NCBI GenBank assembly: GCA_028281165.1
Contig: JANQKI010000172.1
Coordinates: forward strand, 1 to 64,000
Length of the DNA stretch: 64,000 nt
Reading direction: 5' to 3'
DNA from: Opitutaceae bacterium
Lineage (GTDB): Bacteria > Verrucomicrobiota > Verrucomicrobiia > Opitutales > Opitutaceae
Under the pieces are notes generated by a model. The model was not told the DNA's origin, searched no databases, and saw only the letters and a list, made by a program, of their open reading frames with translations. Shown here piece by piece: positions 1-64,000 of the stretch (positions are counted from its first letter, which is position 1; each line of letters begins with the position of its first letter). Made by a program: the position numbers and the translations under genes.

Positions 1-5
1 CAAAT

Positions 6-401
6 ATGCATACAGATCCAATCAGCGATTTCCTAACTCGCATCCGAAACGGTTCTCGAGCCGGCAAGGGTGAATGCGTTGCTCCGCATTCAAAGCTTAA
101 AGTCCAGATTGCCCGCATCCTTAAGGAAGAGGGTTTTATTCTCGATTACTCGGATAGCGAAGACGGCAACGGCCACAAGACCCTAGTGGTGTCTCTCAAA
201 TATGTTGATGGCGAGCCATCGATTAACGGTATTGAGCGCGTTAGTCGTCCTGGACTCCGTCGCTATACGAAAAGCGGCAATATTCCTCGCGTTTTGAACG
301 GCCTAGGTATCAGCATTCTTACTACGCCTAAGGGCTTGATGAAAGATCGTGATGCGCGTCGTCAAAACGTCGGCGGCGAACTGGTCTGCAACGTTTGGTA
401 G
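6..401 (+). CDS. rpsH: 30S ribosomal protein S8
   Basis: S8 is a primary 16S rRNA-binding protein of the small subunit and, in enterobacteria, the autoregulator of the spc operon. The 131-residue product has the usual family length. It opens with the conserved DPISDFLTRIRNG segment and ends with the ILTTPKGLMKDRDAR...GGELVCNVW signature, so it is complete although it begins only 6 bases into the window. It is the first of six closely packed genes on this strand, followed by rplF after 16 bases. The region between the two conserved ends is slightly acidic (SDSEDGNG), which is an ordinary loop variation. Confidence 0.97.
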   Translation: MHTDPISDFLTRIRNGSRAGKGECVAPHSKLKVQIARILKEEGFILDYSDSEDGNGHKTLVVSLKYVDGEPSINGIERVSRPGLRRYTKSGNIPRVLNGLGISILTTPKGLMKDRDARRQNVGGELVCNVW

Positions 402-417
402 GAAGGAGACTATTACG

Positions 418-957
418 ATGAGTAGAATTGGTAAACTTCCCATAGCGATTCCCGAAAAGGTTCAGGTGAATGTGGACGGTAATAAGGTTTCTGTCGAAGG
501 CCCCAAAGGTAAGCTTGAAAAGGAATTCAACAGCGAGGTGAAAATCGAGATCGATGATGGCGAATTGAAGGTTGCGCCTTCGAATAATAGCCGTTTCGCC
601 AATGCGATGTACGGCACCGCACGCTCGATTATCAACAACATGGTTCACGGCGTTGTGAATGGCTATTCCAAAGATCTCGAGATCAATGGGGTAGGATTTC
701 AGGCCAACTTGCAGGGCAAGAATTTGAACCTTAAGCTCGGCTACTCCCACGATATCAATCACCCAGTGCCTGACGGTATCACTATCACCATTACAGATGG
801 TGGCACCAAGCTTAAGGTTGAGGGCGCCGACAAGCAGGTGGTTGGTCAGATGGCCGCTTCCATCAAGCAGTATTATCCAGTCGAGCCCTACAAGGGCAAA
901 GGTGTACGCATCGCCGGCGAGTATGTTCGTCGCAAGGAGGGCAAGACAGTCGCCTAG
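418..957 (+). CDS. rplF: 50S ribosomal protein L6
   Basis: L6 binds 23S rRNA near the factor-binding site of the large subunit. I chose ATG 418 because it follows a strong GGAAGGAG ribosome binding site and gives the canonical start MSRIGKLPIAIPEKV. An upstream in-frame ATG at 349 lies inside rpsH and would add a non-homologous leader. The resulting 179 residues match the family length. Two L6 repeats are visible, the second ending in the conserved YKGKGVRIAGEYVRRKEGK segment. It lies in the expected place between rpsH and rplR. Confidence 0.97.
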   Translation: MSRIGKLPIAIPEKVQVNVDGNKVSVEGPKGKLEKEFNSEVKIEIDDGELKVAPSNNSRFANAMYGTARSIINNMVHGVVNGYSKDLEINGVGFQANLQGKNLNLKLGYSHDINHPVPDGITITITDGGTKLKVEGADKQVVGQMAASIKQYYPVEPYKGKGVRIAGEYVRRKEGKTVA

Positions 958-985
958 TAACGCTCAATAGAAAAGGACTTTCGAA

Positions 986-1348
986 ATGAAAATTCAGAAG
1001 AAAAACGATCTAAGGCAAAAGCGCCGTTGGCGTATCCGCAAAAAGGTTGCGGGCACTCAGGAGCGTCCTCGCCTTAGCGTTCATTTCAGCAATCAGCACA
1101 TCTACGCTCAAGCTATCGACGACGAAAAAGGAGCGACGCTGGTTTTTGTATCCACCCTAACTAAGGATCTGCGCGATCAGAAACTGAAGGCCAATGTTAG
1201 CGGAGCTTCCGCTTTGGGAAAAGCCTTCGGCGAAAAAGCAAAGGATTCTGGAATTTCAAAAGTGGTTTTCGATCGTAACGGTCGCAAATACCACGGTTGT
1301 GTAAAATCATTCGCCGATGCCGCTCGTGAGGCCGGCCTAGACTTCTAA
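986..1348 (+). CDS. rplR: 50S ribosomal protein L18
   Basis: L18 binds 5S rRNA and helps attach it to the central protuberance of the large subunit. The 120-residue product has the basic N-terminus ([25 protein letters not shown]) and the [26 protein letters not shown] ending typical of the family, described here in pieces. It sits 28 bases after rplF and 7 bases before rpsE, in conserved spc-operon order. Confidence 0.96.
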
Positions 1349-1355
1349 TAGCCCT

Positions 1356-1871
1356 ATGAGCATGGTAAGCAATCGAAGAGATAATCGGAGAGACAATCGG
1401 CAAGACGAGGCCGAAAGTGACGGTATTACAGAAAAAGTAGTATTCATTAACCGCTGCGCGAAAGTGGTTAAAGGTGGGCGTCGCTTCAGTTTTTCGGCCT
1501 TGGTTGTCGCTGGCGATCAGAAGGGTCAAGTCGGTGTCGGTTACGGCAAGGCGAACGAAGTGCCCGAAGCTATCCGCAAGGGTTCTGAGCAAGCGCGTAA
1601 GCAAATGGAAAACGTTAAGCTTAAGGGTGACACCATCCCTCACGAGATTCTCGGCGAGTTCGATGGCGGCAAGGTGCTCCTTCGTCCTGCTACAACGGGT
1701 ACGGGCATTATCGCTGGTGGTGGCGTTCGCGCGGTGCTTGAGGCGGCTGGCGTTCAGAATGTTCTCACCAAGTCGCTAGGTTCCAACAATCCAAACGCCG
1801 TTGTTTACGCAACGCTTGCTGGGTTGAAGAAGATGAAGTCCTACGAGGACTATCGTCGCCTTCGCAGCTAA
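1356..1871 (+). CDS. rpsE: 30S ribosomal protein S5
   Basis: S5 acts in decoding fidelity and mRNA unwinding on the small subunit. The 171-residue protein carries the double-stranded RNA-binding-like N-terminal domain ([19 protein letters not shown]) and the C-terminal domain with [20 protein letters not shown]. The first ~20 residues form an Arg/Asn/Asp-rich leader ([17 protein letters not shown]) longer than in Escherichia coli. rplO follows after 26 bases, which leaves no room for rpmD (L30), the usual gene between rpsE and rplO. Confidence 0.97.
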
Positions 1872-1897
1872 AACGATTTTCAGAAAGGACTCGAAAA

Positions 1898-2395
1898 ATG
1901 AGACTTCATAATCTTTCAAACGTCAAAGGCGCAGTACATCGTCGCAAGCGGATTGGTTGTGGCGAAGGCAGTGGCCATGGCAAGACCTCTGGCAAAGGAC
2001 ATAAAGGTCAAAGAGCCCGTTCGGGTGGAAGCATCCGGGTTGGTTTCGAAGGCGGCCAGATGCCCATCTTCCGCAAGCTTCCTCGTCGCGGCTTCAACAA
2101 CAAGAACTTCCATACGCTGTATGAAACCGTGAATGTTGGAGAGCTGGCCAAGCTTGATGATTCCGTAAGTGAAGTGAATCGCGAGGTCTTGGTTGGAGCA
2201 GGCTTGGTTCGGGCAAACTCCAATCCGCTCAAAATCCTTGGCGATGGCGAGTTGAGCAAAGGACTCAAGATCACCGCTGATAAGTTCAGTTCCTCCGCTA
2301 AGGAGAAAATCGAAAAAGCGGGTGGCGAAGCAATAATCCCGGCCACCGAATCGAAAGAGGAGCCTAAGGACGAAAAAGCTGAAGCTAGCGAGTAA
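1898..2395 (+). CDS. rplO: 50S ribosomal protein L15
   Basis: L15 is a late-assembly protein of the large subunit. The N-terminus (MRLHNLSNVKGAVHRRKRIG) and the glycine-rich GRGxGSGHGKTSGKGHKGQ-type segment are typical. At 165 residues it is about 20 longer than E. coli L15, the excess being a Glu/Lys-rich tail after residue 145. It is followed 28 bases later by secY, as in most spc operons. Confidence 0.96.
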   Translation: MRLHNLSNVKGAVHRRKRIGCGEGSGHGKTSGKGHKGQRARSGGSIRVGFEGGQMPIFRKLPRRGFNNKNFHTLYETVNVGELAKLDDSVSEVNREVLVGAGLVRANSNPLKILGDGELSKGLKITADKFSSSAKEKIEKAGGEAIIPATESKEEPKDEKAEASE

Positions 2396-2423
2396 GGCTA
2401 TTTAAACTACCAATCAACCGAGC

Positions 2424-3932
2424 ATGTTATCCGCGTTTACCAACTGCCTCAAGATTCCCGAGCTGCGTCACAAGATTTTCCTGACGCTGTCGCTTCTTTT
2501 CATTGCGCGGATCGGAGCCATCATCCCGCTCCCAGGCTTGAACATGGATCCGCTACAGCAGTTTTTCGCTGACCAAACGGCGGCGGGAGCTGGCAGTCTT
2601 CTAGGTTTCTACAACATGTTTACGGGTGGGGCTCTTCTCCAAGGCGCGGTTTGCGCGTTGGGAATCATGCCTTATATTTCGGCCTCCATCATTTTCCAGA
2701 TTATGGGTTCTGTATTTCCTGCTTTAGCTCGGTTACAGCAGGAGGGCGAGACGGGCAGACAAAAGCTGAACCAATACACTCGTTATGCGACTGTAGCCAT
2801 TTGCGTGGTACAAGCGATGTTGCTTATCAGCGCGTTGGGTAATCCTGGTCGACTCTTCAGCGGATATTCGATCGACCAATACGGTGAAATTGTGGTCGTC
2901 AATAAGACTTGGTTTTTGGTTACTTCTACCGTTTTCATGACGGCGGGCACTGTGCTTCTCATGTGGCTTGGTGAGCAGATTACCAAGAACGGTATTGGCA
3001 ATGGTATTTCGCTTCTGATTACGGTGGGTATTTTGGCTGACCTTCCTGGAGCTGCTCAAGACACTTGGAGACTGTTCAGCGGTCCTGTCGGTGGCGGTAA
3101 TAGCCTCGAGTTTCCTCATGCCATTCTGATGGTTACGCTTCTCTTGGTGACGATTGCCTGCTTGATCATGGTTATCCAAGCGGTGCGGAAGATTCCCGTT
3201 CAGTATGCCAAGCGCGTGGTTGGCAGAAAAGTTTACGGCGGGCAAAGCTCCTTCATGCCGTTGAAGGTAAATTATTCTGGAGTAATGCCGGTCATCTTCG
3301 CTTCTGCGATCATCGCTTTCCCGCAGCAGATCATCTCTCAAATTGGCGCTTGGCTGGATGCTGCTTGGCTTATTGAGATGTCGAACTTTCTGGTTCACGG
3401 TTCCAAGACTTACTATCTCCTCTTTGGACTGATGATCCTTTTCTTCAGCTACTTCTGGGTATCGGTCATGTTTAAGCCTATCCAGATAGCGGATGATTTG
3501 AAGAAATACGGTGGTTATGTTCCTGGGGTGCGCCCTGGTCAGCCTACTGCTCAATTCTTGGATTTCATCATGACGCGTCTGACGTTGGCGGGAGCCATCT
3601 TCCTGACGGCCATCGCTCTTTTCCCGGACATGCTCCTCTTCAAATTCAACATTCCAATGCGCGTAGCGATCTTCTTTGGAGGTACGGGAATGTTGATTAC
3701 GGTTGGTGTGATGCTGGATACGATGAAGCAGATAGAGACTCATTTGCTGCAGCGTCACTACGACGGATTTCTCAAAAAGGGCAAAATTCGTGGCCGCAGC
3801 CAAGTCAGCAAAATGGACCCCGGTTTGGCAGGCGCGGCAGAGATCAAAAATGTAGGTCCGCTCTATGCGGCGGTACTCATTTTATTCGCGGTGGGACTAG
3901 CCGCTTACTTCCTACAAAAAGCGGTAAATTAA
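2424..3932 (+). CDS. secY: Preprotein translocase subunit SecY
   Basis: SecY forms the protein-conducting channel of the SecYEG translocon in the inner membrane. The 502-residue sequence begins MLSAFTNCLKIPELRHKIFL and shows about ten hydrophobic segments. The plug/TM2 region contains GIMPYISASIIFQ, and the cytoplasmic loop between TM8 and TM9 contains KKYGGYVPGVRPGQPTAQ. It is longer than E. coli SecY (443), with expanded loops around residues 130-170. It ends the spc cluster; a 182-base gap separates it from rpsM. Confidence 0.97.
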   Translation: MLSAFTNCLKIPELRHKIFLTLSLLFIARIGAIIPLPGLNMDPLQQFFADQTAAGAGSLLGFYNMFTGGALLQGAVCALGIMPYISASIIFQIMGSVFPALARLQQEGETGRQKLNQYTRYATVAICVVQAMLLISALGNPGRLFSGYSIDQYGEIVVVNKTWFLVTSTVFMTAGTVLLMWLGEQITKNGIGNGISLLITVGILADLPGAAQDTWRLFSGPVGGGNSLEFPHAILMVTLLLVTIACLIMVIQAVRKIPVQYAKRVVGRKVYGGQSSFMPLKVNYSGVMPVIFASAIIAFPQQIISQIGAWLDAAWLIEMSNFLVHGSKTYYLLFGLMILFFSYFWVSVMFKPIQIADDLKKYGGYVPGVRPGQPTAQFLDFIMTRLTLAGAIFLTAIALFPDMLLFKFNIPMRVAIFFGGTGMLITVGVMLDTMKQIETHLLQRHYDGFLKKGKIRGRSQVSKMDPGLAGAAEIKNVGPLYAAVLILFAVGLAAYFLQKAVN

Positions 3933-4114
3933 TTCTTTACTTTGCATAAATGAAGCGCCATTCCGTCACTCTTTTTCTCTTTTCAAACCGCTATCAAAAA
4001 GCGGGCGTTTCTTCATCTCTCGACTCCTTTGCGAAATCTGCATCGGGGGCGAGTTTTCGTTTCTAGCGCTATTACTTTCTAATTCATTTAAATACAACAA
4101 CTTGCTAAAAGATC
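3933..4114. other. Intergenic region between secY and rpsM
   Basis: This 182-base gap lies where adk, map, infA and rpmJ are found in many bacteria. I see none of them. The only noticeable ORF (3950-4066, 38 codons) has no cysteines and is not L36. The rpsM promoter may lie here, but I cannot identify convincing -35/-10 hexamers, and rpsM has no strong Shine-Dalgarno sequence. Confidence 0.6.
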
Positions 4115-4480
4115 ATGCCACGTATCCTAGGCGTAGACATTCCAAATAACAAAAAGCTCGAGTACTCCTTGCAGTACATCTACGGGATAGGTCCTCATCG
4201 GGCAAAACGCGTGCTTGCCGAAACGGGTCTCGATCCCGACATGCGAGCAAAGGATGTCAACGAAGAGCAGATCAACAAGCTCATGGCGAAGATCAATGAG
4301 CTCAATTTTGTTGTGGAAGGTGATCTGCGTCGCGAACTGACCGCCAATATGAAGCGTCTGCAGGCTATTAATTGTTACCGTGGACTGCGGCATCGTCGTG
4401 GTCTCCCCGTTCGGGGGCAGCGCAGCAAGACTAATGCGCGTACGCGTAAAGGCCACCGCAGGCCTGTTGGCAAACGCTAA
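4115..4480 (+). CDS. rpsM: 30S ribosomal protein S13
   Basis: S13 lies in the head of the small subunit and contacts tRNA and the large subunit. The 121-residue product starts [20 protein letters not shown] and contains the conserved [13 protein letters not shown] helix-hairpin. It ends with the basic [20 protein letters not shown] tail that reaches the P site. It opens the alpha operon, 14 bases before rpsK. Confidence 0.97.
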
Positions 4481-4494
4481 ACCATTTTTAAGCT

Positions 4495-5004
4495 ATGGCT
4501 GAAGAAAATGTAGAACCACAAGAAGAATCAAACGCTCCTGTTGCTGAGGCCGAGGAAGAAGAGGCCGTTGGTGGCGTTAAGAAGCAGCCTACCGCTCAGG
4601 ATTTGCTGAAGGAGGAAATCGGCGAGCTAAAGATTCGCAAGGCGAAGGGTAGTAAGAATATCACTACCGGGATCGCTAAGATCAATGCGACCTTCAATAA
4701 TACTATTGTAACTATCACTGACCAGAGTGGAAACGCCATTTCCTGGGCTAGCGCAGGTAAGATGCACTTTCGTGGCTCTCGTAAGTCAACCGCCTATGCC
4801 GCCCAAGTCGTTGCTCAAAACGCAGCCAAGGCCGCCATGGCTCATGGTCTCAAGGAAGTGATCATTCATGTCAAAGGCCCTGGCATGGGTCGTGATTCCG
4901 CCATCCGGGCATTCCAATCGCTCGGCTTAGAAATTCTCTCTATCATCGACACGACGCCGATCCCTCATAATGGCTGCCGCCCACCAAAGCGTCGACGCGT
5001 CTAG
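4495..5004 (+). CDS. rpsK: 30S ribosomal protein S11, N-terminally extended
   Basis: S11 lines the mRNA exit region of the small-subunit platform. The core from about residue 53 ([20 protein letters not shown]) to the end ([16 protein letters not shown]) is canonical. The product has 169 residues rather than about 129 because of an N-terminal extension of roughly 45 residues. That extension is very acidic over residues 3-25 and then has a [18 protein letters not shown] helix-like segment. No alternative ATG precedes the core closely, so the extension appears to be translated. Confidence 0.95.
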
Positions 5005-5036
5005 TTCCTTATTTCACGTGTAACCAATTTTTTGAT

Positions 5037-5648
5037 ATGGCTCGCTATACCGGTCCAACAACCAAGATCAGCAGACGATTCGGACAACCGATATTCGGAT
5101 CCAACAAGTCCTTCGAAAAGCGCGGCTATCCTCCGGGGCAGCATGGCCCTCGTATGCGTCGCAAGAAATCCGAATACGCCATTGGTTTGGATGAGAAGCA
5201 GAAGCTTCGTTTCATGTATGGCTTGATGGAAAAACAGTTCCGTCGCGCCTTTGCTAAAGCGAAGAATCAACGTGGCGTTACCGGTACGATTTTTCTCCAA
5301 ATTTTGGAGACACGTCTCGATAGCATTATCTACTTGCTCGGTTTCGCGAAGTCTCGCCAGGCCGCTCGTCAGTTTGTAAACCATGGCCACATTCGGGTGA
5401 ATGGACAAAAGGTTGATATCCCCAGTTTCGAAGTAAAGCCGGGCGACGAAATTGAAGTTAAAAACGCAACTTCATCACGTCAGCTTGCTACTCGAAATAT
5501 GGAAGCGACTCGCCTTCGCAACGTTCCTGAATGGATGACCCGCAATGACGAGGCTTTCCGTGGTGTGGTAAATCGTTTGCCGAATCGCGACGAGCTCGAG
5601 CCCAGCATTAACGAGCAGCTTATCGTTGAATTCTATAGCCGCTTCTAG
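5037..5648 (+). CDS. rpsD: 30S ribosomal protein S4
   Basis: S4 is a primary 16S rRNA-binding assembly protein and often represses the alpha operon. The 203-residue sequence starts MARYTGPTTKISRRFGQ and has the YPPGQHGPRMRRKKSEY segment without zinc-binding cysteines. The S4 RNA-binding domain lies around residues 92-155 (ETRLDSIIYLLGFAKSRQAA, FVNHGHIRVNGQKVDIPS). It lies 32 bases after rpsK and 70 before rpoA. Confidence 0.97.
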   Translation: MARYTGPTTKISRRFGQPIFGSNKSFEKRGYPPGQHGPRMRRKKSEYAIGLDEKQKLRFMYGLMEKQFRRAFAKAKNQRGVTGTIFLQILETRLDSIIYLLGFAKSRQAARQFVNHGHIRVNGQKVDIPSFEVKPGDEIEVKNATSSRQLATRNMEATRLRNVPEWMTRNDEAFRGVVNRLPNRDELEPSINEQLIVEFYSRF

Positions 5649-5718
5649 TTTCGGCTATTTGTCCCATTTTTTAAACCACCATCTAACTCGCCCACAGTCG
5701 TTCCAAACCTATCAGAGC

Positions 5719-6720
5719 ATGCCAAAACGTATCGGAAAATTCGAATTGCCAAACCGTCTCGTCAAAGTGGAAGAAGGCGCTTCTCCCACCTATGCGAAAT
5801 TCATAGCGGAGCCGTTTGAAGCCGGCTATGGTCACACGATCGGCAACTCCCTAAGACGCGTACTCTTGAGCTCGATAGAGGGCGCCGCCATTTCCTCCGT
5901 CAAAATCGAAGGCGTTAGCCACGAATTCCAAAGCGTCGATGGGATCGTCGAGGACGTCACGGATATCGTTCTCAATCTCAAGAAGGTGCTTCTCATTTGC
6001 CACAAGCGTGAAGGCGTGAGGTTGATGATCAACGTCAACCGCTCGGGAGCCGTCACGGCTGCAGACATTCAGCAGGATCAGAACATCGAAATCGTAAATC
6101 CTGAGCAAGTGATCTGCACGCTTGATCGCGAAATGCAGTTCACAGCGGAATTGGAAATCAACGTTGGTCGCGGCTACTGCCCTGGTGAAGACAACAAGGA
6201 CGAAGAACAGCCTATCGGCGTTATCCCAATCGATTCGCTCTTCAGCCCAGTAAAGCTCGTTAAGTACGCTGTCGAAGCGACGCGTGTTGGACAGATCACT
6301 GACTACGACAAGCTTCTTTTGGAAATTTGGACAGACGGACGCATCACTCCTGATGACGCTCTCAAACAATCAGCTGCTATCCTCAAGCATCACCTGGATG
6401 TGTTCGACAATGTATCCGACGAGAATTACGAGTTCGAAGACGAGGGCGGCGAAGTCAGCGAGGAGCAAAACAAGCTGCGCAAGCTGCTCAACATGAGCGT
6501 AAACGAAATTGAACTTTCGGTTCGCGCGGCCAATTGCTTGAACAACGCCAACATCACGACAGTAGGCGAGCTCGCTATGAAGAGCGAACAGGAGATGCTG
6601 AAGTACCGCAATTTCGGAAAGAAGTCTCTCAACGAAATTAAGGACAAGCTCGAGTCGCTCGGCCTATCGCTTGGCATGAAGTTCGACGAGCGTCTTTTGG
6701 ATACGAAGAAAGAACTTTAG
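5719..6720 (+). CDS. rpoA: DNA-directed RNA polymerase subunit alpha
   Basis: The alpha subunit nucleates assembly of RNA polymerase and contacts activators and UP elements. ATG 5719 gives the family start MPKRIGKFELPNRLVKVEE. An in-frame ATG at 5626 would overlap the end of rpsD and add 31 unrelated residues. The 333-residue product has the dimerisation domain (GYGHTIGNSLRRVLLSSIEGA) and a C-terminal domain with helix-hairpin-helix features (ELSVRAANCLNNANITTVGEL). An acidic linker lies near residues 235-255. It is in alpha-operon order, followed by rplQ. Confidence 0.97.
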   Translation: MPKRIGKFELPNRLVKVEEGASPTYAKFIAEPFEAGYGHTIGNSLRRVLLSSIEGAAISSVKIEGVSHEFQSVDGIVEDVTDIVLNLKKVLLICHKREGVRLMINVNRSGAVTAADIQQDQNIEIVNPEQVICTLDREMQFTAELEINVGRGYCPGEDNKDEEQPIGVIPIDSLFSPVKLVKYAVEATRVGQITDYDKLLLEIWTDGRITPDDALKQSAAILKHHLDVFDNVSDENYEFEDEGGEVSEEQNKLRKLLNMSVNEIELSVRAANCLNNANITTVGELAMKSEQEMLKYRNFGKKSLNEIKDKLESLGLSLGMKFDERLLDTKKEL

Positions 6721-6789
6721 GAAAAAGCCACTAGGCAGTCGTAAGCTATGAGATTATGCAAATCCTCTGCCTACTGATCACTTAATATA

Positions 6790-7329
6790 ATGCGACACAG
6801 AAAACATAGCAATCAGCTCGGCGTAAAGAAAGAGCATAGAGATGCCCTTCTGGCCAATCTCTCGACCGCGCTTATTACCCGTGGCAGAATTAGAACGACT
6901 TTAAAAAAAGCCAAGGCTTTGCGCCCCTTTGTCGAAAAAGTGATCACCCTAGCTAAGAAGGGTAGCTTGCATAGCCGCCGTATGGCCATTGCTCGTGTTC
7001 GCGATAAGGATGCCATCCATCTTCTTTTTGACGAAAAGGCTGAACAGTTCGCCGAGCGCAATGGCGGGTATACTCGTATTTATAAATTGGGCACTCGTCG
7101 TGGCGATGCTGCGGAAATGGCGATCATCGAATTGATTGATGCGGATGACGAGGGCTACGAAAAAAAGCCCAAGCCGAAGGCGAAGAAAGCTGCTAAAAAG
7201 GCGGCAAAAAAAGCTGCCAAGAAAGTCGCTGCTGAACCTGAGGAAGCCGAGGCTGCGGAAGAGAGAGCGGCTGAAGAAAAAGCCGAACAGGAACCTGAAA
7301 ATAAGAAGGAGGATTCGACTGAATCTTAA
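6790..7329 (+). CDS. rplQ: 50S ribosomal protein L17 with long charged tail
   Basis: L17 lies near the peptide exit tunnel. Residues 1-117 are a normal L17 core (MRHRKHSNQLGVKKEHRDAL; RGRIRTTLKKAKALRPFVE). The remaining ~60 residues form a two-part tail: first Lys/Ala-rich repeats of the KKAAKKAAKK type (about residues 125-145), then a Glu/Ala-rich stretch to the end. The tail makes it 179 residues against 120-130 normally. A strong intrinsic terminator follows within 30 bases, so this gene ends the alpha operon. Confidence 0.95.
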   Translation: MRHRKHSNQLGVKKEHRDALLANLSTALITRGRIRTTLKKAKALRPFVEKVITLAKKGSLHSRRMAIARVRDKDAIHLLFDEKAEQFAERNGGYTRIYKLGTRRGDAAEMAIIELIDADDEGYEKKPKPKAKKAAKKAAKKAAKKVAAEPEEAEAAEERAAEEKAEQEPENKKEDSTES

Positions 7330-7357
7330 CGCTCAGTCGATCAATCCTACGTTCGCG

Positions 7358-7388
7358 ATGCGTTCTTCCACGAAGAACGCATTTTTAG
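7358..7388 (+). terminator. Intrinsic terminator of the alpha operon
   Basis: An 11-bp perfect stem (ATGCGTTCTTC paired with GAAGAACGCAT, 3-base loop) is followed by TTTTTAG. It lies 29 bases after the rplQ stop, as expected for termination of the rpsM-rplQ transcript. Confidence 0.85.
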
Positions 7389-7400
7389 TTTTTTAGGATC

Positions 7401-7634
7401 ATGAATCCCTTTACGCTATTCATCGTTCTTTACGTTGGTTCAGCTTTAATTGGAACCTTGGTCTTGTGGCTTTGGCATGATCGCCAGGATAGATTGTCGT
7501 TCGAAATCCATCGCCGTCGCAAAGCCTTTCACTGCGTGCGTTGCGGGTTTCTCTACTCACTTCGCAAACACGACGTTTCTAAAGGCGAGCCGTGCCCAGA
7601 ATGTGGTTACAAAAACTACGAATTGTCTTTTTAA
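7401..7634 (+). CDS. Small membrane-anchored zinc-ribbon protein
   Basis: Not recognised as a named family. The 77-residue product has one N-terminal transmembrane segment (about residues 4-25, IVLYVGSALIGTLVLWLW). A short basic linker follows, then a cytoplasmic zinc-ribbon knuckle pair, CVRC at about 46-49 and CPEC at about 64-67. It could be a small adaptor or redox/metal protein; the sequence does not show which. It begins just after the rplQ terminator and is 91 bases upstream of guaA. It has no strong ribosome binding site, but its composition and intact domains favour a real gene. Confidence 0.7.
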   Translation: MNPFTLFIVLYVGSALIGTLVLWLWHDRQDRLSFEIHRRRKAFHCVRCGFLYSLRKHDVSKGEPCPECGYKNYELSF

Positions 7635-7725
7635 GAACCTGTTTTGAAACGATTGCTTTAGCGATTTCCACAAGAAAGCCAGTGACAGGATGCGGCAAAA
7701 TATTGTTTAATTTCCATTTCCAAGC

Positions 7726-9267
7726 ATGAACCATCAAACTTTAGCTGTCCTGGATTTCGGGTCCCAGTATACGCAGGTAATAGCGCGTCGCATTCGGGAG
7801 TGCTCGGTCTATTCGAAGATCTACCACTACAAAACCTCAGCCAAGCAGCTAAAGAAAGACGGGGTTGTGGGTGTGATTCTGTCGGGAGGCCCAGAAAGCG
7901 TTTTGGCCAAGGGCTCCCCGCGACCCGACAAGAAGATTTTCGATTTGGGGGTACCTGTCTTGGGAATCTGCTATGGCTTGCAGCTCATTTCTCACATGCT
8001 GGGTGGTAAAGTCGAAAAGAGCCAGGAAAGGGAATATGGTCATGGCCAGCTGAAAATCAGAACTAAGGGGAGCCTCTTCCGTGGACTGCCTTCGACCTTG
8101 CGCGTTTGGAATTCGCATGGCGACCGCTTAGCCAAGATGCCTGCTGGGTTTAAATCTGTCGCCTCCACCGAAAACTCGGATTTTGCCGCGATCGTTAATG
8201 AGAAGAAGCGTATCTTCGGCATACAATTCCATCCTGAGGTCGATCACACCGAGGGCGGTATTAACATTTTGGAGAACTTCCTTCGAAAGATCTGCCGTTG
8301 CAAAGCCGATTGGTCCATGGCCGATTTTGTCCGTGAATCCGTAAAAGGAATACAGGATAAGGTCGGTAAAGACCGCGTTTTGCTAGGACTGAGTGGCGGA
8401 GTAGATTCCTCTGTAGCGGCAGCTTTAATACACAAGGCAGTTGGAAAGCAGCTTACTTGTGTTTTCGTCGATAACGGATTACTCCGTTTGAATGAACGCG
8501 AACTCGTCGTTGATCTTTATAAGCGGCACTTTAGCATGGATGTCCGCGTCGCTAGAGCTGGAGCTAAGTTTCTCAAGCGTCTCAAGGGGGTTTCCGATCC
8601 CGAACGCAAGCGTAAGATTATTGGCAATACATTCGTCGAAGTGTTTCAGAATTCGCTCAAACGGATTGGGCATGCCAAGTTTCTCGCCCAGGGTACGCTG
8701 TATCCGGACGTGATCGAAAGCGTTTCGATTGACGGCAATCCCGCAGCTACCATTAAAAGCCATCACAATGTGGGCGGTTTGCCCAAGAGCATGAAATTCG
8801 AATTGCTGGAGCCTCTTCGGCAGTTGTTTAAAGACGAAGTTCGGGCCTTGGGAGCCGAGCTGGGTCTGCCTAAAGAAGTTGTCTGGCGGCAGCCTTTCCC
8901 GGGACCGGGTCTCGGTGTTCGTGTTATGGGAAGCATTACAAAGTCCAAGCTCGATGTGCTTCGGAAGGCGGATGCTATCCTGCACGAGGAGATGATGGAG
9001 TCCGAGTTGTATTACAAAGTTTGGCAGTCTTTTTGCGTTTTCCTCCCTGTGAAGACGGTTGGCGTGATGGGAGACGAGCGTACTTACGAGAACGTCATCG
9101 CTGTTCGCGTCGTGGAGAGCAGAGATGCAATGACGGCTGACTGGGTTCGGGTTCCCTATGAAGTCTTGCAGCGTGTTTCAAATCGCATCATAAACGAGGT
9201 CCAAGGAGTAAATCGGGTCGTTTACGACATCAGTTCCAAGCCCCCCGGAACAATTGAATGGGAATAG
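7726..9267 (+). CDS. guaA: GMP synthase (glutamine-hydrolysing)
   Basis: GuaA converts XMP to GMP using ATP and glutamine-derived ammonia, the last step of guanine nucleotide synthesis. The N-terminal class I glutamine amidotransferase domain (residues 1-190) has the nucleophile elbow GICYGLQL and the His-Glu pair in [15 protein letters not shown]. The ATP-pyrophosphatase domain has the P-loop [16 protein letters not shown] (about residue 221). The C-terminal dimerisation domain ends [15 protein letters not shown]. The length of 513 residues is normal. It is preceded by about 90 bases with no recognisable riboswitch. Confidence 0.97.
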
Positions 9268-9293
9268 CTTTCGCACTATCAACATTTCAAATC

Positions 9294-10052
9294 ATGAAAA
9301 ACGCTATCTTCGTTTCGCTGATCTCTACATCTCTTATTTTTGGCGTCTTGCAGTCGGCTTCCGCCGATCAATCGACCGACGATGCCATCGTCGATGCTAC
9401 CATTGAACTGGCTCGTTCGCAATTGGGCGATCTCGAGCGTCTCGATTCAATCGAGAGCATCACTTACAAAGGTTCCTTGTTCTACAGCTCAGGCGATTCG
9501 GGAACAATCGATCTCATCTATCAAAAGCCCATGCATCAGAAACTGATAGCAGTGATCAACGACAGCAAGGAGGTCTCTGCTCTCGACGATACGGAAGGTT
9601 GGATTAGTTACTATAAAGTTGGCCTCGATCAGTCATTGGGAATGGAGATATTTGATCCTGCTCGGGTGCTAATGATGCAAGCCGCTGTTCGGGAGGCTTT
9701 TGGTTTTTATAAACGGCCTACACATCGAGGTGGCCGCGTAACCTATGATGGTCGAGAAAAGGTTAAAGATGTCGACTGCGTGGTCCTCATCTATCACCAC
9801 GGTGAAGGGATTGGCTATATTCGCTATTTTGATGCCGCTACTGGCAAGCTCATGAAGACAGTCGATGCCAATGGAGTCGAGTACTATGAGGAGGGTGAGA
9901 TCATGGTGGAAGGCGTGCGCTTTCCCAAGAAATTGGTGACAACGTTTTCAACGGCTGTAGGACCGCAAACCATGGAGTTTACCTACTCGAAAATCACGCT
10001 CGACAAGAAGCACGACGCATCGATTTTCGAACTGCCATCCCTTGTGGATTAG
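9294..10052 (+). CDS. Exported LolA-like outer-membrane lipoprotein-sorting-type protein
   Basis: ATG 9294 gives a good signal peptide (MKNAIFVSLISTSLIFGVLQSASA, cut after about residue 23). The in-frame ATG at 9258 would overlap guaA and bury it. The mature ~229 residues consist of alternating beta strands: a KGSLFYSSGDSGTIDLIY strand pair, the YDGREKVKDVDCVVL segment, and a DAATGKLMKTVDANG turn. This is the half-barrel pattern of LolA/LolB-type or DUF lipid-carrier proteins. The family call is inference from pattern. It stands alone between guaA and a terminator. Confidence 0.6.
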   Translation: MKNAIFVSLISTSLIFGVLQSASADQSTDDAIVDATIELARSQLGDLERLDSIESITYKGSLFYSSGDSGTIDLIYQKPMHQKLIAVINDSKEVSALDDTEGWISYYKVGLDQSLGMEIFDPARVLMMQAAVREAFGFYKRPTHRGGRVTYDGREKVKDVDCVVLIYHHGEGIGYIRYFDAATGKLMKTVDANGVEYYEEGEIMVEGVRFPKKLVTTFSTAVGPQTMEFTYSKITLDKKHDASIFELPSLVD

Positions 10053-10094
10053 AAAGATCAGTTCCACTTTTAGATCTTTTGTTCAACTTTAAAG

Positions 10095-10118
10095 GCCGGG
10101 TATTCAACCCGGCTTTTT
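10095..10118 (+). terminator. Intrinsic terminator after the LolA-like gene
   Basis: A 7-bp GC-rich stem (GCCGGGT/ACCCGGC) with a 5-base loop is followed by TTTTTAT. It lies 42 bases past the preceding stop codon and before hisD, so the histidine genes probably have their own promoter in the following 40 bases. Confidence 0.85.
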
Positions 10119-10157
10119 ATCTTTGCCATCCCAACACCCATAACCCTTAGTGGCGCC

Positions 10158-11447
10158 ATGGCGCATTTGGTATATCGATCGAAGAGCTTTTGGTCAAAGC
10201 TCGGTCAGTTCTGCGAGACGGCTCAGGTCTCGCAGGCCATTATCGATTCTGTTGCCAAGGTTCTTGCTGATGTTCGTTCTAAGGGCGATAAGGCGATTTC
10301 GGATACGCTTAAGCGACTTGATGGCGTAAGGTTAAAGCCTTCTCAATTCCGCATCGCCGAGCAGGAAATGCGTGCGGCTATAAAGGCGTTATCCAAAGAG
10401 AATGTTTCGGCTATAAAGGAATCGGTGGCATCGGTAACCGAATATCATCGCCACGCTTTGCCAAAGTCGTGGACTGCTCGAAATGCTCACGGAGCAACGA
10501 TAGGAGAACGTTTCCATCCCATCGAAAGAGTCGGGCTCTACATACCGGCAGACTTGGTGTCGACCGTTGTCATGACCGCTTCTCTCGCGAAGCTGGCTGG
10601 GGTTCCCGAAATCGTGGCCTTCACTCCCTGTTCGAAAGAAGGTATTGTAAATTCGGGTACGCTGGCAGCGATGAAATTAGCAGGGGTAACGGAAGCTTAT
10701 CGCGTCGCCGGAGTGCCTGCCATTGCCGCTATGGCTTATGGCACAGAAACCATAAAGCCTGTATTGAAAGTTTATGGACCAGGTAGCGCCTACACTGTTG
10801 AAGCCAAGCGACAGGTCTACGGGACAGTCGGGGTTGATCTTTTGCCTGGGCCTAGCGAGCTGATGGTCATTGTCGACAGTTCTGCCAATCCAAGTTTTGT
10901 CGCGTCTGATCTTCTCGCTCAAGCCGAGCATGGCACTGGCAGAGAAAAGATCTATTTGATCTCGCTTTCCAGCGAAACAGCCAAAGCCATAAAATCAGAG
11001 ATTCGCCTTCAACTGAAGTCACTCACTCGCAGAGATGCGATCAATACGGTGCTGAAAGACGGATTCGTATCGATACAAGTCCAGTCCTATGAGCAAGCGG
11101 CGGAGGTAGCCAATTTTGTCGCTCCGGAGCATTTGGAGTTGGAAGTCGAGAGTTCGAAATTCAATCTGCTGCTGAAGCGGATCCGTACCGCCGGGGCCAT
11201 TATGCAAGGAGGCTGGACGGCTACTGCACTAGGCGATTTTGTGGCGGGTCCGAGTCACGAGCTTCCTACTGGGCGATCGGGACGTTACTTCAGCGGGTTG
11301 CAGATCAGCGATTTCTTGCGGCGTTCGAGTCTGATTCGGTATTCCAAAAAAGCTCTTGAAAGAGCTGCTCCTGTTGTCGAGTCCTTTGCCCGTATGGAAA
11401 AGCTTGACGGGCATGGGCGTTCTGTTTCTATCCGGCTCGAAAAATAG
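10158..11447 (+). CDS. hisD: Histidinol dehydrogenase
   Basis: HisD oxidises L-histidinol to histidine in two NAD-dependent steps, using zinc. The 429-residue length is typical. Visible family segments are ERVGLYIPADLVSTVVMTA, KVYGPGSAYTVEAKRQVYG, the signature around LLPGPSELMVIVD (about residue 233), LLAQAEHGTGREK with zinc-ligand residues, and FVAPEHLELEV. It starts a four-gene histidine run and is followed 9 bases later by hisC, with a GGAGGGAAGG ribosome binding site between them. Confidence 0.96.
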   Translation: MAHLVYRSKSFWSKLGQFCETAQVSQAIIDSVAKVLADVRSKGDKAISDTLKRLDGVRLKPSQFRIAEQEMRAAIKALSKENVSAIKESVASVTEYHRHALPKSWTARNAHGATIGERFHPIERVGLYIPADLVSTVVMTASLAKLAGVPEIVAFTPCSKEGIVNSGTLAAMKLAGVTEAYRVAGVPAIAAMAYGTETIKPVLKVYGPGSAYTVEAKRQVYGTVGVDLLPGPSELMVIVDSSANPSFVASDLLAQAEHGTGREKIYLISLSSETAKAIKSEIRLQLKSLTRRDAINTVLKDGFVSIQVQSYEQAAEVANFVAPEHLELEVESSKFNLLLKRIRTAGAIMQGGWTATALGDFVAGPSHELPTGRSGRYFSGLQISDFLRRSSLIRYSKKALERAAPVVESFARMEKLDGHGRSVSIRLEK

Positions 11448-11456
11448 GAGGGAAGG

Positions 11457-12554
11457 ATGTCAGAACGAAAACCAGTTTCTGAATACGCGCAGCCGCATAT
11501 TCAGACATTGCGCGCCTACACGCCAGGCTTTCAGCCAAAGGAATCGGGTTGGATCAAGCTGAACACGAACGAGAATCCGTATCCGCCTAGCCCAAAAGTA
11601 GAAGAGGCCCTAAAGGATGCTGTCGGACCGTCTTTGCGCTTGTACCCGGATCCCACCAGCGCAGCTTTAAGAGAGGCCGTTGCCAGAATTAATGGTGTCG
11701 ATAGCTCCTGCGCGTTCATTGGGAATGGCTCGGACGATATTCTGAATTTACTGACTAGAGCCTTTTCAGATTCTGCCAGGTTCGCCGGCTATACCTTTCC
11801 AAGCTATTCGCTGTATCCAGTTTTATGTGGCATCCAAAATTCTGGAATCGTCGAGATCCCCTTTGGTCGCTCCATGGTTTTGCCTCTAGAGCCGTTGCTC
11901 GATTGCGATGCCCGTATTCTATTTTTCACGTCGCCCAATGCGCCTACCGGTGTCGGGTTTTCCAATGACGATCTTCGGACTCTGGTGGCTGGATTCGATG
12001 GGATAGTGGTTATCGATGAAGCTTACGCGGATTTCGCTAAGGAAACTGCTGTCGAGCTTCTTTCTGATTTCGATAACCTAGTGATAACTAGAACCTTCTC
12101 AAAGTCCTACTCCCTGGCTGGCATGCGGATCGGATACGCTTTGACTCACCCAGATGTAGTTGAAGTTCTGGATAAAGTGCGTGATAGCTACAACGTGGGT
12201 CGCTTAGCCCAAGTCGCTGGTTTAGCGGCAGTAGCTGATCAAAGTTACCTCAAGGCTATTGTTGGTAAGATTAAACAAACACGTGATCACTACGTTCAAG
12301 AACTGCGCGATTTAGGATGGTTCGTTTACGATTCCCAAGCTAACCTGATTTTTGCCGAGCCTAAAGACGCCAAAGGCTATTCTGGGCCTGAGGTGGCCCA
12401 ATCGCTTTTCGAATTCCTGAAATCGGAGAAGATACTGGTGCGCTACTTTGCAGGACACGCCTTGACTGATACTTTTCTGCGTATCAGTGTGGGAGACGAT
12501 GATCAAATGCTCGCCTTGAGCGAATCCATACAAAAATGGCTGAAGAACGAATAG
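11457..12554 (+). CDS. hisC: Histidinol-phosphate aminotransferase
   Basis: HisC transfers an amino group from glutamate to imidazole acetol phosphate, a PLP-dependent step in histidine synthesis. The 365-residue protein has the N-terminal [14 protein letters not shown] substrate loop, the [10 protein letters not shown] segment, the DEAYADF aspartate that holds the PLP pyridine nitrogen, and the PLP lysine in [16 protein letters not shown] (about residue 220). Its 3' end overlaps hisB by 19 bases, pointing to coupled translation. Confidence 0.95.
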
Positions 12555-13132
12555 CGTCTGTTGAGCGTAATACTAAGGAAACCAAGATCAAAGCTACCTT
12601 GAAAGTAGACGGATCGGGTAATTCAAATATCGATACGGGTGTTCCATTCTTGGATCATATGCTCACTCTTTTCTCTAGTCATGGATTGTTCGATCTCGAT
12701 ATCAAAGCCGAAGGGGACGTGGAGGTGGACTACCATCACACGGTTGAAGATGTTGGCATCGTTTTGGGAGACCTTTTCAAAAAAGCGCTGGGCGATAAAA
12801 AAGGAATCACTCGTTATGGTTTCTTTATTCTTCCAATGGACGAGTGCCTTTGCCGCGTAGCGATCGATTTAGGAAACCGACCTTATTTGGCGTACGATGT
12901 AGAAGCCCCAACCTCTTATGTGCGGGACTTCAATATAACGCTTATCAAGGAATTTTGTCGGGCTTTTTCCAATACGCTTGGAGCTAATCTGCATGTGAAA
13001 CTTGAATACGGAGAAGAACCCCACCATGTGGTCGAATCGATTTTCAAGTGCTTGGCTCGGGCAGTGGATGCCGCGTCGCGAATCGATGGCCGCCTGCAGG
13101 GGCGTCTTCCTTCAACCAAGGGAATGTTGTAG
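12536..13132 (+). CDS. hisB: Imidazoleglycerol-phosphate dehydratase
   Basis: HisB dehydrates imidazole glycerol phosphate. The 198-residue monofunctional enzyme has the metal-binding repeats expected: [28 protein letters not shown], and in the second half [18 protein letters not shown]. The fused phosphatase domain of enterobacterial HisB is absent. The start overlaps the end of hisC by 19 bases; the alternative downstream ATG codons would delete the first strand. The next gene, hisH, is separated by 84 bases of repeat-like DNA. Confidence 0.96.
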
Positions 13133-13151
13133 GGCTTTGCCCATTGCATTC

Positions 13152-13216
13152 GGTTTTAGGTTCTAGGTATTAGGCTTGCTGATGACCAAATACCTCACAC
13201 CCAATACCAATTACCA
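13152..13216. repeat. Short GGTATT/AATACC inverted repeat cluster before hisH
   Basis: The left side carries repeated TAGGTTCTAGGTATTAGG-type units on the plus strand. The right side carries AAATACCTCACACCCAATACC-type units, which are the same GGTATTxGG pattern on the opposite strand. AGGTATT and AATACCT can pair across about 17 bases. The repeat runs up to the hisH start codon, where I see no Shine-Dalgarno sequence. It may be an interspersed short repeat or a folding leader; I cannot see other copies in the window. Confidence 0.45.
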
Positions 13217-13834
13217 ATGAAAGACATCGCTATCATAAACTATGGGATGGGCAACCTTCGCAGCGTAGAAAACGCGCTGCTGAAGCTTGGGGCTGCACCA
13301 AGGATCGTTACCGACCCGGACTCTGTGGGCGAAGCTGCTGGTCTTCTGCTTCCCGGAGTGGGAGCCTTGCAGGATTGTGTCGATGGTTTAAAATCGGCGG
13401 GCTTTGACGATTTTATTCGCGGCTGGTTAGGCGAAAAGCGACCTTTCATGGGCGTATGTTTAGGGCTGCAAGCGTTGTTCGAACGATCTGAAGAGCGCGA
13501 CGTGAAGGGATTGGGAATCTTTCCTGGTCAGGTGAAGCGTTTCGTTTCCAGGCCTGGTTTGAAGATTCCGCACATGGGTTGGAATCTCGCGACTCTATTG
13601 CAAACTGGATCGACGTTTTGGAAAGATCTCAGTCCAGCTGATGATCGTTTCTATTTCGTGCATAGCTTTTACGCGCAGCCTGAGGATCCTGCGTTGATTC
13701 TCACGTCCACCGATTACGACATCACTTTCACCAGCGCGATAGCGACTGATAATGTTTTGGCCTGCCAATTCCACCCAGAGAAAAGCCAGTCGCAAGGGCT
13801 GCAGCTATATTCGAATTTCCTCGATAGCTGTTAA
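13217..13834 (+). CDS. hisH: Imidazole glycerol phosphate synthase, glutamine amidotransferase subunit
   Basis: HisH hydrolyses glutamine and passes ammonia to HisF in the IGP synthase complex. The 205-residue class I amidotransferase has the N-terminal NYGMGNLRSVENAL, the cysteine nucleophile in FMGVCLGLQALFERSEE (about residue 79), and the catalytic His-Glu pair in ACQFHPEKSQ. Its partners hisF and hisA are not downstream; citrate synthase follows after 157 bases, so the rest of the pathway is elsewhere. Confidence 0.95.
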   Translation: MKDIAIINYGMGNLRSVENALLKLGAAPRIVTDPDSVGEAAGLLLPGVGALQDCVDGLKSAGFDDFIRGWLGEKRPFMGVCLGLQALFERSEERDVKGLGIFPGQVKRFVSRPGLKIPHMGWNLATLLQTGSTFWKDLSPADDRFYFVHSFYAQPEDPALILTSTDYDITFTSAIATDNVLACQFHPEKSQSQGLQLYSNFLDSC

Positions 13835-13991
13835 TAAGCAGTTCTGCTGCAGGCCCAAAGACGACCTTATATTCTCATTCGCCTGACCCGGCGCTTTACT
13901 TATTGATGCTGAGATCTTAATAGCTACGGTTTAATCAATTAGATTCTCTTTCGTTCGCTATCTGAATGATGAGATCGACCAGACTAGAGAA

Positions 13992-15290
13992 ATGAGTAAC
14001 GCCGCTATCCTTAAAATCGGAGAAAAAGAAATTTCGCTGCCCATCATCGAAGGCACCGCTGACGAAAAAGCCGTCAATATCGGCGCGTTACGAAAGGAGA
14101 CAGGCTTCATTTCCTATGACGATGGTTTTGGAAACACCGGTTCTTGCCAAAGCGACATAACCTTCATTGACGGAGACAAAGGCATCCTGCGGTATCGTGG
14201 CATTCCCATCGAGCAGCTCGCGGAGCAATCTAGTTTTTTAGAGACGGCCTATCTGATTATCTACGGAGATTTGCCAACTGCGGCCCAGTACCAGGATTTC
14301 TCCAATCGGATTCGAAACAACGCGATGATCGACGAGAGAATGCATCTCATCTTCGAGGGCTACCCTAGTGATGCCCATCCCATGGCCATGCTCTCGGCGA
14401 TGATGAATTCTCTCGGTTGTTACGATCCCCATCTTGCTACTAACAATCGGGCTCAAGATTTAGCGAATTTCGATGAAGCTGCTGCGTTTGCCATTTCAAA
14501 AGTGAGAACAGTTGCTGCCGCTTCCTACCGGATGAGTCGGGGACTGCCCATTAATTATCCGAAGCGACAACTTCGTTATGCGGAAAATTTTCTGCACATG
14601 ATGTTTTCCTATCCTTACGATGATTACGAACCTATCCCCGAAGTCGTCAATGCGCTCAACCTTATGCTGCTGCTGCATGCTGATCATGAGCAAAACTGCA
14701 GTACTTCGACGGTGAGAATGGTCGGCTCGGGAGGAGCGAATCTTTTCGCTTCAATTTCTTCCGGCATTACAGCTCTTTGGGGGCCTTTGCACGGTGGGGC
14801 AAATATGGCGGTCATCGAAATGCTGGAAGAAATTCATGCAGATGGAGATGACGGATCCCGTTTTATTGAAGACGCCAAGAGTGGTAAGAGCGGCAAGCGA
14901 CTCATGGGTTTTGGCCACCGCGTTTACAAGAACTTCGACCCTCGAGCGAAGATTATTGGAGCTGCCTGCGATGACTTGCTAAACAAGCTCGGCATTTCCG
15001 ACCCATGTCTCGATATCGCTCGGAAACTTGAGCAGGAGGCTCTAGCGGACGAGTATTTTGTCGAGCGGAAACTCTACCCTAATGTTGATTTCTACAGTGG
15101 GATCATGATGAGAGCCATTGGCATTCCGGTGAACATGTTCACCGTGATGTTTGCTATTGGTCGCATGCCGGGCTGGCTAGCGAACTGGAAAGAAGTGGCG
15201 AGCAATCCGAAAACCAGGATCAGTCGGCCCCGTCAAATTTATCAAGGCCACGTTTTGCGAGACTATGTGCCTGTAGAGGAACGTGGTTAG
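13992..15290 (+). CDS. gltA: Citrate synthase
   Basis: This enzyme condenses oxaloacetate and acetyl-CoA at the entry of the TCA cycle. The 432-residue size is that of the type II, E. coli-like enzymes. Catalytic segments are [48 protein letters not shown] and the catalytic Asp in [10 protein letters not shown]. It is a single-gene unit: a 157-base gap precedes it, and a convergent gene begins on the other strand 68 bases after its stop. Confidence 0.96.
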
Positions 15291-15358
15291 TCCATCGCGA
15301 GGTGTACATTGATCGCGAGATCAACGACTTTCTTCTTTCAATGACCTCACGATCATTG

Positions 15359-16099
15359 CTACTGCTTCTCAGATTTTTCTGGCTCGGCTCCATGAACGAG
15401 CGCCTCGAACTCCAGCCCAGTAAGTCTCATCGTTCCGCTTAGAAGCCTCCAGAGGGCGATTACCATTAGAATCATGGTCGGAACTACAATTACGATCCAG
15501 GACAGGCCTGTCATTTTCCCTATCTGTTCGTTGAACTCCTGAGTTCCGCCAGGGCTTGTAACAATGGCTTTCGCTAAAACGAAGTTTAGAATCGCGCTTA
15601 AAGCGAAAGACGCGACCAATATGTAGGTTGAAACGTTGAGAAGTCTCTCAAAAGCTTCTCGATTGTTCCTCGCTGCAAGCTCCTGCTCGATACGAGCAAC
15701 ATTGAGAATCTGGTCGTTATAGAGGAAGAGCTTAACCAGAGGATTGGACGAACGCATGCTGCCAAAAATGCAGATGCCGATCAGGGCCGGGAAGGCCGCC
15801 TCTTTTACTGCGATCCAAATCCCATCGAGCTCCAAGATTCCGATCACGCCTGTGGCCAGCACGTGTGAAAAACCGAGTATCGAAAGCACATTGAATATTC
15901 GACGAACGATGTAGTCGTAGATTCCATACCCAAGAGGAAAACCGAGCGCGACAATCAATATTGCGGTTGGGTCGATAACGTTCTCCCCCAGTTTTTTCTC
16001 TATAAGCGGACTCAGCTTTGTCAGAATCAGAATAGGTAGGATGAGATTGAATAGGAGATTGAGAATCAGACTTTCGCGCTTTGGTGGCTGTTCTGGCAT
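15359..16099 (-). CDS. VC0807-like multi-span membrane protein
   Basis: The 246-residue product has about six hydrophobic segments. The N-terminus (LILNLLFNLILPILILTKLS) and the FPLGYGIYDYIVRR segment look like the VC0807 family of uncharacterised inner-membrane proteins, which I recognise only by pattern. A cytoplasmic region around residues 125-155 is charged and helical (RIEQELAARNNREAFERLL). There is no catalytic signature. It is convergent with citrate synthase. Its upstream side faces the 16183-16489 element, which starts 83 bases from its start codon. Confidence 0.65.
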   Translation of the reverse strand: MPEQPPKRESLILNLLFNLILPILILTKLSPLIEKKLGENVIDPTAILIVALGFPLGYGIYDYIVRRIFNVLSILGFSHVLATGVIGILELDGIWIAVKEAAFPALIGICIFGSMRSSNPLVKLFLYNDQILNVARIEQELAARNNREAFERLLNVSTYILVASFALSAILNFVLAKAIVTSPGGTQEFNEQIGKMTGLSWIVIVVPTMILMVIALWRLLSGTMRLTGLEFEALVHGAEPEKSEKQ

Positions 16100-16182
16100 A
16101 TGTGTTTTCTACTATTGTCTTCCTATCGGGATTTCCGCACTCTTCCTTAAACGAATCGACCCGGACACCCAACTCCTTATGT

Positions 16183-16209
16183 TTAGAACCTATCCCAAAA
16201 CCCATCTTG
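16183..16209 (+). repeat. Left terminal inverted repeat of the MITE-like element
   Basis: These 27 bases are the exact reverse complement of 16463-16489. The following six bases (16210-16215) can still pair with 16458-16462 with one wobble. Confidence 0.9.
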
Positions 16210-16215
16210 AGTACC

Positions 16216-16319
16216 GTTGCGAGCGAAATCCTCTGCTGCAAGGCTGCTTTGGCTACGGGTATGCCTGTAGGCCTATCCTCGCCAAGGCGAACGTAGCTGT
16301 AGAGGATTTCGCTCGCAAC
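16216..16319. repeat. First internal hairpin of the MITE-like element
   Basis: The 19 bases at 16216-16234 (GTTGCGAGCGAAATCCTCT) are the exact reverse complement of 16301-16319. CTACG at 16253-16257 and CGTAG at 16292-16296 can pair further inside. Confidence 0.85.
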
Positions 16320-16327
16320 CCTTTGGG

Positions 16328-16457
16328 GCTGAGGCTCTTTTGGCTTGGAGCTGCGTTCGGCTTGAAAACTACCGAGGCCGTAGGCCGACACCCCGCCAAT
16401 ACCGTCAGGTATTCGCTTTTCAAGCACGCCTTGCTCCAAACCAAAACAGATCTCAGC
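16328..16457. repeat. Second internal hairpin of the MITE-like element
   Basis: 16338-16368 and 16417-16446 are imperfect reverse complements, sharing TTTTGG, TTGGAG and CTTGAAAA blocks. GCTGAG at 16328 and CTCAGC at 16452 close the base. Confidence 0.75.
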
Positions 16458-16462
16458 GGTGC

Positions 16463-16489
16463 CAAGATGGGTTTTGGGATAGGTTCTAA
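16463..16489 (-). repeat. Right terminal inverted repeat of the MITE-like element
   Basis: Exact reverse complement of 16183-16209. It ends 87 bases before the acpS start codon. Confidence 0.9.
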
Positions 16490-16576
16490 TTCAAATTTAA
16501 TCTTTGGCGTCAATATCCAACGGCTATTTGGCGGAATCCTTGAATGGACTCTAATGTCAAAGATGCTCTCTAGCTT

Positions 16577-16993
16577 ATGCCTTTCGATATAAATCTTCCT
16601 GCCTATGGTTCTGTTATCGGTATTGGAGTTGATATAGTGGACGTCGGTCGTATCAAAGATTTGCATGATCGACAAGGGGCGCGCTTCATTGATCGCGTTT
16701 ATACCGAAACGGAAAAGGCTTATTGCCTAGGTATGCGTTTTCCTCATACGCACTTGGCAGCTCGTTTCGCGGCTAAGGAAGCGATTTCTAAAGCCTTCAG
16801 TACGGGTATCGGAGAACATCTCAATTGGAAATCGATGGGAGTAGTTTTGGGTGAGCGAGGGCAGCCATCGGTGGAACTGGACGAAAAGGGCAACAGGCTG
16901 TTAAAGGCTTTAGGGGCATCTTCCGTCTTGCTCAGTCTTTCTCACACGGATACGACGGCGATCGCCTTTGCGGCCCTGGTAGGAGACAGTTAA
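16577..16993 (+). CDS. acpS: Holo-[acyl-carrier-protein] synthase
   Basis: AcpS attaches 4'-phosphopantetheine from CoA to acyl carrier protein. The 138-residue protein has both family signatures: the metal-binding Asp in GIGVDIVDVGRIKDL (about residue 19) and the RFAAKEAISKAF motif. The C-terminal LLSLSHTDTTAIAFAAL strand is also typical. The first ~14 residues (MPFDINLPAYGSVI) are a slight extension; no better start follows. It is 3 bases before nnr, and the acpS-nnr pairing is widespread. Confidence 0.95.
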   Translation: MPFDINLPAYGSVIGIGVDIVDVGRIKDLHDRQGARFIDRVYTETEKAYCLGMRFPHTHLAARFAAKEAISKAFSTGIGEHLNWKSMGVVLGERGQPSVELDEKGNRLLKALGASSVLLSLSHTDTTAIAFAALVGDS

Positions 16994-16996
16994 ATC

Positions 16997-18628
16997 ATGT
17001 CTAATAGAATCGGTTTCTCCCTCCCTCCAGGATTTTCAGCTATTGCGGCGTCTCATCCTATTTTATCCTGTGTGGATGCGCATCAATGGGAAGGGAAGCT
17101 GCTCCGCGATGACGCATCCGTTTGGGCAGCTATGAAGGCTGTGGGAGAGAAACTAGGCCAAGCGATTCTTTTCGAGTATCGAATGAATCGATACAGGCCG
17201 GAAGCCCTACGCATTTTTGCTTTGATTGGAAAGGGCCACAACGGAGGGGATGCTTTGCTCGCTATCTCTGAGATGATCGATAGAGGAACAGTTGCCAATG
17301 TCGATTTGGCGATTGCGAGTTCCTTACCGGAGCTGAGGCCAAATACGATTAAAGCTCTAGACCATTTAAAGGAGAAACTGTCCGAGGAGGCGCTCACGGT
17401 TCTCTCTGCGAATCCGGACGAGTGGTCAGATTGGCTAAGAGAATTGCGTGATCTTCTGTCCGAAAACGACCACGATGTAGGTATTGATGGGTTGCTTGGC
17501 ATGCAATTTAAGCCTCCTTTGCGATCATATGTCCAAGAAGCTATTGAATATTTCAACGAAGCATCGCAAATCCGGTTGCGAGTGGCAGTCGATCTTCCAA
17601 GTGGAGTGGGGGATGAGTCGGATCTAGGAGCTCTGCAAGCCGATGCTACTTTTGCCACTGGCATTTGGAAGCAACCTCTTATTTCAAATCGAGAGAAAGT
17701 TGCTAGTATCCGCTATCTTGATATCGGTTTCTTTGATGACAATCCATCATCAGAAATACGCGTATTGATAGATGGAATACTAAATCCTCTACGGGAGAGA
17801 CGAGATTCTTTTGTCGATAAGAGAACTTATGGCCACCTAGCCATTCTGGCAGGCTCTAGGAGAATGCCGGGCGCTCTGGCCATGAGCGTGGATGCTGCTC
17901 TTCTGAGTGGTGTTGGATTGGTGACGGTATTCGCTCCTGAAAGCGTGGTATCGGTTTTGGCGGCAAGTCGTCCTGAAGCAATGTGGGTTCCGTGGCCTGA
18001 GACGCCTGACGGGGGATTGGCTTTGGAGGGCTTTTCGCTTTTGAGGGGTTGGGACAGAAAGGCGAACGCCTTGCTTCTTGGCCCCGGAATAGGTCTTGAG
18101 GCTGAAACCAGTACCTTAATCCAGGAAATCGTAAAAGAGTGGCGAGCAGGGGTTGTTGTAGACGCGGACGCTCTCCAACCAGAGGTACTGGCTGCTCTCC
18201 GAGACGGACCTAAGCAATCTTCGATTGTCACTCCTCATACGGGCGAATTCAGCCGCATCAGTGATTTGGCCTATGGTGCAATAACCGAATTAAGTCTCAA
18301 GGGCTTCTCAAAATCACATCAAGTTACGGTTGCGCTAAAGGGAGCCAATAGTCGCGTAAGCGATGGCGAGCATGTTTTTTTCAATACATCAGGAAATGGT
18401 GTTCTGGCTCGTGGGGGCAGCGGCGATATCCTCTCCGGCCTAGCGGCAGGCCTATTGGCTATGACGCCTGAGAACCCGACCGAAGTAGCTTGCATGGCGG
18501 CTTATTGGCATGGGAAAGCAGCTGACCTATTAGCATACGAAAGAGGTCAACACTCAGCGAAGGCAACCCAGGTGTGTGATTTTCTTTCGGTTGCGTTGGA
18601 GGAGGGAGATGTATGGGAAATAGTCTGA
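16997..18628 (+). CDS. nnr: Bifunctional NAD(P)H-hydrate epimerase / ADP-dependent dehydratase
   Basis: Nnr repairs damaged NADHX/NADPHX. The N-terminal ~245 residues are a YjeF_N epimerase domain and the rest a ribokinase-like dehydratase. The dehydratase looks intact: SIVTPHTGEFSRIS and the ADP-binding NTSGNGVLARGGSGDILSG (about residue 468). The epimerase has GKGHNGGDALL where the family usually has GxGNNGGDG, so one Asn and one Gly differ; epimerase activity is therefore less certain. The 543-residue length is normal. Its end overlaps the start of dprA by 16 bases. Confidence 0.93.
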   Translation: MSNRIGFSLPPGFSAIAASHPILSCVDAHQWEGKLLRDDASVWAAMKAVGEKLGQAILFEYRMNRYRPEALRIFALIGKGHNGGDALLAISEMIDRGTVANVDLAIASSLPELRPNTIKALDHLKEKLSEEALTVLSANPDEWSDWLRELRDLLSENDHDVGIDGLLGMQFKPPLRSYVQEAIEYFNEASQIRLRVAVDLPSGVGDESDLGALQADATFATGIWKQPLISNREKVASIRYLDIGFFDDNPSSEIRVLIDGILNPLRERRDSFVDKRTYGHLAILAGSRRMPGALAMSVDAALLSGVGLVTVFAPESVVSVLAASRPEAMWVPWPETPDGGLALEGFSLLRGWDRKANALLLGPGIGLEAETSTLIQEIVKEWRAGVVVDADALQPEVLAALRDGPKQSSIVTPHTGEFSRISDLAYGAITELSLKGFSKSHQVTVALKGANSRVSDGEHVFFNTSGNGVLARGGSGDILSGLAAGLLAMTPENPTEVACMAAYWHGKAADLLAYERGQHSAKATQVCDFLSVALEEGDVWEIV

Positions 18629-19755
18629 CACGCGAACAGGCGTTTTGGGTATTAAATGACTTGCCTGCGATTGGTCCTGTTTCGCTAAACCGCCTTCTTG
18701 GAGATTTCGCTGGCGATCCAGTGGCAATTCTGGGAGCTTCTCGTAATGAGCTTTTGAGGACAATTGGGGTTGGTGAGAAAATTGCTCAAACCATATTGGA
18801 TTGGGAAAGGCATTTCGATTTAGGGAAAGAAACAAGGAAGGCTGAAGCTTTAGGCGCTCGGTTTATTTCCAGGGAGAATGTAGATTACCCTCTTTTATTG
18901 AAGGAAATCCATGATCCTCCTATTGGATTGTATTGCCTAGGAAACTACGATGGAAACAAGTCAAGTATCGCCATTATCGGTAGTCGCAAAACGACTTTAT
19001 ATGGTCAGGGCATCGCCAGGGAATTCGGTCGAGAGCTTGCGGCTCGCGGCGTTTGCGTTGTGAGTGGACTGGCTCGTGGGATTGACACGATGGCTCACAA
19101 AGGAGCTCTGGAAATTGAAGATGGAGTAACCGTTGCCGTTTTGGGGAATGGTCTTGATATTGTCTATCCCCCAGAAAATATCGAACTCTATAAGAGGATT
19201 CAGACTAACGGCTGGATTGTATCCGAATTTCCATTCGGCCGAAAGGCTGATCGACAGACATTCCCTATGCGGAACCGCGTGATCAGCGGCATGTGCCAAG
19301 CTGTTCTGGTGGTCGAGTCTGACGAGAAAGGCGGCTCCTTGATAACCGCTAAGTTTGCTGGTGATCAAGGCAGGCTCGTATGCGCGATTCCAGGGCGTAT
19401 CGATCAGAGGACCAGCCGAGGCTGCAATCAGCTGATCCGCGATGGGGCTACATTGGTAACCTCTGTTGACGAATTGCTGGATGAGTTGAATTTCACAACG
19501 CGTTCACCGAAAGCCGAATTTCTCGAAGGTCCATCAATGGAAAGCGTCTATCGAACGGATTTATCTGATGAGGATGCTTTGGTCTTATCCTGTTTCGAGG
19601 GAGGCCAAGCCTTTGATGTCGATGTTCTTGCTAGCGAGTGCGGAAAATCAGTCCCCGAGCTGTCTGCTCAATTGATGATGCTTGAATTGAAGGGATGTCT
19701 TATTAAGAGACTTGATGGACGCTACGAAGCCGTATTCAGTGGACTGAGACAATAA
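18613..19755 (+). CDS. dprA: DNA-processing protein DprA
   Basis: DprA binds incoming single-stranded DNA in transformation and loads RecA. The 380-residue sequence has an N-terminal helix-hairpin-helix/SAM-like part (residues 1-75), then the Rossmann-like core with AIIGSRKTTLYGQGIA, SGLARGIDTMAHKGAL, LGNGLDIVYPPEN, PFGRKADRQTFPMRNRVISG and the GGSLITAKFAGDQGR segment. The last ~65 residues form a winged-helix DprA C-terminal domain. It overlaps nnr by 16 bases, so it is probably co-translated. Confidence 0.94.
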   Translation: MGNSLTREQAFWVLNDLPAIGPVSLNRLLGDFAGDPVAILGASRNELLRTIGVGEKIAQTILDWERHFDLGKETRKAEALGARFISRENVDYPLLLKEIHDPPIGLYCLGNYDGNKSSIAIIGSRKTTLYGQGIAREFGRELAARGVCVVSGLARGIDTMAHKGALEIEDGVTVAVLGNGLDIVYPPENIELYKRIQTNGWIVSEFPFGRKADRQTFPMRNRVISGMCQAVLVVESDEKGGSLITAKFAGDQGRLVCAIPGRIDQRTSRGCNQLIRDGATLVTSVDELLDELNFTTRSPKAEFLEGPSMESVYRTDLSDEDALVLSCFEGGQAFDVDVLASECGKSVPELSAQLMMLELKGCLIKRLDGRYEAVFSGLRQ

Positions 19756-19768
19756 GCTGACTTGGTGC

Positions 19769-19792
19769 AGCAATGATCTTAAGATCATTGCT
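19769..19792. terminator. Perfect 24-bp palindrome between convergent dprA and HIT genes
   Basis: AGCAATGATCTTAAGATCAT continues to a perfect palindrome of 24 bases, lying between two converging genes. It could fold on either transcript, which suggests a bidirectional terminator. There is no T-run after it on the plus strand, so an alternative is a protein-binding site. Confidence 0.4.
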
Positions 19793-19806
19793 ATGCTTGA
19801 TAACCC

Positions 19807-20154
19807 TCAACCTGGAGGCCAAGTCATCTGGCGTCCGGAAAGCAAGTGCACGTGCAGATGCGGCACGGCTTCGCCCCCTTCCGGACCATTATTGATGACC
19901 ACACGAAAGCCGTTTTCAAAGCCCAGTTTTTTGGCTACTTCGCCAACCGTGAGCATTAAATGGCCTAGGACCTCTCTATCATCTAAGGTTGCCTCGCCGA
20001 TACGGCGTATCAATTTTTTGGGGATAACAAGAAGGTGGTTTGGGGCTTGTGGATCAATGTCTCGAATTACGATACACACATCATCTTCGTGCTCGATGGT
20101 CGAGGGGATCTCTCGATCGATGATTTTTTGGAAGATGGTCTTTTCGTCGGACAT
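19807..20154 (-). CDS. HIT-family nucleotide-binding hydrolase
   Basis: A 115-residue histidine-triad protein of the Hint/HinT branch, which hydrolyses AMP-linked substrates such as adenosine phosphoramidates. The N-terminus TIFQKIIDREIPSTIEHEDD, the DIDPQAPNHLLVIPKK strand and the C-terminal triad HLHVHLLSGRQM are clear. It is last in a minus-strand group pabA/trpG-nrdR-unknown-HIT, 23 bases after the preceding gene. Confidence 0.94.
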   Translation of the reverse strand: MSDEKTIFQKIIDREIPSTIEHEDDVCIVIRDIDPQAPNHLLVIPKKLIRRIGEATLDDREVLGHLMLTVGEVAKKLGFENGFRVVINNGPEGGEAVPHLHVHLLSGRQMTWPPG

Positions 20155-20177
20155 TTTGGAAGCGGTTCGATTTTAGG

Positions 20178-20660
20178 CTAAAAAATGATGAGGGAAATTT
20201 TTGTCGATGGGCGGGTCCTTTGTTGGAAAAAAGACCGAGCGAAGTCGACCGCCTCTTGATATTCTGTCTTCCTTCGTTTCGACCAACGTTTTCCTTCGGG
20301 GCAGATGGCCTCTTTGAGACCGGTTAGAATGACGAGTCCTGAATTGAACTGGCAGGTAGCCTTGGCCGCTGAGAGAAGCTGAGCTCTAAGATCCAGCATC
20401 GAGTACACCTTCTTTTCTCGAGCAGCCTTGATTACAACAACATTGGATAAGTCTATCTCGCTTCCGATTTTTTTCCGTAGCTCCTTGGCCTTGCTAACGA
20501 AAGCTTCAGGCTTGGAGTTTTGATTTTCCGGAATAGCGGCATCGATCGATTCCTTTATCTGCTTCGCATAGTAAAGGTCTTCGCCGATGGTATTCGAGAA
20601 CAGCGAGCAAACAACCTGCAGCTTGGAAATCTCGAATGCCATCGGTGTAGACTTCATCAT
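20178..20660 (-). CDS. Unknown protein coupled to nrdR
   Basis: Not recognised. The 160-residue product is basic towards its C-terminus (KRWSKRRKTEYQEAVDFARSFFQQR) and has no signal peptide or membrane segment. Hydrophobic strands in the middle (SNVVVIKAA, SGLVILTGLKEAICPEG) suggest a soluble alpha/beta fold. Its ATG overlaps the nrdR stop codon (ATGA at 20657-20660), strong evidence of translational coupling with the repressor of ribonucleotide reductase. An in-frame second ATG follows immediately, so the start is secure within a codon or two. Confidence 0.7.
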   Translation of the reverse strand: MMKSTPMAFEISKLQVVCSLFSNTIGEDLYYAKQIKESIDAAIPENQNSKPEAFVSKAKELRKKIGSEIDLSNVVVIKAAREKKVYSMLDLRAQLLSAAKATCQFNSGLVILTGLKEAICPEGKRWSKRRKTEYQEAVDFARSFFQQRTRPSTKISLIIF

Positions 20661-21118
20661 ACAGTATGAGGCTGATTGAGAGCCCCGATTTCGTCGAGAA
20701 ATTCATCCAAGTTACTGAAATCTTTATAGACGCTGGCGAATCTAATGTAGGCTATGGCGTCGATATCCTTTAGTTTTTCGAGCAACATGTCGCCGATAGC
20801 CGACGAGGGCACTTCCGCTCCGTATTCATTTTCCAATTCATCGATCATGTCCTCGACCAGCATGTTTACTTGTTCCGCATCCACCGGTCGTTTTTGGCAG
20901 GCTCGTCTGAGACTATTAACAATCTTGGCTTTGTCGAAATCCTCTCGGCGACCGTCTCGTTTCGTTACGTAAAGACAATCGCGCAGGATTTGCTCATTGG
21001 TCGTGAAACGGTGGGAGCAATTCAAGCACTCGCGACGACGACGAATCGTGGTACCTTCCTTACTGATTCGCGAGTCGATAACCTTATCGAGCGTTGATGC
21101 GCACTTCGGGCACCTCAT
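20657..21118 (-). CDS. nrdR: Transcriptional repressor NrdR
   Basis: NrdR is a zinc-ribbon, ATP-cone repressor that shuts down ribonucleotide reductase genes when dATP is high. The 153-residue protein starts with the rubredoxin-like ribbon (MRCPKCASTLDKVIDSR, and CLNCSHRFTT as second knuckle). The ATP-cone follows (VTKRDGRREDFDKAKIVNSL through YIRFASVYKDF). Length and domain order are standard. It lies 6 bases after the pabA/trpG-like gene. No ribonucleotide reductase gene is in the window. Confidence 0.96.
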   Translation of the reverse strand: MRCPKCASTLDKVIDSRISKEGTTIRRRRECLNCSHRFTTNEQILRDCLYVTKRDGRREDFDKAKIVNSLRRACQKRPVDAEQVNMLVEDMIDELENEYGAEVPSSAIGDMLLEKLKDIDAIAYIRFASVYKDFSNLDEFLDEIGALNQPHTV

Positions 21119-21124
21119 TGTGCC

Positions 21125-21688
21125 CTAGAGATAGAGGAAGTTTTTCAAAATTTCCATCCCGTTTTCCGTGGCAATGGATTCTGGGTGAAACTGGACTCCC
21201 CAGATAGGAAGGTTTCGGTGGCGAATCCCCATTATCTCTCCCTCCTTGGTCTCAGCCGTTATTTCAAGGCAGTCTGGAAAACTTTCTCTTTCGATGATCA
21301 GCGAGTGGTAGCGCGTGGCTTCGAAGGTCTTGGGCAGTCCTTGGAAGAGATCTTCGCCATTGTTTTCGATGTTTGACAGTTTTCCATGCATCAGGCGATC
21401 GGCCCTGATGACCTTTCCACCAAAGCTCTGTCCGATTGCCTGATGGCCCAGGCAGACTCCGAGAATAGGCTTTTGCCCAGCAAGGGCATCAATTAGTTCA
21501 AGGCTAATTCCAGCTTCGTTCGGGGTGCAAGGGCCAGGAGAGATTAAGATGCGCTCCGGATTGAGAGCTCTCGCATCCTTCACGGTAATTTGGTCATTGC
21601 GAACTACGCGCTGATTCACACCTAACTCGCCAAAGTATTGGACGAGATTGAAGGTAAACGAATCGTAGTTGTCGATGACGAGCAGCAT
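21125..21688 (-). CDS. Anthranilate / aminodeoxychorismate synthase glutamine amidotransferase
   Basis: A 187-residue class I amidotransferase supplying ammonia for anthranilate (tryptophan) or aminodeoxychorismate (folate) synthesis. Start [19 protein letters not shown], oxyanion segment [14 protein letters not shown], nucleophile elbow [24 protein letters not shown], and the catalytic [14 protein letters not shown] are all present. trpG and pabA products cannot be separated from sequence alone. The chorismate-binding partner gene is not adjacent. It heads the minus-strand operon; the divergent tgt gene starts 161 bases away, so both promoters lie between. Confidence 0.93.
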
Positions 21689-21849
21689 GATTGGCGGAGA
21701 AAAGGGAGGATTTCGTTCCTCGTCAATTGCTTTGGTGAGGCTAGATTTACGCAGATTTTCCCAAGAAGGAGGGATTTGCCGATTGGATCTGTTCGGCTAG
21801 TTTGTCGCTTGCCTCTGATAGGACCACTTCTCAGCTTTGCCGATCTAGG

Positions 21850-22992
21850 ATGAGCGAGCACTTTCACATACTTGCTGAAGACCCCAATTGCGATGCGCGG
21901 CGAGGTCGTTTGCTAACAGAGCATGGATCTATAGAAACGCCGATTTTCATGCCTGTCGGAACTCAAGGAACGGTTAAAGGGCTTACCCCGCAACAACTCC
22001 ACGAAATCGGAGCTCAGATTATTTTGGGGAACACCTATCATTTGAACCTCCGTCCAGGTTCGAATCTTATAAATGATGCCGGAGGACTGCATCGATTCAT
22101 GGCTTGGGAAAAACCTATATTAACGGATAGTGGCGGATTTCAGGCCTTCAGTTTGGCCAAGCTCAGCAAGATAACGGACGAAGGCATTTCGTTTCAGTCT
22201 CACCTGGATGGCGCGAAAGTCTTTCTAGGCCCTAGAGAGGTCGTTGAGATTCAAGCCAAGTTAGGTTCCGACATTGCAATGGTTATCGACGAATGCCCGC
22301 CTTGGCCTTGCGAAAAGGACGATTGCTTGAGAGCAGTGGAGAGAACTTCTATTTGGGCCCGAGAATGCAAGGAAACTGCCGGAGAAATGGGATTTTTGGA
22401 CTCTGGTCGCCACCTTTTCGCCATCGTTCAGGGATCTTCGTTTGAGGACCTTCGTCGTCATTCTGCTCAAACTCTAAGCCAACTTGATTTTCCGGGTTAT
22501 GCCATAGGTGGCGTTAGTGTTGGAGAACCGGAAGAAGAAATGCTGCATCAAATTTCCGTTTCAGTGCCATTTCTGCCGAAGAACAGACCTCGCTACACAA
22601 TGGGCCTGGGCACTCCGCCACAGATGCTCAAGATGATCGGCTTGGGTGTGGATATGTTCGATTGCGTACTGCCTTCGCGTGTCGCTCGCAACGGAGCGTT
22701 CTTCACGCGTGATGGAATGAAAAATATTCGAAACGCCCACTATGCTGAAGATCACCGGTCGCTGATGGATGATTTGGAAAATTACACCAACCGGCATTTC
22801 TCCCGAGCCTATCTGCGGCATCTGATATTATCAAAGGAGATGCTCGGTTGTACCCTTCTGACTATCCATAATCTTTCGTTCTATTTAAATTTGATGGAAG
22901 AGTGTCGAAAACAAATCGAAGCTGGTAATTTCCGAAGTTGGAGCGAGAGTTGGATAAAAAGATACGAAGATGGTAGCGAAGCGCATAGCTAA
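21850..22992 (+). CDS. tgt: Queuine tRNA-ribosyltransferase
   Basis: Tgt exchanges guanine-34 for the queuosine precursor preQ1 in GU(N) anticodon tRNAs. ATG 21850 gives the canonical MSEHFHILAEDPNCDARRGRL; an upstream in-frame ATG at 21802 adds unrelated residues. The 380-residue TIM-barrel protein has the catalytic Asp in LTDSGGFQAFSL, the substrate Asp in MVIDECPPWP, the GGVSVGEPEEEM loop and the second catalytic Asp in DMFDCVLPSRVARNG. The zinc site is CxLxxxx-like, as YLRHLILSKEMLGCTLLTIHN. One of the usual three zinc cysteines (CSCxxC) is not evident. Confidence 0.94.
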   Translation: MSEHFHILAEDPNCDARRGRLLTEHGSIETPIFMPVGTQGTVKGLTPQQLHEIGAQIILGNTYHLNLRPGSNLINDAGGLHRFMAWEKPILTDSGGFQAFSLAKLSKITDEGISFQSHLDGAKVFLGPREVVEIQAKLGSDIAMVIDECPPWPCEKDDCLRAVERTSIWARECKETAGEMGFLDSGRHLFAIVQGSSFEDLRRHSAQTLSQLDFPGYAIGGVSVGEPEEEMLHQISVSVPFLPKNRPRYTMGLGTPPQMLKMIGLGVDMFDCVLPSRVARNGAFFTRDGMKNIRNAHYAEDHRSLMDDLENYTNRHFSRAYLRHLILSKEMLGCTLLTIHNLSFYLNLMEECRKQIEAGNFRSWSESWIKRYEDGSEAHS

Positions 22993-23062
22993 AGGTTTCT
23001 CTCGGCATTTTCTCGCTAGTTTAAACGTGCAATTCGGAGGTAGATTAATTTGGTAAGTCGAT

Positions 23063-23995
23063 ATGCGCGTGCTTGTTACAGGTGGAGCGGGTTTTCTGGG
23101 AAGTCATTTGTGCGATCGTTTGTTGGAGGAGCGTGATGAAGTTATCTGTCTCGATAATCTGTTTACCGGACGAAAGAAGAACATCGCCCATCTTTTTGAT
23201 AACCCATATTTTGAGTTCGTTCGTCACGATGTGATCGATCCTTTCAAGGCCGAGGTTGATCAAATCTACAATCTAGCCTGCCCCGCCTCGCCTCCGCATT
23301 ATCAATGCAATCCTATTAAGACGACCAAGACCTCTGTGATGGGAGCTATAAACTGTCTTGGGCTAGCGAAACGCGTGAAAGCTCGAATCTTTCAGGCTTC
23401 CACCTCTGAAGTTTATGGGGATCCTTTGGAGCATCCGCAGAAAGAGGAGTACAGAGGGCATGTGAACCCGATCGGATTGCGAGCGTGTTACGATGAAGGA
23501 AAGCGGTGCGCGGAGACCTTATTCTTTGACTATCATCGTCAGAACGGAGTGGAGATTCGCATCGTTCGCATTTTTAACACCTATGGTCCTCGCATGTTGG
23601 CCGATGATGGTCGTGTAGTATCCAATTTTATTGTGCAGGCGCTACGTGGTGATGATATTACCATCTATGGGAACGGCGAGCAGACTCGTTCGTTCTGTTA
23701 CTACACCGATCTAATTGATGGCTTCCTGAGGCTCATGAACCAGGATGGAATCACGGGTCCAGTGAACATCGGTAATCCCGGAGAATTCTCCATGAGCGAG
23801 CTAGCAGAGATTATACTGAGGCTTACTAGATCCAAATCTAAGATTACCTATCAGCCCCTTCCAGCTGACGATCCGATTCAAAGAAAGCCGGATATCTCGC
23901 TAGCCAAAGAGAAACTCGAATGGGAACCCAAAGTACCCCTTGAAGAGGGTCTTAAAGAGACTATCGCCTATTTTAAGTCTGAATTGGGTCTTTGA
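23063..23995 (+). CDS. UDP-glucuronate decarboxylase (UDP-xylose synthase)
   Basis: This NAD-dependent extended SDR converts UDP-glucuronate to UDP-xylose for glycan synthesis. The 310-residue product starts with the Rossmann motif [12 protein letters not shown]. It has the [17 protein letters not shown] segment diagnostic of the UXS group, [14 protein letters not shown], and the catalytic YDEGKR (YxxxK), then NTYGPRM. It precedes secA by 113 bases containing inverted repeats but no clear terminator. The glycosyltransferases 6 kb downstream could use its product; that link is speculative. Confidence 0.92.
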
Positions 23996-24108
23996 GATCA
24001 TTCGCAACCATGTCAGGCTTTTAGTTGCGAAGCCTTGGCAAGAACCTTTTCATTGCATGCTTGTCCGCATTCCGCTAGCTGGGCAGGCTTTTATTTAGAA
24101 TCAACAAG

Positions 24109-27036
24109 ATGCTTTCCTTTTTCTTCAAGAAATTCGCCGGTCGTTCCAATCGCAAGTGGCTGAAATCCTGCGATCCAATCGTTGCGAAAATCAATGAATG
24201 GGATGATTCCTATAAATCGCTTAGCGACGAAGAGCTCAAATCGCACACCGGAAAGTTTCGCGAGCGCTTTAAGAATGGCGAAACTCTGGATGATCTGCTT
24301 CCTGAAGCCTTTGCCACGGTAAAGAATGCAGCTCGGCGGCTGCTTGGCAGTAAAGTGACGGTTGTGGGCCAAGAACTCGAGTGGGATATGGTTCACTATG
24401 ATGTGCAACTGATTGGGGGCCTTGCTTTGCATCAAGGGCGTATTGCGGAAATGGCGACAGGTGAGGGCAAGACTTTGGTTGCTACGCTTCCGCTCTATTT
24501 GAATTCACTGGCTTCGCGCAATACTCAGCTGGTGACCGTCAACGAATATCTCGCGCAACGCGACTCCGAGTGGATGGGCCATGTTTACAAGTTCCTAGGG
24601 CTAACGGTCGGTTGTATCAAGAATCAGCAACCGCCGGATTTGAAGCGCGCTATGTATGGCTGCGACATTACGTATGGGACGGCATCCGAGTTCGGTTTCG
24701 ACTACCTGCGCGATAATGGAATGGCTCACAGCAAAGAAGAGCAGGTCCAGCGTGATCATTTTTTCATCATCATAGATGAGGTAGACTCTATTCTGGTTGA
24801 TGAGGCTCGTACGCCTCTCATCATTTCAGGCCCGGCTCCTATACAACGGGAGCAGCCCTACACAAAGATGAAACCTGGTATCCAAAGACTGGTTTCAAAA
24901 CAAAACAAGCTCTGCAATGGTCTAATTGGCGAGGCCAAAAGCTCTTTGGATAATGGAAATGACGATACTTGGGAAGCGGGTCTAAAGATGCTTCAAGTAA
25001 AGCTGGGCATGCCGAAGAACAAGCAGTTGCTGCGCATTATCGAAAATGGGGAGCATCGCAAGCTACTCGATAAGGTCGATCTCGAGATGCACAGTGACAT
25101 GAACAAAGAAAAGCTCTTTGATTTAAAAGAGGACCTTTTCTATGTTATTGACGAAAAGCAGCGCCAGGCCGATCTAACGGAAAAGGGGCGAATGGATTTA
25201 AGCCCCGACAATCCTGATGGTTTCACGCTTCCCGATCTAGCGACTCGATTTAGTCAGTTGGATAGGGACGATTCTCTGAGCCAGGAGGAGAAAGACGCGA
25301 TCAAGCTAAAGGAGCAAGAAAAGTCCGAGGTCATTGGTGAAGATATTCACGCCGTTAGCCAGTTGCTTCGGGCCTACGCTTTGTACGAGCGCGACGTGGA
25401 GTACGTTGTACAAGAGGGCAAAGTGGTCATTGTCGATGAAAACACTGGTCGAATCATGCCAGGAAGACGCTGGGGGGATGGCCTACACCAGGCGGTGGAA
25501 GCGAAGGAAGCAGTCACCATCGAAAGAGAGTCTCGTACTTACGCAACCATTACAGTCCAGAATTATTTTCGCATGTACGAGAAACTCTCTGGCATGACGG
25601 GCACGGCCGAAACGGAAGCCATGGAATTCAAGGATATCTACAGTCTTGGAGTGGCAATCATCCCGACAAATAAGCCGAACATCCGGTTTGATGAGAATGA
25701 TGTGATTTTCAAAACACGTCGTGAAAAGTACAATGCGGTTTTAGATGATCTCGAAGAAGCCCATAAAAAAGGGCAACCCGTTCTGGTTGGCACGGTTTCG
25801 GTCGACGCTTCCGAGGTTTTGAGCCGTATGCTTCGTCGAAGGAACATTCCGCATAATGTACTGAACGCTAAATACCATCAGCAAGAAGCCGAGATTGTAA
25901 CTCGCGCAGGTATCCGCGGAGCGGTTACGATCGCCACCAATATGGCGGGTCGTGGAACTGACATCAAGCTGGGAGATGGCGTTAAGGATTCCGGAGGACT
26001 GCTTGTATTGGGAACGGAACGACACGAATCCCGACGAATCGACAGACAGCTCAGGGGTCGTTGTTCACGCCAAGGCGATCCAGGTCGAACGAAGTTCTTT
26101 ATTTCTCTCGAAGATGATCTGATGCGTCTTTTTGCGAACTCCACGATGGTGTCGAAGATTTTTCAGAGTTCCGTTGAAGAAGGCGAGCCGATGGAGCATC
26201 CGCTGCTAAACCGCTCGATTGAAACCGCTCAAAAACGGGTGGAGCAGCAGAACTACTCCATTCGCAAGCGCCTTTTGCAGTACGATGATGTTTTAAACAA
26301 GCAGCGTGAAATCATCTACGGCATCCGAAATGAGGCTCTGCACAGCGAGACGCCTCACGAAACGATATTCGAATTGATTGAGGAGGAAATTGTCGAACGT
26401 ATTGAGAATTTGGATAATTCTGAAACGGCTTTAGAGGCTTTTGTAACCTGGTCGAATTCCCACTTTCCTATTGGCCTCAAGATCGAGGACCTTCAGGAAA
26501 AGCAAACCGAGGATATGCTGGATGTCGTTCTCAATAAAGTTCGCGAGGCGTATCGCATCAAGAAAACCGCAGAAAACGAAGAAGCTTTGCTACACCTCGA
26601 GCGGTTCGTACTGCTTAGCGCGATCGATGGTCGTTGGCAGGAGCACCTTACGGAAATGGAAGATCTTCGTCGAAGTGTCAGCCTTCGTAGTTATGGGCAG
26701 AAGGATCCTCTCAATGAGTATAAGAATGAAGCGTATACTTATTTCCAGGAGCTGATTAGCAACATTCGCACTCAGATCTGCTCTCGGCTTTTCCGTACCG
26801 CTACTAACTTAGTGGCTATTGAAAACGTGAAGAGCATGCTTGCACAGCAAGCTATCGCCCAAGGGCCAGGGTCTACTCCCAGTTTGTCTTTCTCAGGCGC
26901 GCCTTCTCAATCAGAGCAAAAAAGCTCGGTTCAGTTGCCAAAAGTAGCCGTAAAACGCGCTACTCCAAAAGTGGGTCGAAATGATCCTTGCCCTTGTGGA
27001 AGCGGCAAAAAGTTCAAAAAGTGCTGCGGACAGTGA
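24109..27036 (+). CDS. secA: Preprotein translocase ATPase SecA
   Basis: SecA drives preproteins through SecYEG with ATP hydrolysis. The 975-residue sequence has Walker [15 protein letters not shown] (about residues 115-128), Walker [20 protein letters not shown], helicase motifs [15 protein letters not shown] and [13 protein letters not shown], and the SecB/zinc-binding tail [13 protein letters not shown] at the very end. An insertion of about 100 residues between the two halves of the nucleotide-binding region (around 250-395, rich in Lys/Asp/Glu) makes it longer than E. coli SecA (901). Similar inserts occur in Bacteroidota and Verrucomicrobiota. Confidence 0.97.
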
Positions 27037-27120
27037 GTTTTCTGAAAAAATTCACGTGATTTAACGGATTCTGCGCGTATAACGTAGAAATATCGTTCAT
27101 CCAAAACGAAGCGAATTTCG

Positions 27121-27126
27121 TATAAT
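27121..27126 (+). promoter_or_regulatory. Possible -10 element upstream of the exported repeat-protein pair
   Basis: A perfect TATAAT lies about 110 bases before the start of the following gene in the 198-base gap after secA. The best -35 candidate, TTCATC at 27096, matches the consensus in only three positions with a 19-base spacer, so the call is weak. Confidence 0.3.
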
Positions 27127-27234
27127 TACTACAAGCTCGATGATTGTCACTGCTATTTCACGGATTGGTTCTTGTCCTCATTGGACCTTTCTACCTAAAC
27201 TTTCGCCTTTGTTGCCCAACCAATTATAACCGCT

Positions 27235-28296
27235 ATGACACGAAATAAATTCTCATCAATATTTCGAATAGCCACCTTCTCTTCGCTGTTCGCCACCGTG
27301 CCTCTTGCTTCTGCCCAGGAGGTCTTTTCTCAAATTGTCGGCGCCATTGCGATGGATCTCCCTGCCAACAGTGATGTTGTTGTGGCTACTCCATTTAATC
27401 AAACTGCAAGTTTCAGGGGTGTGGCTGCTTCTGCTAGTGGAGACCAAATAAATTTGAGTTCCGATGCGCTTACGGCTGGGGCTTTTAATGAGTCTGGGGG
27501 AGTTGCAACGCATTACGTTCTAATTGAAAGTGGAACGCGACAAGGACAACGGATTGCTATCACTTCAAATACCGCTTCTTCCTTGATTCTGGGAGGAGCG
27601 GATTTAACAGGTTTAGCTACGGATGACGCCATATCTATTGTTCCTTATTGGACTCTTGGATCCGCTTTTCCGCAAGGAGTTGCTTTTCATGAAGAGACTG
27701 CTCCTGGCAACCGCGAGGTGGAAGTGATTTTGACAAATCAAGCAGCAGTTGGGGGCGGATTGCAGGCAAAGGACGTTTTTTATTTCTACAGCGGAGCTTG
27801 GAGAAAAGTGGGCGCGTCAAAGTCCGAATCTTTTAATTCTCAGATCCTTGAACCGTCGACCGCTTTTGTTATCAGGAACAACGCAGCAGATAAAACCTCT
27901 TATTTCTTCGGCGAGGTAGTCACAGCTCCATTAGCTGTTCCACTGCAGCGTTCAGATAGTGGTTTGGTTGATAATTTCGTTAGCATTGAGCGACCGCTCG
28001 ATATTAGTCTGATCGAACTTGGATTACATGACAGCGGGGTATTTGAAGTTACTACTGACGCTAATAATCCTACCGATCAGCTTCTCCTTTATTCTCTCTC
28101 ATCGGCCGGAAAGAACAAGCAGCCAACTGCGTCCTATTTCTTCTTTAACAACGCTTGGCGAAAAGTCGGAGCAGACATAAACACGTCTTTCGATTCGGAC
28201 GTCATTTCAGCTGGAATGGGCATTGCCATTAGAAAAGCTCAGGCTGTCCAGTCCGATCAACTAACATGGGTTAATCAATGGGAGCTGCCACAATGA
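27235..28296 (+). CDS. Exported TIGR02597-like protein
   Basis: The 353-residue product has a signal peptide (about residues 1-28, ending PLASAQ). Its beginning, EVFSQIVGAIAMDLPANSDVVVATPF, resembles the TIGR02597 family of exported proteins, common in Verrucomicrobia and of unknown function; the assignment is from memory of the pattern. An internal duplication is visible: FYFYSGAWRKVGA at about residue 182 and YFFFNNAWRKVGA at about 301, each followed by SF-S and an IR element. It overlaps the next gene by 4 bases (ATGA). It ends in WELPQ, very like the WEVPQ end of its partner. Confidence 0.75.
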   Translation: MTRNKFSSIFRIATFSSLFATVPLASAQEVFSQIVGAIAMDLPANSDVVVATPFNQTASFRGVAASASGDQINLSSDALTAGAFNESGGVATHYVLIESGTRQGQRIAITSNTASSLILGGADLTGLATDDAISIVPYWTLGSAFPQGVAFHEETAPGNREVEVILTNQAAVGGGLQAKDVFYFYSGAWRKVGASKSESFNSQILEPSTAFVIRNNAADKTSYFFGEVVTAPLAVPLQRSDSGLVDNFVSIERPLDISLIELGLHDSGVFEVTTDANNPTDQLLLYSLSSAGKNKQPTASYFFFNNAWRKVGADINTSFDSDVISAGMGIAIRKAQAVQSDQLTWVNQWELPQ

Positions 28297-29966
28297 GATT
28301 AATAAAGCTATCTTCTCTAATTTTTACTCTATCTTTTGCTTTTCTGTCTCAGGGAGCCATATCGGTGTCCTTGGATGTTGAAAGTTTGAAAGCGGCCGGC
28401 GCCGCAAATGCTAGCTCTGGTATTCTGGTCCTCGTTGTCAGTCAGGACGACAACGACTTTTCCCTCCCCGAAGCGGGTTCAATCGTCCCAGCTGGTAGTG
28501 ATGATGCTATTGTTACAATTTGGGATCTGGCTGATCAGAGTCTTCCCGATGACGACTTCACATTGCTTTCCAAGGCAATCTCCTACGATGCAGGTTGGGC
28601 GGCAGGCGATCCTCTTGGTCTTTATTGGTTTCCAAACCTAACTGCAGGTAACCCGGTTCCAAGCGCGAACGAGGAGTTTGGATTTTTTGCTGACACAACT
28701 AATGTTCAGAGTGGTGATGATTGGAGTTTGCCTGCTGATGGAGCTCTTCTCCATAGCCTTAAGCTTTTCACGTCTGATGCGGACGAATTAGTGTCTGGTG
28801 GGCCATCTCCCAATGGTGTTGCTATTTCCGATTTCGCTATCGGCCAACCGGTCGCCGTTCAGTCGCCAACTTCGGTAAGTGGTGAGGCGAATTCCGGAAA
28901 TAGCGTGACCGTCAATTGGCAAGGTGGGACTGCGCCAGGTGGTGGTTTTCTTATTGAGCGACGCTTGGCTGGATCTGGTTCTTATACCACTATTGGCATC
29001 GCCGACTCTGATGACGGCATGTTTATCGACAATACGGTCGAGCCTGAGCAGAGCTACGAATATCGAGTAACGGCTTTCAATAGCTTTGGCTCTCAGTTTA
29101 GCTCGATCATCGCCTTAAATACCCCAGAAGGAGCGTCAACAGCGATCGTCAATCTCTCTACTCGGGGAATTCTAGGCGACGGAAATAATGTGATGATTTC
29201 CGGCTTCATTATTGGAGGAGAGGGTACTCTAACGGTTCTGTCTCGTTCTGTTGGACCCAGCATTGTAAAATCCGGGGTTTCGACTGATTTAGCTTCGCCC
29301 GATCCAAAGAGCGATCTTTTCTCTACGGTCTCCGCATCCAATGATGATTGGGAGGATGATGACGGTTCGCTCATCTCAGCGTTATCTAGCCAAGTTGGCG
29401 CTCAACCTGATCTTGATCCTGGTTCTAAGGATTCCGCCTTTGCCATATCTCTAGGCGCGGGTGGTCATGCTGTTATTTCAAGCGACAATCAAACTAATGA
29501 TAAATTGGGGCTGGTTGAAATTTATGATGCTAATGAAACGGGTCCTGGACTGGGCTCGGCCAGACTGGTTAATCTTTCTACCAGAGGGTTTATAGGTACC
29601 GGAGACGCGATCATGATTGGTGGCTTGGTTATAGGCGGCGAGGGCTCAATGAGGATTCTCATTCGTGGGATTGGGCCTAACCTAGACGGGCTTTCAGAAA
29701 ACGAAATATTAGCCGACCCTGTTTTGCAGTTGCTTGACCTTGGCAATGGGGGAGCTCTGCTCGAGGCAAACGATAATTGGCAGGATTCGAACGGTCCCGC
29801 TATTGCAGCGGCCGCCGATGCTGTTTTCACTCCCCAATTTGCGAATGGATCCACCGATTCGGCTATTCTGAGAGATCTGGAATCTGGAACCTATGGCATT
29901 TTCCTTCTTGGAGCCAACGGTGGAACAGGTATCGGGCAGATTGAAATTTGGGAAGTGCCACAGTAA
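28293..29966 (+). CDS. Exported protein with fibronectin-like domain and two tandem C-terminal repeats
   Basis: I start at ATG 28293, which overlaps the previous stop (ATGA) and gives a clean signal peptide (MRLIKLSSLIFTLSFAFLSQG). The upstream in-frame ATG 28278 is possible. The 557-residue protein has an N-terminal beta domain (about 25-185) and a fibronectin type III-like domain (about 188-272, with NSVTVNWQGGT and YEYRVTAFNSFGS). Two ~140-residue repeats begin VNLSTRGILGDGNNVMISG and VNLSTRGFIGTGDAIMIGG at about 286 and 426, each with IGGEGxxxxLxRxxGP. Asp/Gly-rich loops could bind calcium. No anchor or sorting signal was recognised. Confidence 0.75.
   Translation: MRLIKLSSLIFTLSFAFLSQGAISVSLDVESLKAAGAANASSGILVLVVSQDDNDFSLPEAGSIVPAGSDDAIVTIWDLADQSLPDDDFTLLSKAISYDAGWAAGDPLGLYWFPNLTAGNPVPSANEEFGFFADTTNVQSGDDWSLPADGALLHSLKLFTSDADELVSGGPSPNGVAISDFAIGQPVAVQSPTSVSGEANSGNSVTVNWQGGTAPGGGFLIERRLAGSGSYTTIGIADSDDGMFIDNTVEPEQSYEYRVTAFNSFGSQFSSIIALNTPEGASTAIVNLSTRGILGDGNNVMISGFIIGGEGTLTVLSRSVGPSIVKSGVSTDLASPDPKSDLFSTVSASNDDWEDDDGSLISALSSQVGAQPDLDPGSKDSAFAISLGAGGHAVISSDNQTNDKLGLVEIYDANETGPGLGSARLVNLSTRGFIGTGDAIMIGGLVIGGEGSMRILIRGIGPNLDGLSENEILADPVLQLLDLGNGGALLEANDNWQDSNGPAIAAAADAVFTPQFANGSTDSAILRDLESGTYGIFLLGANGGTGIGQIEIWEVPQ
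29151..29963 (+). repeat. Two tandem ~420-bp coding repeats
   Basis: Repeat units start at 29151 and 29571 with near-identical AATCTCTCTACTCGGGG and AATCTTTCTACCAGAGG sequences. The period is 420 bases, or 140 codons. Similarity is mostly at protein level, so the duplication is old. Confidence 0.75.
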
Positions 29967-30001
29967 ACAGTCTCATATCCTGACAATTTGAATACACTTT
30001 C

Positions 30002-30029
30002 GAGCCTGGCTGATCCGCCAGGCTCTTTT
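30002..30029 (+). terminator. Intrinsic terminator after the exported protein pair
   Basis: A perfect 9-bp stem (GAGCCTGGC/GCCAGGCTC) with a 6-base loop is followed by TTTT. It lies 36 bases after the stop at 29966. Confidence 0.85.
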
Positions 30030-30095
30030 GCTTTCAGAGTTTCAGTAAACTCTTCTTGAAGTGTTTCTTTTGTTAGCTCATCGTCCGCCGCAAAT

Positions 30096-30791
30096 ATGTC
30101 TACGCTCTCGGTTGTAATACCCGTCTACAACGAGGTGAATACCCTCGCTGAGATATTGCGAGCGGTTCGTGAATCGGGAGTAGAACAGCTGCAGATCATC
30201 GTCGTGGATGACGCTTCCTCAGATGGAACGTTTGAATTGATCCGAAACGAACTGGCGTCGAAAATTGATATTGTTGTCCATCATGAAACGAATCAGGGGA
30301 AAGGAGCTGCTTTAAAAACCGGAATCAAGCATGCCGATGGTCAGCTTATTGTCTTTCAAGATGCGGATCTTGAGTATGATCCTCAAAATTTTAGTCACAT
30401 GCTGGCTGCGATGGCTCATGAGCAAGCAGATGCAGTTTACGGATCGCGCTATCTTGATCGAGCTTTCGGAGAATCAAGTCCAGCTTGGCACCAGTTGATA
30501 AATGCAGGTCTGACTCTGCTTTCGAACCTGTTTACCGGCTATCGGCTTACTGACATGGAAACCTGCTACAAGATGTTTCCTGCCTCCTTTTTGAAGAAGA
30601 TCACTCTTGAGGAAAAAGGATTTAGTATCGAGCCTGAAATGACAGCGAAAGCGGCGGCTTCAGGCCTTAGACTAGTTGAGGTTCCGGTGTCTTATGCTCG
30701 ACGAACTTTCGATGAAGGCAAAAAAATCGGCCTCAAGGACGGCTTTGAAGCTGTGTATACAATTTTTAAGTACGGATTTCGTTATCTCTAG
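30096..30791 (+). CDS. Family 2 glycosyltransferase, dolichol-phosphate-mannose-synthase type
   Basis: A 231-residue soluble GT2 enzyme that probably transfers a sugar from a nucleotide donor to a polyprenyl phosphate. Visible are VVIPVYNEVNTLAEIL, VDDASSDGT (about residue 38), NQGKGAALKTGIKHA, and the donor/metal site FQDADLEYDP. The C-terminal IEPEMTAKAAASGLRLVEVPVSY segment is typical of DPM1-like proteins. There are no C-terminal membrane helices. It converges with the next gene, with only 3 bases between the stop codons. Confidence 0.88.
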   Translation: MSTLSVVIPVYNEVNTLAEILRAVRESGVEQLQIIVVDDASSDGTFELIRNELASKIDIVVHHETNQGKGAALKTGIKHADGQLIVFQDADLEYDPQNFSHMLAAMAHEQADAVYGSRYLDRAFGESSPAWHQLINAGLTLLSNLFTGYRLTDMETCYKMFPASFLKKITLEEKGFSIEPEMTAKAAASGLRLVEVPVSYARRTFDEGKKIGLKDGFEAVYTIFKYGFRYL

Positions 30792-30794
30792 AAT

Positions 30795-33404
30795 TTAGGA
30801 CCACAAGGCAATAGATCTTAGTCTGGCCGCGTAAATTCCTCCGACGGCTTCTGGCGAAAACCGATCTCGTATGGTTTTCGAGGCCGCTTCGCTAATGGAA
30901 TTCCTGAAATCAGAGTCTCTAAAAAGCCTCCGCATAAAGCGAGCTGCATGATCCGTATCCGGATCTGCCCAGAACTGGCCCTTTAGGTAGGGCCCGTGTG
31001 TGTGTTTTAGTTTCACAAGCTCGAAGTTCACAGGGCAACTGTTGGTCTCGTTTATGAATTCTGAATTTGCCGACCAGTTTGTGGCTACAACAGGTTTCCC
31101 AAGATACATGGACTCTGCGATAGTTAGACCGAAGCCTTCCGAGCGATGCAAAGACACATAGCAATCCACAGAATTCATCAGCTTGTAGACGTCGTCTCTT
31201 GTTAACGTCTCATCGATCAAATAGCAATTCTGTACACCTCGCAGCAATTGTTTGAGCTCATCGAGTGATTCTTGATTGTTTTTAGATGAATGGATCTTAA
31301 TTACCAATCCTACATCTTCCTGTTCACTTGGAGAAAAAGCCTTTTTAAAAGCTTCGATGGATGCCTTAGGATTCTTTCTTTCTTGGTAACTGTTTAAATC
31401 GTACGCGAAAAGGAAAAGAAATTTATCAGAAGGCAAATTGAAGCGACTTCGGCTGCTACCAACGGGAATAGAAAACTGGATACAATGAGGGATAGTGACT
31501 ACCGGAAGTGGTGATTTCATAATTATGGAATCGCGTACAAAATTGGATGGAGCCCATATTTCATCAAAATATTTGAAATACTTTATCCAGTGGTCGGGAA
31601 ACTCCGGCAGCTCCCACGCCCAATAGGCTACATTACGTTTGCCTTTTCTAAACCGTTCCCCGTGGTGATGGTCAATATCCGCGCTTTGTGGAGCATCAAT
31701 GTGGAAAACGTTGATCGGATATGGATTGCTTGCAGTAAGTTCCTTTTCGTAGGTTGTGTCTCCTTGATCCGAAAGACAGTTTACCTTCAGTGGGATTAAG
31801 CAGTGTTCGATTGCGGTTGCTTTTATAGCCTTCGCTGCAAGGCGGACGGACTCGCCGATTCCCAACTCAGCTTTAAACCAACCTATTAAATTGATTCCGA
31901 TATTCCCGTATTTACGTGCATAATCGAAATTAAAAGGCGACGTAGGGTTTTTCTTAAAATCCAGTACTGTTTCCTGATTTATTTCGATAGTGTGAATCGC
32001 CAGTCTTTTGTTTATATCCTGTGTTCTATATGATTTTAACTTTCTTCGAATGCTTCTAGGAATTATAATAATATTATCCAGAATACGCCCTAAAAATGCG
32101 TAGGAATTCGTTTTAGCCACGCCGAGAATCTGTATTTCTATATGATTAGCTTCGGTAGCCAGAACAGGAGGATTTTCGAAGTTAAGATAGAATTCGCCTT
32201 CTTCTATCGGGAAATATATTCGTGTGTCTGAATCGTTAACCGTTACCTTCAACCCTAGTCTTCCTTTCTCTACGGGATTTTCAGGGTCCGCTCGTTGGAC
32301 CTCCCCTCGTATTCCCATCTCGGCTACAACAAGCCCTCTTGGAATTGTGATGGAAGCGTCTTCTTTGATCCAGACTCCTTGACCAATAGATTTTTGCTCA
32401 AATTTATTATGGATGAATTTATCTGATAGCCAATTCGCATTTTGCTTTCTTTGCGCGTCCTTTATTTCTTCGTCGGAAAGCTCATCCAGCACCGATTGCC
32501 AATGTCTTTCATTCCTAGCTAACTTGCTATAGGCTAAATGTAGTCCAATCGTAGCTGCACCCTTTTTTATTCCGAGCCAACGCGGAATGGCTTGTTTCGC
32601 TATGCGGTACTTAAAGCTACGAGGCTGGCTTTTAATGGTTTTTACATATTGGTCAGGCCATTTTAGCGCCGCTAGATGAGCGATTTTATCCTTCCATTTT
32701 TCTTGGAGCGTACGGAAATTCGCTTCTTCCTTCAGGCTCGCTTCTCCTCTTGTCGCGCTAACCTTGTGCTTTACTGCGCTTCGATTCGCGACTACTATTC
32801 TAAACCCGTCACGGCGGAGTTTCATGCATAGATCAATATCCTCGCACCCGTTTGTATAAGACTCATCAAATCCGTTGTAGCGAAGAAACAACTCCTTCTT
32901 GATTGCGCAACAAGCGCCCGTAATTAAATGAAACTTCGAATATTTTGGAGCTGCTATTAAACCTTTGTTCCGCGTTTTCTTGTGCAGTAACTCTCCGTCC
33001 CAATCCACGTAATAACCCGAGTGGTCTACATATCCGGTATCCGCATTCAGTTGTACGTTGCCGACGATGCCTAGATTTGGAACCTTCTCGAATGCTTCGA
33101 ACATAGGTTCAAACCAGCCGGGAAGGAATTCTAAATCATTGTTGATCAGGAACAGGATTTCTCCTTTAGCCTTATTGGCTCCAACATTGTTCGAGAAGGC
33201 GTATCCCCTGTTTTCTTCATTTGTTACTATCCTCGTATCCTTGCCTGCTAGAGACTGGAGCTCTTCCTTTGTCTCATCATCACTACCATCGTCTACGATG
33301 ACTATTTCGTATGATATATCTTTTACAGTGTCTTTTAGGCTCTTTATGCATACATGAGTTAATTCTATATGTCCAAAGACTGGAATTATAAAAGAAACCT
33401 TCAT
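30795..33404 (-). CDS. Two-domain glycosyltransferase (GT2 then GT4)
   Basis: The 869-residue protein starts with a GT2 domain (residues 1-230): FIIPVFGHIELTHVCIKSLK, VDDGSDDET, NEENRGYAFSNNVGAN, LINNDLEFLPGW. A middle region of about 230 residues includes a beta-rich part (about 345-440). The C-terminal part (about 490-869) is GT4-like, with IGWFKAELGIGESVRLAA near its start and SEGFGLTIAESMYLGKPVVATNWS as donor-site motif. Likely role: assembly of a surface polysaccharide. It overlaps the upstream gene 33401-36766 by 4 bases, so the pair is coupled. Codon use is more AT-rich than in the housekeeping genes. Confidence 0.9.
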   Translation of the reverse strand: MKVSFIIPVFGHIELTHVCIKSLKDTVKDISYEIVIVDDGSDDETKEELQSLAGKDTRIVTNEENRGYAFSNNVGANKAKGEILFLINNDLEFLPGWFEPMFEAFEKVPNLGIVGNVQLNADTGYVDHSGYYVDWDGELLHKKTRNKGLIAAPKYSKFHLITGACCAIKKELFLRYNGFDESYTNGCEDIDLCMKLRRDGFRIVVANRSAVKHKVSATRGEASLKEEANFRTLQEKWKDKIAHLAALKWPDQYVKTIKSQPRSFKYRIAKQAIPRWLGIKKGAATIGLHLAYSKLARNERHWQSVLDELSDEEIKDAQRKQNANWLSDKFIHNKFEQKSIGQGVWIKEDASITIPRGLVVAEMGIRGEVQRADPENPVEKGRLGLKVTVNDSDTRIYFPIEEGEFYLNFENPPVLATEANHIEIQILGVAKTNSYAFLGRILDNIIIIPRSIRRKLKSYRTQDINKRLAIHTIEINQETVLDFKKNPTSPFNFDYARKYGNIGINLIGWFKAELGIGESVRLAAKAIKATAIEHCLIPLKVNCLSDQGDTTYEKELTASNPYPINVFHIDAPQSADIDHHHGERFRKGKRNVAYWAWELPEFPDHWIKYFKYFDEIWAPSNFVRDSIIMKSPLPVVTIPHCIQFSIPVGSSRSRFNLPSDKFLFLFAYDLNSYQERKNPKASIEAFKKAFSPSEQEDVGLVIKIHSSKNNQESLDELKQLLRGVQNCYLIDETLTRDDVYKLMNSVDCYVSLHRSEGFGLTIAESMYLGKPVVATNWSANSEFINETNSCPVNFELVKLKHTHGPYLKGQFWADPDTDHAARFMRRLFRDSDFRNSISEAASKTIRDRFSPEAVGGIYAARLRSIALWS

Positions 33405-36400
33405 GCGACACTGTAGAATCTAGGTTCACGAGCTAGAGTGAAATCTTCGCGTTCTAATGTGAGATTGGGATTATAATAAGGGTCCTTCTCGATTTCGTCT
33501 CCCCATTGGAGTTTCATGTATTCAACTGCTGTATTAAAAGCTTCGATTTTATCTTCATCGAGATCATTGCCGCGGCTTGCAGATTCGTGATGGTGCAGTT
33601 CTGCGAACGGAGTGAATAGATTTCGGAAACCGGCTTTTCTCGCTTTTAGGCAGAAGTCTACGTCTCCAAAAGCATTTGGCACCTCAATTTCGTTGAAGCC
33701 ACTAATGTCCTTCCATACTGATTTTCTAAATGCCATGCAAGCGCCGGTTATCGCGCTATAGTTCCCGATAAGGCAAGCTCGATGAATATAGCCATCATCT
33801 GTTCGGTGTAGTCTTTTGAATGCCTCGCTAGCTACACCCCCTATACCCATGACGATTCCGGCATGTTGGATGTGTTCATGAGGATAGAATAATTTTGCCC
33901 CAACAGCGCCAATTTCCGGCCTGCTGGCGTGGCTTACTAATTCCTCGAGCCAGTCTTCCGAAATGACGGTGATGTCGTTGTTCAACATGCAAATGATATC
34001 GGATTTGGATTGGCTGATTGATGCGTTGTTAATGGCGGCGAAGTTGAATGGGGCGGAAAACTGCTGAACAGTGATACCGTCAGAAACAATCCTGTTCAAA
34101 TAATCAAGCGTATCGATATCATCTGAGTTATTATCCACGATATGAATACGATAGTTCTCGTAGCTTGTCTTCTCTAGAATACTATCGATACAAGGTTTCA
34201 GCAGATCCAGTCTGTTTCTAGTCGGGATGATGATGCTCACCTCAGGAGGATTATCGGGTATTGGATATTTAGGCCGCCAGTAGTAGCGCTCTACAGGTTC
34301 TATTTGCATAGAAAACCCCCTTCGCTCTAGGGCGCTGGAAATGGCTTTCCCCCCGGCCTCGTGGGCATAGTCTTTCTCGTCAATGTCCGCAGCGGTTGAC
34401 CCTTGAATGGATCGCCAGTGATATAGCACTTCCGGAATGTGGATGATCTGATTAGGTTGGGCTTTCTCCGATACTCGCAAAGCGAGATCCCAGTCCTGCG
34501 CGCCTTCGAAACCTTCCCTAAATCCTCCAACTTGTCTCGCCACTGAAGTTTGATAAACACCTAAATGACTGATATAGTTTTGCCCAAGAAGTAGATCAGG
34601 ATTCCAGTCAGACTTGAAATGAGGTTGTGATCGCTCTCCATCTTCGCTAATTTTATCCTCGTCTGTATATATAAGCTTAACGTTTGGATTATTTGCAATG
34701 GCATCCACTACTCTGGCCAAAGCATGGGGCGGCAGTTCGTCATCATGATCAAGCAGCGCTATATAGGATCCTTGAGCTATATCTAAAGCGGAATTTGAAG
34801 CTGCGCTTATATGACCATTTTCCTTTCTGAATACGACCTCTATTCTTTCATCAAGATTTTGATATTCTGCGAGTAAATCTCTAACATTAGCCTTTGTAGA
34901 AGCGTCGTCGGCTATGCAGAGTTGCCAATTAGGGTAAATTTGGTTTATTACTGAATTTATTGATCTCGATAGCCACTTTTCCTCTGTGTTGAAGACTGGC
35001 ATTATAATTGAAATAAGCGGTGGCCTTTCGATTTTATCGATCCTTTCTAGGAAATTATCCATATACTGATCGATTTTTGGCTCTAATCGTTTACAAAAGT
35101 CTCGATAATCCCGATACGCTGGAGGTAGTTGCGATTGAGGTTGATCGTCTTTAAGAGCGGGCTCCTCGACTTCTTGTATTTTTGCTTCGGATTCCTCAGG
35201 TAATTCATCCTTGCGGATAAAAGGATCGACAACTTTTCGGCGTAAGGCCCTAAGTGGCATTGTGAGCCGCCAAGACATGGTATTCTTCAAGCGACGAATG
35301 GCTTCGTTCAATTGTCGATTCTCATCTTCGAGTCTTTCGATTTCCTGCTGAGCCAAGGCATTAGCTGCTTTTCCTCTAATCAGCTCATCGTTACTGTCTT
35401 CTTCTATTGGCTCCTTCTGAGTCGCCTCAGGCCGATCAAAGAAAGTCTTGTACCTTTTTAGGCAATGTATAAGAGACAGCAAGCTTGGGCTTTTGCGAGC
35501 GTTTCCCTTTACATTAGCATTGATCGAACCCAATTCCTGGATACGCTGAGCGGCTATGTTTGCCTGGAAGCCTTCGTTCTTATTTTCTGTTATCCAATTT
35601 CTCGAAGGGCTCTTCAGGATCAATTCATAGAATTCCAAAAGTTTTGCCGTGTTGGAATGTATTGAAAAATTCTTCTCCGCGAAGGCTTTTCCCTTTTGGC
35701 CTAAGCGATGGCCAAGTTCGGGGTTTTCGATAATCCGAATGCAGAGATCTGCGATTTCGCGTGGGGCTCCGATGTCTAATTTTAGACATTCGCCGCCGTC
35801 TCCCATCCTCAAGGCTAGATTCGCATTGGAGGTGATAACGGGTTTTCCTGCGGCTAGGAATTCAGGCAGCTTGCTTGGCAATCGATATAGATTAAATGCG
35901 TTTGCTTTGCCGGGCTGAACCAGAATGTCGGCTGCCTTTAGAAGCTTTGGCAGCTTTTCTTTTGGCTGTATCCCGATGTCGATTACATATTGATCTACAT
36001 CAAAGGCAAAGCTTGCGTTGAAATTGTCCTTGTTCGGCCCAGTTTTAATCAATTTCAAGGGATGCCCTTGATCGTTGACTAGTTTAGTGGCGAGATAGAG
36101 CGCCCTAATATCTTCTCGATTGCTGCTCGTCACACCTCCAGTGTATACGATTATTGAATACTTTTCTTCAATATCGAGAAGTTCGCAAACCTCTTTTTTA
36201 GTGGATTCGTGTTGAAACTTTTCAAAATCGATGCCTGGAAGAAGTTCCATTGAAGGACGATCCTGGGAAGTGAAATCGCGCAGTTTATCGATCACGGTAG
36301 TCGTTGCATCGGCCAAAGCTAGAAAAGCTCTGTAGTTGACTGGATGTGACAGTTCGTCATGCCACCCGTCAAAACCTTCAGGCGGTTCGTCTAGGGGAAG

Positions 36401-36766
36401 CTTTTCAATCGGAGTTCGGTAGTAGCTTGAAATGAGATGTTCTTCGTTGTCCTCTAGATGAACGACGACTTTGCAATCGTATCTCTTGCAGTAGTTTTCG
36501 ACAAACTTCCTGACGCATTCCCGAGGAGTCCAAGCGTGAATAATGTCCGCTGGCAAAGCGTTTGGAAAGTGATTGGGCGTTCCTAAGCAGTCGTTGAAAG
36601 TTGCGGGCTGGAAATATGCCGTTTCCAATTGTCCCGCTGAGCCTTTGTTTCCGGGGACTGCCACAATGCAACTGATACCCTGTTCGCAAAGACGGTTGGC
36701 GAACGGAGCAATGTGGTTGATGCTGTTCGTCTCATAATCGCCATAGTTTGCGAAAAGGATATTCAC
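33401..36766 (-). CDS. Three-domain glycosyltransferase (GT4, GT2, GT2)
   Basis: The 1121-residue protein has a GT4-like domain (about 1-390, with VQPGKANAFNLYRLPSKLPEFLAAGKPVI-type donor motif, shortened here). A linker with a coiled coil (about 470-497, EIERLEDENRQLNEAIRRLK) ends in the MSWRLTMPLRALRR segment common in surface-glycan glycosyltransferases. A first GT2 domain starts near 580 (ISIIMPVFNTEE, LLDHDDELPPHAL) and a second near 842 (VSIIIPTRNRLDLLKP, MLNNDITVISEDWLEE). There is no signal peptide. Caution: residues about 430-434 are encoded by an exact 14-base match to a sequencing adapter end, so the join of the first third to the rest should be confirmed. Confidence 0.85.
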   Translation of the reverse strand: MNILFANYGDYETNSINHIAPFANRLCEQGISCIVAVPGNKGSAGQLETAYFQPATFNDCLGTPNHFPNALPADIIHAWTPRECVRKFVENYCKRYDCKVVVHLEDNEEHLISSYYRTPIEKLPLDEPPEGFDGWHDELSHPVNYRAFLALADATTTVIDKLRDFTSQDRPSMELLPGIDFEKFQHESTKKEVCELLDIEEKYSIIVYTGGVTSSNREDIRALYLATKLVNDQGHPLKLIKTGPNKDNFNASFAFDVDQYVIDIGIQPKEKLPKLLKAADILVQPGKANAFNLYRLPSKLPEFLAAGKPVITSNANLALRMGDGGECLKLDIGAPREIADLCIRIIENPELGHRLGQKGKAFAEKNFSIHSNTAKLLEFYELILKSPSRNWITENKNEGFQANIAAQRIQELGSINANVKGNARKSPSLLSLIHCLKRYKTFFDRPEATQKEPIEEDSNDELIRGKAANALAQQEIERLEDENRQLNEAIRRLKNTMSWRLTMPLRALRRKVVDPFIRKDELPEESEAKIQEVEEPALKDDQPQSQLPPAYRDYRDFCKRLEPKIDQYMDNFLERIDKIERPPLISIIMPVFNTEEKWLSRSINSVINQIYPNWQLCIADDASTKANVRDLLAEYQNLDERIEVVFRKENGHISAASNSALDIAQGSYIALLDHDDELPPHALARVVDAIANNPNVKLIYTDEDKISEDGERSQPHFKSDWNPDLLLGQNYISHLGVYQTSVARQVGGFREGFEGAQDWDLALRVSEKAQPNQIIHIPEVLYHWRSIQGSTAADIDEKDYAHEAGGKAISSALERRGFSMQIEPVERYYWRPKYPIPDNPPEVSIIIPTRNRLDLLKPCIDSILEKTSYENYRIHIVDNNSDDIDTLDYLNRIVSDGITVQQFSAPFNFAAINNASISQSKSDIICMLNNDITVISEDWLEELVSHASRPEIGAVGAKLFYPHEHIQHAGIVMGIGGVASEAFKRLHRTDDGYIHRACLIGNYSAITGACMAFRKSVWKDISGFNEIEVPNAFGDVDFCLKARKAGFRNLFTPFAELHHHESASRGNDLDEDKIEAFNTAVEYMKLQWGDEIEKDPYYNPNLTLEREDFTLAREPRFYSVA
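35466..35479 (+). other. 14-base match to the Tn5/Nextera mosaic end
   Basis: TGTATAAGAGACAG is identical to the inner 14 of the 19 bases of the engineered Tn5 mosaic end used in tagmentation libraries. The five bases before it do not match. On the minus strand it encodes LSLIH in frame within the three-domain glycosyltransferase. It may be an assembly junction through an untrimmed read, or chance. Confidence 0.6.
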
Positions 36767-36853
36767 AGTTATTGGCTAGCGGTGTTGATTGAGGCGGTCT
36801 ACGAAAAACTCTTTTAGACGCAATAGATTGTCCATCTTTGGCTCACACAATGA

Positions 36854-37057
36854 TTAATAGTGTGGCGGTTTTTCAGGATCTAAATCTTTCGTCTTCTCTT
36901 CTTTGAGGTTCCTCATCGAGTCTTCAAGTCCTGCGACCGTTGATTGCAGGAGGTCGATTCGATTTTCCATTCTAAGAATGACTCTGTCCAATTCCTCCGC
37001 ATGTCTTTCTAGAAAAGCGATCTTGGACTCAAGTTCATTTTTATTTAAGTCGTTCAT
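36854..37057 (-). CDS. slyX: SlyX family protein
   Basis: A 67-residue, almost entirely helical coiled-coil protein ending in PPHY, the hallmark of SlyX. The heptad pattern ELESKIAFLERHAEELDRVI and RMENRIDLLQSTVAGLEDSM is clear. The function of SlyX is not known; E. coli slyX is next to slyD, which is not seen here. It stands alone between a glycosyltransferase gene on the same strand and a divergent gene, 87 and 131 bases away. Confidence 0.85.
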   Translation of the reverse strand: MNDLNKNELESKIAFLERHAEELDRVILRMENRIDLLQSTVAGLEDSMRNLKEEKTKDLDPEKPPHY

Positions 37058-37188
37058 TTTAAAAAGCTTAGAATGGATTGCTCCGTTTGTGGATATGGCT
37101 TCTTGTCGTTAAGTTTTAAGACTTTCGAGCCGATATAGGAATCAATCCCACGCTTCAATATAAACCCGTAGTTTGCAAACTTCTGTAA

Positions 37189-39675
37189 ATGGCTCAGTCC
37201 GACCAAAGCGATTCCGACACTCCGGGAATGGAGAAGGAAGAAGCGCAAAACGCCTCGCATTTAAGTAAGCCAGGCGAAAATGATGCTGTGACCGAATCGG
37301 AGGCTGCCGTTGAAAAGGGTAACGATGATTCAAATGAGAAAGAGCTGCCTAAGGATTCCCTTGAGAGCGAGGTCGATGGCTCGATTTCATCTGCTGAAGG
37401 GCAATTGAAAGACGTCCTGGATCCCCAAGACGACTCTGATTCCAATGCCCCAACTCCTGAAGATCAGGAATTCCAAAAAGACGTTTCCGATCTGCTAGGG
37501 CAATTGGATGGCGATCTTCAAGACCTTGGCAAAGAGGAAGACTCGGAAACGTTATCTAGCGATTCAACTCAACCCGAAGAATCCACCCAGCCAAAATCAA
37601 TCGAGGATATCGAAATCCCGGCTGATCCAATTGAATCTGATTCAGATGAGACTGCCGAGGGTGGGTTAGATGAAAATAGCGGCAGGGTTGAGGATGAAGG
37701 ACCAGCTCCCAATGAAAGCGAAACTGAGAAAGCTCCGAGCCTTCCATCACCCGAGGATTTGCTAAAGCAAGCGAGTAGCGTTCTCAACGGGGATGACGCG
37801 GTCGATCTTGATGCTCTTTCAGTTGAAGAGGAAGATGTTCAGACGCTGCCTTCCCCCGATGCCCTTATTTCTCAAGCCGGCGCTGAATCGGAATCCGGCG
37901 TTGGCCAAAAGGAGGGTATTTCAGAAGCCGAGAATTTAGAATCTCCTTCGAGCGAGAACCAAGAAAATCTAACCTCGACGACAGCGAAGAACACCGAAGC
38001 AGACGCTCCATCTGATATCGACGAGTCAGAGGAGGAAGAAGTCATGGCGATGCCTGATCCTCAGGCTTTGATAGATGCCGCTGCCACGGGAAAGAAAGTA
38101 GAGGCTCCAGAGCCCGAAGCTATCCCGGCCATCGATGACTCCGATGATGAGCCTGAACCTCAAGCGGCTAATGTTGCGGATCGAGGTGGCGATCTACCGC
38201 CTCCACCTCCTGCTCCTGTTGCGATTGATGATGATGATCTAGAATTTCCCGATCCTAAATCACCTTCAGATGACGAAGGGGAAGGCAAACCTGGCTCTAG
38301 CGATCCCTTTGCCGACGATTCCTTAGATGGCTTTAATGAGCCTTCGGATGGCGCGGACAAAGAAGGAGGAATCGAAGCGCTGAGTAGCGATGATTCAGAA
38401 GAAAAAGGAGAAGAGGCCTTCGAGATTGCCGATCCTATCGAGGAGCTGAAGGGGCTTGAGGCTCTTGAAGATCTGGTTCCTATTGAAGATTTGGAGGACG
38501 TTGATGTCGAGAATTCCGAAGCAGTAGTTTATAAAAAGCCTTCGCTGGTCCACCGTATCCTGACTTCGACTACGCTTGCTGCTTCCCTCTTTTTTCTAGG
38601 AGTTGCTATTGTCCTGGCTAACTACAAGCAGGAAGTGGTTGAATTTCTGTACGGTCAGGATTTCGACGCGTCTCGACTGTCTTATCGTATTGCCAATATT
38701 TCCAGTCAAGTCCTGGCGGGCATAAACGAAAATGGTAACTATGAAATGCAAGCCGTCTCCTCTCGAATCAGACGTGTAGGGGTGGATGAGATACGCATCA
38801 ATGCTGTAGTGGCCGCTAGGTTACGGAAGAATCTCTATCTTCCTGTTTCTGATGATTTGGCGATGAGAAAGTTTAAATTCGATGATGCCGAATTAATCCG
38901 ATGGAAGGCTATTCAGGAAAAGGATTTCCCCGGAATTATTCGAGCTCCGGAAAGGACTTGGCGGTTGCTGTATCGGAGGTCCGCTGAAAAAGGCGAAACC
39001 GTTTCCGTGAATGCAACTTATCGACTCACTCGTGAAGGTAGAGGCTCGGAATGGAAACTGTCTGAGATTCGCATTAAAGGAGTGGAAGATGAACTGGTTT
39101 GGCCGGAAGGAGATCCAAAAGAAAGTTTTGGACCGTTAGCATACGATTTGGACTCGCCAAAGTTCGCCTCTGTATTTCGCGAGCATAAGACCAACGCTCT
39201 CTGGTATATAGAAAAGGTACAGCAGATGAGCTCCGAGGCTCAAAGGACCGCCGCTAAGATTGCCGAGCTCAAAAGAAAGAACGAAGAGCGTTTGATTGGC
39301 GCTTTGTCTGAAGGAGCTTATTTTAAGGGAATGGCTATTGTGGGTGATGAGGGTGAAGACGCTCGAGAAATTTTTATGGTCATCACAGATACCGATGAAA
39401 ACGGCTCCCTCGTTAAAGGCGTTTTCAAACTAAATGAATCTGAAGATCACTCGAAGCACTTTACTGGCTTCCTGGATTTCAAACATCAGGATAATGGAGA
39501 GAGTGAGGCCATGTTGAAAGTAACGACCGTCGCCTTTGAAGGCGAGCGAAGCAATGAAACGCTCCCGCAGTTTTTCAATCCAGGCACCGTTACAAGGATA
39601 AATCTCCAAACAGATGGCCATCGTATGGAGGGCGACAGCAACGATGTTTCGCTGCGCTTGGTCCGCCGGCTTTAA
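37189..39675 (+). CDS. Large acidic single-span membrane protein with repeated LPxPxxLxxxA motifs
   Basis: Not recognised. Residues 1-450 are a strongly acidic, disordered-looking cytoplasmic region of Asp/Glu/Ser/Pro. Within it a short motif recurs: LPSPEDLLKQA (185-195), LPSPDALISQA (220-230) and MPDPQALIDAA (288-298). A proline run (about 337-341) follows. One transmembrane helix lies near 458-477 (TTLAASLFFLGVAIVLAN). The C-terminal ~350 residues form a folded, probably periplasmic region with mixed strands and a helical LKRKNEERL segment (about 690-705). The membrane orientation is inferred from the acidic N-terminus and the KKPSLVHR basic patch before the helix. The next gene follows 44 bases later. 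Confidence 0.75.
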   Translation: MAQSDQSDSDTPGMEKEEAQNASHLSKPGENDAVTESEAAVEKGNDDSNEKELPKDSLESEVDGSISSAEGQLKDVLDPQDDSDSNAPTPEDQEFQKDVSDLLGQLDGDLQDLGKEEDSETLSSDSTQPEESTQPKSIEDIEIPADPIESDSDETAEGGLDENSGRVEDEGPAPNESETEKAPSLPSPEDLLKQASSVLNGDDAVDLDALSVEEEDVQTLPSPDALISQAGAESESGVGQKEGISEAENLESPSSENQENLTSTTAKNTEADAPSDIDESEEEEVMAMPDPQALIDAAATGKKVEAPEPEAIPAIDDSDDEPEPQAANVADRGGDLPPPPPAPVAIDDDDLEFPDPKSPSDDEGEGKPGSSDPFADDSLDGFNEPSDGADKEGGIEALSSDDSEEKGEEAFEIADPIEELKGLEALEDLVPIEDLEDVDVENSEAVVYKKPSLVHRILTSTTLAASLFFLGVAIVLANYKQEVVEFLYGQDFDASRLSYRIANISSQVLAGINENGNYEMQAVSSRIRRVGVDEIRINAVVAARLRKNLYLPVSDDLAMRKFKFDDAELIRWKAIQEKDFPGIIRAPERTWRLLYRRSAEKGETVSVNATYRLTREGRGSEWKLSEIRIKGVEDELVWPEGDPKESFGPLAYDLDSPKFASVFREHKTNALWYIEKVQQMSSEAQRTAAKIAELKRKNEERLIGALSEGAYFKGMAIVGDEGEDAREIFMVITDTDENGSLVKGVFKLNESEDHSKHFTGFLDFKHQDNGESEAMLKVTTVAFEGERSNETLPQFFNPGTVTRINLQTDGHRMEGDSNDVSLRLVRRL

Positions 39676-39691
39676 TATTGACACTCGGATT

Positions 39692-39712
39692 CCTCAGTTC
39701 AGCCCTCTGAGG
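39692..39712 (+). promoter_or_regulatory. Hairpin covering the ribosome binding site of the next gene
   Basis: CCTCAG and CTGAGG pair around a 9-base loop. The GAGG in the 3' arm is the only Shine-Dalgarno-like sequence before ATG 39720, so folding would mask it. It might alternatively be a weak terminator, since TTGTTT follows. Confidence 0.35.
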
Positions 39713-39719
39713 TTGTTTA

Positions 39720-40175
39720 ATGGAAGCGAATCTTGAGGTCATCTTATCTCAAAAAGCCGGAGGAATGGTCTCTCTCAGAATCGCCTGGGAGAAGGCTATC
39801 TTGTATCTTGGAGACTCCGGTGTGTCGGATAGCGACCAGCTTTACTTTTGCCGGTCTTTGAGCAGTCCTGCGGCAATTTTGGCTCTTGCTGATTGTATTT
39901 CCTCTGACGATTCGCTCGCTCGAGACTCCTCCCTAAAAAATCTTCTTCTCTCGTTTTCCGACGAATCTCCATTTTCGGTAGATCAATGGGTTGAGGCTAT
40001 CGAAAAGCTGCTACTTCGCTTGCGGAACGATTCCAGAAGAGCGACTTTTTCGAGAATCCTGGGCTACATTGCCTGTGCCGGAGAATTCGGGGCATCTCGC
40101 CTCGAATCAATGCCATTGCCAGCCTTAGTCCTGCAAATGTATGATCATTATGGGCTTGAGGATAGGCACAACTGA
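39720..40175 (+). CDS. Unknown 151-residue helical protein
   Basis: Not recognised. The sequence is predicted largely helical and soluble (SLRIAWEKAILYLG, WVEAIEKLLLRLRNDSR), with no cysteine-metal motif, signal peptide or membrane segment. It is the second gene of a likely two-gene unit with the acidic membrane protein and is followed by two strong hairpins. The end of the unit is therefore well defined. Confidence 0.6.
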   Translation: MEANLEVILSQKAGGMVSLRIAWEKAILYLGDSGVSDSDQLYFCRSLSSPAAILALADCISSDDSLARDSSLKNLLLSFSDESPFSVDQWVEAIEKLLLRLRNDSRRATFSRILGYIACAGEFGASRLESMPLPALVLQMYDHYGLEDRHN

Positions 40176-40326
40176 ATCTTACGAGCCTTTGAGGACTAAT
40201 AGGTTTAAGATGATTTGCATCCATTCATTAGCGAATCTTTTAACAATCGATTTTATTTATAAAATTCACTAAACTTTCCTTGATTAACAATAATTTGTGC
40301 CGTAGTATTTGAGAACATTTAAAAAT

Positions 40327-40346
40327 TCCCGCATAGCGGGATTTTT
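40327..40346 (+). terminator. First terminator hairpin before phoH
   Basis: TCCCGC/GCGGGA with a 3-base loop is followed by TTTTT on the plus strand. AAAAA precedes it, so it could also end minus-strand transcripts. Confidence 0.75.
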
Positions 40347-40366
40347 GGGGTAAAGAAGAAAACGAA

Positions 40367-40405
40367 GACGGACCGTTTAGGGGTAGACGGTCCGTCACTC
40401 TTTTT
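40367..40405 (+). terminator. Second terminator-like hairpin before phoH
   Basis: A perfect 10-bp stem (GACGGACCGT/ACGGTCCGTC) with a 10-base loop (TTAGGGGTAG) is followed by ACTCTTTTT. It lies 20 bases after the first hairpin, forming a tandem pair. Confidence 0.7.
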
Positions 40406-40520
40406 AGAGAAAGCGTCTCAGCTTCTTGCTCGTCGGAAGCGTCCAAAGCCTCTCTTTTTTGCGCAAATCTAACAATTACGCTGTAGACATCTCCTCGTTC
40501 GGTATTAGCTTCTCCCCTAC

Positions 40521-42014
40521 ATGGACTCGTCAACCGGCGCCTCAAAGCGCACTACTCGGCTGATCGATGCTGGCAAGATTAAGACCTATGTCCTCGATAC
40601 GAATGTCTTGCTGCATGATCCTCACTGCATCTTCAAGTTCGACGACAACAACCTGGTTATTCCCATTGAGGTACTTGAGGAGCTGGACAATATAAAGGTG
40701 GAGCAATCCAGTGAACGTGGGCGTAATGCTCGCCGCGTGCATCGCTTGTTGCGTGAGCTTCTACCCGATTCTCGATCCATGCTTGAAGGGGTCAAGCTCG
40801 CTACCGGCGGAACACTCTCCGTTGTTATCAACAAGTTCATTGAGAATGGGAAAAGCAAGTCGCCGATCATGAAAAACCTCGGCGATATCCTTGATCCGGA
40901 TAAGAAGGACAACCGCATTATAGCTGCTGCATTGTTTGTCCAAAACACCTTCCCGCCTCCTGCCATATTGGTTAGCAAGGATGTGAATGTGCAGCTCAAG
41001 GCGCGAGCCGTGGGGCTTGAGTCGGAAGATTACTTGAACGACAAGGCTCCTGAAGAGCCTGATTCTCAAGCCTACCGAGTAATCAATGTATCAAAGTACG
41101 AGATACAGCGCTTCGCTTCTGAAGGAGAGTTCGAAATCAATGAAGAAATGGCTCCCCAGCTAGCTGCGAACGAATACCTTCTCATGCAGACAGAGGAAGG
41201 CAAGACCATGCCTGCTCGTCACTACGGAGACGGAGTGCTCCGTAAGCTGGTTATTCCTGAGTTTGTTAAAGCTCCTGGCGGGATTCCTATTCGCCCACGG
41301 AATCTGGAGCAGCGATTTTTCATGGATGCGCTTCTTGACGATTCTATCTCGCTCATAACCTGTTATGGGAAAGCGGGGACAGGAAAAACGCTTCTATCGA
41401 CGGTCTGCGCCATACATCAGGCCGTCCACGATTCTAGTCTTTATGACGGCGTATCCATCACGCGTTCCGTCATAGGCGTGGGTAAAGAGATTGGGTTTTT
41501 GCCAGGCTCGTTAGAGGAAAAAATGAACCCATGGCTTCAGCCCTACTACGACGCTCTCGAGATCCTTATACCTCCGAGTCTTCCCAAAGACCCTCAATTC
41601 GAAAAGAAGCGTCAGCGTAGGAAATCCAAAGAGAAAGATGTCGATTCTTCTGCAAGTGTTGGAGGGCCCTCCAGCTCCAAACCCTATGAAAAACTGCTGG
41701 AGACCGGCCTCGTTGAAATCGAAGCTCTTTGTTTTATTCGAGGTCGATCTATCCCTCGTCGATTCTTCATATTGGACGAGGCCCAGCAACTCACTCCTCA
41801 TGAGGTGAAAACCGTCATCACTCGCATTTCCGAAGGCTCCAAAATTGTTCTTATTGGGGATCCTGACCAGATCGATAATCCCTATGTCGACTCGCGTAGC
41901 AACGGCCTCGTTTATTGCGCGAATCGCATGAGAGATCAGGCTATTGCAGCTCACGTCAAACTAACGAAAGGCGAGCGCTCTCTCCTTGCCGAACTCGCAG
42001 CCGATTTGCTCTAG
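40521..42014 (+). CDS. PIN domain / PhoH-type ATPase
   Basis: A 497-residue PIN-PhoH fusion (PhoH2-type), expected to act as an ATP-dependent RNA helicase and ribonuclease. The PIN domain (about 20-160) has YVLDTNVLLHDP with the catalytic Asp and the VLEELDNIK segment. The PhoH domain (about 265-497) has Walker A CYGKAGTGKTLLS, TRSVIGVGKEIGFLPG, Walker B FFILDEAQQLTPHE and IGDPDQIDNPY. An insert around residues 355-390 is rich in Lys and Ser (KKRQRRKSKEKD). It converges with def; the stop codons are 2 bases apart. Confidence 0.93.
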   Translation: MDSSTGASKRTTRLIDAGKIKTYVLDTNVLLHDPHCIFKFDDNNLVIPIEVLEELDNIKVEQSSERGRNARRVHRLLRELLPDSRSMLEGVKLATGGTLSVVINKFIENGKSKSPIMKNLGDILDPDKKDNRIIAAALFVQNTFPPPAILVSKDVNVQLKARAVGLESEDYLNDKAPEEPDSQAYRVINVSKYEIQRFASEGEFEINEEMAPQLAANEYLLMQTEEGKTMPARHYGDGVLRKLVIPEFVKAPGGIPIRPRNLEQRFFMDALLDDSISLITCYGKAGTGKTLLSTVCAIHQAVHDSSLYDGVSITRSVIGVGKEIGFLPGSLEEKMNPWLQPYYDALEILIPPSLPKDPQFEKKRQRRKSKEKDVDSSASVGGPSSSKPYEKLLETGLVEIEALCFIRGRSIPRRFFILDEAQQLTPHEVKTVITRISEGSKIVLIGDPDQIDNPYVDSRSNGLVYCANRMRDQAIAAHVKLTKGERSLLAELAADLL

Positions 42015-42016
42015 GT

Positions 42017-42583
42017 CTAATTAGCTTTCGATTCTAATGTTTCAGCTCTTAGCTGATCGATCTCGGGCTGAATCTTTTTCAGCACCTTCTTTTTCATACG
42101 ATCGATGTAAAGAACACCATTTAGGTGGTCCACTTCGTGTTGAATGCACCTGCCCAGAAGCCCATTGCATTCCAATGTATGATCATTTCCCTCAATGTCT
42201 TTAAAGGAGCATTTTATCCAATCCGGCCTATCCACATCTCCTAGAATGCTGGGAAACGATAGGCAGCCTTCTTCGTAGGTCGTCTTTTCTCCATCCATGA
42301 TTTCGACTGATGGATTGCACAGACCCATAGGCATAAACAGTTCCAGCGGTGGTTGAGTGCCGTCTAGCGAATACTGGAAATCGACTTCCATACCTCTCAG
42401 ATCAACCACGCAAAATTGTAGAGCCTTCCCTATCTGCTGAGCCGCCAAGCCAATCCCTGAAGCCTGGTGCATGGTCTCGACCATGTCTTCGAAAAGGCGT
42501 TTGAGATCCGGATTGAATTCCGAAATCGGCACTCCCTTCTTCCGCAGCGTCTCATTCCCGTAATGAACTATTTCAAGAACCAT
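42017..42583 (-). CDS. def: Peptide deformylase
   Basis: Removes the formyl group from the N-terminal methionine of new proteins, using a metal ion. All three motifs are present in the 188-residue product: GIGLAAQQ (motif 1), EEGCLSFPS with the metal cysteine (motif 2), and QHEVDHLNG with HExxDH (motif 3). The loop between motifs 1 and 2 is expanded (residues 65-95, QYSLDGTQPPLELFMPMG). It is transcribed away from the neighbouring membrane-protein gene, leaving 86 bases for both promoters. No fmt partner is adjacent. Confidence 0.96.
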   Translation of the reverse strand: MVLEIVHYGNETLRKKGVPISEFNPDLKRLFEDMVETMHQASGIGLAAQQIGKALQFCVVDLRGMEVDFQYSLDGTQPPLELFMPMGLCNPSVEIMDGEKTTYEEGCLSFPSILGDVDRPDWIKCSFKDIEGNDHTLECNGLLGRCIQHEVDHLNGVLYIDRMKKKVLKKIQPEIDQLRAETLESKAN

Positions 42584-42669
42584 GGGTCTTCGTTTTTGAC
42601 CTAGCGTTAACCGCTGCTAAGAGTAGTTCAAATTCTTTCTCCCCGGAACTTCCGGGGCGTCCCGTATTC

Positions 42670-44376
42670 ATGGCTCGACAATCAAATAAGGGCTCATTGC
42701 GCATTCTAGCTGGCTGGCTTTTGCTGCTTTTAGGCGTTGGACTTGTCGCTCTTGGTTGGCTCGTTCCCTCTCGCTTCAAATCTGTCCCCATTGACGTCCT
42801 CAAAGAAGCGGGCGCCGGTACAGAATACATTGTCGATACTGCTGATTCCTATCTTCTCGAAAACAATGTAGGCGTCTCCTCGCTGCTTTTGGAGGCCATG
42901 CGTCTGCTTGATATTCCTGACGATTCTGGTTTAGAGCTACGCCTAAACGCAACCAAAGAGGCAAATGCTCTCATCAATCGCTGGGGCGCCTGGGACCTAT
43001 TCCTTGACGCGGCCTTTTCAGGTATTCCGCTCGAATACTATTCTGATCAGCCGGGAGCTTTGGGCATCGTCTTGGCAAAGGCCAATCGCGATTCACTAGG
43101 CGCTACGCTTGTGAATTCTCGCAATCCTTTGGTTTCTGAAATCCTCAGCACCGGCGAGCTGACAACTTATCGACGTTTATTCCCTGTCAACAGCTCGGCC
43201 GGGCGTCCCTTGGAGGCTACCTTGCTCATCGTTTCATTGCTGGCTCAGGAGGAGCGCTTTTCGCCTCCGGTTCGCCGCGAAATACGCAATCGAGCTTTGC
43301 AGGCAAAAGCGTCTGGAGACGCCTCCCATCTCGAAGACTTTTATTTGGATATGCTCTCCCTCTCGCGCAGTCTGGATTGGGGCCAACTCAAGACACTTCT
43401 AAGTAGTTTCCAAGAATTGGATACATTTACTCAACTGCGATACGCATTTCATCGATCCGCAGACTCCCTGCCTATTATCTATGCAGCCTCCTTGCTATCC
43501 AGCGATCCGGAGGGAGTTATGCAATATCTCGGCGAATTTGGCGATCAAGGTGTGGAGACGCTGGGGATCGCTGTCGCCTTTGGCGCTGGTAGTGTCTCGC
43601 TTCTCGTTAATGAGCAACTGCCGTTGGAAAATCTTGATAGAGCCAATGAGATAGCGGATTCGAGTAACGCTTTGGGCTCCTGGCTCGCTAGTTTTAGCCT
43701 GCAACGTCCCTATTTGTCATTGTCGGTCAAATACGCCCTGTTCTTCACCGGAGCTTTTTTCGCCTTTTTAGGTTCTAGCAGGTTTAGCCGATTTTACGGC
43801 GAACGAAGCTCTCCCATGCTAGCCTACACGCAACGGGTCTTCGTGTCGTTTGCCTCGCTTATCGTATTGATCGTCATAAGCGAGCCGCATCTGGCTGGAA
43901 GTTCCAGCGAGGGTTATTCTTTTCAATTCGTTATGCCTGTTCTCGCTCAAGAAGCGGGCGAACTTGTAGTTATAGAAACAACACCATCTACGTCTATGGA
44001 TCATACAACAATGCTATCCGTCGGGTTCTTCTTCCTGTTGCAGGTCTTGGTTTTTCTGATTTGCATGCTCAAGGTACGCGAGATCAATCGTCAGGAGGTC
44101 GACGATCTAGTGAAACTGAAACTCATGGAAAATGAAGAGAACCTCTTCGATGCCGGGCTCTATGTAGGCATTGCCGGAACCTGTATTTCCCTTGTCTTGC
44201 AGGTGCTCGGTCTGATCGAGGCCAATCTCCTTTCTGCTTATGCTTCGAACCTCTTTGGCATTCTCTGTGTAGCCATTGTGAAAATACGTCTGGTTCGTCC
44301 CTACAAGAACCAGCTGATTCTGGCCAGTCAGGATCAGCTGATGATGCTCACCAAGAAGACGGCCATAACGGGTTAG
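42670..44376 (+). CDS. Multi-span membrane protein with ExbB/MotA-like C-terminal end
   Basis: Not recognised as a named family. The 568-residue product has one N-terminal membrane helix (11-32) and a large, mostly helical region (33-345), presumably periplasmic. Further hydrophobic helices lie near 350-370, 388-404, 447-466, 494-514 and 519-538. The last two helices read LYVGIAGTCISLVLQVLGL and LLSAYASNLFGILCVAIVK. They resemble the pore-helix pair of the MotA/TolQ/ExbB family (LLGLLGTVxG and ALxTTxxGLxxAI). A charged helix before them (about 470-492) would match the cytoplasmic stalk. The next gene starts 8 bases later. The channel idea is inference. Confidence 0.6.
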   Translation: MARQSNKGSLRILAGWLLLLLGVGLVALGWLVPSRFKSVPIDVLKEAGAGTEYIVDTADSYLLENNVGVSSLLLEAMRLLDIPDDSGLELRLNATKEANALINRWGAWDLFLDAAFSGIPLEYYSDQPGALGIVLAKANRDSLGATLVNSRNPLVSEILSTGELTTYRRLFPVNSSAGRPLEATLLIVSLLAQEERFSPPVRREIRNRALQAKASGDASHLEDFYLDMLSLSRSLDWGQLKTLLSSFQELDTFTQLRYAFHRSADSLPIIYAASLLSSDPEGVMQYLGEFGDQGVETLGIAVAFGAGSVSLLVNEQLPLENLDRANEIADSSNALGSWLASFSLQRPYLSLSVKYALFFTGAFFAFLGSSRFSRFYGERSSPMLAYTQRVFVSFASLIVLIVISEPHLAGSSSEGYSFQFVMPVLAQEAGELVVIETTPSTSMDHTTMLSVGFFFLLQVLVFLICMLKVREINRQEVDDLVKLKLMENEENLFDAGLYVGIAGTCISLVLQVLGLIEANLLSAYASNLFGILCVAIVKIRLVRPYKNQLILASQDQLMMLTKKTAITG

Positions 44377-44384
44377 GATTCCTC

Positions 44385-45818
44385 ATGAACAAGACACTGC
44401 TTCTAATCCTCGTCGACTTTCTTCTTTTGACCATTCTCTCTCTTACCAAATGGGATGAGGAGCGCTCTGAATCTTCTTCATCGGAGATCAATCCGGAAAC
44501 AAGCGTCGCGACCATGGCGGTTATGGAGCAGGATTTATTGGATACACTAACAAGCAGCCTGCAAGAGGAGCAGTCTACACAAGAATTGCTGGCCCAGCAG
44601 ATGAAAGAAAGAGAGGCCGAGCTAGCCCGACGCGAGGAGGCTATCCAAAACCTGCAATCGAGTCTCCAAACCACCCAGGATAGCGAAGCGGCGTTGAAGA
44701 AGGAAAGAACCGAGCTACAGCAGCAATACGAGCAGACACAACTAAGCGTAAGCGAGCTGCAGAGCAAATACGATCAGCTCAATGTGGAGGCTCGGCAAAC
44801 GGAAGCTCAATCGCGAATGCTTCAAGAAGAGCTCGACTCTAAACTAAAGGAAATCGAAGCCAAAGCCAAAGCATTGTCTGAAGCCGAGCAAACCATAGTT
44901 CAATCTCAACAGCGTATCCAGGAACTGAATATAGATGTGCGTGTTGCCAAGGAAGAGTCAAAATATCTGCAGCAGAATGTGGATATGCTTCGTGTCGAGG
45001 TGCAAGCCGAACGCGAGGATAGAATAAAAGCCCAGGAACAGGCCGGTCTGATGGCGGAAAGCGTGTCGCAGCTCGCAGAGAAATCGGAAGACATCCGAGA
45101 GGAGATTCGTTCCAATACTCCTATAAACGCCAATCAGATTTTCAACGACTACCTCGCCAACCGAGTTCAAGCTTCGTTCGTATCCGAAGTCTTCTCGCGG
45201 GGGAGGGTGGTGCAGGAAGATGATGAGACGACAACCATCTTTGTGTCGGATGGACAGGATATCTTTGCCATTGCCCATCTAGATTATACACCCCTTGGGT
45301 TATCTCGGAATCCAGCGGGGTTTCGTCAGGTGACATCGATTTTGGAGCAAGCTGGAAAAATCTATTCTCCAAGCCGACTCTCGTTCCTTGCCTTGGACCC
45401 TCGAGTGGCGGCAGTTCCCGTACCCAAAGAAAAAGCGCAGGAGCTTGGCGGTTCGATCTACTATACTGCGATTGAGCCTTTCAAGTTTTCCGAGGCTGTA
45501 TTGATAAACGCGCGAGGAAACTATTATGGCGAGGTAGAGTTCAAGCTCGATGCTGATACTCCGGGCTACGTGAAAATGCAGTCCAAGATTTTCAGTTCCC
45601 TCTTTGGCGAGTTTTCTCCTTCCACGGGAGATCTTGTTTTTTCTAAAACAGGCGAGATGCTGGGAATTATGGTCGATCGTCGCTATTGCGCATTGATCAG
45701 CAATCTAATTGTTAAAGAATCAATTCCTCTCAGCCAGCGATTTCAAAATAGAGAACTGGTTAACGCGATTTCGTCGTTAAGATCCCGGTACGATCTTCTT
45801 CCAACTGAGGTGCGCTAG
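44385..45818 (+). CDS. Coiled-coil membrane protein with a buried Asp helix and protease-like C-terminus
   Basis: Not recognised as a named family. The 477-residue product begins with a single membrane helix MNKTLLLILVDFLLLTILSL, in which Asp11 lies in the hydrophobic stretch, as in the B subunits MotB and ExbD. A long coiled coil follows (about 45-240, very rich in Gln, Glu and Lys). The C-terminal ~225 residues are a folded beta-rich domain. Its end (TGDLVFSKTGEMLGIMV, about 414-430) resembles the last strands of chymotrypsin-like proteases, but I see no catalytic triad. There is no OmpA-like peptidoglycan-binding domain. It lies 8 bases after its presumed partner. Confidence 0.65.
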   Translation: MNKTLLLILVDFLLLTILSLTKWDEERSESSSSEINPETSVATMAVMEQDLLDTLTSSLQEEQSTQELLAQQMKEREAELARREEAIQNLQSSLQTTQDSEAALKKERTELQQQYEQTQLSVSELQSKYDQLNVEARQTEAQSRMLQEELDSKLKEIEAKAKALSEAEQTIVQSQQRIQELNIDVRVAKEESKYLQQNVDMLRVEVQAEREDRIKAQEQAGLMAESVSQLAEKSEDIREEIRSNTPINANQIFNDYLANRVQASFVSEVFSRGRVVQEDDETTTIFVSDGQDIFAIAHLDYTPLGLSRNPAGFRQVTSILEQAGKIYSPSRLSFLALDPRVAAVPVPKEKAQELGGSIYYTAIEPFKFSEAVLINARGNYYGEVEFKLDADTPGYVKMQSKIFSSLFGEFSPSTGDLVFSKTGEMLGIMVDRRYCALISNLIVKESIPLSQRFQNRELVNAISSLRSRYDLLPTEVR

Positions 45819-45826
45819 AAAGCCAC

Positions 45827-46297
45827 TTAGCTGCAGATTCTTTCCAGATCTTCCCGGTTGTAGCGGAGCAATCGCCATTCGTCCATCAGATTGGCGCCGT
45901 GTTGCTTGTAGAAATCAAGGGCTGGCTCGTTCCAGTCTAGAGCCATCCATTCCATACGACCGCAATCTTCTTCGTAAGCGATCCTAGCGACCATTTGAAA
46001 AAGCGTTTTGCCATAACCCTTGCCCCTGTAATCAGGTTTTACATACAAATCTTCCAGATAGATTCCCGGCTTGCCGATGAAGGTCGAGAAGTTGTAGAAA
46101 AAAATCGCATAGCCTACGGGAGTTTCATCTTGAGTTGCAATAAGCGCTCTCGCCACCGAATTCTTCTCAAATAGATGCTTTTCCAGTCTTTCTTCCGTGA
46201 CTTCTAGCTGGTGCGTTAGATTCTCGTATTCCGCGATCCCTCTAATCATTTCCATGATGGCGGGAATGTCGCCTTTCTCCGCATGTTTCGTTGCCAT
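45827..46297 (-). CDS. GNAT-family N-acetyltransferase (diamine acetyltransferase-like)
   Basis: A 156-residue GNAT enzyme. The acetyl-CoA site is YVKPDYRGKGYGKTLF (about residues 86-101). The start ATKHAEKGDIPAIMEMIRGIAEYENL, together with GIYLEDLYV and ALDWNEPALDFYKQHGA, is close to spermidine/spermine or thialysine N-acetyltransferases, so a small amine substrate is likely. It converges with the coiled-coil gene (8 bases between stops) and is divergent from the sulfatase-like gene. Confidence 0.9.
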   Translation of the reverse strand: MATKHAEKGDIPAIMEMIRGIAEYENLTHQLEVTEERLEKHLFEKNSVARALIATQDETPVGYAIFFYNFSTFIGKPGIYLEDLYVKPDYRGKGYGKTLFQMVARIAYEEDCGRMEWMALDWNEPALDFYKQHGANLMDEWRLLRYNREDLERICS

Positions 46298-46354
46298 GCC
46301 TTCTTCTCCTCTAAACCATCTTCCTTGTCCAGCATTAGCTAGGACAGAAAAATC

Positions 46355-47557
46355 ATGACTGATTCTAGTTCAAAGATGCCAGAAATCGTTGTTGTCCTTA
46401 CAACCCAATGGCGAGGCCAAGCTTTCGGCTATGCTGGGGATCCCAATGCTACTACGCCATGTTTAGATGCTCTGGCAGAGGACTCGATTGATTGTTTTCA
46501 AACGGTTACGCCTCATCCCTTTGGAGTTTTTGCCAGAGCTGCTTTTCTAACGGGGATTCCCTGTCCTGACAACGGAATTTGCGATTACTACGATTCGCTT
46601 CCGTCGCATGTTATAACTCTTGCTCATTGCTTTTCGGCCCTTGATTACGAAACGGCGTTTTTTGGTAAATGGCAGTTGTATCAGAGAGATCCTAACGCTC
46701 TTGTTGTTGGAGAAGAACATGCTCGTATACGTGTACCGGATACGTATCGAGGAGGTTTCGATTTCTGGGAAGGCTTTGAGGGAGGTTTTCTACTCAACGA
46801 TTGCTATTTTCATGGATCAAATATCGAGGAGCCAACGATTATTGAGGGCTATCAATCCGACGTCATTATAGATCGATTTATTGAATACAAAAATAATAGA
46901 GAAGCAGCATCCAACTGTTTCTCCGTTTTGAGTTTCGATGCGCCGCATCCTCCTTATGGAGCTTCGGCTCCTGACGTCGGAGCAATCGATCCTCAAGCTA
47001 TTTTATTAGATGCGAGTGTTCCTGAAGACGCGGATATCCGTAATGTCGCTCGAAAAGAGCTCGGCGGCTACTATCGTCACATCCAGGCTACGGATCGAGC
47101 CATAGGCCGCTTGATTGAATTTCTGAAAACGCGAGATTGGGAAAACACGCTTTTCGTTTTCACTTCGGTCCACGGCGATATGCATGGCGCGCACGGGCTT
47201 TTCAGAAAAGGCTGGCCTCACGAGCAGTCGGTTCGCATTCCAATGCTGATCTCTTGGCCGAAAGTATTCAAAATTCCGAGACGCGATCCTTTGCTCATGT
47301 CCTTACTAGACCTGGGACCAACTTTACTGGGCTTGGCCAAAGTAAAAGGTTCTGCAAGCTCTCCGGCGGAAATGAAGGGCAAGGATCTAAGCGAGCCTCT
47401 GATGCTGAGAGCGGAGGGGCCTGGCTATCAGACGATTTCCATGCCAACCGTTCCGCCGTTTGAGAAGCAATGTCCTTATGTCTGGAGAGCGAGGCGAACC
47501 ATCGAATGGACAGATGTGGAACCCGAAAAAGAAAGTCCTTTCGCGCTAGACCATTAA
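46355..47557 (+). CDS. Sulfatase-fold protein lacking key catalytic residues
   Basis: The 400-residue product keeps the sulfatase scaffold: QAFGYAGDPNATTPCLDALA near the start, RAAFLTG, FFGKW (about 102-106), FDAPHPPYGA, and SVHGDMHGAHGLFRKGWPHEQSVRIPMLI. The active-site positions differ. Where CxPSR provides the formylglycine, it has GVFAR (57-61), so the nucleophile is Gly. The N-terminal metal Asp (in TDQQR-like segments) is Thr17, and the Asp of SDHG is Val272. It is probably a pseudoenzyme, perhaps binding sulfated or phosphorylated ligands. There is no signal peptide. No anaerobic maturase is nearby. Confidence 0.8.
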   Translation: MTDSSSKMPEIVVVLTTQWRGQAFGYAGDPNATTPCLDALAEDSIDCFQTVTPHPFGVFARAAFLTGIPCPDNGICDYYDSLPSHVITLAHCFSALDYETAFFGKWQLYQRDPNALVVGEEHARIRVPDTYRGGFDFWEGFEGGFLLNDCYFHGSNIEEPTIIEGYQSDVIIDRFIEYKNNREAASNCFSVLSFDAPHPPYGASAPDVGAIDPQAILLDASVPEDADIRNVARKELGGYYRHIQATDRAIGRLIEFLKTRDWENTLFVFTSVHGDMHGAHGLFRKGWPHEQSVRIPMLISWPKVFKIPRRDPLLMSLLDLGPTLLGLAKVKGSASSPAEMKGKDLSEPLMLRAEGPGYQTISMPTVPPFEKQCPYVWRARRTIEWTDVEPEKESPFALDH

Positions 47558-47583
47558 AAATTCTCTGATATATCGATTGAGCT

Positions 47584-48090
47584 ATGAATGTAAGCGAATC
47601 TCTCGAGGCAGCGATCAATCGGCAAATAGGATGCGAGTTTTCCGCAGCTCACTGCTACCTTTCCATGGCCTCCTATTTTGAGCGCGTTGCCTACGATGGT
47701 TTTGCGGCTTGGATGCATTTGCAAAGCAATGAAGAACGCCTGCATGCCATGAAATTCTACGAGTATCTTCTCGATCGAGGCGGCGTGGTTCAACTCCCAG
47801 CTATTGAGGCTCCTCGCTATGAATATGGTTCTCCTCTCGAAGTTTTCGAAGCTAGTCTCGAGCAGGAGAACGACGTCTCAAAGAGCATCTATTCGCTTTA
47901 CAAACTGGCTATGGATGAAGGCGACTACGCTACGGTTTCGTTTCTCAAGTGGTTCATCGATGAGCAGGTTGAAGAAGAGAAATCCGTCGGCGACATGATC
48001 GATAAACTCAAACGAGCGGGCGATAATCCTGAAGCGATTCTCTTGCTTGATCGCTATGCGTCCGAGCGAAAACCGGAATCAGAGGATTAG
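47584..48090 (+). CDS. Ferritin
   Basis: A 168-residue non-haem ferritin that stores iron in a 24-subunit shell in the cytoplasm. The four-helix bundle and ferroxidase ligands are visible: the first Glu in INRQIGCEFSAAHCYLSMA (about residue 18), EERLHAMKFYEYL (Glu-x-x-His, about 50-54), Glu in ASLEQENDVSKSI, and Gln in IDEQVEEEKSV. The start ATG follows a short gap after the sulfatase-like gene. A 193-base gap separates it from the flagellar operon. Confidence 0.93.
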   Translation: MNVSESLEAAINRQIGCEFSAAHCYLSMASYFERVAYDGFAAWMHLQSNEERLHAMKFYEYLLDRGGVVQLPAIEAPRYEYGSPLEVFEASLEQENDVSKSIYSLYKLAMDEGDYATVSFLKWFIDEQVEEEKSVGDMIDKLKRAGDNPEAILLLDRYASERKPESED

Positions 48091-48283
48091 ATTAATTCCG
48101 ACAGCTTGCTCTTTTGGTTGCTGTCAATGTTTCCTTCGTGGCTTCCAACTGCCCTAGGCAATATCTGCCCTTGGTATGGTTTGCATCGGGAGGTCTACAA
48201 AAGTAAATTTTTTAAACTGTTAATAATCAATGGCTTAATTAGGAAAAAATGAGCCTAGGCATGGGCTTTGCTTAGCGCATGGC
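48091..48283. promoter_or_regulatory. Region expected to hold the flagellar operon promoter
   Basis: The flagellar operon most likely starts within this 193-base gap. It contains an imperfect GACAGC/GCTGTC hairpin just after ferritin and an AT-rich stretch (AATTTTTTAAACTGTTAATAAT) about 50 bases before flgB. I could not find a good sigma-54 or sigma-28 site. Confidence 0.35.
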
Positions 48284-48667
48284 ATGATCGATGAGACGCT
48301 CATGCTCGAGAACTATTCTATTGCCAAGAAGCTTCTCGATGTTGCCCATGCCAAACACCAGGCCATTGCCAGTAACATTTCCAATGTTGAGACGCCTGGT
48401 TACAAACGGCAGGACATCAACGTCGATTTTGACGCTCAACTACGGAAATTAGCTCAGAATGATGATGTCCAGAGCATTCAGAATCTCGACTTTCAGGTAA
48501 TCACCGATCTCGCCACTCCGTCAGTCCGAGCGGATGGCAACAACGTCCAGCTCGATAAAGAGCTGCTGAACATGAGCCAAAACTCGGTTCAGTACGAATA
48601 TCTCACCAACTACGTCTCCAATTCGCTCAAGCAGATTGAGACGGCCATCAAGGGACAAGTGGTTTAA
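48284..48667 (+). CDS. flgB: Flagellar basal-body rod protein FlgB
   Basis: FlgB is a proximal rod subunit, exported by the flagellar type III apparatus. The 127-residue product has the rod N-terminal signature KHQAIASNISNVETPGYKRQ (about 24-43) and the helical C-terminus NSVQYEYLTNYVSNSLKQIETAIKG. It opens the operon. The upstream ATG at 48280 is out of frame, so ATG 48284 is preferred. Confidence 0.94.
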   Translation: MIDETLMLENYSIAKKLLDVAHAKHQAIASNISNVETPGYKRQDINVDFDAQLRKLAQNDDVQSIQNLDFQVITDLATPSVRADGNNVQLDKELLNMSQNSVQYEYLTNYVSNSLKQIETAIKGQVV

Positions 48668-48683
48668 ACAGGAGATCGCCGCC

Positions 48684-49109
48684 GTGAATTTGATGCCAGG
48701 ACTTGAAGCCACCTCATCCGCTTTGCAAGCGGAGAAAATGAGGTTGGACATTATCGGCCAGAACATCGCGAACGCTCAAACCACAAGCGGCCCCGATGGC
48801 AAGCCATATGCCAGACAGGTGGTTTCGTTTGAAGCCAAACTTATGGAGATGGGAACCTCCAATGGCGAGACAACAAAAGGATATGGAGTAGGGATTCGTA
48901 GTATAACAGAGGATACATCTAAAGGACCTCTCGTATACAATCCAGGGCATCCTGACGCCGATGACCAAGGGATGGTCCGCCTGCCCAACGTTAACATTAC
49001 TCATGAAATGGTGGACTTGATCGCCACCTCTCGAGCCTACGAGGCGAACCTGCAAGTCGTTCGTACGGCCAAACAGCTCGCGTCTCACGCCCTGAAGATG
49101 GGCAAGTAA
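48684..49109 (+). CDS. flgC: Flagellar basal-body rod protein FlgC
   Basis: FlgC is the second proximal rod subunit. I chose GTG 48684 because it lies 9 bases after AGGAG (48670-48674) and gives VNLMPGLEATSSALQAEKMR, which aligns with the usual FlgC beginning. The in-frame ATG 48636 lies inside flgB and would add 16 non-rod residues; ATG 48693 is another option. The 141-residue product has LDIIGQNIANAQTTSGPDGKPYARQ and the C-terminal NVNITHEMVDLIATSRAYEAN motif. Confidence 0.92.
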   Translation: MNLMPGLEATSSALQAEKMRLDIIGQNIANAQTTSGPDGKPYARQVVSFEAKLMEMGTSNGETTKGYGVGIRSITEDTSKGPLVYNPGHPDADDQGMVRLPNVNITHEMVDLIATSRAYEANLQVVRTAKQLASHALKMGK

Positions 49110-49151
49110 TTATATCTGTACCTATTTTTCCAATACTAACACCACAAGATT

Positions 49152-49535
49152 ATGATTGACCAAATTTCACAACTCGGAGCTGGCGGCATGCAGCAGGATC
49201 TGGTTGGCATGATGAAGGATGCTCAGGCCAAGGCTCTTGAGGAGATCAAGTCCAATCCAGAATTCGCCAATCCTGCCATTGACGACCCTAATCGGTTAGG
49301 AGGAAGTGGCCGTCCGGGCGCCTTTGACAATATGCTGGGCAATCTTGTCAAGGAAGTGGATGACAAGATCAAGGTTTCCAGAGGCGAAGCCAACAAGGTG
49401 CTCCTTGGGGAATCGGACAACATTCACCAATCGATGATCGCTTCGCAAGAGTCGGGGCTGGCTTTCACCTTACTGGTCGAGGTCCGCAATAAACTGGTTC
49501 AGTCCTACCAGGAGCTGATGAGAATGCCTGTGTAG
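49152..49535 (+). CDS. fliE: Flagellar hook-basal body complex protein FliE
   Basis: FliE joins the MS ring to the proximal rod. The 127-residue protein is helical, and its last 60 residues carry the family signature (VLLGESDNIHQSMIASQESGL, VEVRNKLVQSYQELMRMPV). The N-terminal half includes a glycine/glutamine linker. It is placed between flgC and fliF as in most operons of the flgB-flgC-fliE-fliF type. Confidence 0.92.
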   Translation: MIDQISQLGAGGMQQDLVGMMKDAQAKALEEIKSNPEFANPAIDDPNRLGGSGRPGAFDNMLGNLVKEVDDKIKVSRGEANKVLLGESDNIHQSMIASQESGLAFTLLVEVRNKLVQSYQELMRMPV

Positions 49536-49555
49536 CGAATTGATGGAGACAGAAG

Positions 49556-51127
49556 ATGAACGATCTTGTAAATCAGTTTAAAGAGCTTTGGGGACCGCTT
49601 GGAACGAATCAGAAGATTTCGCTGATTCTTGCTTCCGGTCTTGTGTCATTGGCCATGATCGCGATGATGATCTGGGCCGCTCAACCAGATATGCAGCTTC
49701 TTTACGGCAATCTTTCTACCGAAGAAGCAGGAGAGATTGCTTCCAAGCTTGAGGCCAAAGGAATCGCTCACGAGTTCAAAGCTGGTGGATCTTCCATCTA
49801 CGTTGACTCGGGCAAAGTCTATGATTTGCGGGCCCAGTTAAGCGCCGAGGGCATCGTTCCAAATGGAACGGGACCAGGTCTCGAGCTTTTCGATAAAGGT
49901 AATTTCGGGATCAGCGACTTCGCTCAACGTGTTAATTTCAATCGAGCGATAAAGGGTGAATTAGAGCGAACGATAAGTCGTTTCAAAGGCGTTACCTCTG
50001 CCCACGTGATGGTAGTGATGCCTTCCAATCAGCTGGTCATCGCTCGTAATGATCAGGACAATCCTACGGCTTCTGTGATGGTCGAAACCTCTGGAGGGCT
50101 TGCTTTGCCGGCGGTAAATTCCATCCGTCATTTAGTCGCCAATTCCGTACAGGGTCTGGTTGCTGAAAACGTCGTGGTCGTGGATAGTTTCGGTAAAACC
50201 TTGAGCGAAGAACTTCAAGACGACGGTCTAGGCGGAGGGCTTACAACCGCTCTGATTCGTTATCGTAAGAACACGGAGTCTTATTTCACCCATAAGGTCC
50301 AAACGGTTCTGGATCGCGTATTGGGGCCTGGTCAGTCAGAGGTGCTTGTAGCGGTTGACGTGGATACAACCTCAGTCACAACGACACAGACTACCTTTGA
50401 TCCAGATAGCCAAGTTGCTCGTTCTTCGAATTCACAGAAAACAAAGACCGAGACGACCGAGAGTAGCGGAAACGGTGGAGGTCCAGCGGGAATTGATGCG
50501 AATCTACCCAATCAAGCTCCTGGGATAGTGACTCCTGTAGTTTCAAATTCGGATACAAGCGAAACCAAGGATGAGGAATTCGAGATAAATTCGATGGAAA
50601 GTATCAGTATCCAAAATCCAGGGGATATTAAGAAAGTCACCGCGTCGCTTCTTGTTGCGAAGCGCTATAAAACGGATGGCCAGAACCAGGTAGCCGATCC
50701 GCGTACGCCCGAGGAACTTGATGAATTGCGCCGCATTGTGGTCAACGCGTTGGGCATCGACAATCAGAACCCGGACGACGTTACCGTTAAGGAAATGGAT
50801 TTCGCGCCCAATCCGCTTCAGTACAGCGCTGATGTTGTTGAGCGCAGTCTGAAAATGGATCAATGGATCGGCATCGCCAAGACAGCGCTGGGAGCGCTTC
50901 TCGGCATTGGCGTCGTTATGTTTTTCTTGAAAATGCTCAAAAACAACCAGCCTGAGCAAATCTCTGTCGAGGTGCTAAAGCCCGAGCAGATGCTGCAAGC
51001 CAGCAAGCTTGATGACACGAGCGTGGTTACGCCGGAGATGTTGAACGAACTCATCAGGCAAAAGCCTGCCAACATAGGAGTGACGCTCCGAGAATGGATC
51101 GGAGATCCCGAAACAGCGAATAAGTAG
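49556..51127 (+). CDS. fliF: Flagellar MS-ring protein FliF
   Basis: FliF forms the inner-membrane MS ring that anchors the rod and C ring. The 523-residue product has an N-terminal membrane helix (about 22-43, KISLILASGLVSLAMIAMMIW) and YscJ/FliF ring-building motifs (LYGNLSTEEAGEIASKLEAKGI, RAQLSAEGIVPNGTGPG, RAIKGELERTISRFKGVTSAHV). A low-complexity loop follows (about 275-345), then a second membrane helix (about 440-462) and the C-terminal FliG-binding tail. Confidence 0.95.
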   Translation: MNDLVNQFKELWGPLGTNQKISLILASGLVSLAMIAMMIWAAQPDMQLLYGNLSTEEAGEIASKLEAKGIAHEFKAGGSSIYVDSGKVYDLRAQLSAEGIVPNGTGPGLELFDKGNFGISDFAQRVNFNRAIKGELERTISRFKGVTSAHVMVVMPSNQLVIARNDQDNPTASVMVETSGGLALPAVNSIRHLVANSVQGLVAENVVVVDSFGKTLSEELQDDGLGGGLTTALIRYRKNTESYFTHKVQTVLDRVLGPGQSEVLVAVDVDTTSVTTTQTTFDPDSQVARSSNSQKTKTETTESSGNGGGPAGIDANLPNQAPGIVTPVVSNSDTSETKDEEFEINSMESISIQNPGDIKKVTASLLVAKRYKTDGQNQVADPRTPEELDELRRIVVNALGIDNQNPDDVTVKEMDFAPNPLQYSADVVERSLKMDQWIGIAKTALGALLGIGVVMFFLKMLKNNQPEQISVEVLKPEQMLQASKLDDTSVVTPEMLNELIRQKPANIGVTLREWIGDPETANK

Positions 51128-51129
51128 TT

Positions 51130-52143
51130 ATGCCTTTCGGAACTTCATATCAGAATTATACACGCGTCCAAAAGTTGGCTCTTTTCCTAGTCGTCATCGG
51201 ACCAGAGGCGGCCGCTCACGTTCTCAAGCAATTTGAAGACGAGAGCATCGAGGCGATCTGTAAGGAGATGACTAAAATCTCCGCTATCGAAGAGGAGGAG
51301 CAGAGGCAGGCCATAGAGGAATTTTCATCCGTTATACTTTCTAGCTACAGCTCTCTTTTGGGCGGTCCGCTCTACACGCGAAAGACTTTGGAAATCGCTA
51401 AAGGCGATTTCAAGGCGACCAGCATCCTTGAACGCATTGCTCCTACCAGCAACTCGGCTGAGGTTATCAAGGAAATCGAGCAGATGGAGCCTCGCCAGAT
51501 CTTCAACATGATCAAGACCGAGCAAGCTCAGACCATCGCTTTCGTGCTATCCTATCTAGAAAAGGACAAGGCCGGACCTATTTTGGGCATGTTCAATCAA
51601 GACATACGCGAGGAGGTAATCGAACGTCTTGGCATGATGGAGCCTACCTCCCTTGAACTCATCAACAAGGTGGCCAATTCCTTGAGTAAGAATTTGGATA
51701 CAAAACAGAAGACCACCATGAATCGTAGCGGAGGTGTTCGCATGGTGGCCGATCTGCTCAATACTTTGGAGAAGGAAGACAGCAAGGCGATTCTGGCCAA
51801 TATCGAGGAGCGCAACCCGACATTGGGAACAGAGATTCGCAAAAAGATGTTCAGCTTCGAAGATCTGATTCGTCTCGAGCTCCCGGATTTGCAACGTATC
51901 ATGCGCGAGGTGGATTCTGGCGATCTGACTGTGGCCTTGAAGTCGGCTACCGATCATCTGAGGGACAGCATTCTCCAGGCGGTTTCGAAGCGCGCTGCGG
52001 AAACCTTGCTCGAAGAATTGGAAATGATGGGACCGGTCAAGCTTACCGAGGTGGAGGCGGCCCAAGAACGCGTCATTCAGGTGGTGCGCCGTTTGGAAGA
52101 ACAGGAGGAAATCAGCCTAGATGGTGGCGGTCAAACAGTCTAA
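51130..52143 (+). CDS. fliG: Flagellar motor switch protein FliG
   Basis: FliG is the rotor protein contacted by the stators. The 337-residue sequence has the N-terminal FliF-binding domain (KLALFLVVIGPEAAAHVLKQF), the middle domain (EQAQTIAFVLSYLEKDKAG), and the C-terminal torque helix with the charged residues expected (RKKMFSFEDLIRLELPDLQRIMREVD). Two bases separate it from fliF, and its end overlaps fliH by 23 bases. Confidence 0.96.
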   Translation: MPFGTSYQNYTRVQKLALFLVVIGPEAAAHVLKQFEDESIEAICKEMTKISAIEEEEQRQAIEEFSSVILSSYSSLLGGPLYTRKTLEIAKGDFKATSILERIAPTSNSAEVIKEIEQMEPRQIFNMIKTEQAQTIAFVLSYLEKDKAGPILGMFNQDIREEVIERLGMMEPTSLELINKVANSLSKNLDTKQKTTMNRSGGVRMVADLLNTLEKEDSKAILANIEERNPTLGTEIRKKMFSFEDLIRLELPDLQRIMREVDSGDLTVALKSATDHLRDSILQAVSKRAAETLLEELEMMGPVKLTEVEAAQERVIQVVRRLEEQEEISLDGGGQTV

Positions 52144-52717
52144 GAGCGAGCTTGCCCTGGACGCGTCTTTGGTTGGACTTTCCATCGCCTACGACGGAAA
52201 GCCAAAGATCGACTCCGCTGCTCACGAAAAAGCTATCGATGAGGCGTATCGAAAAGGCTATGACGAAGCGAGCGCTCAATACACAGAGCAGATCGTAGAA
52301 TTTCGAGCGGAAGTAAACGCCCTGCGTGAAAACACGTTTTCTCTCCTTGAAGAGAAGTTCGCCAAGATTCAAGCAGAGGCCAAGGAAGCCTTAATGTCTC
52401 TCGTCTTCCAAGGGGTTGCTCGCGCGTTGGGTGGATTTGAAATGACGCAAGAAGCTGTTCTGGCTATTGTGGAAACCATTATCGATGAATCTGGACTGAA
52501 CGAGGAGAAGATGGAGATTCGTATCCATTCATCGGATCTTAAGCTTTTGGAAGAAATCGAACCTCAGCTCAAAGCTCGTCATCCAGGGCTTGGTTTTGTT
52601 AACGATGATACATTGAACCGAGGCGATTGTGTCCTCAACAGCCGGTTTGGCAAGGTGGATGGTTTGATGTCAACAAAGCTGGATAAGCTTAGGGAGAGCT
52701 TGAAACCTGCCGAATGA
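52121..52717 (+). CDS. fliH: Flagellar assembly protein FliH
   Basis: FliH is the export stator that regulates the ATPase FliI. The 198-residue product has a charged N-terminal part, the coiled-coil region (EKAIDEAYRKGYDEASAQYTEQ), and a C-terminal FliI-binding domain (LEEIEPQLKARHPGLGFVND). No later ATG gives a plausible start, so the 23-base overlap with fliG is accepted. Its stop overlaps fliI by 4 bases (ATGA). Confidence 0.88.
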   Translation: MVAVKQSKSELALDASLVGLSIAYDGKPKIDSAAHEKAIDEAYRKGYDEASAQYTEQIVEFRAEVNALRENTFSLLEEKFAKIQAEAKEALMSLVFQGVARALGGFEMTQEAVLAIVETIIDESGLNEEKMEIRIHSSDLKLLEEIEPQLKARHPGLGFVNDDTLNRGDCVLNSRFGKVDGLMSTKLDKLRESLKPAE

Positions 52718-54039
52718 ATCGCCTGCTTCCAGAATGGGCTTCGGATATTGGAAAGCGTGTCGATTCGTTGGATACGATTTCAAGGCTGGGTAAAGTCGTT
52801 CAGGTTACGGGCTTGGTTATCGAATCGGAAGGACCTCAAGCGAGTTTGGGCGATGTTTGCGAGATCTTTTCCTCGTATCCAGAATCTCCCATTATCCATG
52901 CTGAAGTCGTTGGATTTCGTGATCATCGGCTGCTGCTGATGCCCTTTGAGGACCTGGAGGGCGTTCACCCAGGCAGCAATGTTCGTTTAAGTTCGAGTTT
53001 AAGCAAGATTCCCGTTGGCGAGGAAGTGCTGGGTCGTGTTCTTGATGGAATGGGAAAGCCGATTGACGGGCAGGGACAGATTCATTACCGCCGCGAACGG
53101 AATCACATCCGTCACGCTCCGAATCCTTTAAAGCGTCGACGAATCACCGAGGTTTTCGAAACGGGAGTAAAGGCGATCGATTTATTCTGTCCCGTTGGAA
53201 TCGGGCAGCGTTTAGGCATATTTGCAGGTAGTGGTGTAGGTAAATCGACAATACTAGGAATGTTGGCTCGCAGTTCTACTGCAGACGTAAATGTCATCGC
53301 CCTCGTTGGGGAGCGGGGTAGAGAACTGCGAGAATTTATCGAAAAAGATCTTGGTCCTGAAGGCATGCGCAAGTCAGTCGTAGTGGTGGCTACTTCAGAT
53401 CAATCGGCTTCACTTAGACTAAGAGCGGCTGATCTCGCTACATCCATTGCCGAGAATTTTAGGGAGACAGGCAAGAACGTGCTTTTCCTCATGGATTCGG
53501 TGACTCGTTTTGCCATGGCCCAGCGTGAAGTGGGTCTCGCTGTCGGCGAGCCGCCCGCAAGTCGTGGCTACACTCCGTCTGTATTCTCGAATCTGCCTAG
53601 GTTGTTGGAGCGTTCAGGCAACTCTGAGCGCGGAACGATCACGGCCTTCTATACCGTTTTGGTTGAAGGGGATGATCTTAATGAACCGATTTCCGATTCC
53701 GTACGCGGTATCCTGGATGGTCATATTGTTCTTTCGCGACAGCTGGCTACCGCGAATCACTATCCTTCGATCGATGTGCTGGAAAGCGTCAGTCGATTAA
53801 GAGCCGACATCTCCACTGAGGAAGAACTAGCAGTGGCTGGATTAGCGAGGGATTTGTTATCCGTGTATCGAAAAAACGAGGACATTGTGAATCTAGGAGC
53901 CTATGTCGATGGAACCAATCCACGGATCGATATGGCGGTTCGAACTCATGATAAGGTAATGAATTTCCTAAAACAGGAACACGACGAAAAAATGTCGCGA
54001 GAAGATAGCTACCATAATCTCGCTCAATTGCTTAAATGA
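52714..54039 (+). CDS. fliI: Flagellar export ATPase FliI
   Basis: FliI is the F1-beta-like ATPase of the flagellar type III export system. The 441-residue product has Walker A GIFAGSGVGKSTILGML (about residue 168), GERGREL, Walker B NVLFLMDSVTRFAMAQREVGLAVGEPP (split here) and RGYTPSVFSNLPRLLER. The N- and C-terminal domains have normal length. It overlaps fliH and fliJ by ATGA on each side. Confidence 0.96.
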   Translation: MNRLLPEWASDIGKRVDSLDTISRLGKVVQVTGLVIESEGPQASLGDVCEIFSSYPESPIIHAEVVGFRDHRLLLMPFEDLEGVHPGSNVRLSSSLSKIPVGEEVLGRVLDGMGKPIDGQGQIHYRRERNHIRHAPNPLKRRRITEVFETGVKAIDLFCPVGIGQRLGIFAGSGVGKSTILGMLARSSTADVNVIALVGERGRELREFIEKDLGPEGMRKSVVVVATSDQSASLRLRAADLATSIAENFRETGKNVLFLMDSVTRFAMAQREVGLAVGEPPASRGYTPSVFSNLPRLLERSGNSERGTITAFYTVLVEGDDLNEPISDSVRGILDGHIVLSRQLATANHYPSIDVLESVSRLRADISTEEELAVAGLARDLLSVYRKNEDIVNLGAYVDGTNPRIDMAVRTHDKVMNFLKQEHDEKMSREDSYHNLAQLLK

Positions 54040-54485
54040 AAAAATTTCAATTCAACTTAGAAGGTTTACTTACTCTACGCGAGTGGGAAGAACAGCAGGC
54101 CCGTCAGGCCTTGGGTCTTGTATTCAAGGAAATAGAACGACTGAATCGAATGGTAGAAGATCTGTCGCAGCAAATGACGGATGCCTTTGCCGCTTGGAAC
54201 GAAAATAGCGCTCACAGTTTTTCCCCGACCGATCGACATGCCCTTGCCGCTCAGTTGGCTGGCATCGAAAAATCGAAAGAGGAAGCTGTGTCGGCCCTTC
54301 AAGCCTCCTTGGAAAAGCGGCAAGCCGAGATGGACAGACTCGCTTTAGCGACGAGACGGAAAAAAGTAGTGGAAAATCTTAAGCAGAAACGCCTGGAAGA
54401 GTATCGAGCCGACGAATACAGGCAGGAAATCCGGGAAAACGAAGATCTTTTTAATTCCAGATACAATAGGAGGACGAGAGAATGA
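54036..54485 (+). CDS. fliJ: Flagellar export chaperone FliJ
   Basis: A 149-residue coiled-coil protein that couples FliI to the export gate. The start MKKFQFNLEGLLTLREWEEQ is typical of FliJ, and the rest is a long helical hairpin (EIERLNRMVEDLSQQM, RRKKVVENLKQKRLEEYRAD). It overlaps the ATG of the following motE-like gene. Confidence 0.9.
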   Translation: MKKFQFNLEGLLTLREWEEQQARQALGLVFKEIERLNRMVEDLSQQMTDAFAAWNENSAHSFSPTDRHALAAQLAGIEKSKEEAVSALQASLEKRQAEMDRLALATRRKKVVENLKQKRLEEYRADEYRQEIRENEDLFNSRYNRRTRE

Positions 54486-55078
54486 CACGTCTACTTTCAG
54501 CTCCATGGTTCTTGGCCGTGATGGCGCTCCTCATCATGTTGGGAACCCAATTCGCAGCATTCAAAATCTACTGGGAAGAGCTTTTCCCGGCCCCTGAAAA
54601 GGTGGTCCTTGTTAAGAGGGAAGAGCCGGCTCCACTTCACTGGGGCTTTTCCAGCGAGGAAATCATGCAGCTCAAAGAAGAGCTCGAAACGCGCCTTATT
54701 GACGTTGAAGCGAAAGAGCGCGAGCTCCAGGATTATGAAGCTCGTTTGAAAGTCGATAAGGAGGAACTTGAGGACATCAAATCGAATGTCGAAGCGATGC
54801 GTGAAAGTCTCTTTAGCAGCATTGTCCGCCTCGAGGAGACCGAGGTTAAGAATCTGAAGACGCTCGCCAAAACCTACGCATTTCTCGAGCCAGCCGCTAC
54901 CGTTAACATTTTCAAAGAATTGGATGATCCTACTGTAGTTAAAATCCTGTACTACATGAAACAGGAAACAGTCGGCAATGTTCTGCAGGAGATGGCCGTT
55001 GGTGGCGATCCTGAGTTGATACAACGCGCAGCTCGGCTCTCCGACTTGATCAGACTTTTTTCAGAAGAGACTTCATGA
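54482..55078 (+). CDS. MotE-like flagellar protein
   Basis: The 198-residue product has an N-terminal membrane helix (about 7-30), a coiled coil (about 60-120) and an MgtE-N-like helical domain at the C-terminus (LEPAATVNIFKELDDPTVVKIL). This is the arrangement of MotE, a chaperone of MotC in Rhizobiales, and of similar proteins encoded next to fliJ in many bacteria. In this operon it probably acts in stator or export assembly. It overlaps fliJ by ATGA and precedes fliK. Confidence 0.8.
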   Translation: MTRLLSAPWFLAVMALLIMLGTQFAAFKIYWEELFPAPEKVVLVKREEPAPLHWGFSSEEIMQLKEELETRLIDVEAKERELQDYEARLKVDKEELEDIKSNVEAMRESLFSSIVRLEETEVKNLKTLAKTYAFLEPAATVNIFKELDDPTVVKILYYMKQETVGNVLQEMAVGGDPELIQRAARLSDLIRLFSEETS

Positions 55079-55098
55079 GAATTTATAGATAACATTTA

Positions 55099-57408
55099 AT
55101 GTCCATAGAACCATCGAGCGCATCAAAACCGGTGATGCGTGACAATGAATCGATCTCAAGGGAAATTCCCTGGATCAACACGCAAGGAAGCGCTTCCGGT
55201 CTCAAGGATGGTCATTTCAGCAGTTTTTGGGATAACGCTGTTAACAGCTCCCAAAAGCTTTTAGACAGACAAACAGATCAAAACGAAGACGACGGCGAGG
55301 AATCGTCTCGCAGGGATTACGAATCGCGAAACGCTAATGACAAAGCCAACAGCTTGTCGTCGATACCTGGTTTCGCTGGAACTTCGCTGACCCGGGCTCG
55401 CTTCTCTCTTCAAAACGGGATATTCAGCGATTTGCCCGAATTCAGAACGACGGATCGTAGCGTTTTCAAGGCCGAACCTGCCTTGGAATCGGAGCTAAAG
55501 CCAAAAGCCGAGAAGAGGGATTCTGCTCCTCCTGAATCAATTGGGCAAACGCCGACGAATGGCCTGAACGAAACCGACGAGCGGCTTGAGGATGATGAAG
55601 GCGAAAAGGAGGAAAAAAATGCCGATAGGCCGGAGGCTAAACCGCGCCTACGTGTAGGTCAGAACACAAATTTACATTTATTAAATATTGATAAACAAGG
55701 AGTTACAAATCAAATAACCCCTGTTGGCACCGAGGATGCTAAGAAAGTGGCGCATATGTCTACTTCCTCCACAGCGCCAGAAGTTAAATCAGTTTCTCAA
55801 AAGACTGAAACCAGTGCTGGCGTCCTTCCAGGAGGTGATTCCCAACGACGTATCGAACCGATGCAAGAGGTAAGTGGGAAGCAAATTGAAGGAACCTCCA
55901 AACTAGGCATGTCTCCCGTTGGCCAGCAAGTGGCTCAAGCTGCTCCGAACGGCCAAATAGTTCAGACGGACCCGACCAGGCAAACTGAGGTAGCAAAACC
56001 AACGGTTCCTTCTGCTGAGAAACCGGTCGATAGCGATACCTCCAAAATAAGGCCTCTTTCGACTCAACAGCATGACACGGTAAATCGTACTTCAAATGCC
56101 AATGTCGAGTCTTCGGATACGAATCGCCTGACTCCTATAGCTAAAGATGCCATCAAGAGTGATGCAAACAAGGCTGCTAAAGCCGATGATTCTCTTTTAA
56201 TCGATGCCGAAAAATCGAAAGGCGAAATTACCTCGGCTTTGAATCGAGCGAATCGTTCCTCGAGAGCAGCGTATCATGCTTCTCCGAACGCTCTACAAAA
56301 CGCGGCTCCTCAGTCTTCAGCACACGATACCCAGAGCAATTCCGATTCTACGAAGAGTCGTGGCGCTGAAAGTACGGATACGAACAAGGAGTTAGCAGGT
56401 AAAGGCAGTCAAGCGACTGGATTGGAAAACCGAAATCCGAATGCCAATCCACTTCGCAACCAAAACGCTGTGCGTGGGGCGCCTGAAGCTATTAAGCCAA
56501 TTATTCAAGCTGCTCATAATGGAGAAGGAGCCAATGTGGCTTCTATTGCCAAGCAAGTTCATCATTCTACCGACCCTCAAGGTTTGGCCGGTCGTGATGC
56601 TCGCCCCGTTGCCGCAAGCAACACCAACAGAAGCAACGCGTCTTCTTCAAATGTTAGCTTTTCTTCCATTAACGGGATTCAAACCGCTGGGGCTTCGCGA
56701 GTGAACACTTCTGCTCAGTCTCATAGCCAGAATTTCGACACAAGCGGTAAGAATGAAATGTCTCAAGCGCTAAAGGCCGCTACCCAAACAACTCGCGCTG
56801 AGAAGCCAGCGGGTGATACTAGCCAGGCCTTTGATACGCAGACGACTCAATCCGCTTCCGATAAAAAGTCCGTGGCCGCCGCCAAAGCTCGAATGACTTC
56901 TTACGCTAGCAAGACTGCTAGCGAAATTAAAGAGATCTTCACCACCGTGACTAAAGGCTTGGAGCGCATGACGAATCTCAAGCAAAACACGATGACGATT
57001 CGCATCAACTTTGATCAGGGCGGAATGCTATCGCTAAAGCTTTCCATGGATAATGGTCAAGTGAATACAAGCATGCAAACGGATCTGCCAGGTTTGGAAA
57101 GCATGATAAAATCAAATTGGTCGGAATTGGCCAGCGACTGGAGTCAAAAGGGGCTTAAGTTAAACATGCCCCAATTCACTCAGACTGACGGATCGAACGA
57201 AACATTCGAGAGCCTCGATCAGAAAGAGGGCCGCAGTCAGAATGCTAACCAAGCCAATCAAAGAGGCAGTCGTGGTTCAGCCAATACGAATTCCGATCCG
57301 GCGAATGGAAGTCGAGATTCCTCTCAAGAGAATGAAGTGTCTGCAGATGGATCGGAAGGCGATTCTGTTGATACCAATAATGAGCAAGAACTTCAAACCT
57401 ACGCATAG
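55099..57408 (+). CDS. fliK: Flagellar hook-length control protein FliK
   Basis: FliK measures the hook and switches export specificity. The first ~580 residues are Ser/Asn/Thr/Gln-rich and disordered, as expected for a molecular ruler. The folded C-terminal domain (about 625-690) includes TIRINFDQGGMLSLKLSMD and LKLNMPQFTQ, weakly matching the FliK_C pattern LxLxLxPxxLGxVxV. The assignment rests on that domain and on the position before flgD. At 769 residues it is about twice E. coli FliK. A short AT-rich patch occurs at about 55665-55720. Confidence 0.8.
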   Translation: MSIEPSSASKPVMRDNESISREIPWINTQGSASGLKDGHFSSFWDNAVNSSQKLLDRQTDQNEDDGEESSRRDYESRNANDKANSLSSIPGFAGTSLTRARFSLQNGIFSDLPEFRTTDRSVFKAEPALESELKPKAEKRDSAPPESIGQTPTNGLNETDERLEDDEGEKEEKNADRPEAKPRLRVGQNTNLHLLNIDKQGVTNQITPVGTEDAKKVAHMSTSSTAPEVKSVSQKTETSAGVLPGGDSQRRIEPMQEVSGKQIEGTSKLGMSPVGQQVAQAAPNGQIVQTDPTRQTEVAKPTVPSAEKPVDSDTSKIRPLSTQQHDTVNRTSNANVESSDTNRLTPIAKDAIKSDANKAAKADDSLLIDAEKSKGEITSALNRANRSSRAAYHASPNALQNAAPQSSAHDTQSNSDSTKSRGAESTDTNKELAGKGSQATGLENRNPNANPLRNQNAVRGAPEAIKPIIQAAHNGEGANVASIAKQVHHSTDPQGLAGRDARPVAASNTNRSNASSSNVSFSSINGIQTAGASRVNTSAQSHSQNFDTSGKNEMSQALKAATQTTRAEKPAGDTSQAFDTQTTQSASDKKSVAAAKARMTSYASKTASEIKEIFTTVTKGLERMTNLKQNTMTIRINFDQGGMLSLKLSMDNGQVNTSMQTDLPGLESMIKSNWSELASDWSQKGLKLNMPQFTQTDGSNETFESLDQKEGRSQNANQANQRGSRGSANTNSDPANGSRDSSQENEVSADGSEGDSVDTNNEQELQTYA

Positions 57409-57411
57409 ATC

Positions 57412-58023
57412 ATGGCAGTATCAGAAATAGCAGTTCCTAATCCCTCGCAGGCTCTCGACAATGTCATAGGTCAAACTCAGCCTTTGGATGAGAGAGTCGA
57501 ACAAAAGGCTCTGGGCCAAGAGGATTTCTTCAAGCTCCTAACAACGCAGCTTGCCAGCCAGGATCCTCTCTCGCCCATGGAAGACACGGCGTTCATCGCT
57601 CAGATGGCTAACTTTAGCGAACTGGAGATGATCTCTCAGTTGAACGACAACTTCAGCAATTTCACCAGAGCGCAGGACTTCCTGTCAGCTCAAGGCATGA
57701 TCGGCAAGAATGTAACGATGCTTATCGACGGTCGGGAAATCTCGGGCGTTGCCGATTCAGTGGAATTGATCGATGGAACGATTCGAGTCTTCGTCGATGA
57801 TGTAGGCTACAACATCGAAAACGTATTCAGAATCGAGAATACGGATCAAGGACAAAGCGAATCGACTTCGGTTTCTCCTGCGACGGTCGAGGAACTGGCC
57901 GACGCTTTAGTTCAAACCGTGCAAAATTCGGTCGGACCTGAAAATACGAGCCTCGAGAAACCGGTAGACGAAGGGGTGACGACTACCACTTCCAAACAAG
58001 TGGAAGCGGAAGTGAATCCCTAA
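57412..58023 (+). CDS. flgD: Flagellar hook assembly protein FlgD
   Basis: FlgD caps the growing hook. The 203-residue product has the signature segment LGQEDFFKLLTTQLASQDPLSPMEDTAFIAQMANFS, described here in one piece only by position (about residues 30-65). The GMIGKNVTML and IENVFRIEN parts of the C-terminal region also fit. It is shorter than E. coli FlgD (231) because the Ig-like/tudor insert is small. It lies 3 bases after fliK. Confidence 0.92.
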   Translation: MAVSEIAVPNPSQALDNVIGQTQPLDERVEQKALGQEDFFKLLTTQLASQDPLSPMEDTAFIAQMANFSELEMISQLNDNFSNFTRAQDFLSAQGMIGKNVTMLIDGREISGVADSVELIDGTIRVFVDDVGYNIENVFRIENTDQGQSESTSVSPATVEELADALVQTVQNSVGPENTSLEKPVDEGVTTTTSKQVEAEVNP

Positions 58024-58083
58024 TGTATGAGATTTTTAATTACTTTAAAACTAAACAATTTAAAAAACTAGAAAGATAGAAAT

Positions 58084-59496
58084 ATGGCATTCGGAGCATT
58101 AAGTAGCGGGATCAGCGCCTTGCGCAGCTTTTCCAAAGGTATGGAGGTTATTGGCAATAACATCGCCAATGTGAATACGATCTCCTTTAAGGCGTCCCGT
58201 ATTAAATATTCGGAGACTTTTAATCAGGTGATTACTCAGTCCGCTCCCTCTCCCAGAGGAGACGATGGCTCTAACGTTCCGGCCTCTCAGGTGGGCTTGG
58301 GCGTTCAAGTCGATACCATTCAAGGTCTTTTCAGCCAGGGCGGTTTGACTACCACTAATCAGAAGACGGACCTGGCTATTTCCGGTGAAGGGTTTTTCCG
58401 CGTTCACGACACCTTGAACAACGACCGAGCTTTCGCTACGCGGGGAGGCGATTTCCGTGTTGATGACCGAGGATTCCTGGTAACCACTGAAGGTTATCGC
58501 GTTCAAGGCGCTTTCGATGGGGCTATTGGTTTCGAGGTTCAAGTAGACGCCGATGGTCTATGGACTTTCGTTAAGAATGAAGATCCCACCAGCGGTACCA
58601 TTGCCCCTACACGTTTAGGCGACATTAGCTTGGATTTCAATAAGAGCCAAGCAACCGAAGAAACGACTCCTTATGTTGCAGACGGTACCGTTCCAGCGAG
58701 AAACTCAGTATATTTTACCAACAATCTTTATGATCCGACAGATTGGGGAGGGACTCATAATGTTGGAAGTGTGGATACGACTTCTGGGACGGTGACAGCT
58801 GGCTGGCAGGCCTTCGCGAATGATGCCGTTCGCGCTATTCAAGCTCAACGTAATCTTGTTCCTAATGGCGAGACGCTTTTGCCAGATTCGGATATTCTAA
58901 CGGCTGTTAGTAACGATTTCTTTGCCGCGCTTTTTCCAGACGATCCAGCCGCTCCTAGTGGAGCCCATGGACTGTCAGGCACTGAAATCACAGATGCCTT
59001 AGTGACGCTTGGCCTCTCAAGCTCCGGCAGTACTGCGGCTGCGATTCAAGGGCTCATCCCGTCCACTCAGGCAGGAGCTCAACAGCGAATCAATGATGTA
59101 AGAGCGGAGGAGACACCGGATCTAACGAACTTCTCGATCGATCCCGAAGGTGTCATTCGTTACTTCCTGTCGAACGGGGACTCGTTTGTGCGCGGTCAAA
59201 TCATGCTGATGGATTTCAATGACACCTCGGCTCTAATCCGTGAAGGAAGAAACCTTTACAGTGGATTTGGAGCTGCCGGTATTAAGGCGGATCTAGCGGA
59301 AAATCCAAGCGGATTGCTTACCGCTGGCCGAGAAGGCTTGGGCCGTATCCAACAGGGGGCTCTTGAGCTTTCCAACGTGGATCTGACCAATGAATTCGCT
59401 CAAATGATCACGACGCAGAGAGGTTTCCAAGCAGGCTCTCGAATCATTACTGTATCCGACGATATCCTACAGGAAGTCGTGAATCTGAAACGTTAA
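58084..59496 (+). CDS. flgE: Flagellar hook protein FlgE
   Basis: FlgE polymerises into the hook. The 470-residue product has the conserved N-terminus (MAFGALSSGISALRSFSKGM, VIGNNIANVNTISFKASR) and the DLAISGEGFFRV segment. The C-terminus is also typical (SNVDLTNEFAQMITTQRGFQ, DDILQEVVNLKR). The central part (about 200-365) is a lineage-specific surface domain rich in Ala, Ser and Thr. A 60-base AT-rich gap precedes it and a 55-base gap separates it from fliL. Confidence 0.94.
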   Translation: MAFGALSSGISALRSFSKGMEVIGNNIANVNTISFKASRIKYSETFNQVITQSAPSPRGDDGSNVPASQVGLGVQVDTIQGLFSQGGLTTTNQKTDLAISGEGFFRVHDTLNNDRAFATRGGDFRVDDRGFLVTTEGYRVQGAFDGAIGFEVQVDADGLWTFVKNEDPTSGTIAPTRLGDISLDFNKSQATEETTPYVADGTVPARNSVYFTNNLYDPTDWGGTHNVGSVDTTSGTVTAGWQAFANDAVRAIQAQRNLVPNGETLLPDSDILTAVSNDFFAALFPDDPAAPSGAHGLSGTEITDALVTLGLSSSGSTAAAIQGLIPSTQAGAQQRINDVRAEETPDLTNFSIDPEGVIRYFLSNGDSFVRGQIMLMDFNDTSALIREGRNLYSGFGAAGIKADLAENPSGLLTAGREGLGRIQQGALELSNVDLTNEFAQMITTQRGFQAGSRIITVSDDILQEVVNLKR

Positions 59497-59551
59497 TTTT
59501 CTACATAAAGTAGGACTAACCAACCGATAACAACTAAGATCAGGCTGAAAT

Positions 59552-60082
59552 ATGGCAGACGAACAACCAACCTCAGAAGCCAACCCTCAGTCCGCGAAAG
59601 GTGGCGGCAGTGGCGGGATGCTTCCCGCCCTGCTGGTCATTGTGCTGATGCCCTTGATCTCTTTCGCGATGTTCAAATTCCTCTTCATGCCCATGATTAA
59701 GGCTGAACTGCCTGCCGAAGGAGCTCTTCCACAGGTAGATCCTAGCTCTGTCGAAGTGCATGGCGACGGGGGCGAAGCTTCCTATTCGTACAAGTTTCAA
59801 AAACCCATAACGGTGAATTTGAAAGGAGCCAGTCAGGCGAGATTTCTTCGCGCTGAGTTCACAATGATGAGCGCTAATCCTCAATTCGAGACGATTGCCT
59901 CTGCTAAGGAAGATGCCATGCGCAGTGTGGCGATTAGCGTCCTCAGCAATCTTAACTTAGCTGATATGGAGCGCGAATCGATTATGAACATCGTGCGCAA
60001 TCAGCTTATGCAAGGATTCGATCACGTGCTTAAAGGTCCCATGGTAGAGGAAATCTATTTCTCTGAATGGGCCGTACAGTAG
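59552..60082 (+). CDS. fliL: Flagellar basal body-associated protein FliL
   Basis: FliL is a single-span protein near the stators. The 176-residue product has a membrane helix (about 24-45, LPALLVIVLMPLISFAMFKFL) and a periplasmic stomatin-like region. There it shows ITVNLKGASQARFLRAEF, the AMRSVAISVLSNLNLADMERES helix and a C-terminal VEEIYFSEWAVQ. A 24-base gap to fliM contains no extra gene. Confidence 0.92.
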   Translation: MADEQPTSEANPQSAKGGGSGGMLPALLVIVLMPLISFAMFKFLFMPMIKAELPAEGALPQVDPSSVEVHGDGGEASYSYKFQKPITVNLKGASQARFLRAEFTMMSANPQFETIASAKEDAMRSVAISVLSNLNLADMERESIMNIVRNQLMQGFDHVLKGPMVEEIYFSEWAVQ

Positions 60083-60106
60083 TTATTTAAGAACTACACT
60101 ATTCCT

Positions 60107-61147
60107 ATGGCTGATGAACCACAAAACAATCCTGGCGGTGAAGAAGTTCCTGGCGAGCTTCTCAATCAGACCGATATCGATGCTCTCATTGCGGAAGCAA
60201 TGGATGAGCCCGACGAGATCATCTATGATCCCGAAGGCAATAAGGTAAAGACGCAGAAAGGAACGCGAATAGAGCCTTACGATTTTCGTAATCCTATTTT
60301 CCTTACGGAAGTCGAATTGCGCCGGGTACGCATTCGTCACGAAGAGTTTATCCGCTACTTGGCGGCGCGTCTTTCGATTTTTCTCCGTCTCGAATACTCG
60401 CTGAAGATGTCCCGTCTTTCTACGCTTACTTATAGCAAGTTTACCGAGACGATCCCGAATCCCGCTCATGTAGTTCTGTTCAAAGTGGAACAGCTATTTG
60501 GAGTCGGCGTGATTGATATCAATCCACGTCTCGCCCTGACTATGGTAGACCGCTTGCTAGGCGGCAAGGGCCATTCGGTTCAAGGAGAGCGCTATTTGAC
60601 TGAGATCGAAATGAATCTGGTCGATGATATTGTAAATATCGCGCTTGACGAGTGGTGCCGGCAGTGGAAATCCGAGCAGGATCTCGACGCGTCGATTATT
60701 GGGCATGAGAGCAACGGACGTTTTTTGGAAACCTCTCCTGCCGATCACATCATGCTGGTGTTGACGATGGAAGCAGGGGTGGGGGATTGCTCCGAAGCTA
60801 TTCAAATCGGCATTCCCTATTACACGCTAGAACCAGTCATCAAGAAGATGCATGACAATAAAGAGCGCGACATGCAGCATGAGATCATTGGAAACAAGCA
60901 AGTCTGGCAGGGCTCCTTCGACAATATCGATCTGGATATGGTGGCCGAATGGGACGCTAACAAGCTAACCGCGAAAGAGCTTTTGTATTTAAAACCAGGA
61001 GACGTTTTAAGGTTTCCCAAATCAGTGCTTAAAAACACGCGTGTTCGACTTGCGGATACATGCAAGTTTACTGGCGAGATCGGGTTGGATAGTAACCGAG
61101 TCGCCGTGAAGATAAACGAAAAATTTGAAGAAGGAGAAGGTCGATGA
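60107..61147 (+). CDS. fliM: Flagellar motor switch protein FliM
   Basis: FliM forms the middle of the C ring and binds phosphorylated CheY. The 346-residue product has the CheY-binding region LNQTDIDALIAEAMDE (about residues 18-33). The CheC-like middle domain carries LARLSIFLRLEYSLKMSRLS-type helices and VDRLLGGKG, and the SpoA domain is at the end. It overlaps fliN by ATGA (61144-61147). Confidence 0.95.
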   Translation: MADEPQNNPGGEEVPGELLNQTDIDALIAEAMDEPDEIIYDPEGNKVKTQKGTRIEPYDFRNPIFLTEVELRRVRIRHEEFIRYLAARLSIFLRLEYSLKMSRLSTLTYSKFTETIPNPAHVVLFKVEQLFGVGVIDINPRLALTMVDRLLGGKGHSVQGERYLTEIEMNLVDDIVNIALDEWCRQWKSEQDLDASIIGHESNGRFLETSPADHIMLVLTMEAGVGDCSEAIQIGIPYYTLEPVIKKMHDNKERDMQHEIIGNKQVWQGSFDNIDLDMVAEWDANKLTAKELLYLKPGDVLRFPKSVLKNTRVRLADTCKFTGEIGLDSNRVAVKINEKFEEGEGR

Positions 61148-61401
61148 GTGAACTAATGGAACAGGATAAGGATGTTAATCTTCTTATGGACGTTAAGGTC
61201 CAGCTGACCGTTCGTCTGGGCTCTTGCCGCATGGCGATGCGTGACGTCATGGAACTTGTGCCTGGATCGGTGATACAGCTAAATCAAGAGGCTAAGGATC
61301 CGGTTGGACTTTACATAAACGACAAGCTGATCGCCTACGGCGAGGTCGTCGTTGTCGAGGACAATTTCGGCATAAAAATTACGGAAATGACAGGCAACTG
61401 A
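61144..61401 (+). CDS. fliN: Flagellar motor switch protein FliN, minimal form
   Basis: FliN completes the C ring and helps dock the export apparatus. The 85-residue product consists almost entirely of the SpoA/surface-presentation domain (LMDVKVQLTVRLGSCRMAMRD, GSVIQLNQEAKDPVGLYIND, YGEVVVVEDNFGIKIT). The 50-residue N-terminal extension found in E. coli FliN is missing. Overlap with fliM is 4 bases. Confidence 0.93.
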   Translation: MSELMEQDKDVNLLMDVKVQLTVRLGSCRMAMRDVMELVPGSVIQLNQEAKDPVGLYINDKLIAYGEVVVVEDNFGIKITEMTGN

Positions 61402-61409
61402 GGTGGAAC

Positions 61410-61898
61410 ATGAGATACTTTTCGCTATTGGCTTTCAGCCTTTCTCTTGTTTTCCCGGTCGCCTTTTCACAGGAAAAATCGGAAGGTGAGCAGATCATCT
61501 ATCCGAGGAGCGAAACGACTTCCCAGGACTCCGGCTCTCAAGACAATCTAACCGGTATATTCGGCGATGGAGAGACGGTGATGGGCATGTTGCTTAGCAC
61601 ATTGGGATACCTCCTAGTGCTGAGCGGTTTCGCAGTGGCGATATGGTTTTGCTTCAAGCGCGGCTTGCTTCGGAAAGGCTCCAAGAACATGGGCAACAAG
61701 CTCAATGTATTGGAAAGTCGGATGCTTGGAAATCGCCAGTTTCTCATGGTCGTGGAGTATGAGGACAACAAGGTTCTGCTGGGCGTTGGTCCCGGTAAAA
61801 TCGATTATCTGACCTCATTATCTGGATATCGGAACGACTTCCCGACACTTGAGCCCCAATTCTCTAATAAGGAACCTATTCTAGCGGAGCAAAGATGA
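61410..61898 (+). CDS. fliO: Flagellar biosynthetic protein FliO
   Basis: FliO helps assemble the FliP export-gate ring. The 162-residue product has a signal-like N-terminus (MRYFSLLAFSLSLVFPVAFS), one membrane helix (about 52-74, MLLSTLGYLLVLSGFAVAIWF) and a small cytoplasmic beta domain (LNVLESRMLGNRQFLMVVEY, VLLGVGPGKIDYL). Similarity is weak as usual for FliO, but the position before fliP and the ATGA overlap with it support the call. Confidence 0.85.
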   Translation: MRYFSLLAFSLSLVFPVAFSQEKSEGEQIIYPRSETTSQDSGSQDNLTGIFGDGETVMGMLLSTLGYLLVLSGFAVAIWFCFKRGLLRKGSKNMGNKLNVLESRMLGNRQFLMVVEYEDNKVLLGVGPGKIDYLTSLSGYRNDFPTLEPQFSNKEPILAEQR

Positions 61899-62659
61899 GA
61901 TCTATTGATGTATTCATAATTCTACTATTCAGTCTTCTCGCATTGGAACCGGAAACAGCTAGCGCTCAAAGCGCCCAAGGTTCAGGGGTGCAGTTGAGTA
62001 TTAATATGGGTGGTCCGGAGGATGAAGGCAGGGACGTTAGTGCGGCTATTCAGATTCTCCTTTTGATGACGCTCCTTACGCTGGGTCCATCAATCGTGAT
62101 TTTGATGACTAGCTTTACTCGCATCATCATCGTGCTTGGCTTTGTTCGAACCGCCCTTGGCGTCCACCAGGCGCCCTCAAATCAGCTGATTGTCGGTTTA
62201 GGGCTGGTCATCACTTTTTTCATTATGCAGCCAGTGTTCCATCAAGTGAATACAGAGGCTTTGCAACCTATGTTTGCAAATGAAATCACAACCGAAAGGG
62301 CTCTTGAGATAGGAACCGAACCGATTCGCGATTTCATGCTGAAACAGACTAAGGTTAGCGACGTAGAGTTCTTCCTCGATCTTGCCAACATAGGACCCAC
62401 GGCTGCCACTGAACTACCCATGCGCGTGGTGGTGCCAGCTTTTGTAATGAGCGAAATTCGGACAGCCTTTCAAATGGGCTTTCTGGTGTTTCTGCCCTTC
62501 ATACTCATCGACTTTCTGGTCGGAACCACGCTGATGGCGATGGGTATGATGATGATGCCGCCTATCGTGATTTCTCTTCCCTTCAAGCTCCTCCTCTTCG
62601 TACTCGTCGATGGCTGGACGCTTGTAATTAAATCTCTCGTACAGAGCTTCCAAATATGA
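61895..62659 (+). CDS. fliP: Flagellar export-gate protein FliP
   Basis: FliP is the main subunit of the export gate in the inner membrane. The 254-residue product has a signal peptide (about 1-24, ending ETASAQ) and the conserved ILLLMTLLTLGPSIVILMTSF and RIIIVLGFVRTALGVHQAPSNQ. The C-terminal signature includes VVPAFVMSEIRTAFQMGF and MGMMMMPPIVISLPFKLLLFV. It overlaps fliO and fliQ by ATGA. Confidence 0.96.
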   Translation: MRSIDVFIILLFSLLALEPETASAQSAQGSGVQLSINMGGPEDEGRDVSAAIQILLLMTLLTLGPSIVILMTSFTRIIIVLGFVRTALGVHQAPSNQLIVGLGLVITFFIMQPVFHQVNTEALQPMFANEITTERALEIGTEPIRDFMLKQTKVSDVEFFLDLANIGPTAATELPMRVVVPAFVMSEIRTAFQMGFLVFLPFILIDFLVGTTLMAMGMMMMPPIVISLPFKLLLFVLVDGWTLVIKSLVQSFQI

Positions 62660-62925
62660 ATCTTGAAACTGCCATTGAGCTTTTCAGGCAAGCGATCTTC
62701 AACGCTCTTGCCTTAGTCAGTCCCATACTCATCACGACTATTGTGGTCGGTCTGGCCATCAGTTTGGTCCAAGCTGTAACGAGTATTCAAGAACAGACCC
62801 TTTCTTTCGCTCCAAAGCTCTTTGCGGTCGGTCTAGTGCTTGTTCTCTCTTCCGGTTTCCTGATGACTACTTTGATGGAGTTCACCATCAATGTCTATCA
62901 AAGGATTCCAACCATACCATTCTAA
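62656..62925 (+). CDS. fliQ: Flagellar export-gate protein FliQ
   Basis: FliQ is a two-helix gate subunit. The 89-residue sequence (ETAIELFRQAIFNALALVSP, VVGLAISLVQAVTSIQEQTL, FAPKLFAVGLVLVLSSGFLM) is a textbook FliQ. It overlaps fliP by 4 bases and precedes fliR by 9 bases. Confidence 0.95.
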   Translation: MNLETAIELFRQAIFNALALVSPILITTIVVGLAISLVQAVTSIQEQTLSFAPKLFAVGLVLVLSSGFLMTTLMEFTINVYQRIPTIPF

Positions 62926-62934
62926 GGACTGGGC

Positions 62935-63705
62935 ATGCCGTCGTTGGAGAACATCTTCCTGTTTGTAATGATACTGACCCGTATTTCGGGGCTGTTCTTG
63001 TATATTCCTTTCTTCTCGCATAAATCGATTCCGGCTATCGCGAGGATTATGTTAGCCACGACTTTCGCCTTAATCATCTTTCCGCTGGTCGAGTTCGATA
63101 GCGTCTTTCCAGACTCTGTATTCAAAATTGCCCTATGGCTGACAAAGGAACTGATTATAGGGCTGACCATGGGATTTGCTGTCAGGATGATTTTCTTCGT
63201 CCTGGATTACGCTTCCTATATCCTGACGATTGAAATCGGCATGAGACCTAGCCCCGAATTCGATCCTTCGAATGCTCAGGCATCGGCTAATCCGCTGGGA
63301 TCGGTTATTTACTTTCTAGGTCTAATGGTCCTTCTTTCCGGCAGCGAATACAACGTGCTGCTTGCCTTTGTCGCTAGCTACGAGGTGGCTCCTCTTGGGT
63401 TTTCCGAGGTTAACGCTCTAGCTGTCGATTTCATTGTTCGAACCACGGCAGGTGTATTTAAAATAGGACTACTTATGGCTGCTCCTATTATTGCGGTGAA
63501 TTTTCTTGTGAACCTCGTATTCGCCGCATTGGGAAAGGTGGTACCTAAGCTCAATGTTTTTATCCTAAGCTTTTCCGTTCGTATTATGGCAGGCACTACG
63601 GTGCTGGCTTTCTCGGTGTTTCTAATCGTGCATTACATCACCAGCTATATAAGCGAGACTCCGGGTTCCATGCTCCGCTTCATTTTGTTCCGACCCGTTT
63701 TCTGA
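62935..63705 (+). CDS. fliR: Flagellar export-gate protein FliR
   Basis: FliR forms the helical gate together with FliP and FliQ. The 256-residue product has about six membrane helices and the family segments FVMILTRISGLFLYIPFFS, LTKELIIGLTMGFAVRMIF, and a conserved pore-loop region near DPSNAQASANPLGSVIYFLGL. The flhB start follows after one base. Confidence 0.95.
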   Translation: MPSLENIFLFVMILTRISGLFLYIPFFSHKSIPAIARIMLATTFALIIFPLVEFDSVFPDSVFKIALWLTKELIIGLTMGFAVRMIFFVLDYASYILTIEIGMRPSPEFDPSNAQASANPLGSVIYFLGLMVLLSGSEYNVLLAFVASYEVAPLGFSEVNALAVDFIVRTTAGVFKIGLLMAAPIIAVNFLVNLVFAALGKVVPKLNVFILSFSVRIMAGTTVLAFSVFLIVHYITSYISETPGSMLRFILFRPVF

Positions 63706-63706
63706 T

Positions 63707-64000
63707 ATGCCTTCTGGAGCCGACAAAGATTCAAGGACTGAGCAGCCTACAGCAAAGAAGCTCCTCGACTCTTTTAAGGAGGGCACCTTCCCGCACGCTC
63801 AGGAGGTTGGGGTAGCCTTCACCCTGATCGCCGGGCTTCTTATTTTGCTCTTCGCGGGGCAGTATCTCGCTCAAAGCGTGTTCCGTGTCAGTGTATCTAT
63901 TTTTGGGAACTTGGACTCGATCTACATCGATCCTAACGGAATGCAATACTGGGCAATTCAATCGATGATCGCTCTGGGTAGATTATCTGGTCCTTTTCTC
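63707..64000 (+). CDS. flhB: Flagellar export-switch protein FlhB, partial
   Basis: FlhB controls the switch of export specificity by self-cleavage at an NPTH site, which is beyond the window. The visible 98 codons are open to the edge. They begin MPSGADKDSRTEQPTAKKLL, matching the FlhB start (TEQPTxKKLxxAxxxG), followed by a first membrane helix (about 40-60, GVAFTLIAGLLILLFAGQY). It starts one base after the fliR stop and is 3'-truncated by the window boundary only. Confidence 0.92.
   Translation, partial: MPSGADKDSRTEQPTAKKLLDSFKEGTFPHAQEVGVAFTLIAGLLILLFAGQYLAQSVFRVSVSIFGNLDSIYIDPNGMQYWAIQSMIALGRLSGPFL

Follow-up and report, generated by a model that had tools for sequence, protein, structure and literature searches.

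A conserved Verrucomicrobiota gene pair that probably encodes an undescribed ion-driven membrane motor with a pseudoprotease-like head

What might two adjacent genes of an Opitutaceae bacterium, which we call A and B and neither of which is matched by a motor family in Pfam or NCBIfam, be doing together? The question was raised by a sequence-only reading of the window (the whole stretch of DNA that was analysed, 64,000 nucleotides), and we think that its answer is probably the right one, namely that A and B make up an undescribed ion-driven membrane motor working like MotAB, TolQR and ExbBD. Our reasons for favouring this reading are that the pair is conserved, that one membrane residue of B, Asp11, is invariant, that A carries a polar pair of residues, and that the model of A has an ExbB-like layout. 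A bolder version is also possible, and we put it forward tentatively: the pair might stand for a class of 5:2-type motors of its own, spread across the phylum, whose axle B spans the periplasm as a 30-45 nm coiled coil and displays at the outer membrane a pseudoprotease head derived from HtrA, so that the roles of TolR/ExbD and TolA/TonB are merged. Few ion-driven 5:2 motors are known, each powering a different envelope task, and a pair missed by Pfam, NCBIfam and PADLOC would widen the class, as well as giving a testable function to two otherwise uncharacterised Verrucomicrobiota proteins. The features that matter for the argument are collected in Table 1.

Table 1. Positions of the features discussed, with the basis of each assignment (window coordinates unless stated)
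Feature	Position	Strand	Basis
Gene A, membrane protein, proposed pentameric pore (outer ring) subunit	42670..44376	+	ORF list, TM/charge pattern, 39-sequence alignment, minimal homologs
A core, TM4-TM6 and C-terminal tail, residues 449-568, ExbB-like module	44014..44373	+	Top conservation, AlphaFold model, PDB matches; equals whole short A
Thr504 in TM5 of A, proposed pore-ring residue (T or S in homologs)	44179..44181	+	Aligned with GLLGTV Thr of ExbB/TolQ
Ser526-Asn527 in TM6 of A, proposed second pore-ring residue (527 is N or T)	44245..44250	+	Aligned with ExbB TM3 Thr and MotA TM4 Thr
Gene B, N-terminal membrane helix, periplasmic coiled coil, HtrA-like C-terminal domain; proposed dimeric axle	44385..45818	+	ORF list, alignments, motif statistics
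B membrane helix MNKTLLLILVDFLLLTILSLTKW	44385..44453	+	TM prediction; first 20 positions strongly conserved in 156 loci
Asp11 of B, proposed ion-binding residue	44415..44417	+	Invariant in 156/156 loci and 42/42 orthologs
B coiled coil (residues 45-243), which as a full helix would measure about 30 nm	44517..45113	+	0 Pro and 1 Gly in 199 residues; SMC/tropomyosin-type matches
B chymotrypsin/HtrA-fold domain, residues 244-477 (model from residue 240)	45114..45815	+	AlphaFold, Foldseek, VIA, column composition
Flagellar cluster: rod proteins, FliF, likely FliE and FliG	48284-52143
Genuine MotA, just outside the window	contig position 69921-70244
Kinase/FGE-sulfatase and ABC-F loci with short A	L218 8534-12807; L220 520-5083; L221; L224; L227

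Both open reading frames lie where the sequence-only reading had placed them, and they are indeed neighbours, the start of B falling 8 nt past the stop of A. The A protein has 568 residues and six predicted helices (TM1 10-28, TM2 349-367, TM3 385-403, TM4 449-467, TM5 492-512 and TM6 520-540), and its charge pattern fits an N-terminus inside the cell, a periplasmic N-domain and a cytoplasmic C-terminus. The large N-terminal domain that had been described as some 300 residues long occupies residues 29-348, between TM1 and TM2, where about 320 residues show an acidic excess; the cytoplasmic loop between TM4 and TM5 (468-491) is only about 24 residues long. Conservation is far higher in TM5 and TM6 than in the rest of A, with mean pairwise identities of 0.78 and 0.81 vs 0.42 for the N-domain. 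A phylum-wide profile search found homologs of about 180 residues in other classes of the phylum, matching only the C-terminal third of A, and the reciprocal short-A profile recovered the A of the window at E 1.6e-16 (two further matches to the A profile, L235 and L236, were discarded as prepilin-like leaders). These short A proteins have four membrane helices and none of the large N-terminal domain, and each of their genes lies directly 5' of a B homolog, mostly of 485-630 residues. It follows that the core of A should be TM4-TM6, with the periplasmic domain (29-348) an addition that, judging from the homologs, appears to have been gained in the Opitutales lineage. As a separate observation, at several short-A loci the gene after B encodes a Ser/Thr kinase that carries an FGE-sulfatase (formylglycine-enzyme-like) domain as a fusion, and the gene after that an ABC-F ATPase, apparently in one operon.

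How far does this core resemble the pore subunits of known motors? The motifs of long A are (D)xxLYxGIxGT and AYSS(N/T)LFGI, and those of short A are GLFGTV and AYSSTLIGI; profile alignment sets the short-A GLFGTV on the GLLGTV of ExbB, and AYSSTLIG on the Thr motif of TM3/TM4 in ExbB/MotA. The polar pore positions that the sequence-only reading asked about are present in the A homologs read, as T/S504 and T/N527, although S526 gives way to Ala or Thr in a few of them, and by alignment these two appear to be a polar pair at the pore-threonine positions of ExbB/MotA, where they may line a pore. In hhalign comparisons, short A matched local ExbB with P 0.0044, another ExbB-like family with P 0.0026 and MotA with P 0.042, the probability being only 1-12%, and column-shuffled targets reached the observed scores in 0, 0 and 1 of 120 cases, respectively. 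The matches are individually weak, and all three target families give the same pairing of the TM hairpin. This signal comes mainly from the short-A profile, since the long-A and combined-A profiles gave nothing significant against ExbB. For 39 long and 10 short A proteins, the matches listed at E up to 10 did not include PF01618 (MotA_ExbB), and sequence searches of Pfam, NCBIfam and the PDB with A, B and their profiles gave chance or coiled-coil matches only. The spacing of the polar positions also differs, being 23 residues in A vs 33-34 in ExbB/MotA. What such residues can mean is well illustrated by the Tol system, in which TolR D23 together with TolQ T145 and T178 is the proposed proton site and an established functional triad, mutation of any one of the three leading to cell death with deoxycholate (PMC12583513).

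The AlphaFold model of A residues 341-568 (pLDDT 79.6) has a TM4 of 30 residues, a TM5 of 18 and a last helix of 48 residues that runs into the cytoplasm. Foldseek returned no significant match to it (best E 0.74, TM-scores of 0.2), and 16 of the 20 top chains were PomA, TolQ, ExbB or MotA. With VIA, ZorA, TolQ, ExbB, PomA and MotA made up 27 of the 50 top entries (Z 6.3-9.1 over 113-125 residues), and unrelated helical bundles scored as high (6r2g, Z 9.7). Such an enrichment is striking, since of the 177,635 sequences in the PDB only about 17-19 distinct ones are picked up by the profiles of ExbB and MotA, and it has to be read with the fact that the motor-family entries found are related to each other. 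We take the structural matches as support for an ExbB/MotA-like fold, not as proof, no single one being significant. The resemblance of the last two helices of A to the ExbB/MotA pore pair is supported as regards the modelled layout and the families found, with scores that are individually non-significant; the model did not show the lack of ExbB/MotA-like packing that would have counted against a motor.

The B protein (477 residues) has a single membrane helix at its extreme N-terminus, residues 3-21, and it contains the buried Asp of the sequence-only reading. Asp11 is, besides Met1, the only invariant residue of this segment across the 156 paired loci of the phylum, and among 42 B orthologs D11, F12 and L13 are all invariant. 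The helix resembles those of ExbD and MotB from the same genomes, PLIDMVFILLIFFIV and YADFVTAMMALFMVLW, and also the TolR motif L21LDVLLVLLL30. There follows a predicted coiled coil of about 200 residues, as had been proposed, with 45% E/K/R/Q, and it is longer in the short-A clades. No OmpA or ExbD domain was found by Pfam, in keeping with the first description of B. In its place the AlphaFold model of residues 240-477 (pLDDT 90.6) is a double beta barrel that matches solved structures in Foldseek at E 2.4e-6 (prob 1.00), and an anti-sigma factor, RsgI9, supplies its top VIA match with its S1C domain (Z 12.6), so that the modelled C-terminal domain is clearly a chymotrypsin/HtrA double barrel. 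DARPin matches of this domain were put down to chance, being contradicted by the beta-barrel model. The ‘protease-like’ end of the sequence-only reading is thus borne out as a fold, and to it we would add something that was not said there, namely that the head is probably a catalytically dead pseudoprotease, because the catalytic Ser is not conserved. Its position (T414), assigned by the sequence motif GD-V--TGE--G against GGPLVN-DGEVIG, holds R/T/A/K in the long type of B and V/P/I in the short type, and the column composition of neither type shows a full His-Asp-Ser triad.

Do A and B really belong together? In 57 related genomes, 43 have both, 13 have neither, none has A only and one has B only (Fisher p = 6e-12, a statistic that ignores phylogeny), and wherever both are found in the 156 paired loci, A precedes B on the same strand with a median gap of 4 nt. 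In addition, a scan of GTDB genomes gave 364 loci, and in the best 80 of these, which carry Opitutales/Verrucomicrobia titles, B lies 3' of A on the same strand wherever the contig reaches that far; MAG sequences form the bulk of the genome sample. A-B is a conserved gene pair, and it is found phylum-wide. Genomes carrying either gene alone would have spoken against a pair, and the sole one found (G044, L073 4773-5585) encodes a B ortholog of 271 residues with a signal-peptide-like start and the HtrA-like domain only, lacking the coil and the Asp helix. This natural experiment shows that the head can occur in the absence of the membrane unit. In another genome (G051, L071 and L072), A and B lie 72 kb apart, both intact and with Asp11 kept, so linkage alone does not explain their joint retention.

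Beside the pair in the window are genes for a divergently oriented peptide deformylase, PhoH, a GNAT acetyltransferase, a sulfatase and a ferritin, followed by flagellar genes, and the deformylase is kept beside A in 80 loci. A flagellar role was considered and rejected, since flagellar genes, 2.5 kb downstream here, occur close to A-B at no more than about 10 of the 80 related loci. A genuine MotA is encoded further along the contig, which makes the A-B pair additional to the normal stators. The source genome has 16 PF01618 matches, and a second, divergent PF01618 family of about 285 residues, with GFIGTVRG...AFNSTLIALVLSIVLMFF and weak Pfam scores, was seen at L239, L240, L241, L244, L252, L253 and L254. 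Another protein of the window (37189-39675) deserves a mention in its own right: it has 828 residues, a very acidic, Ser/Asp/Glu-rich N-terminal half, one central membrane helix and no Pfam match.

Could the same features be explained in another way? The most serious competitor, which we nevertheless consider unlikely, is a transmembrane sensor, in which the head would bind a periplasmic ligand and the coil would pass a signal on by way of the Asp helix, either to A or to a partner in the cytoplasm, for example a kinase. Degenerate HtrA-like folds may serve in sensors, the top VIA match of the head is to RsgI9, and the Ser/Thr kinase-FGE-sulfatase gene adjoins the pair in several short-A genomes. 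However, that kinase is not beside the pair in Opitutales, A has no cytoplasmic signalling domain, its parts on that side being short loops and a tail, and an invariant membrane Asp together with a conserved polar pair at the ExbB positions would not be called for in a sensor. Slightly less probable still is a reading in which A, with its several helices, anchors a membrane-tethered chaperone or pseudoprotease B or helps it to assemble, and in which Asp11 serves helix packing only, by hydrogen bonding to A or by pairing with a charge in it. Helices can be held together by buried Asp residues, A has conserved charges near the membrane (K538/R and D494), and B can persist in a helix-less form, as G044 illustrates; yet the conserved Lys/Arg lies about 11 residues from N527 towards the cytoplasm, which is not the depth expected for the Asp, and the ExbB-like arrangement and the GLFGTV/AYSSTLIG motifs would go unexplained. 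Finally, that B is an active membrane-tethered periplasmic protease with a regulating partner is very improbable: the HtrA fold, His298 in 80 of 88 long-type B and a widely conserved Asp338 might suggest it, but short-type B lacks the His and the Ser position has changed as described above.

If A and B are a motor, as we favour, how might it run? Five A subunits would come together as a ring, TM5 and TM6 would line its pore, and T/S504 and T/N527 would make up a polar ring within it. The axle inside would consist of two B helices, whose Asp11 would bind the proton or sodium ion, and ion entry would drive a stepwise motion of B relative to A. The parallel coiled coil of B, about 30 nm long, would carry this motion to the paired dead HtrA-fold domains, whose target may lie at the outer membrane or in the peptidoglycan, and in Opitutales the periplasmic domain of A could serve to anchor the ring, or it could surround the coil as a collar. 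In this scheme we infer the 5:2 stoichiometry, ion conduction, the movement and its direction, the binding partner and the cellular role. Such a machine would offer a minimal ring subunit of 180 residues, a simple coiled-coil shaft and a foldable head, and it would be a good system in which to study how work across the periplasm is obtained from ions flowing through the inner membrane.

How, then, does the pair compare with systems that are already known? No description of it was found in the literature searched, which lay outside subscription papers and preprints. The head of B shares its double-barrel chymotrypsin fold and its membrane tether with HtrA/DegS and with the S1C domain of RsgI9, and differs from them in that neither a conserved catalytic Ser nor a PDZ domain was found in B, and in a coiled coil of some 200-300 residues. 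GldLM, which serves type IX secretion and gliding, sets a precedent for a 5:2 motor that shows no obvious sequence homology to MotAB and whose inner subunit bears a long shaft in the periplasm (PMC9389320); the GldM shaft consists of four domains and measures 18 nm, whereas B has a coiled coil and a single HtrA-like head. ZorAB, the motor of Zorya phage defence, provides some of the best VIA matches of the A core (8qyh, Z 9.1), but ZorA has a long cytoplasmic tail, and in A-B the long part is on B and would be periplasmic. A role in Zorya or other defence was rejected: no Zorya model was among the PADLOC matches of A and B at E up to 1, those matches were to coiled coils only, and the neighbours are housekeeping genes. 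One study (PMC12505986) reports that additional domains have often been acquired by A subunits outside the flagellum, and that Zorya stands at a still greater distance.

The flagellar stators MotAB and PomAB are alike in the position of the pore hairpin motif and in the Asp helix, and PomA is the first-ranked Foldseek match of A, but the pair has neither the torque-generating cytoplasmic domain nor the OmpA-like peptidoglycan-binding domain, and no plug was identified. Closest in plan are TolQR and ExbBD, with their partners TolA and TonB, which share with A, going by its model, three core helices with a very long last one and, by alignment, a polar pair in the pore hairpin, and with the pair as a whole a B-type subunit with a leucine-rich N-terminal helix and one Asp, and adjacent genes. 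They differ in that A has no detectable PF01618 match and a short cytoplasmic loop instead of a large region; in that the residues before the Asp of B are mostly I-C or L-C, without the Pro of ExbD or the Tyr of MotB (PLID and YAD in the local proteins); and in that B has its long coiled coil and HtrA-like head instead of a small ExbD/TolR domain. Because PF01618 is unmatched, the cytoplasmic region is missing and there is no ExbD or OmpA domain, we would not file the pair under the MotA/ExbB family. The coil and head in place of the ExbD/TolR domain suggest that the axle and the periplasm-spanning transducer may be one protein: TolQRA and ExbBD-TonB divide ion use and the link across the periplasm between separate proteins, and B would do both.
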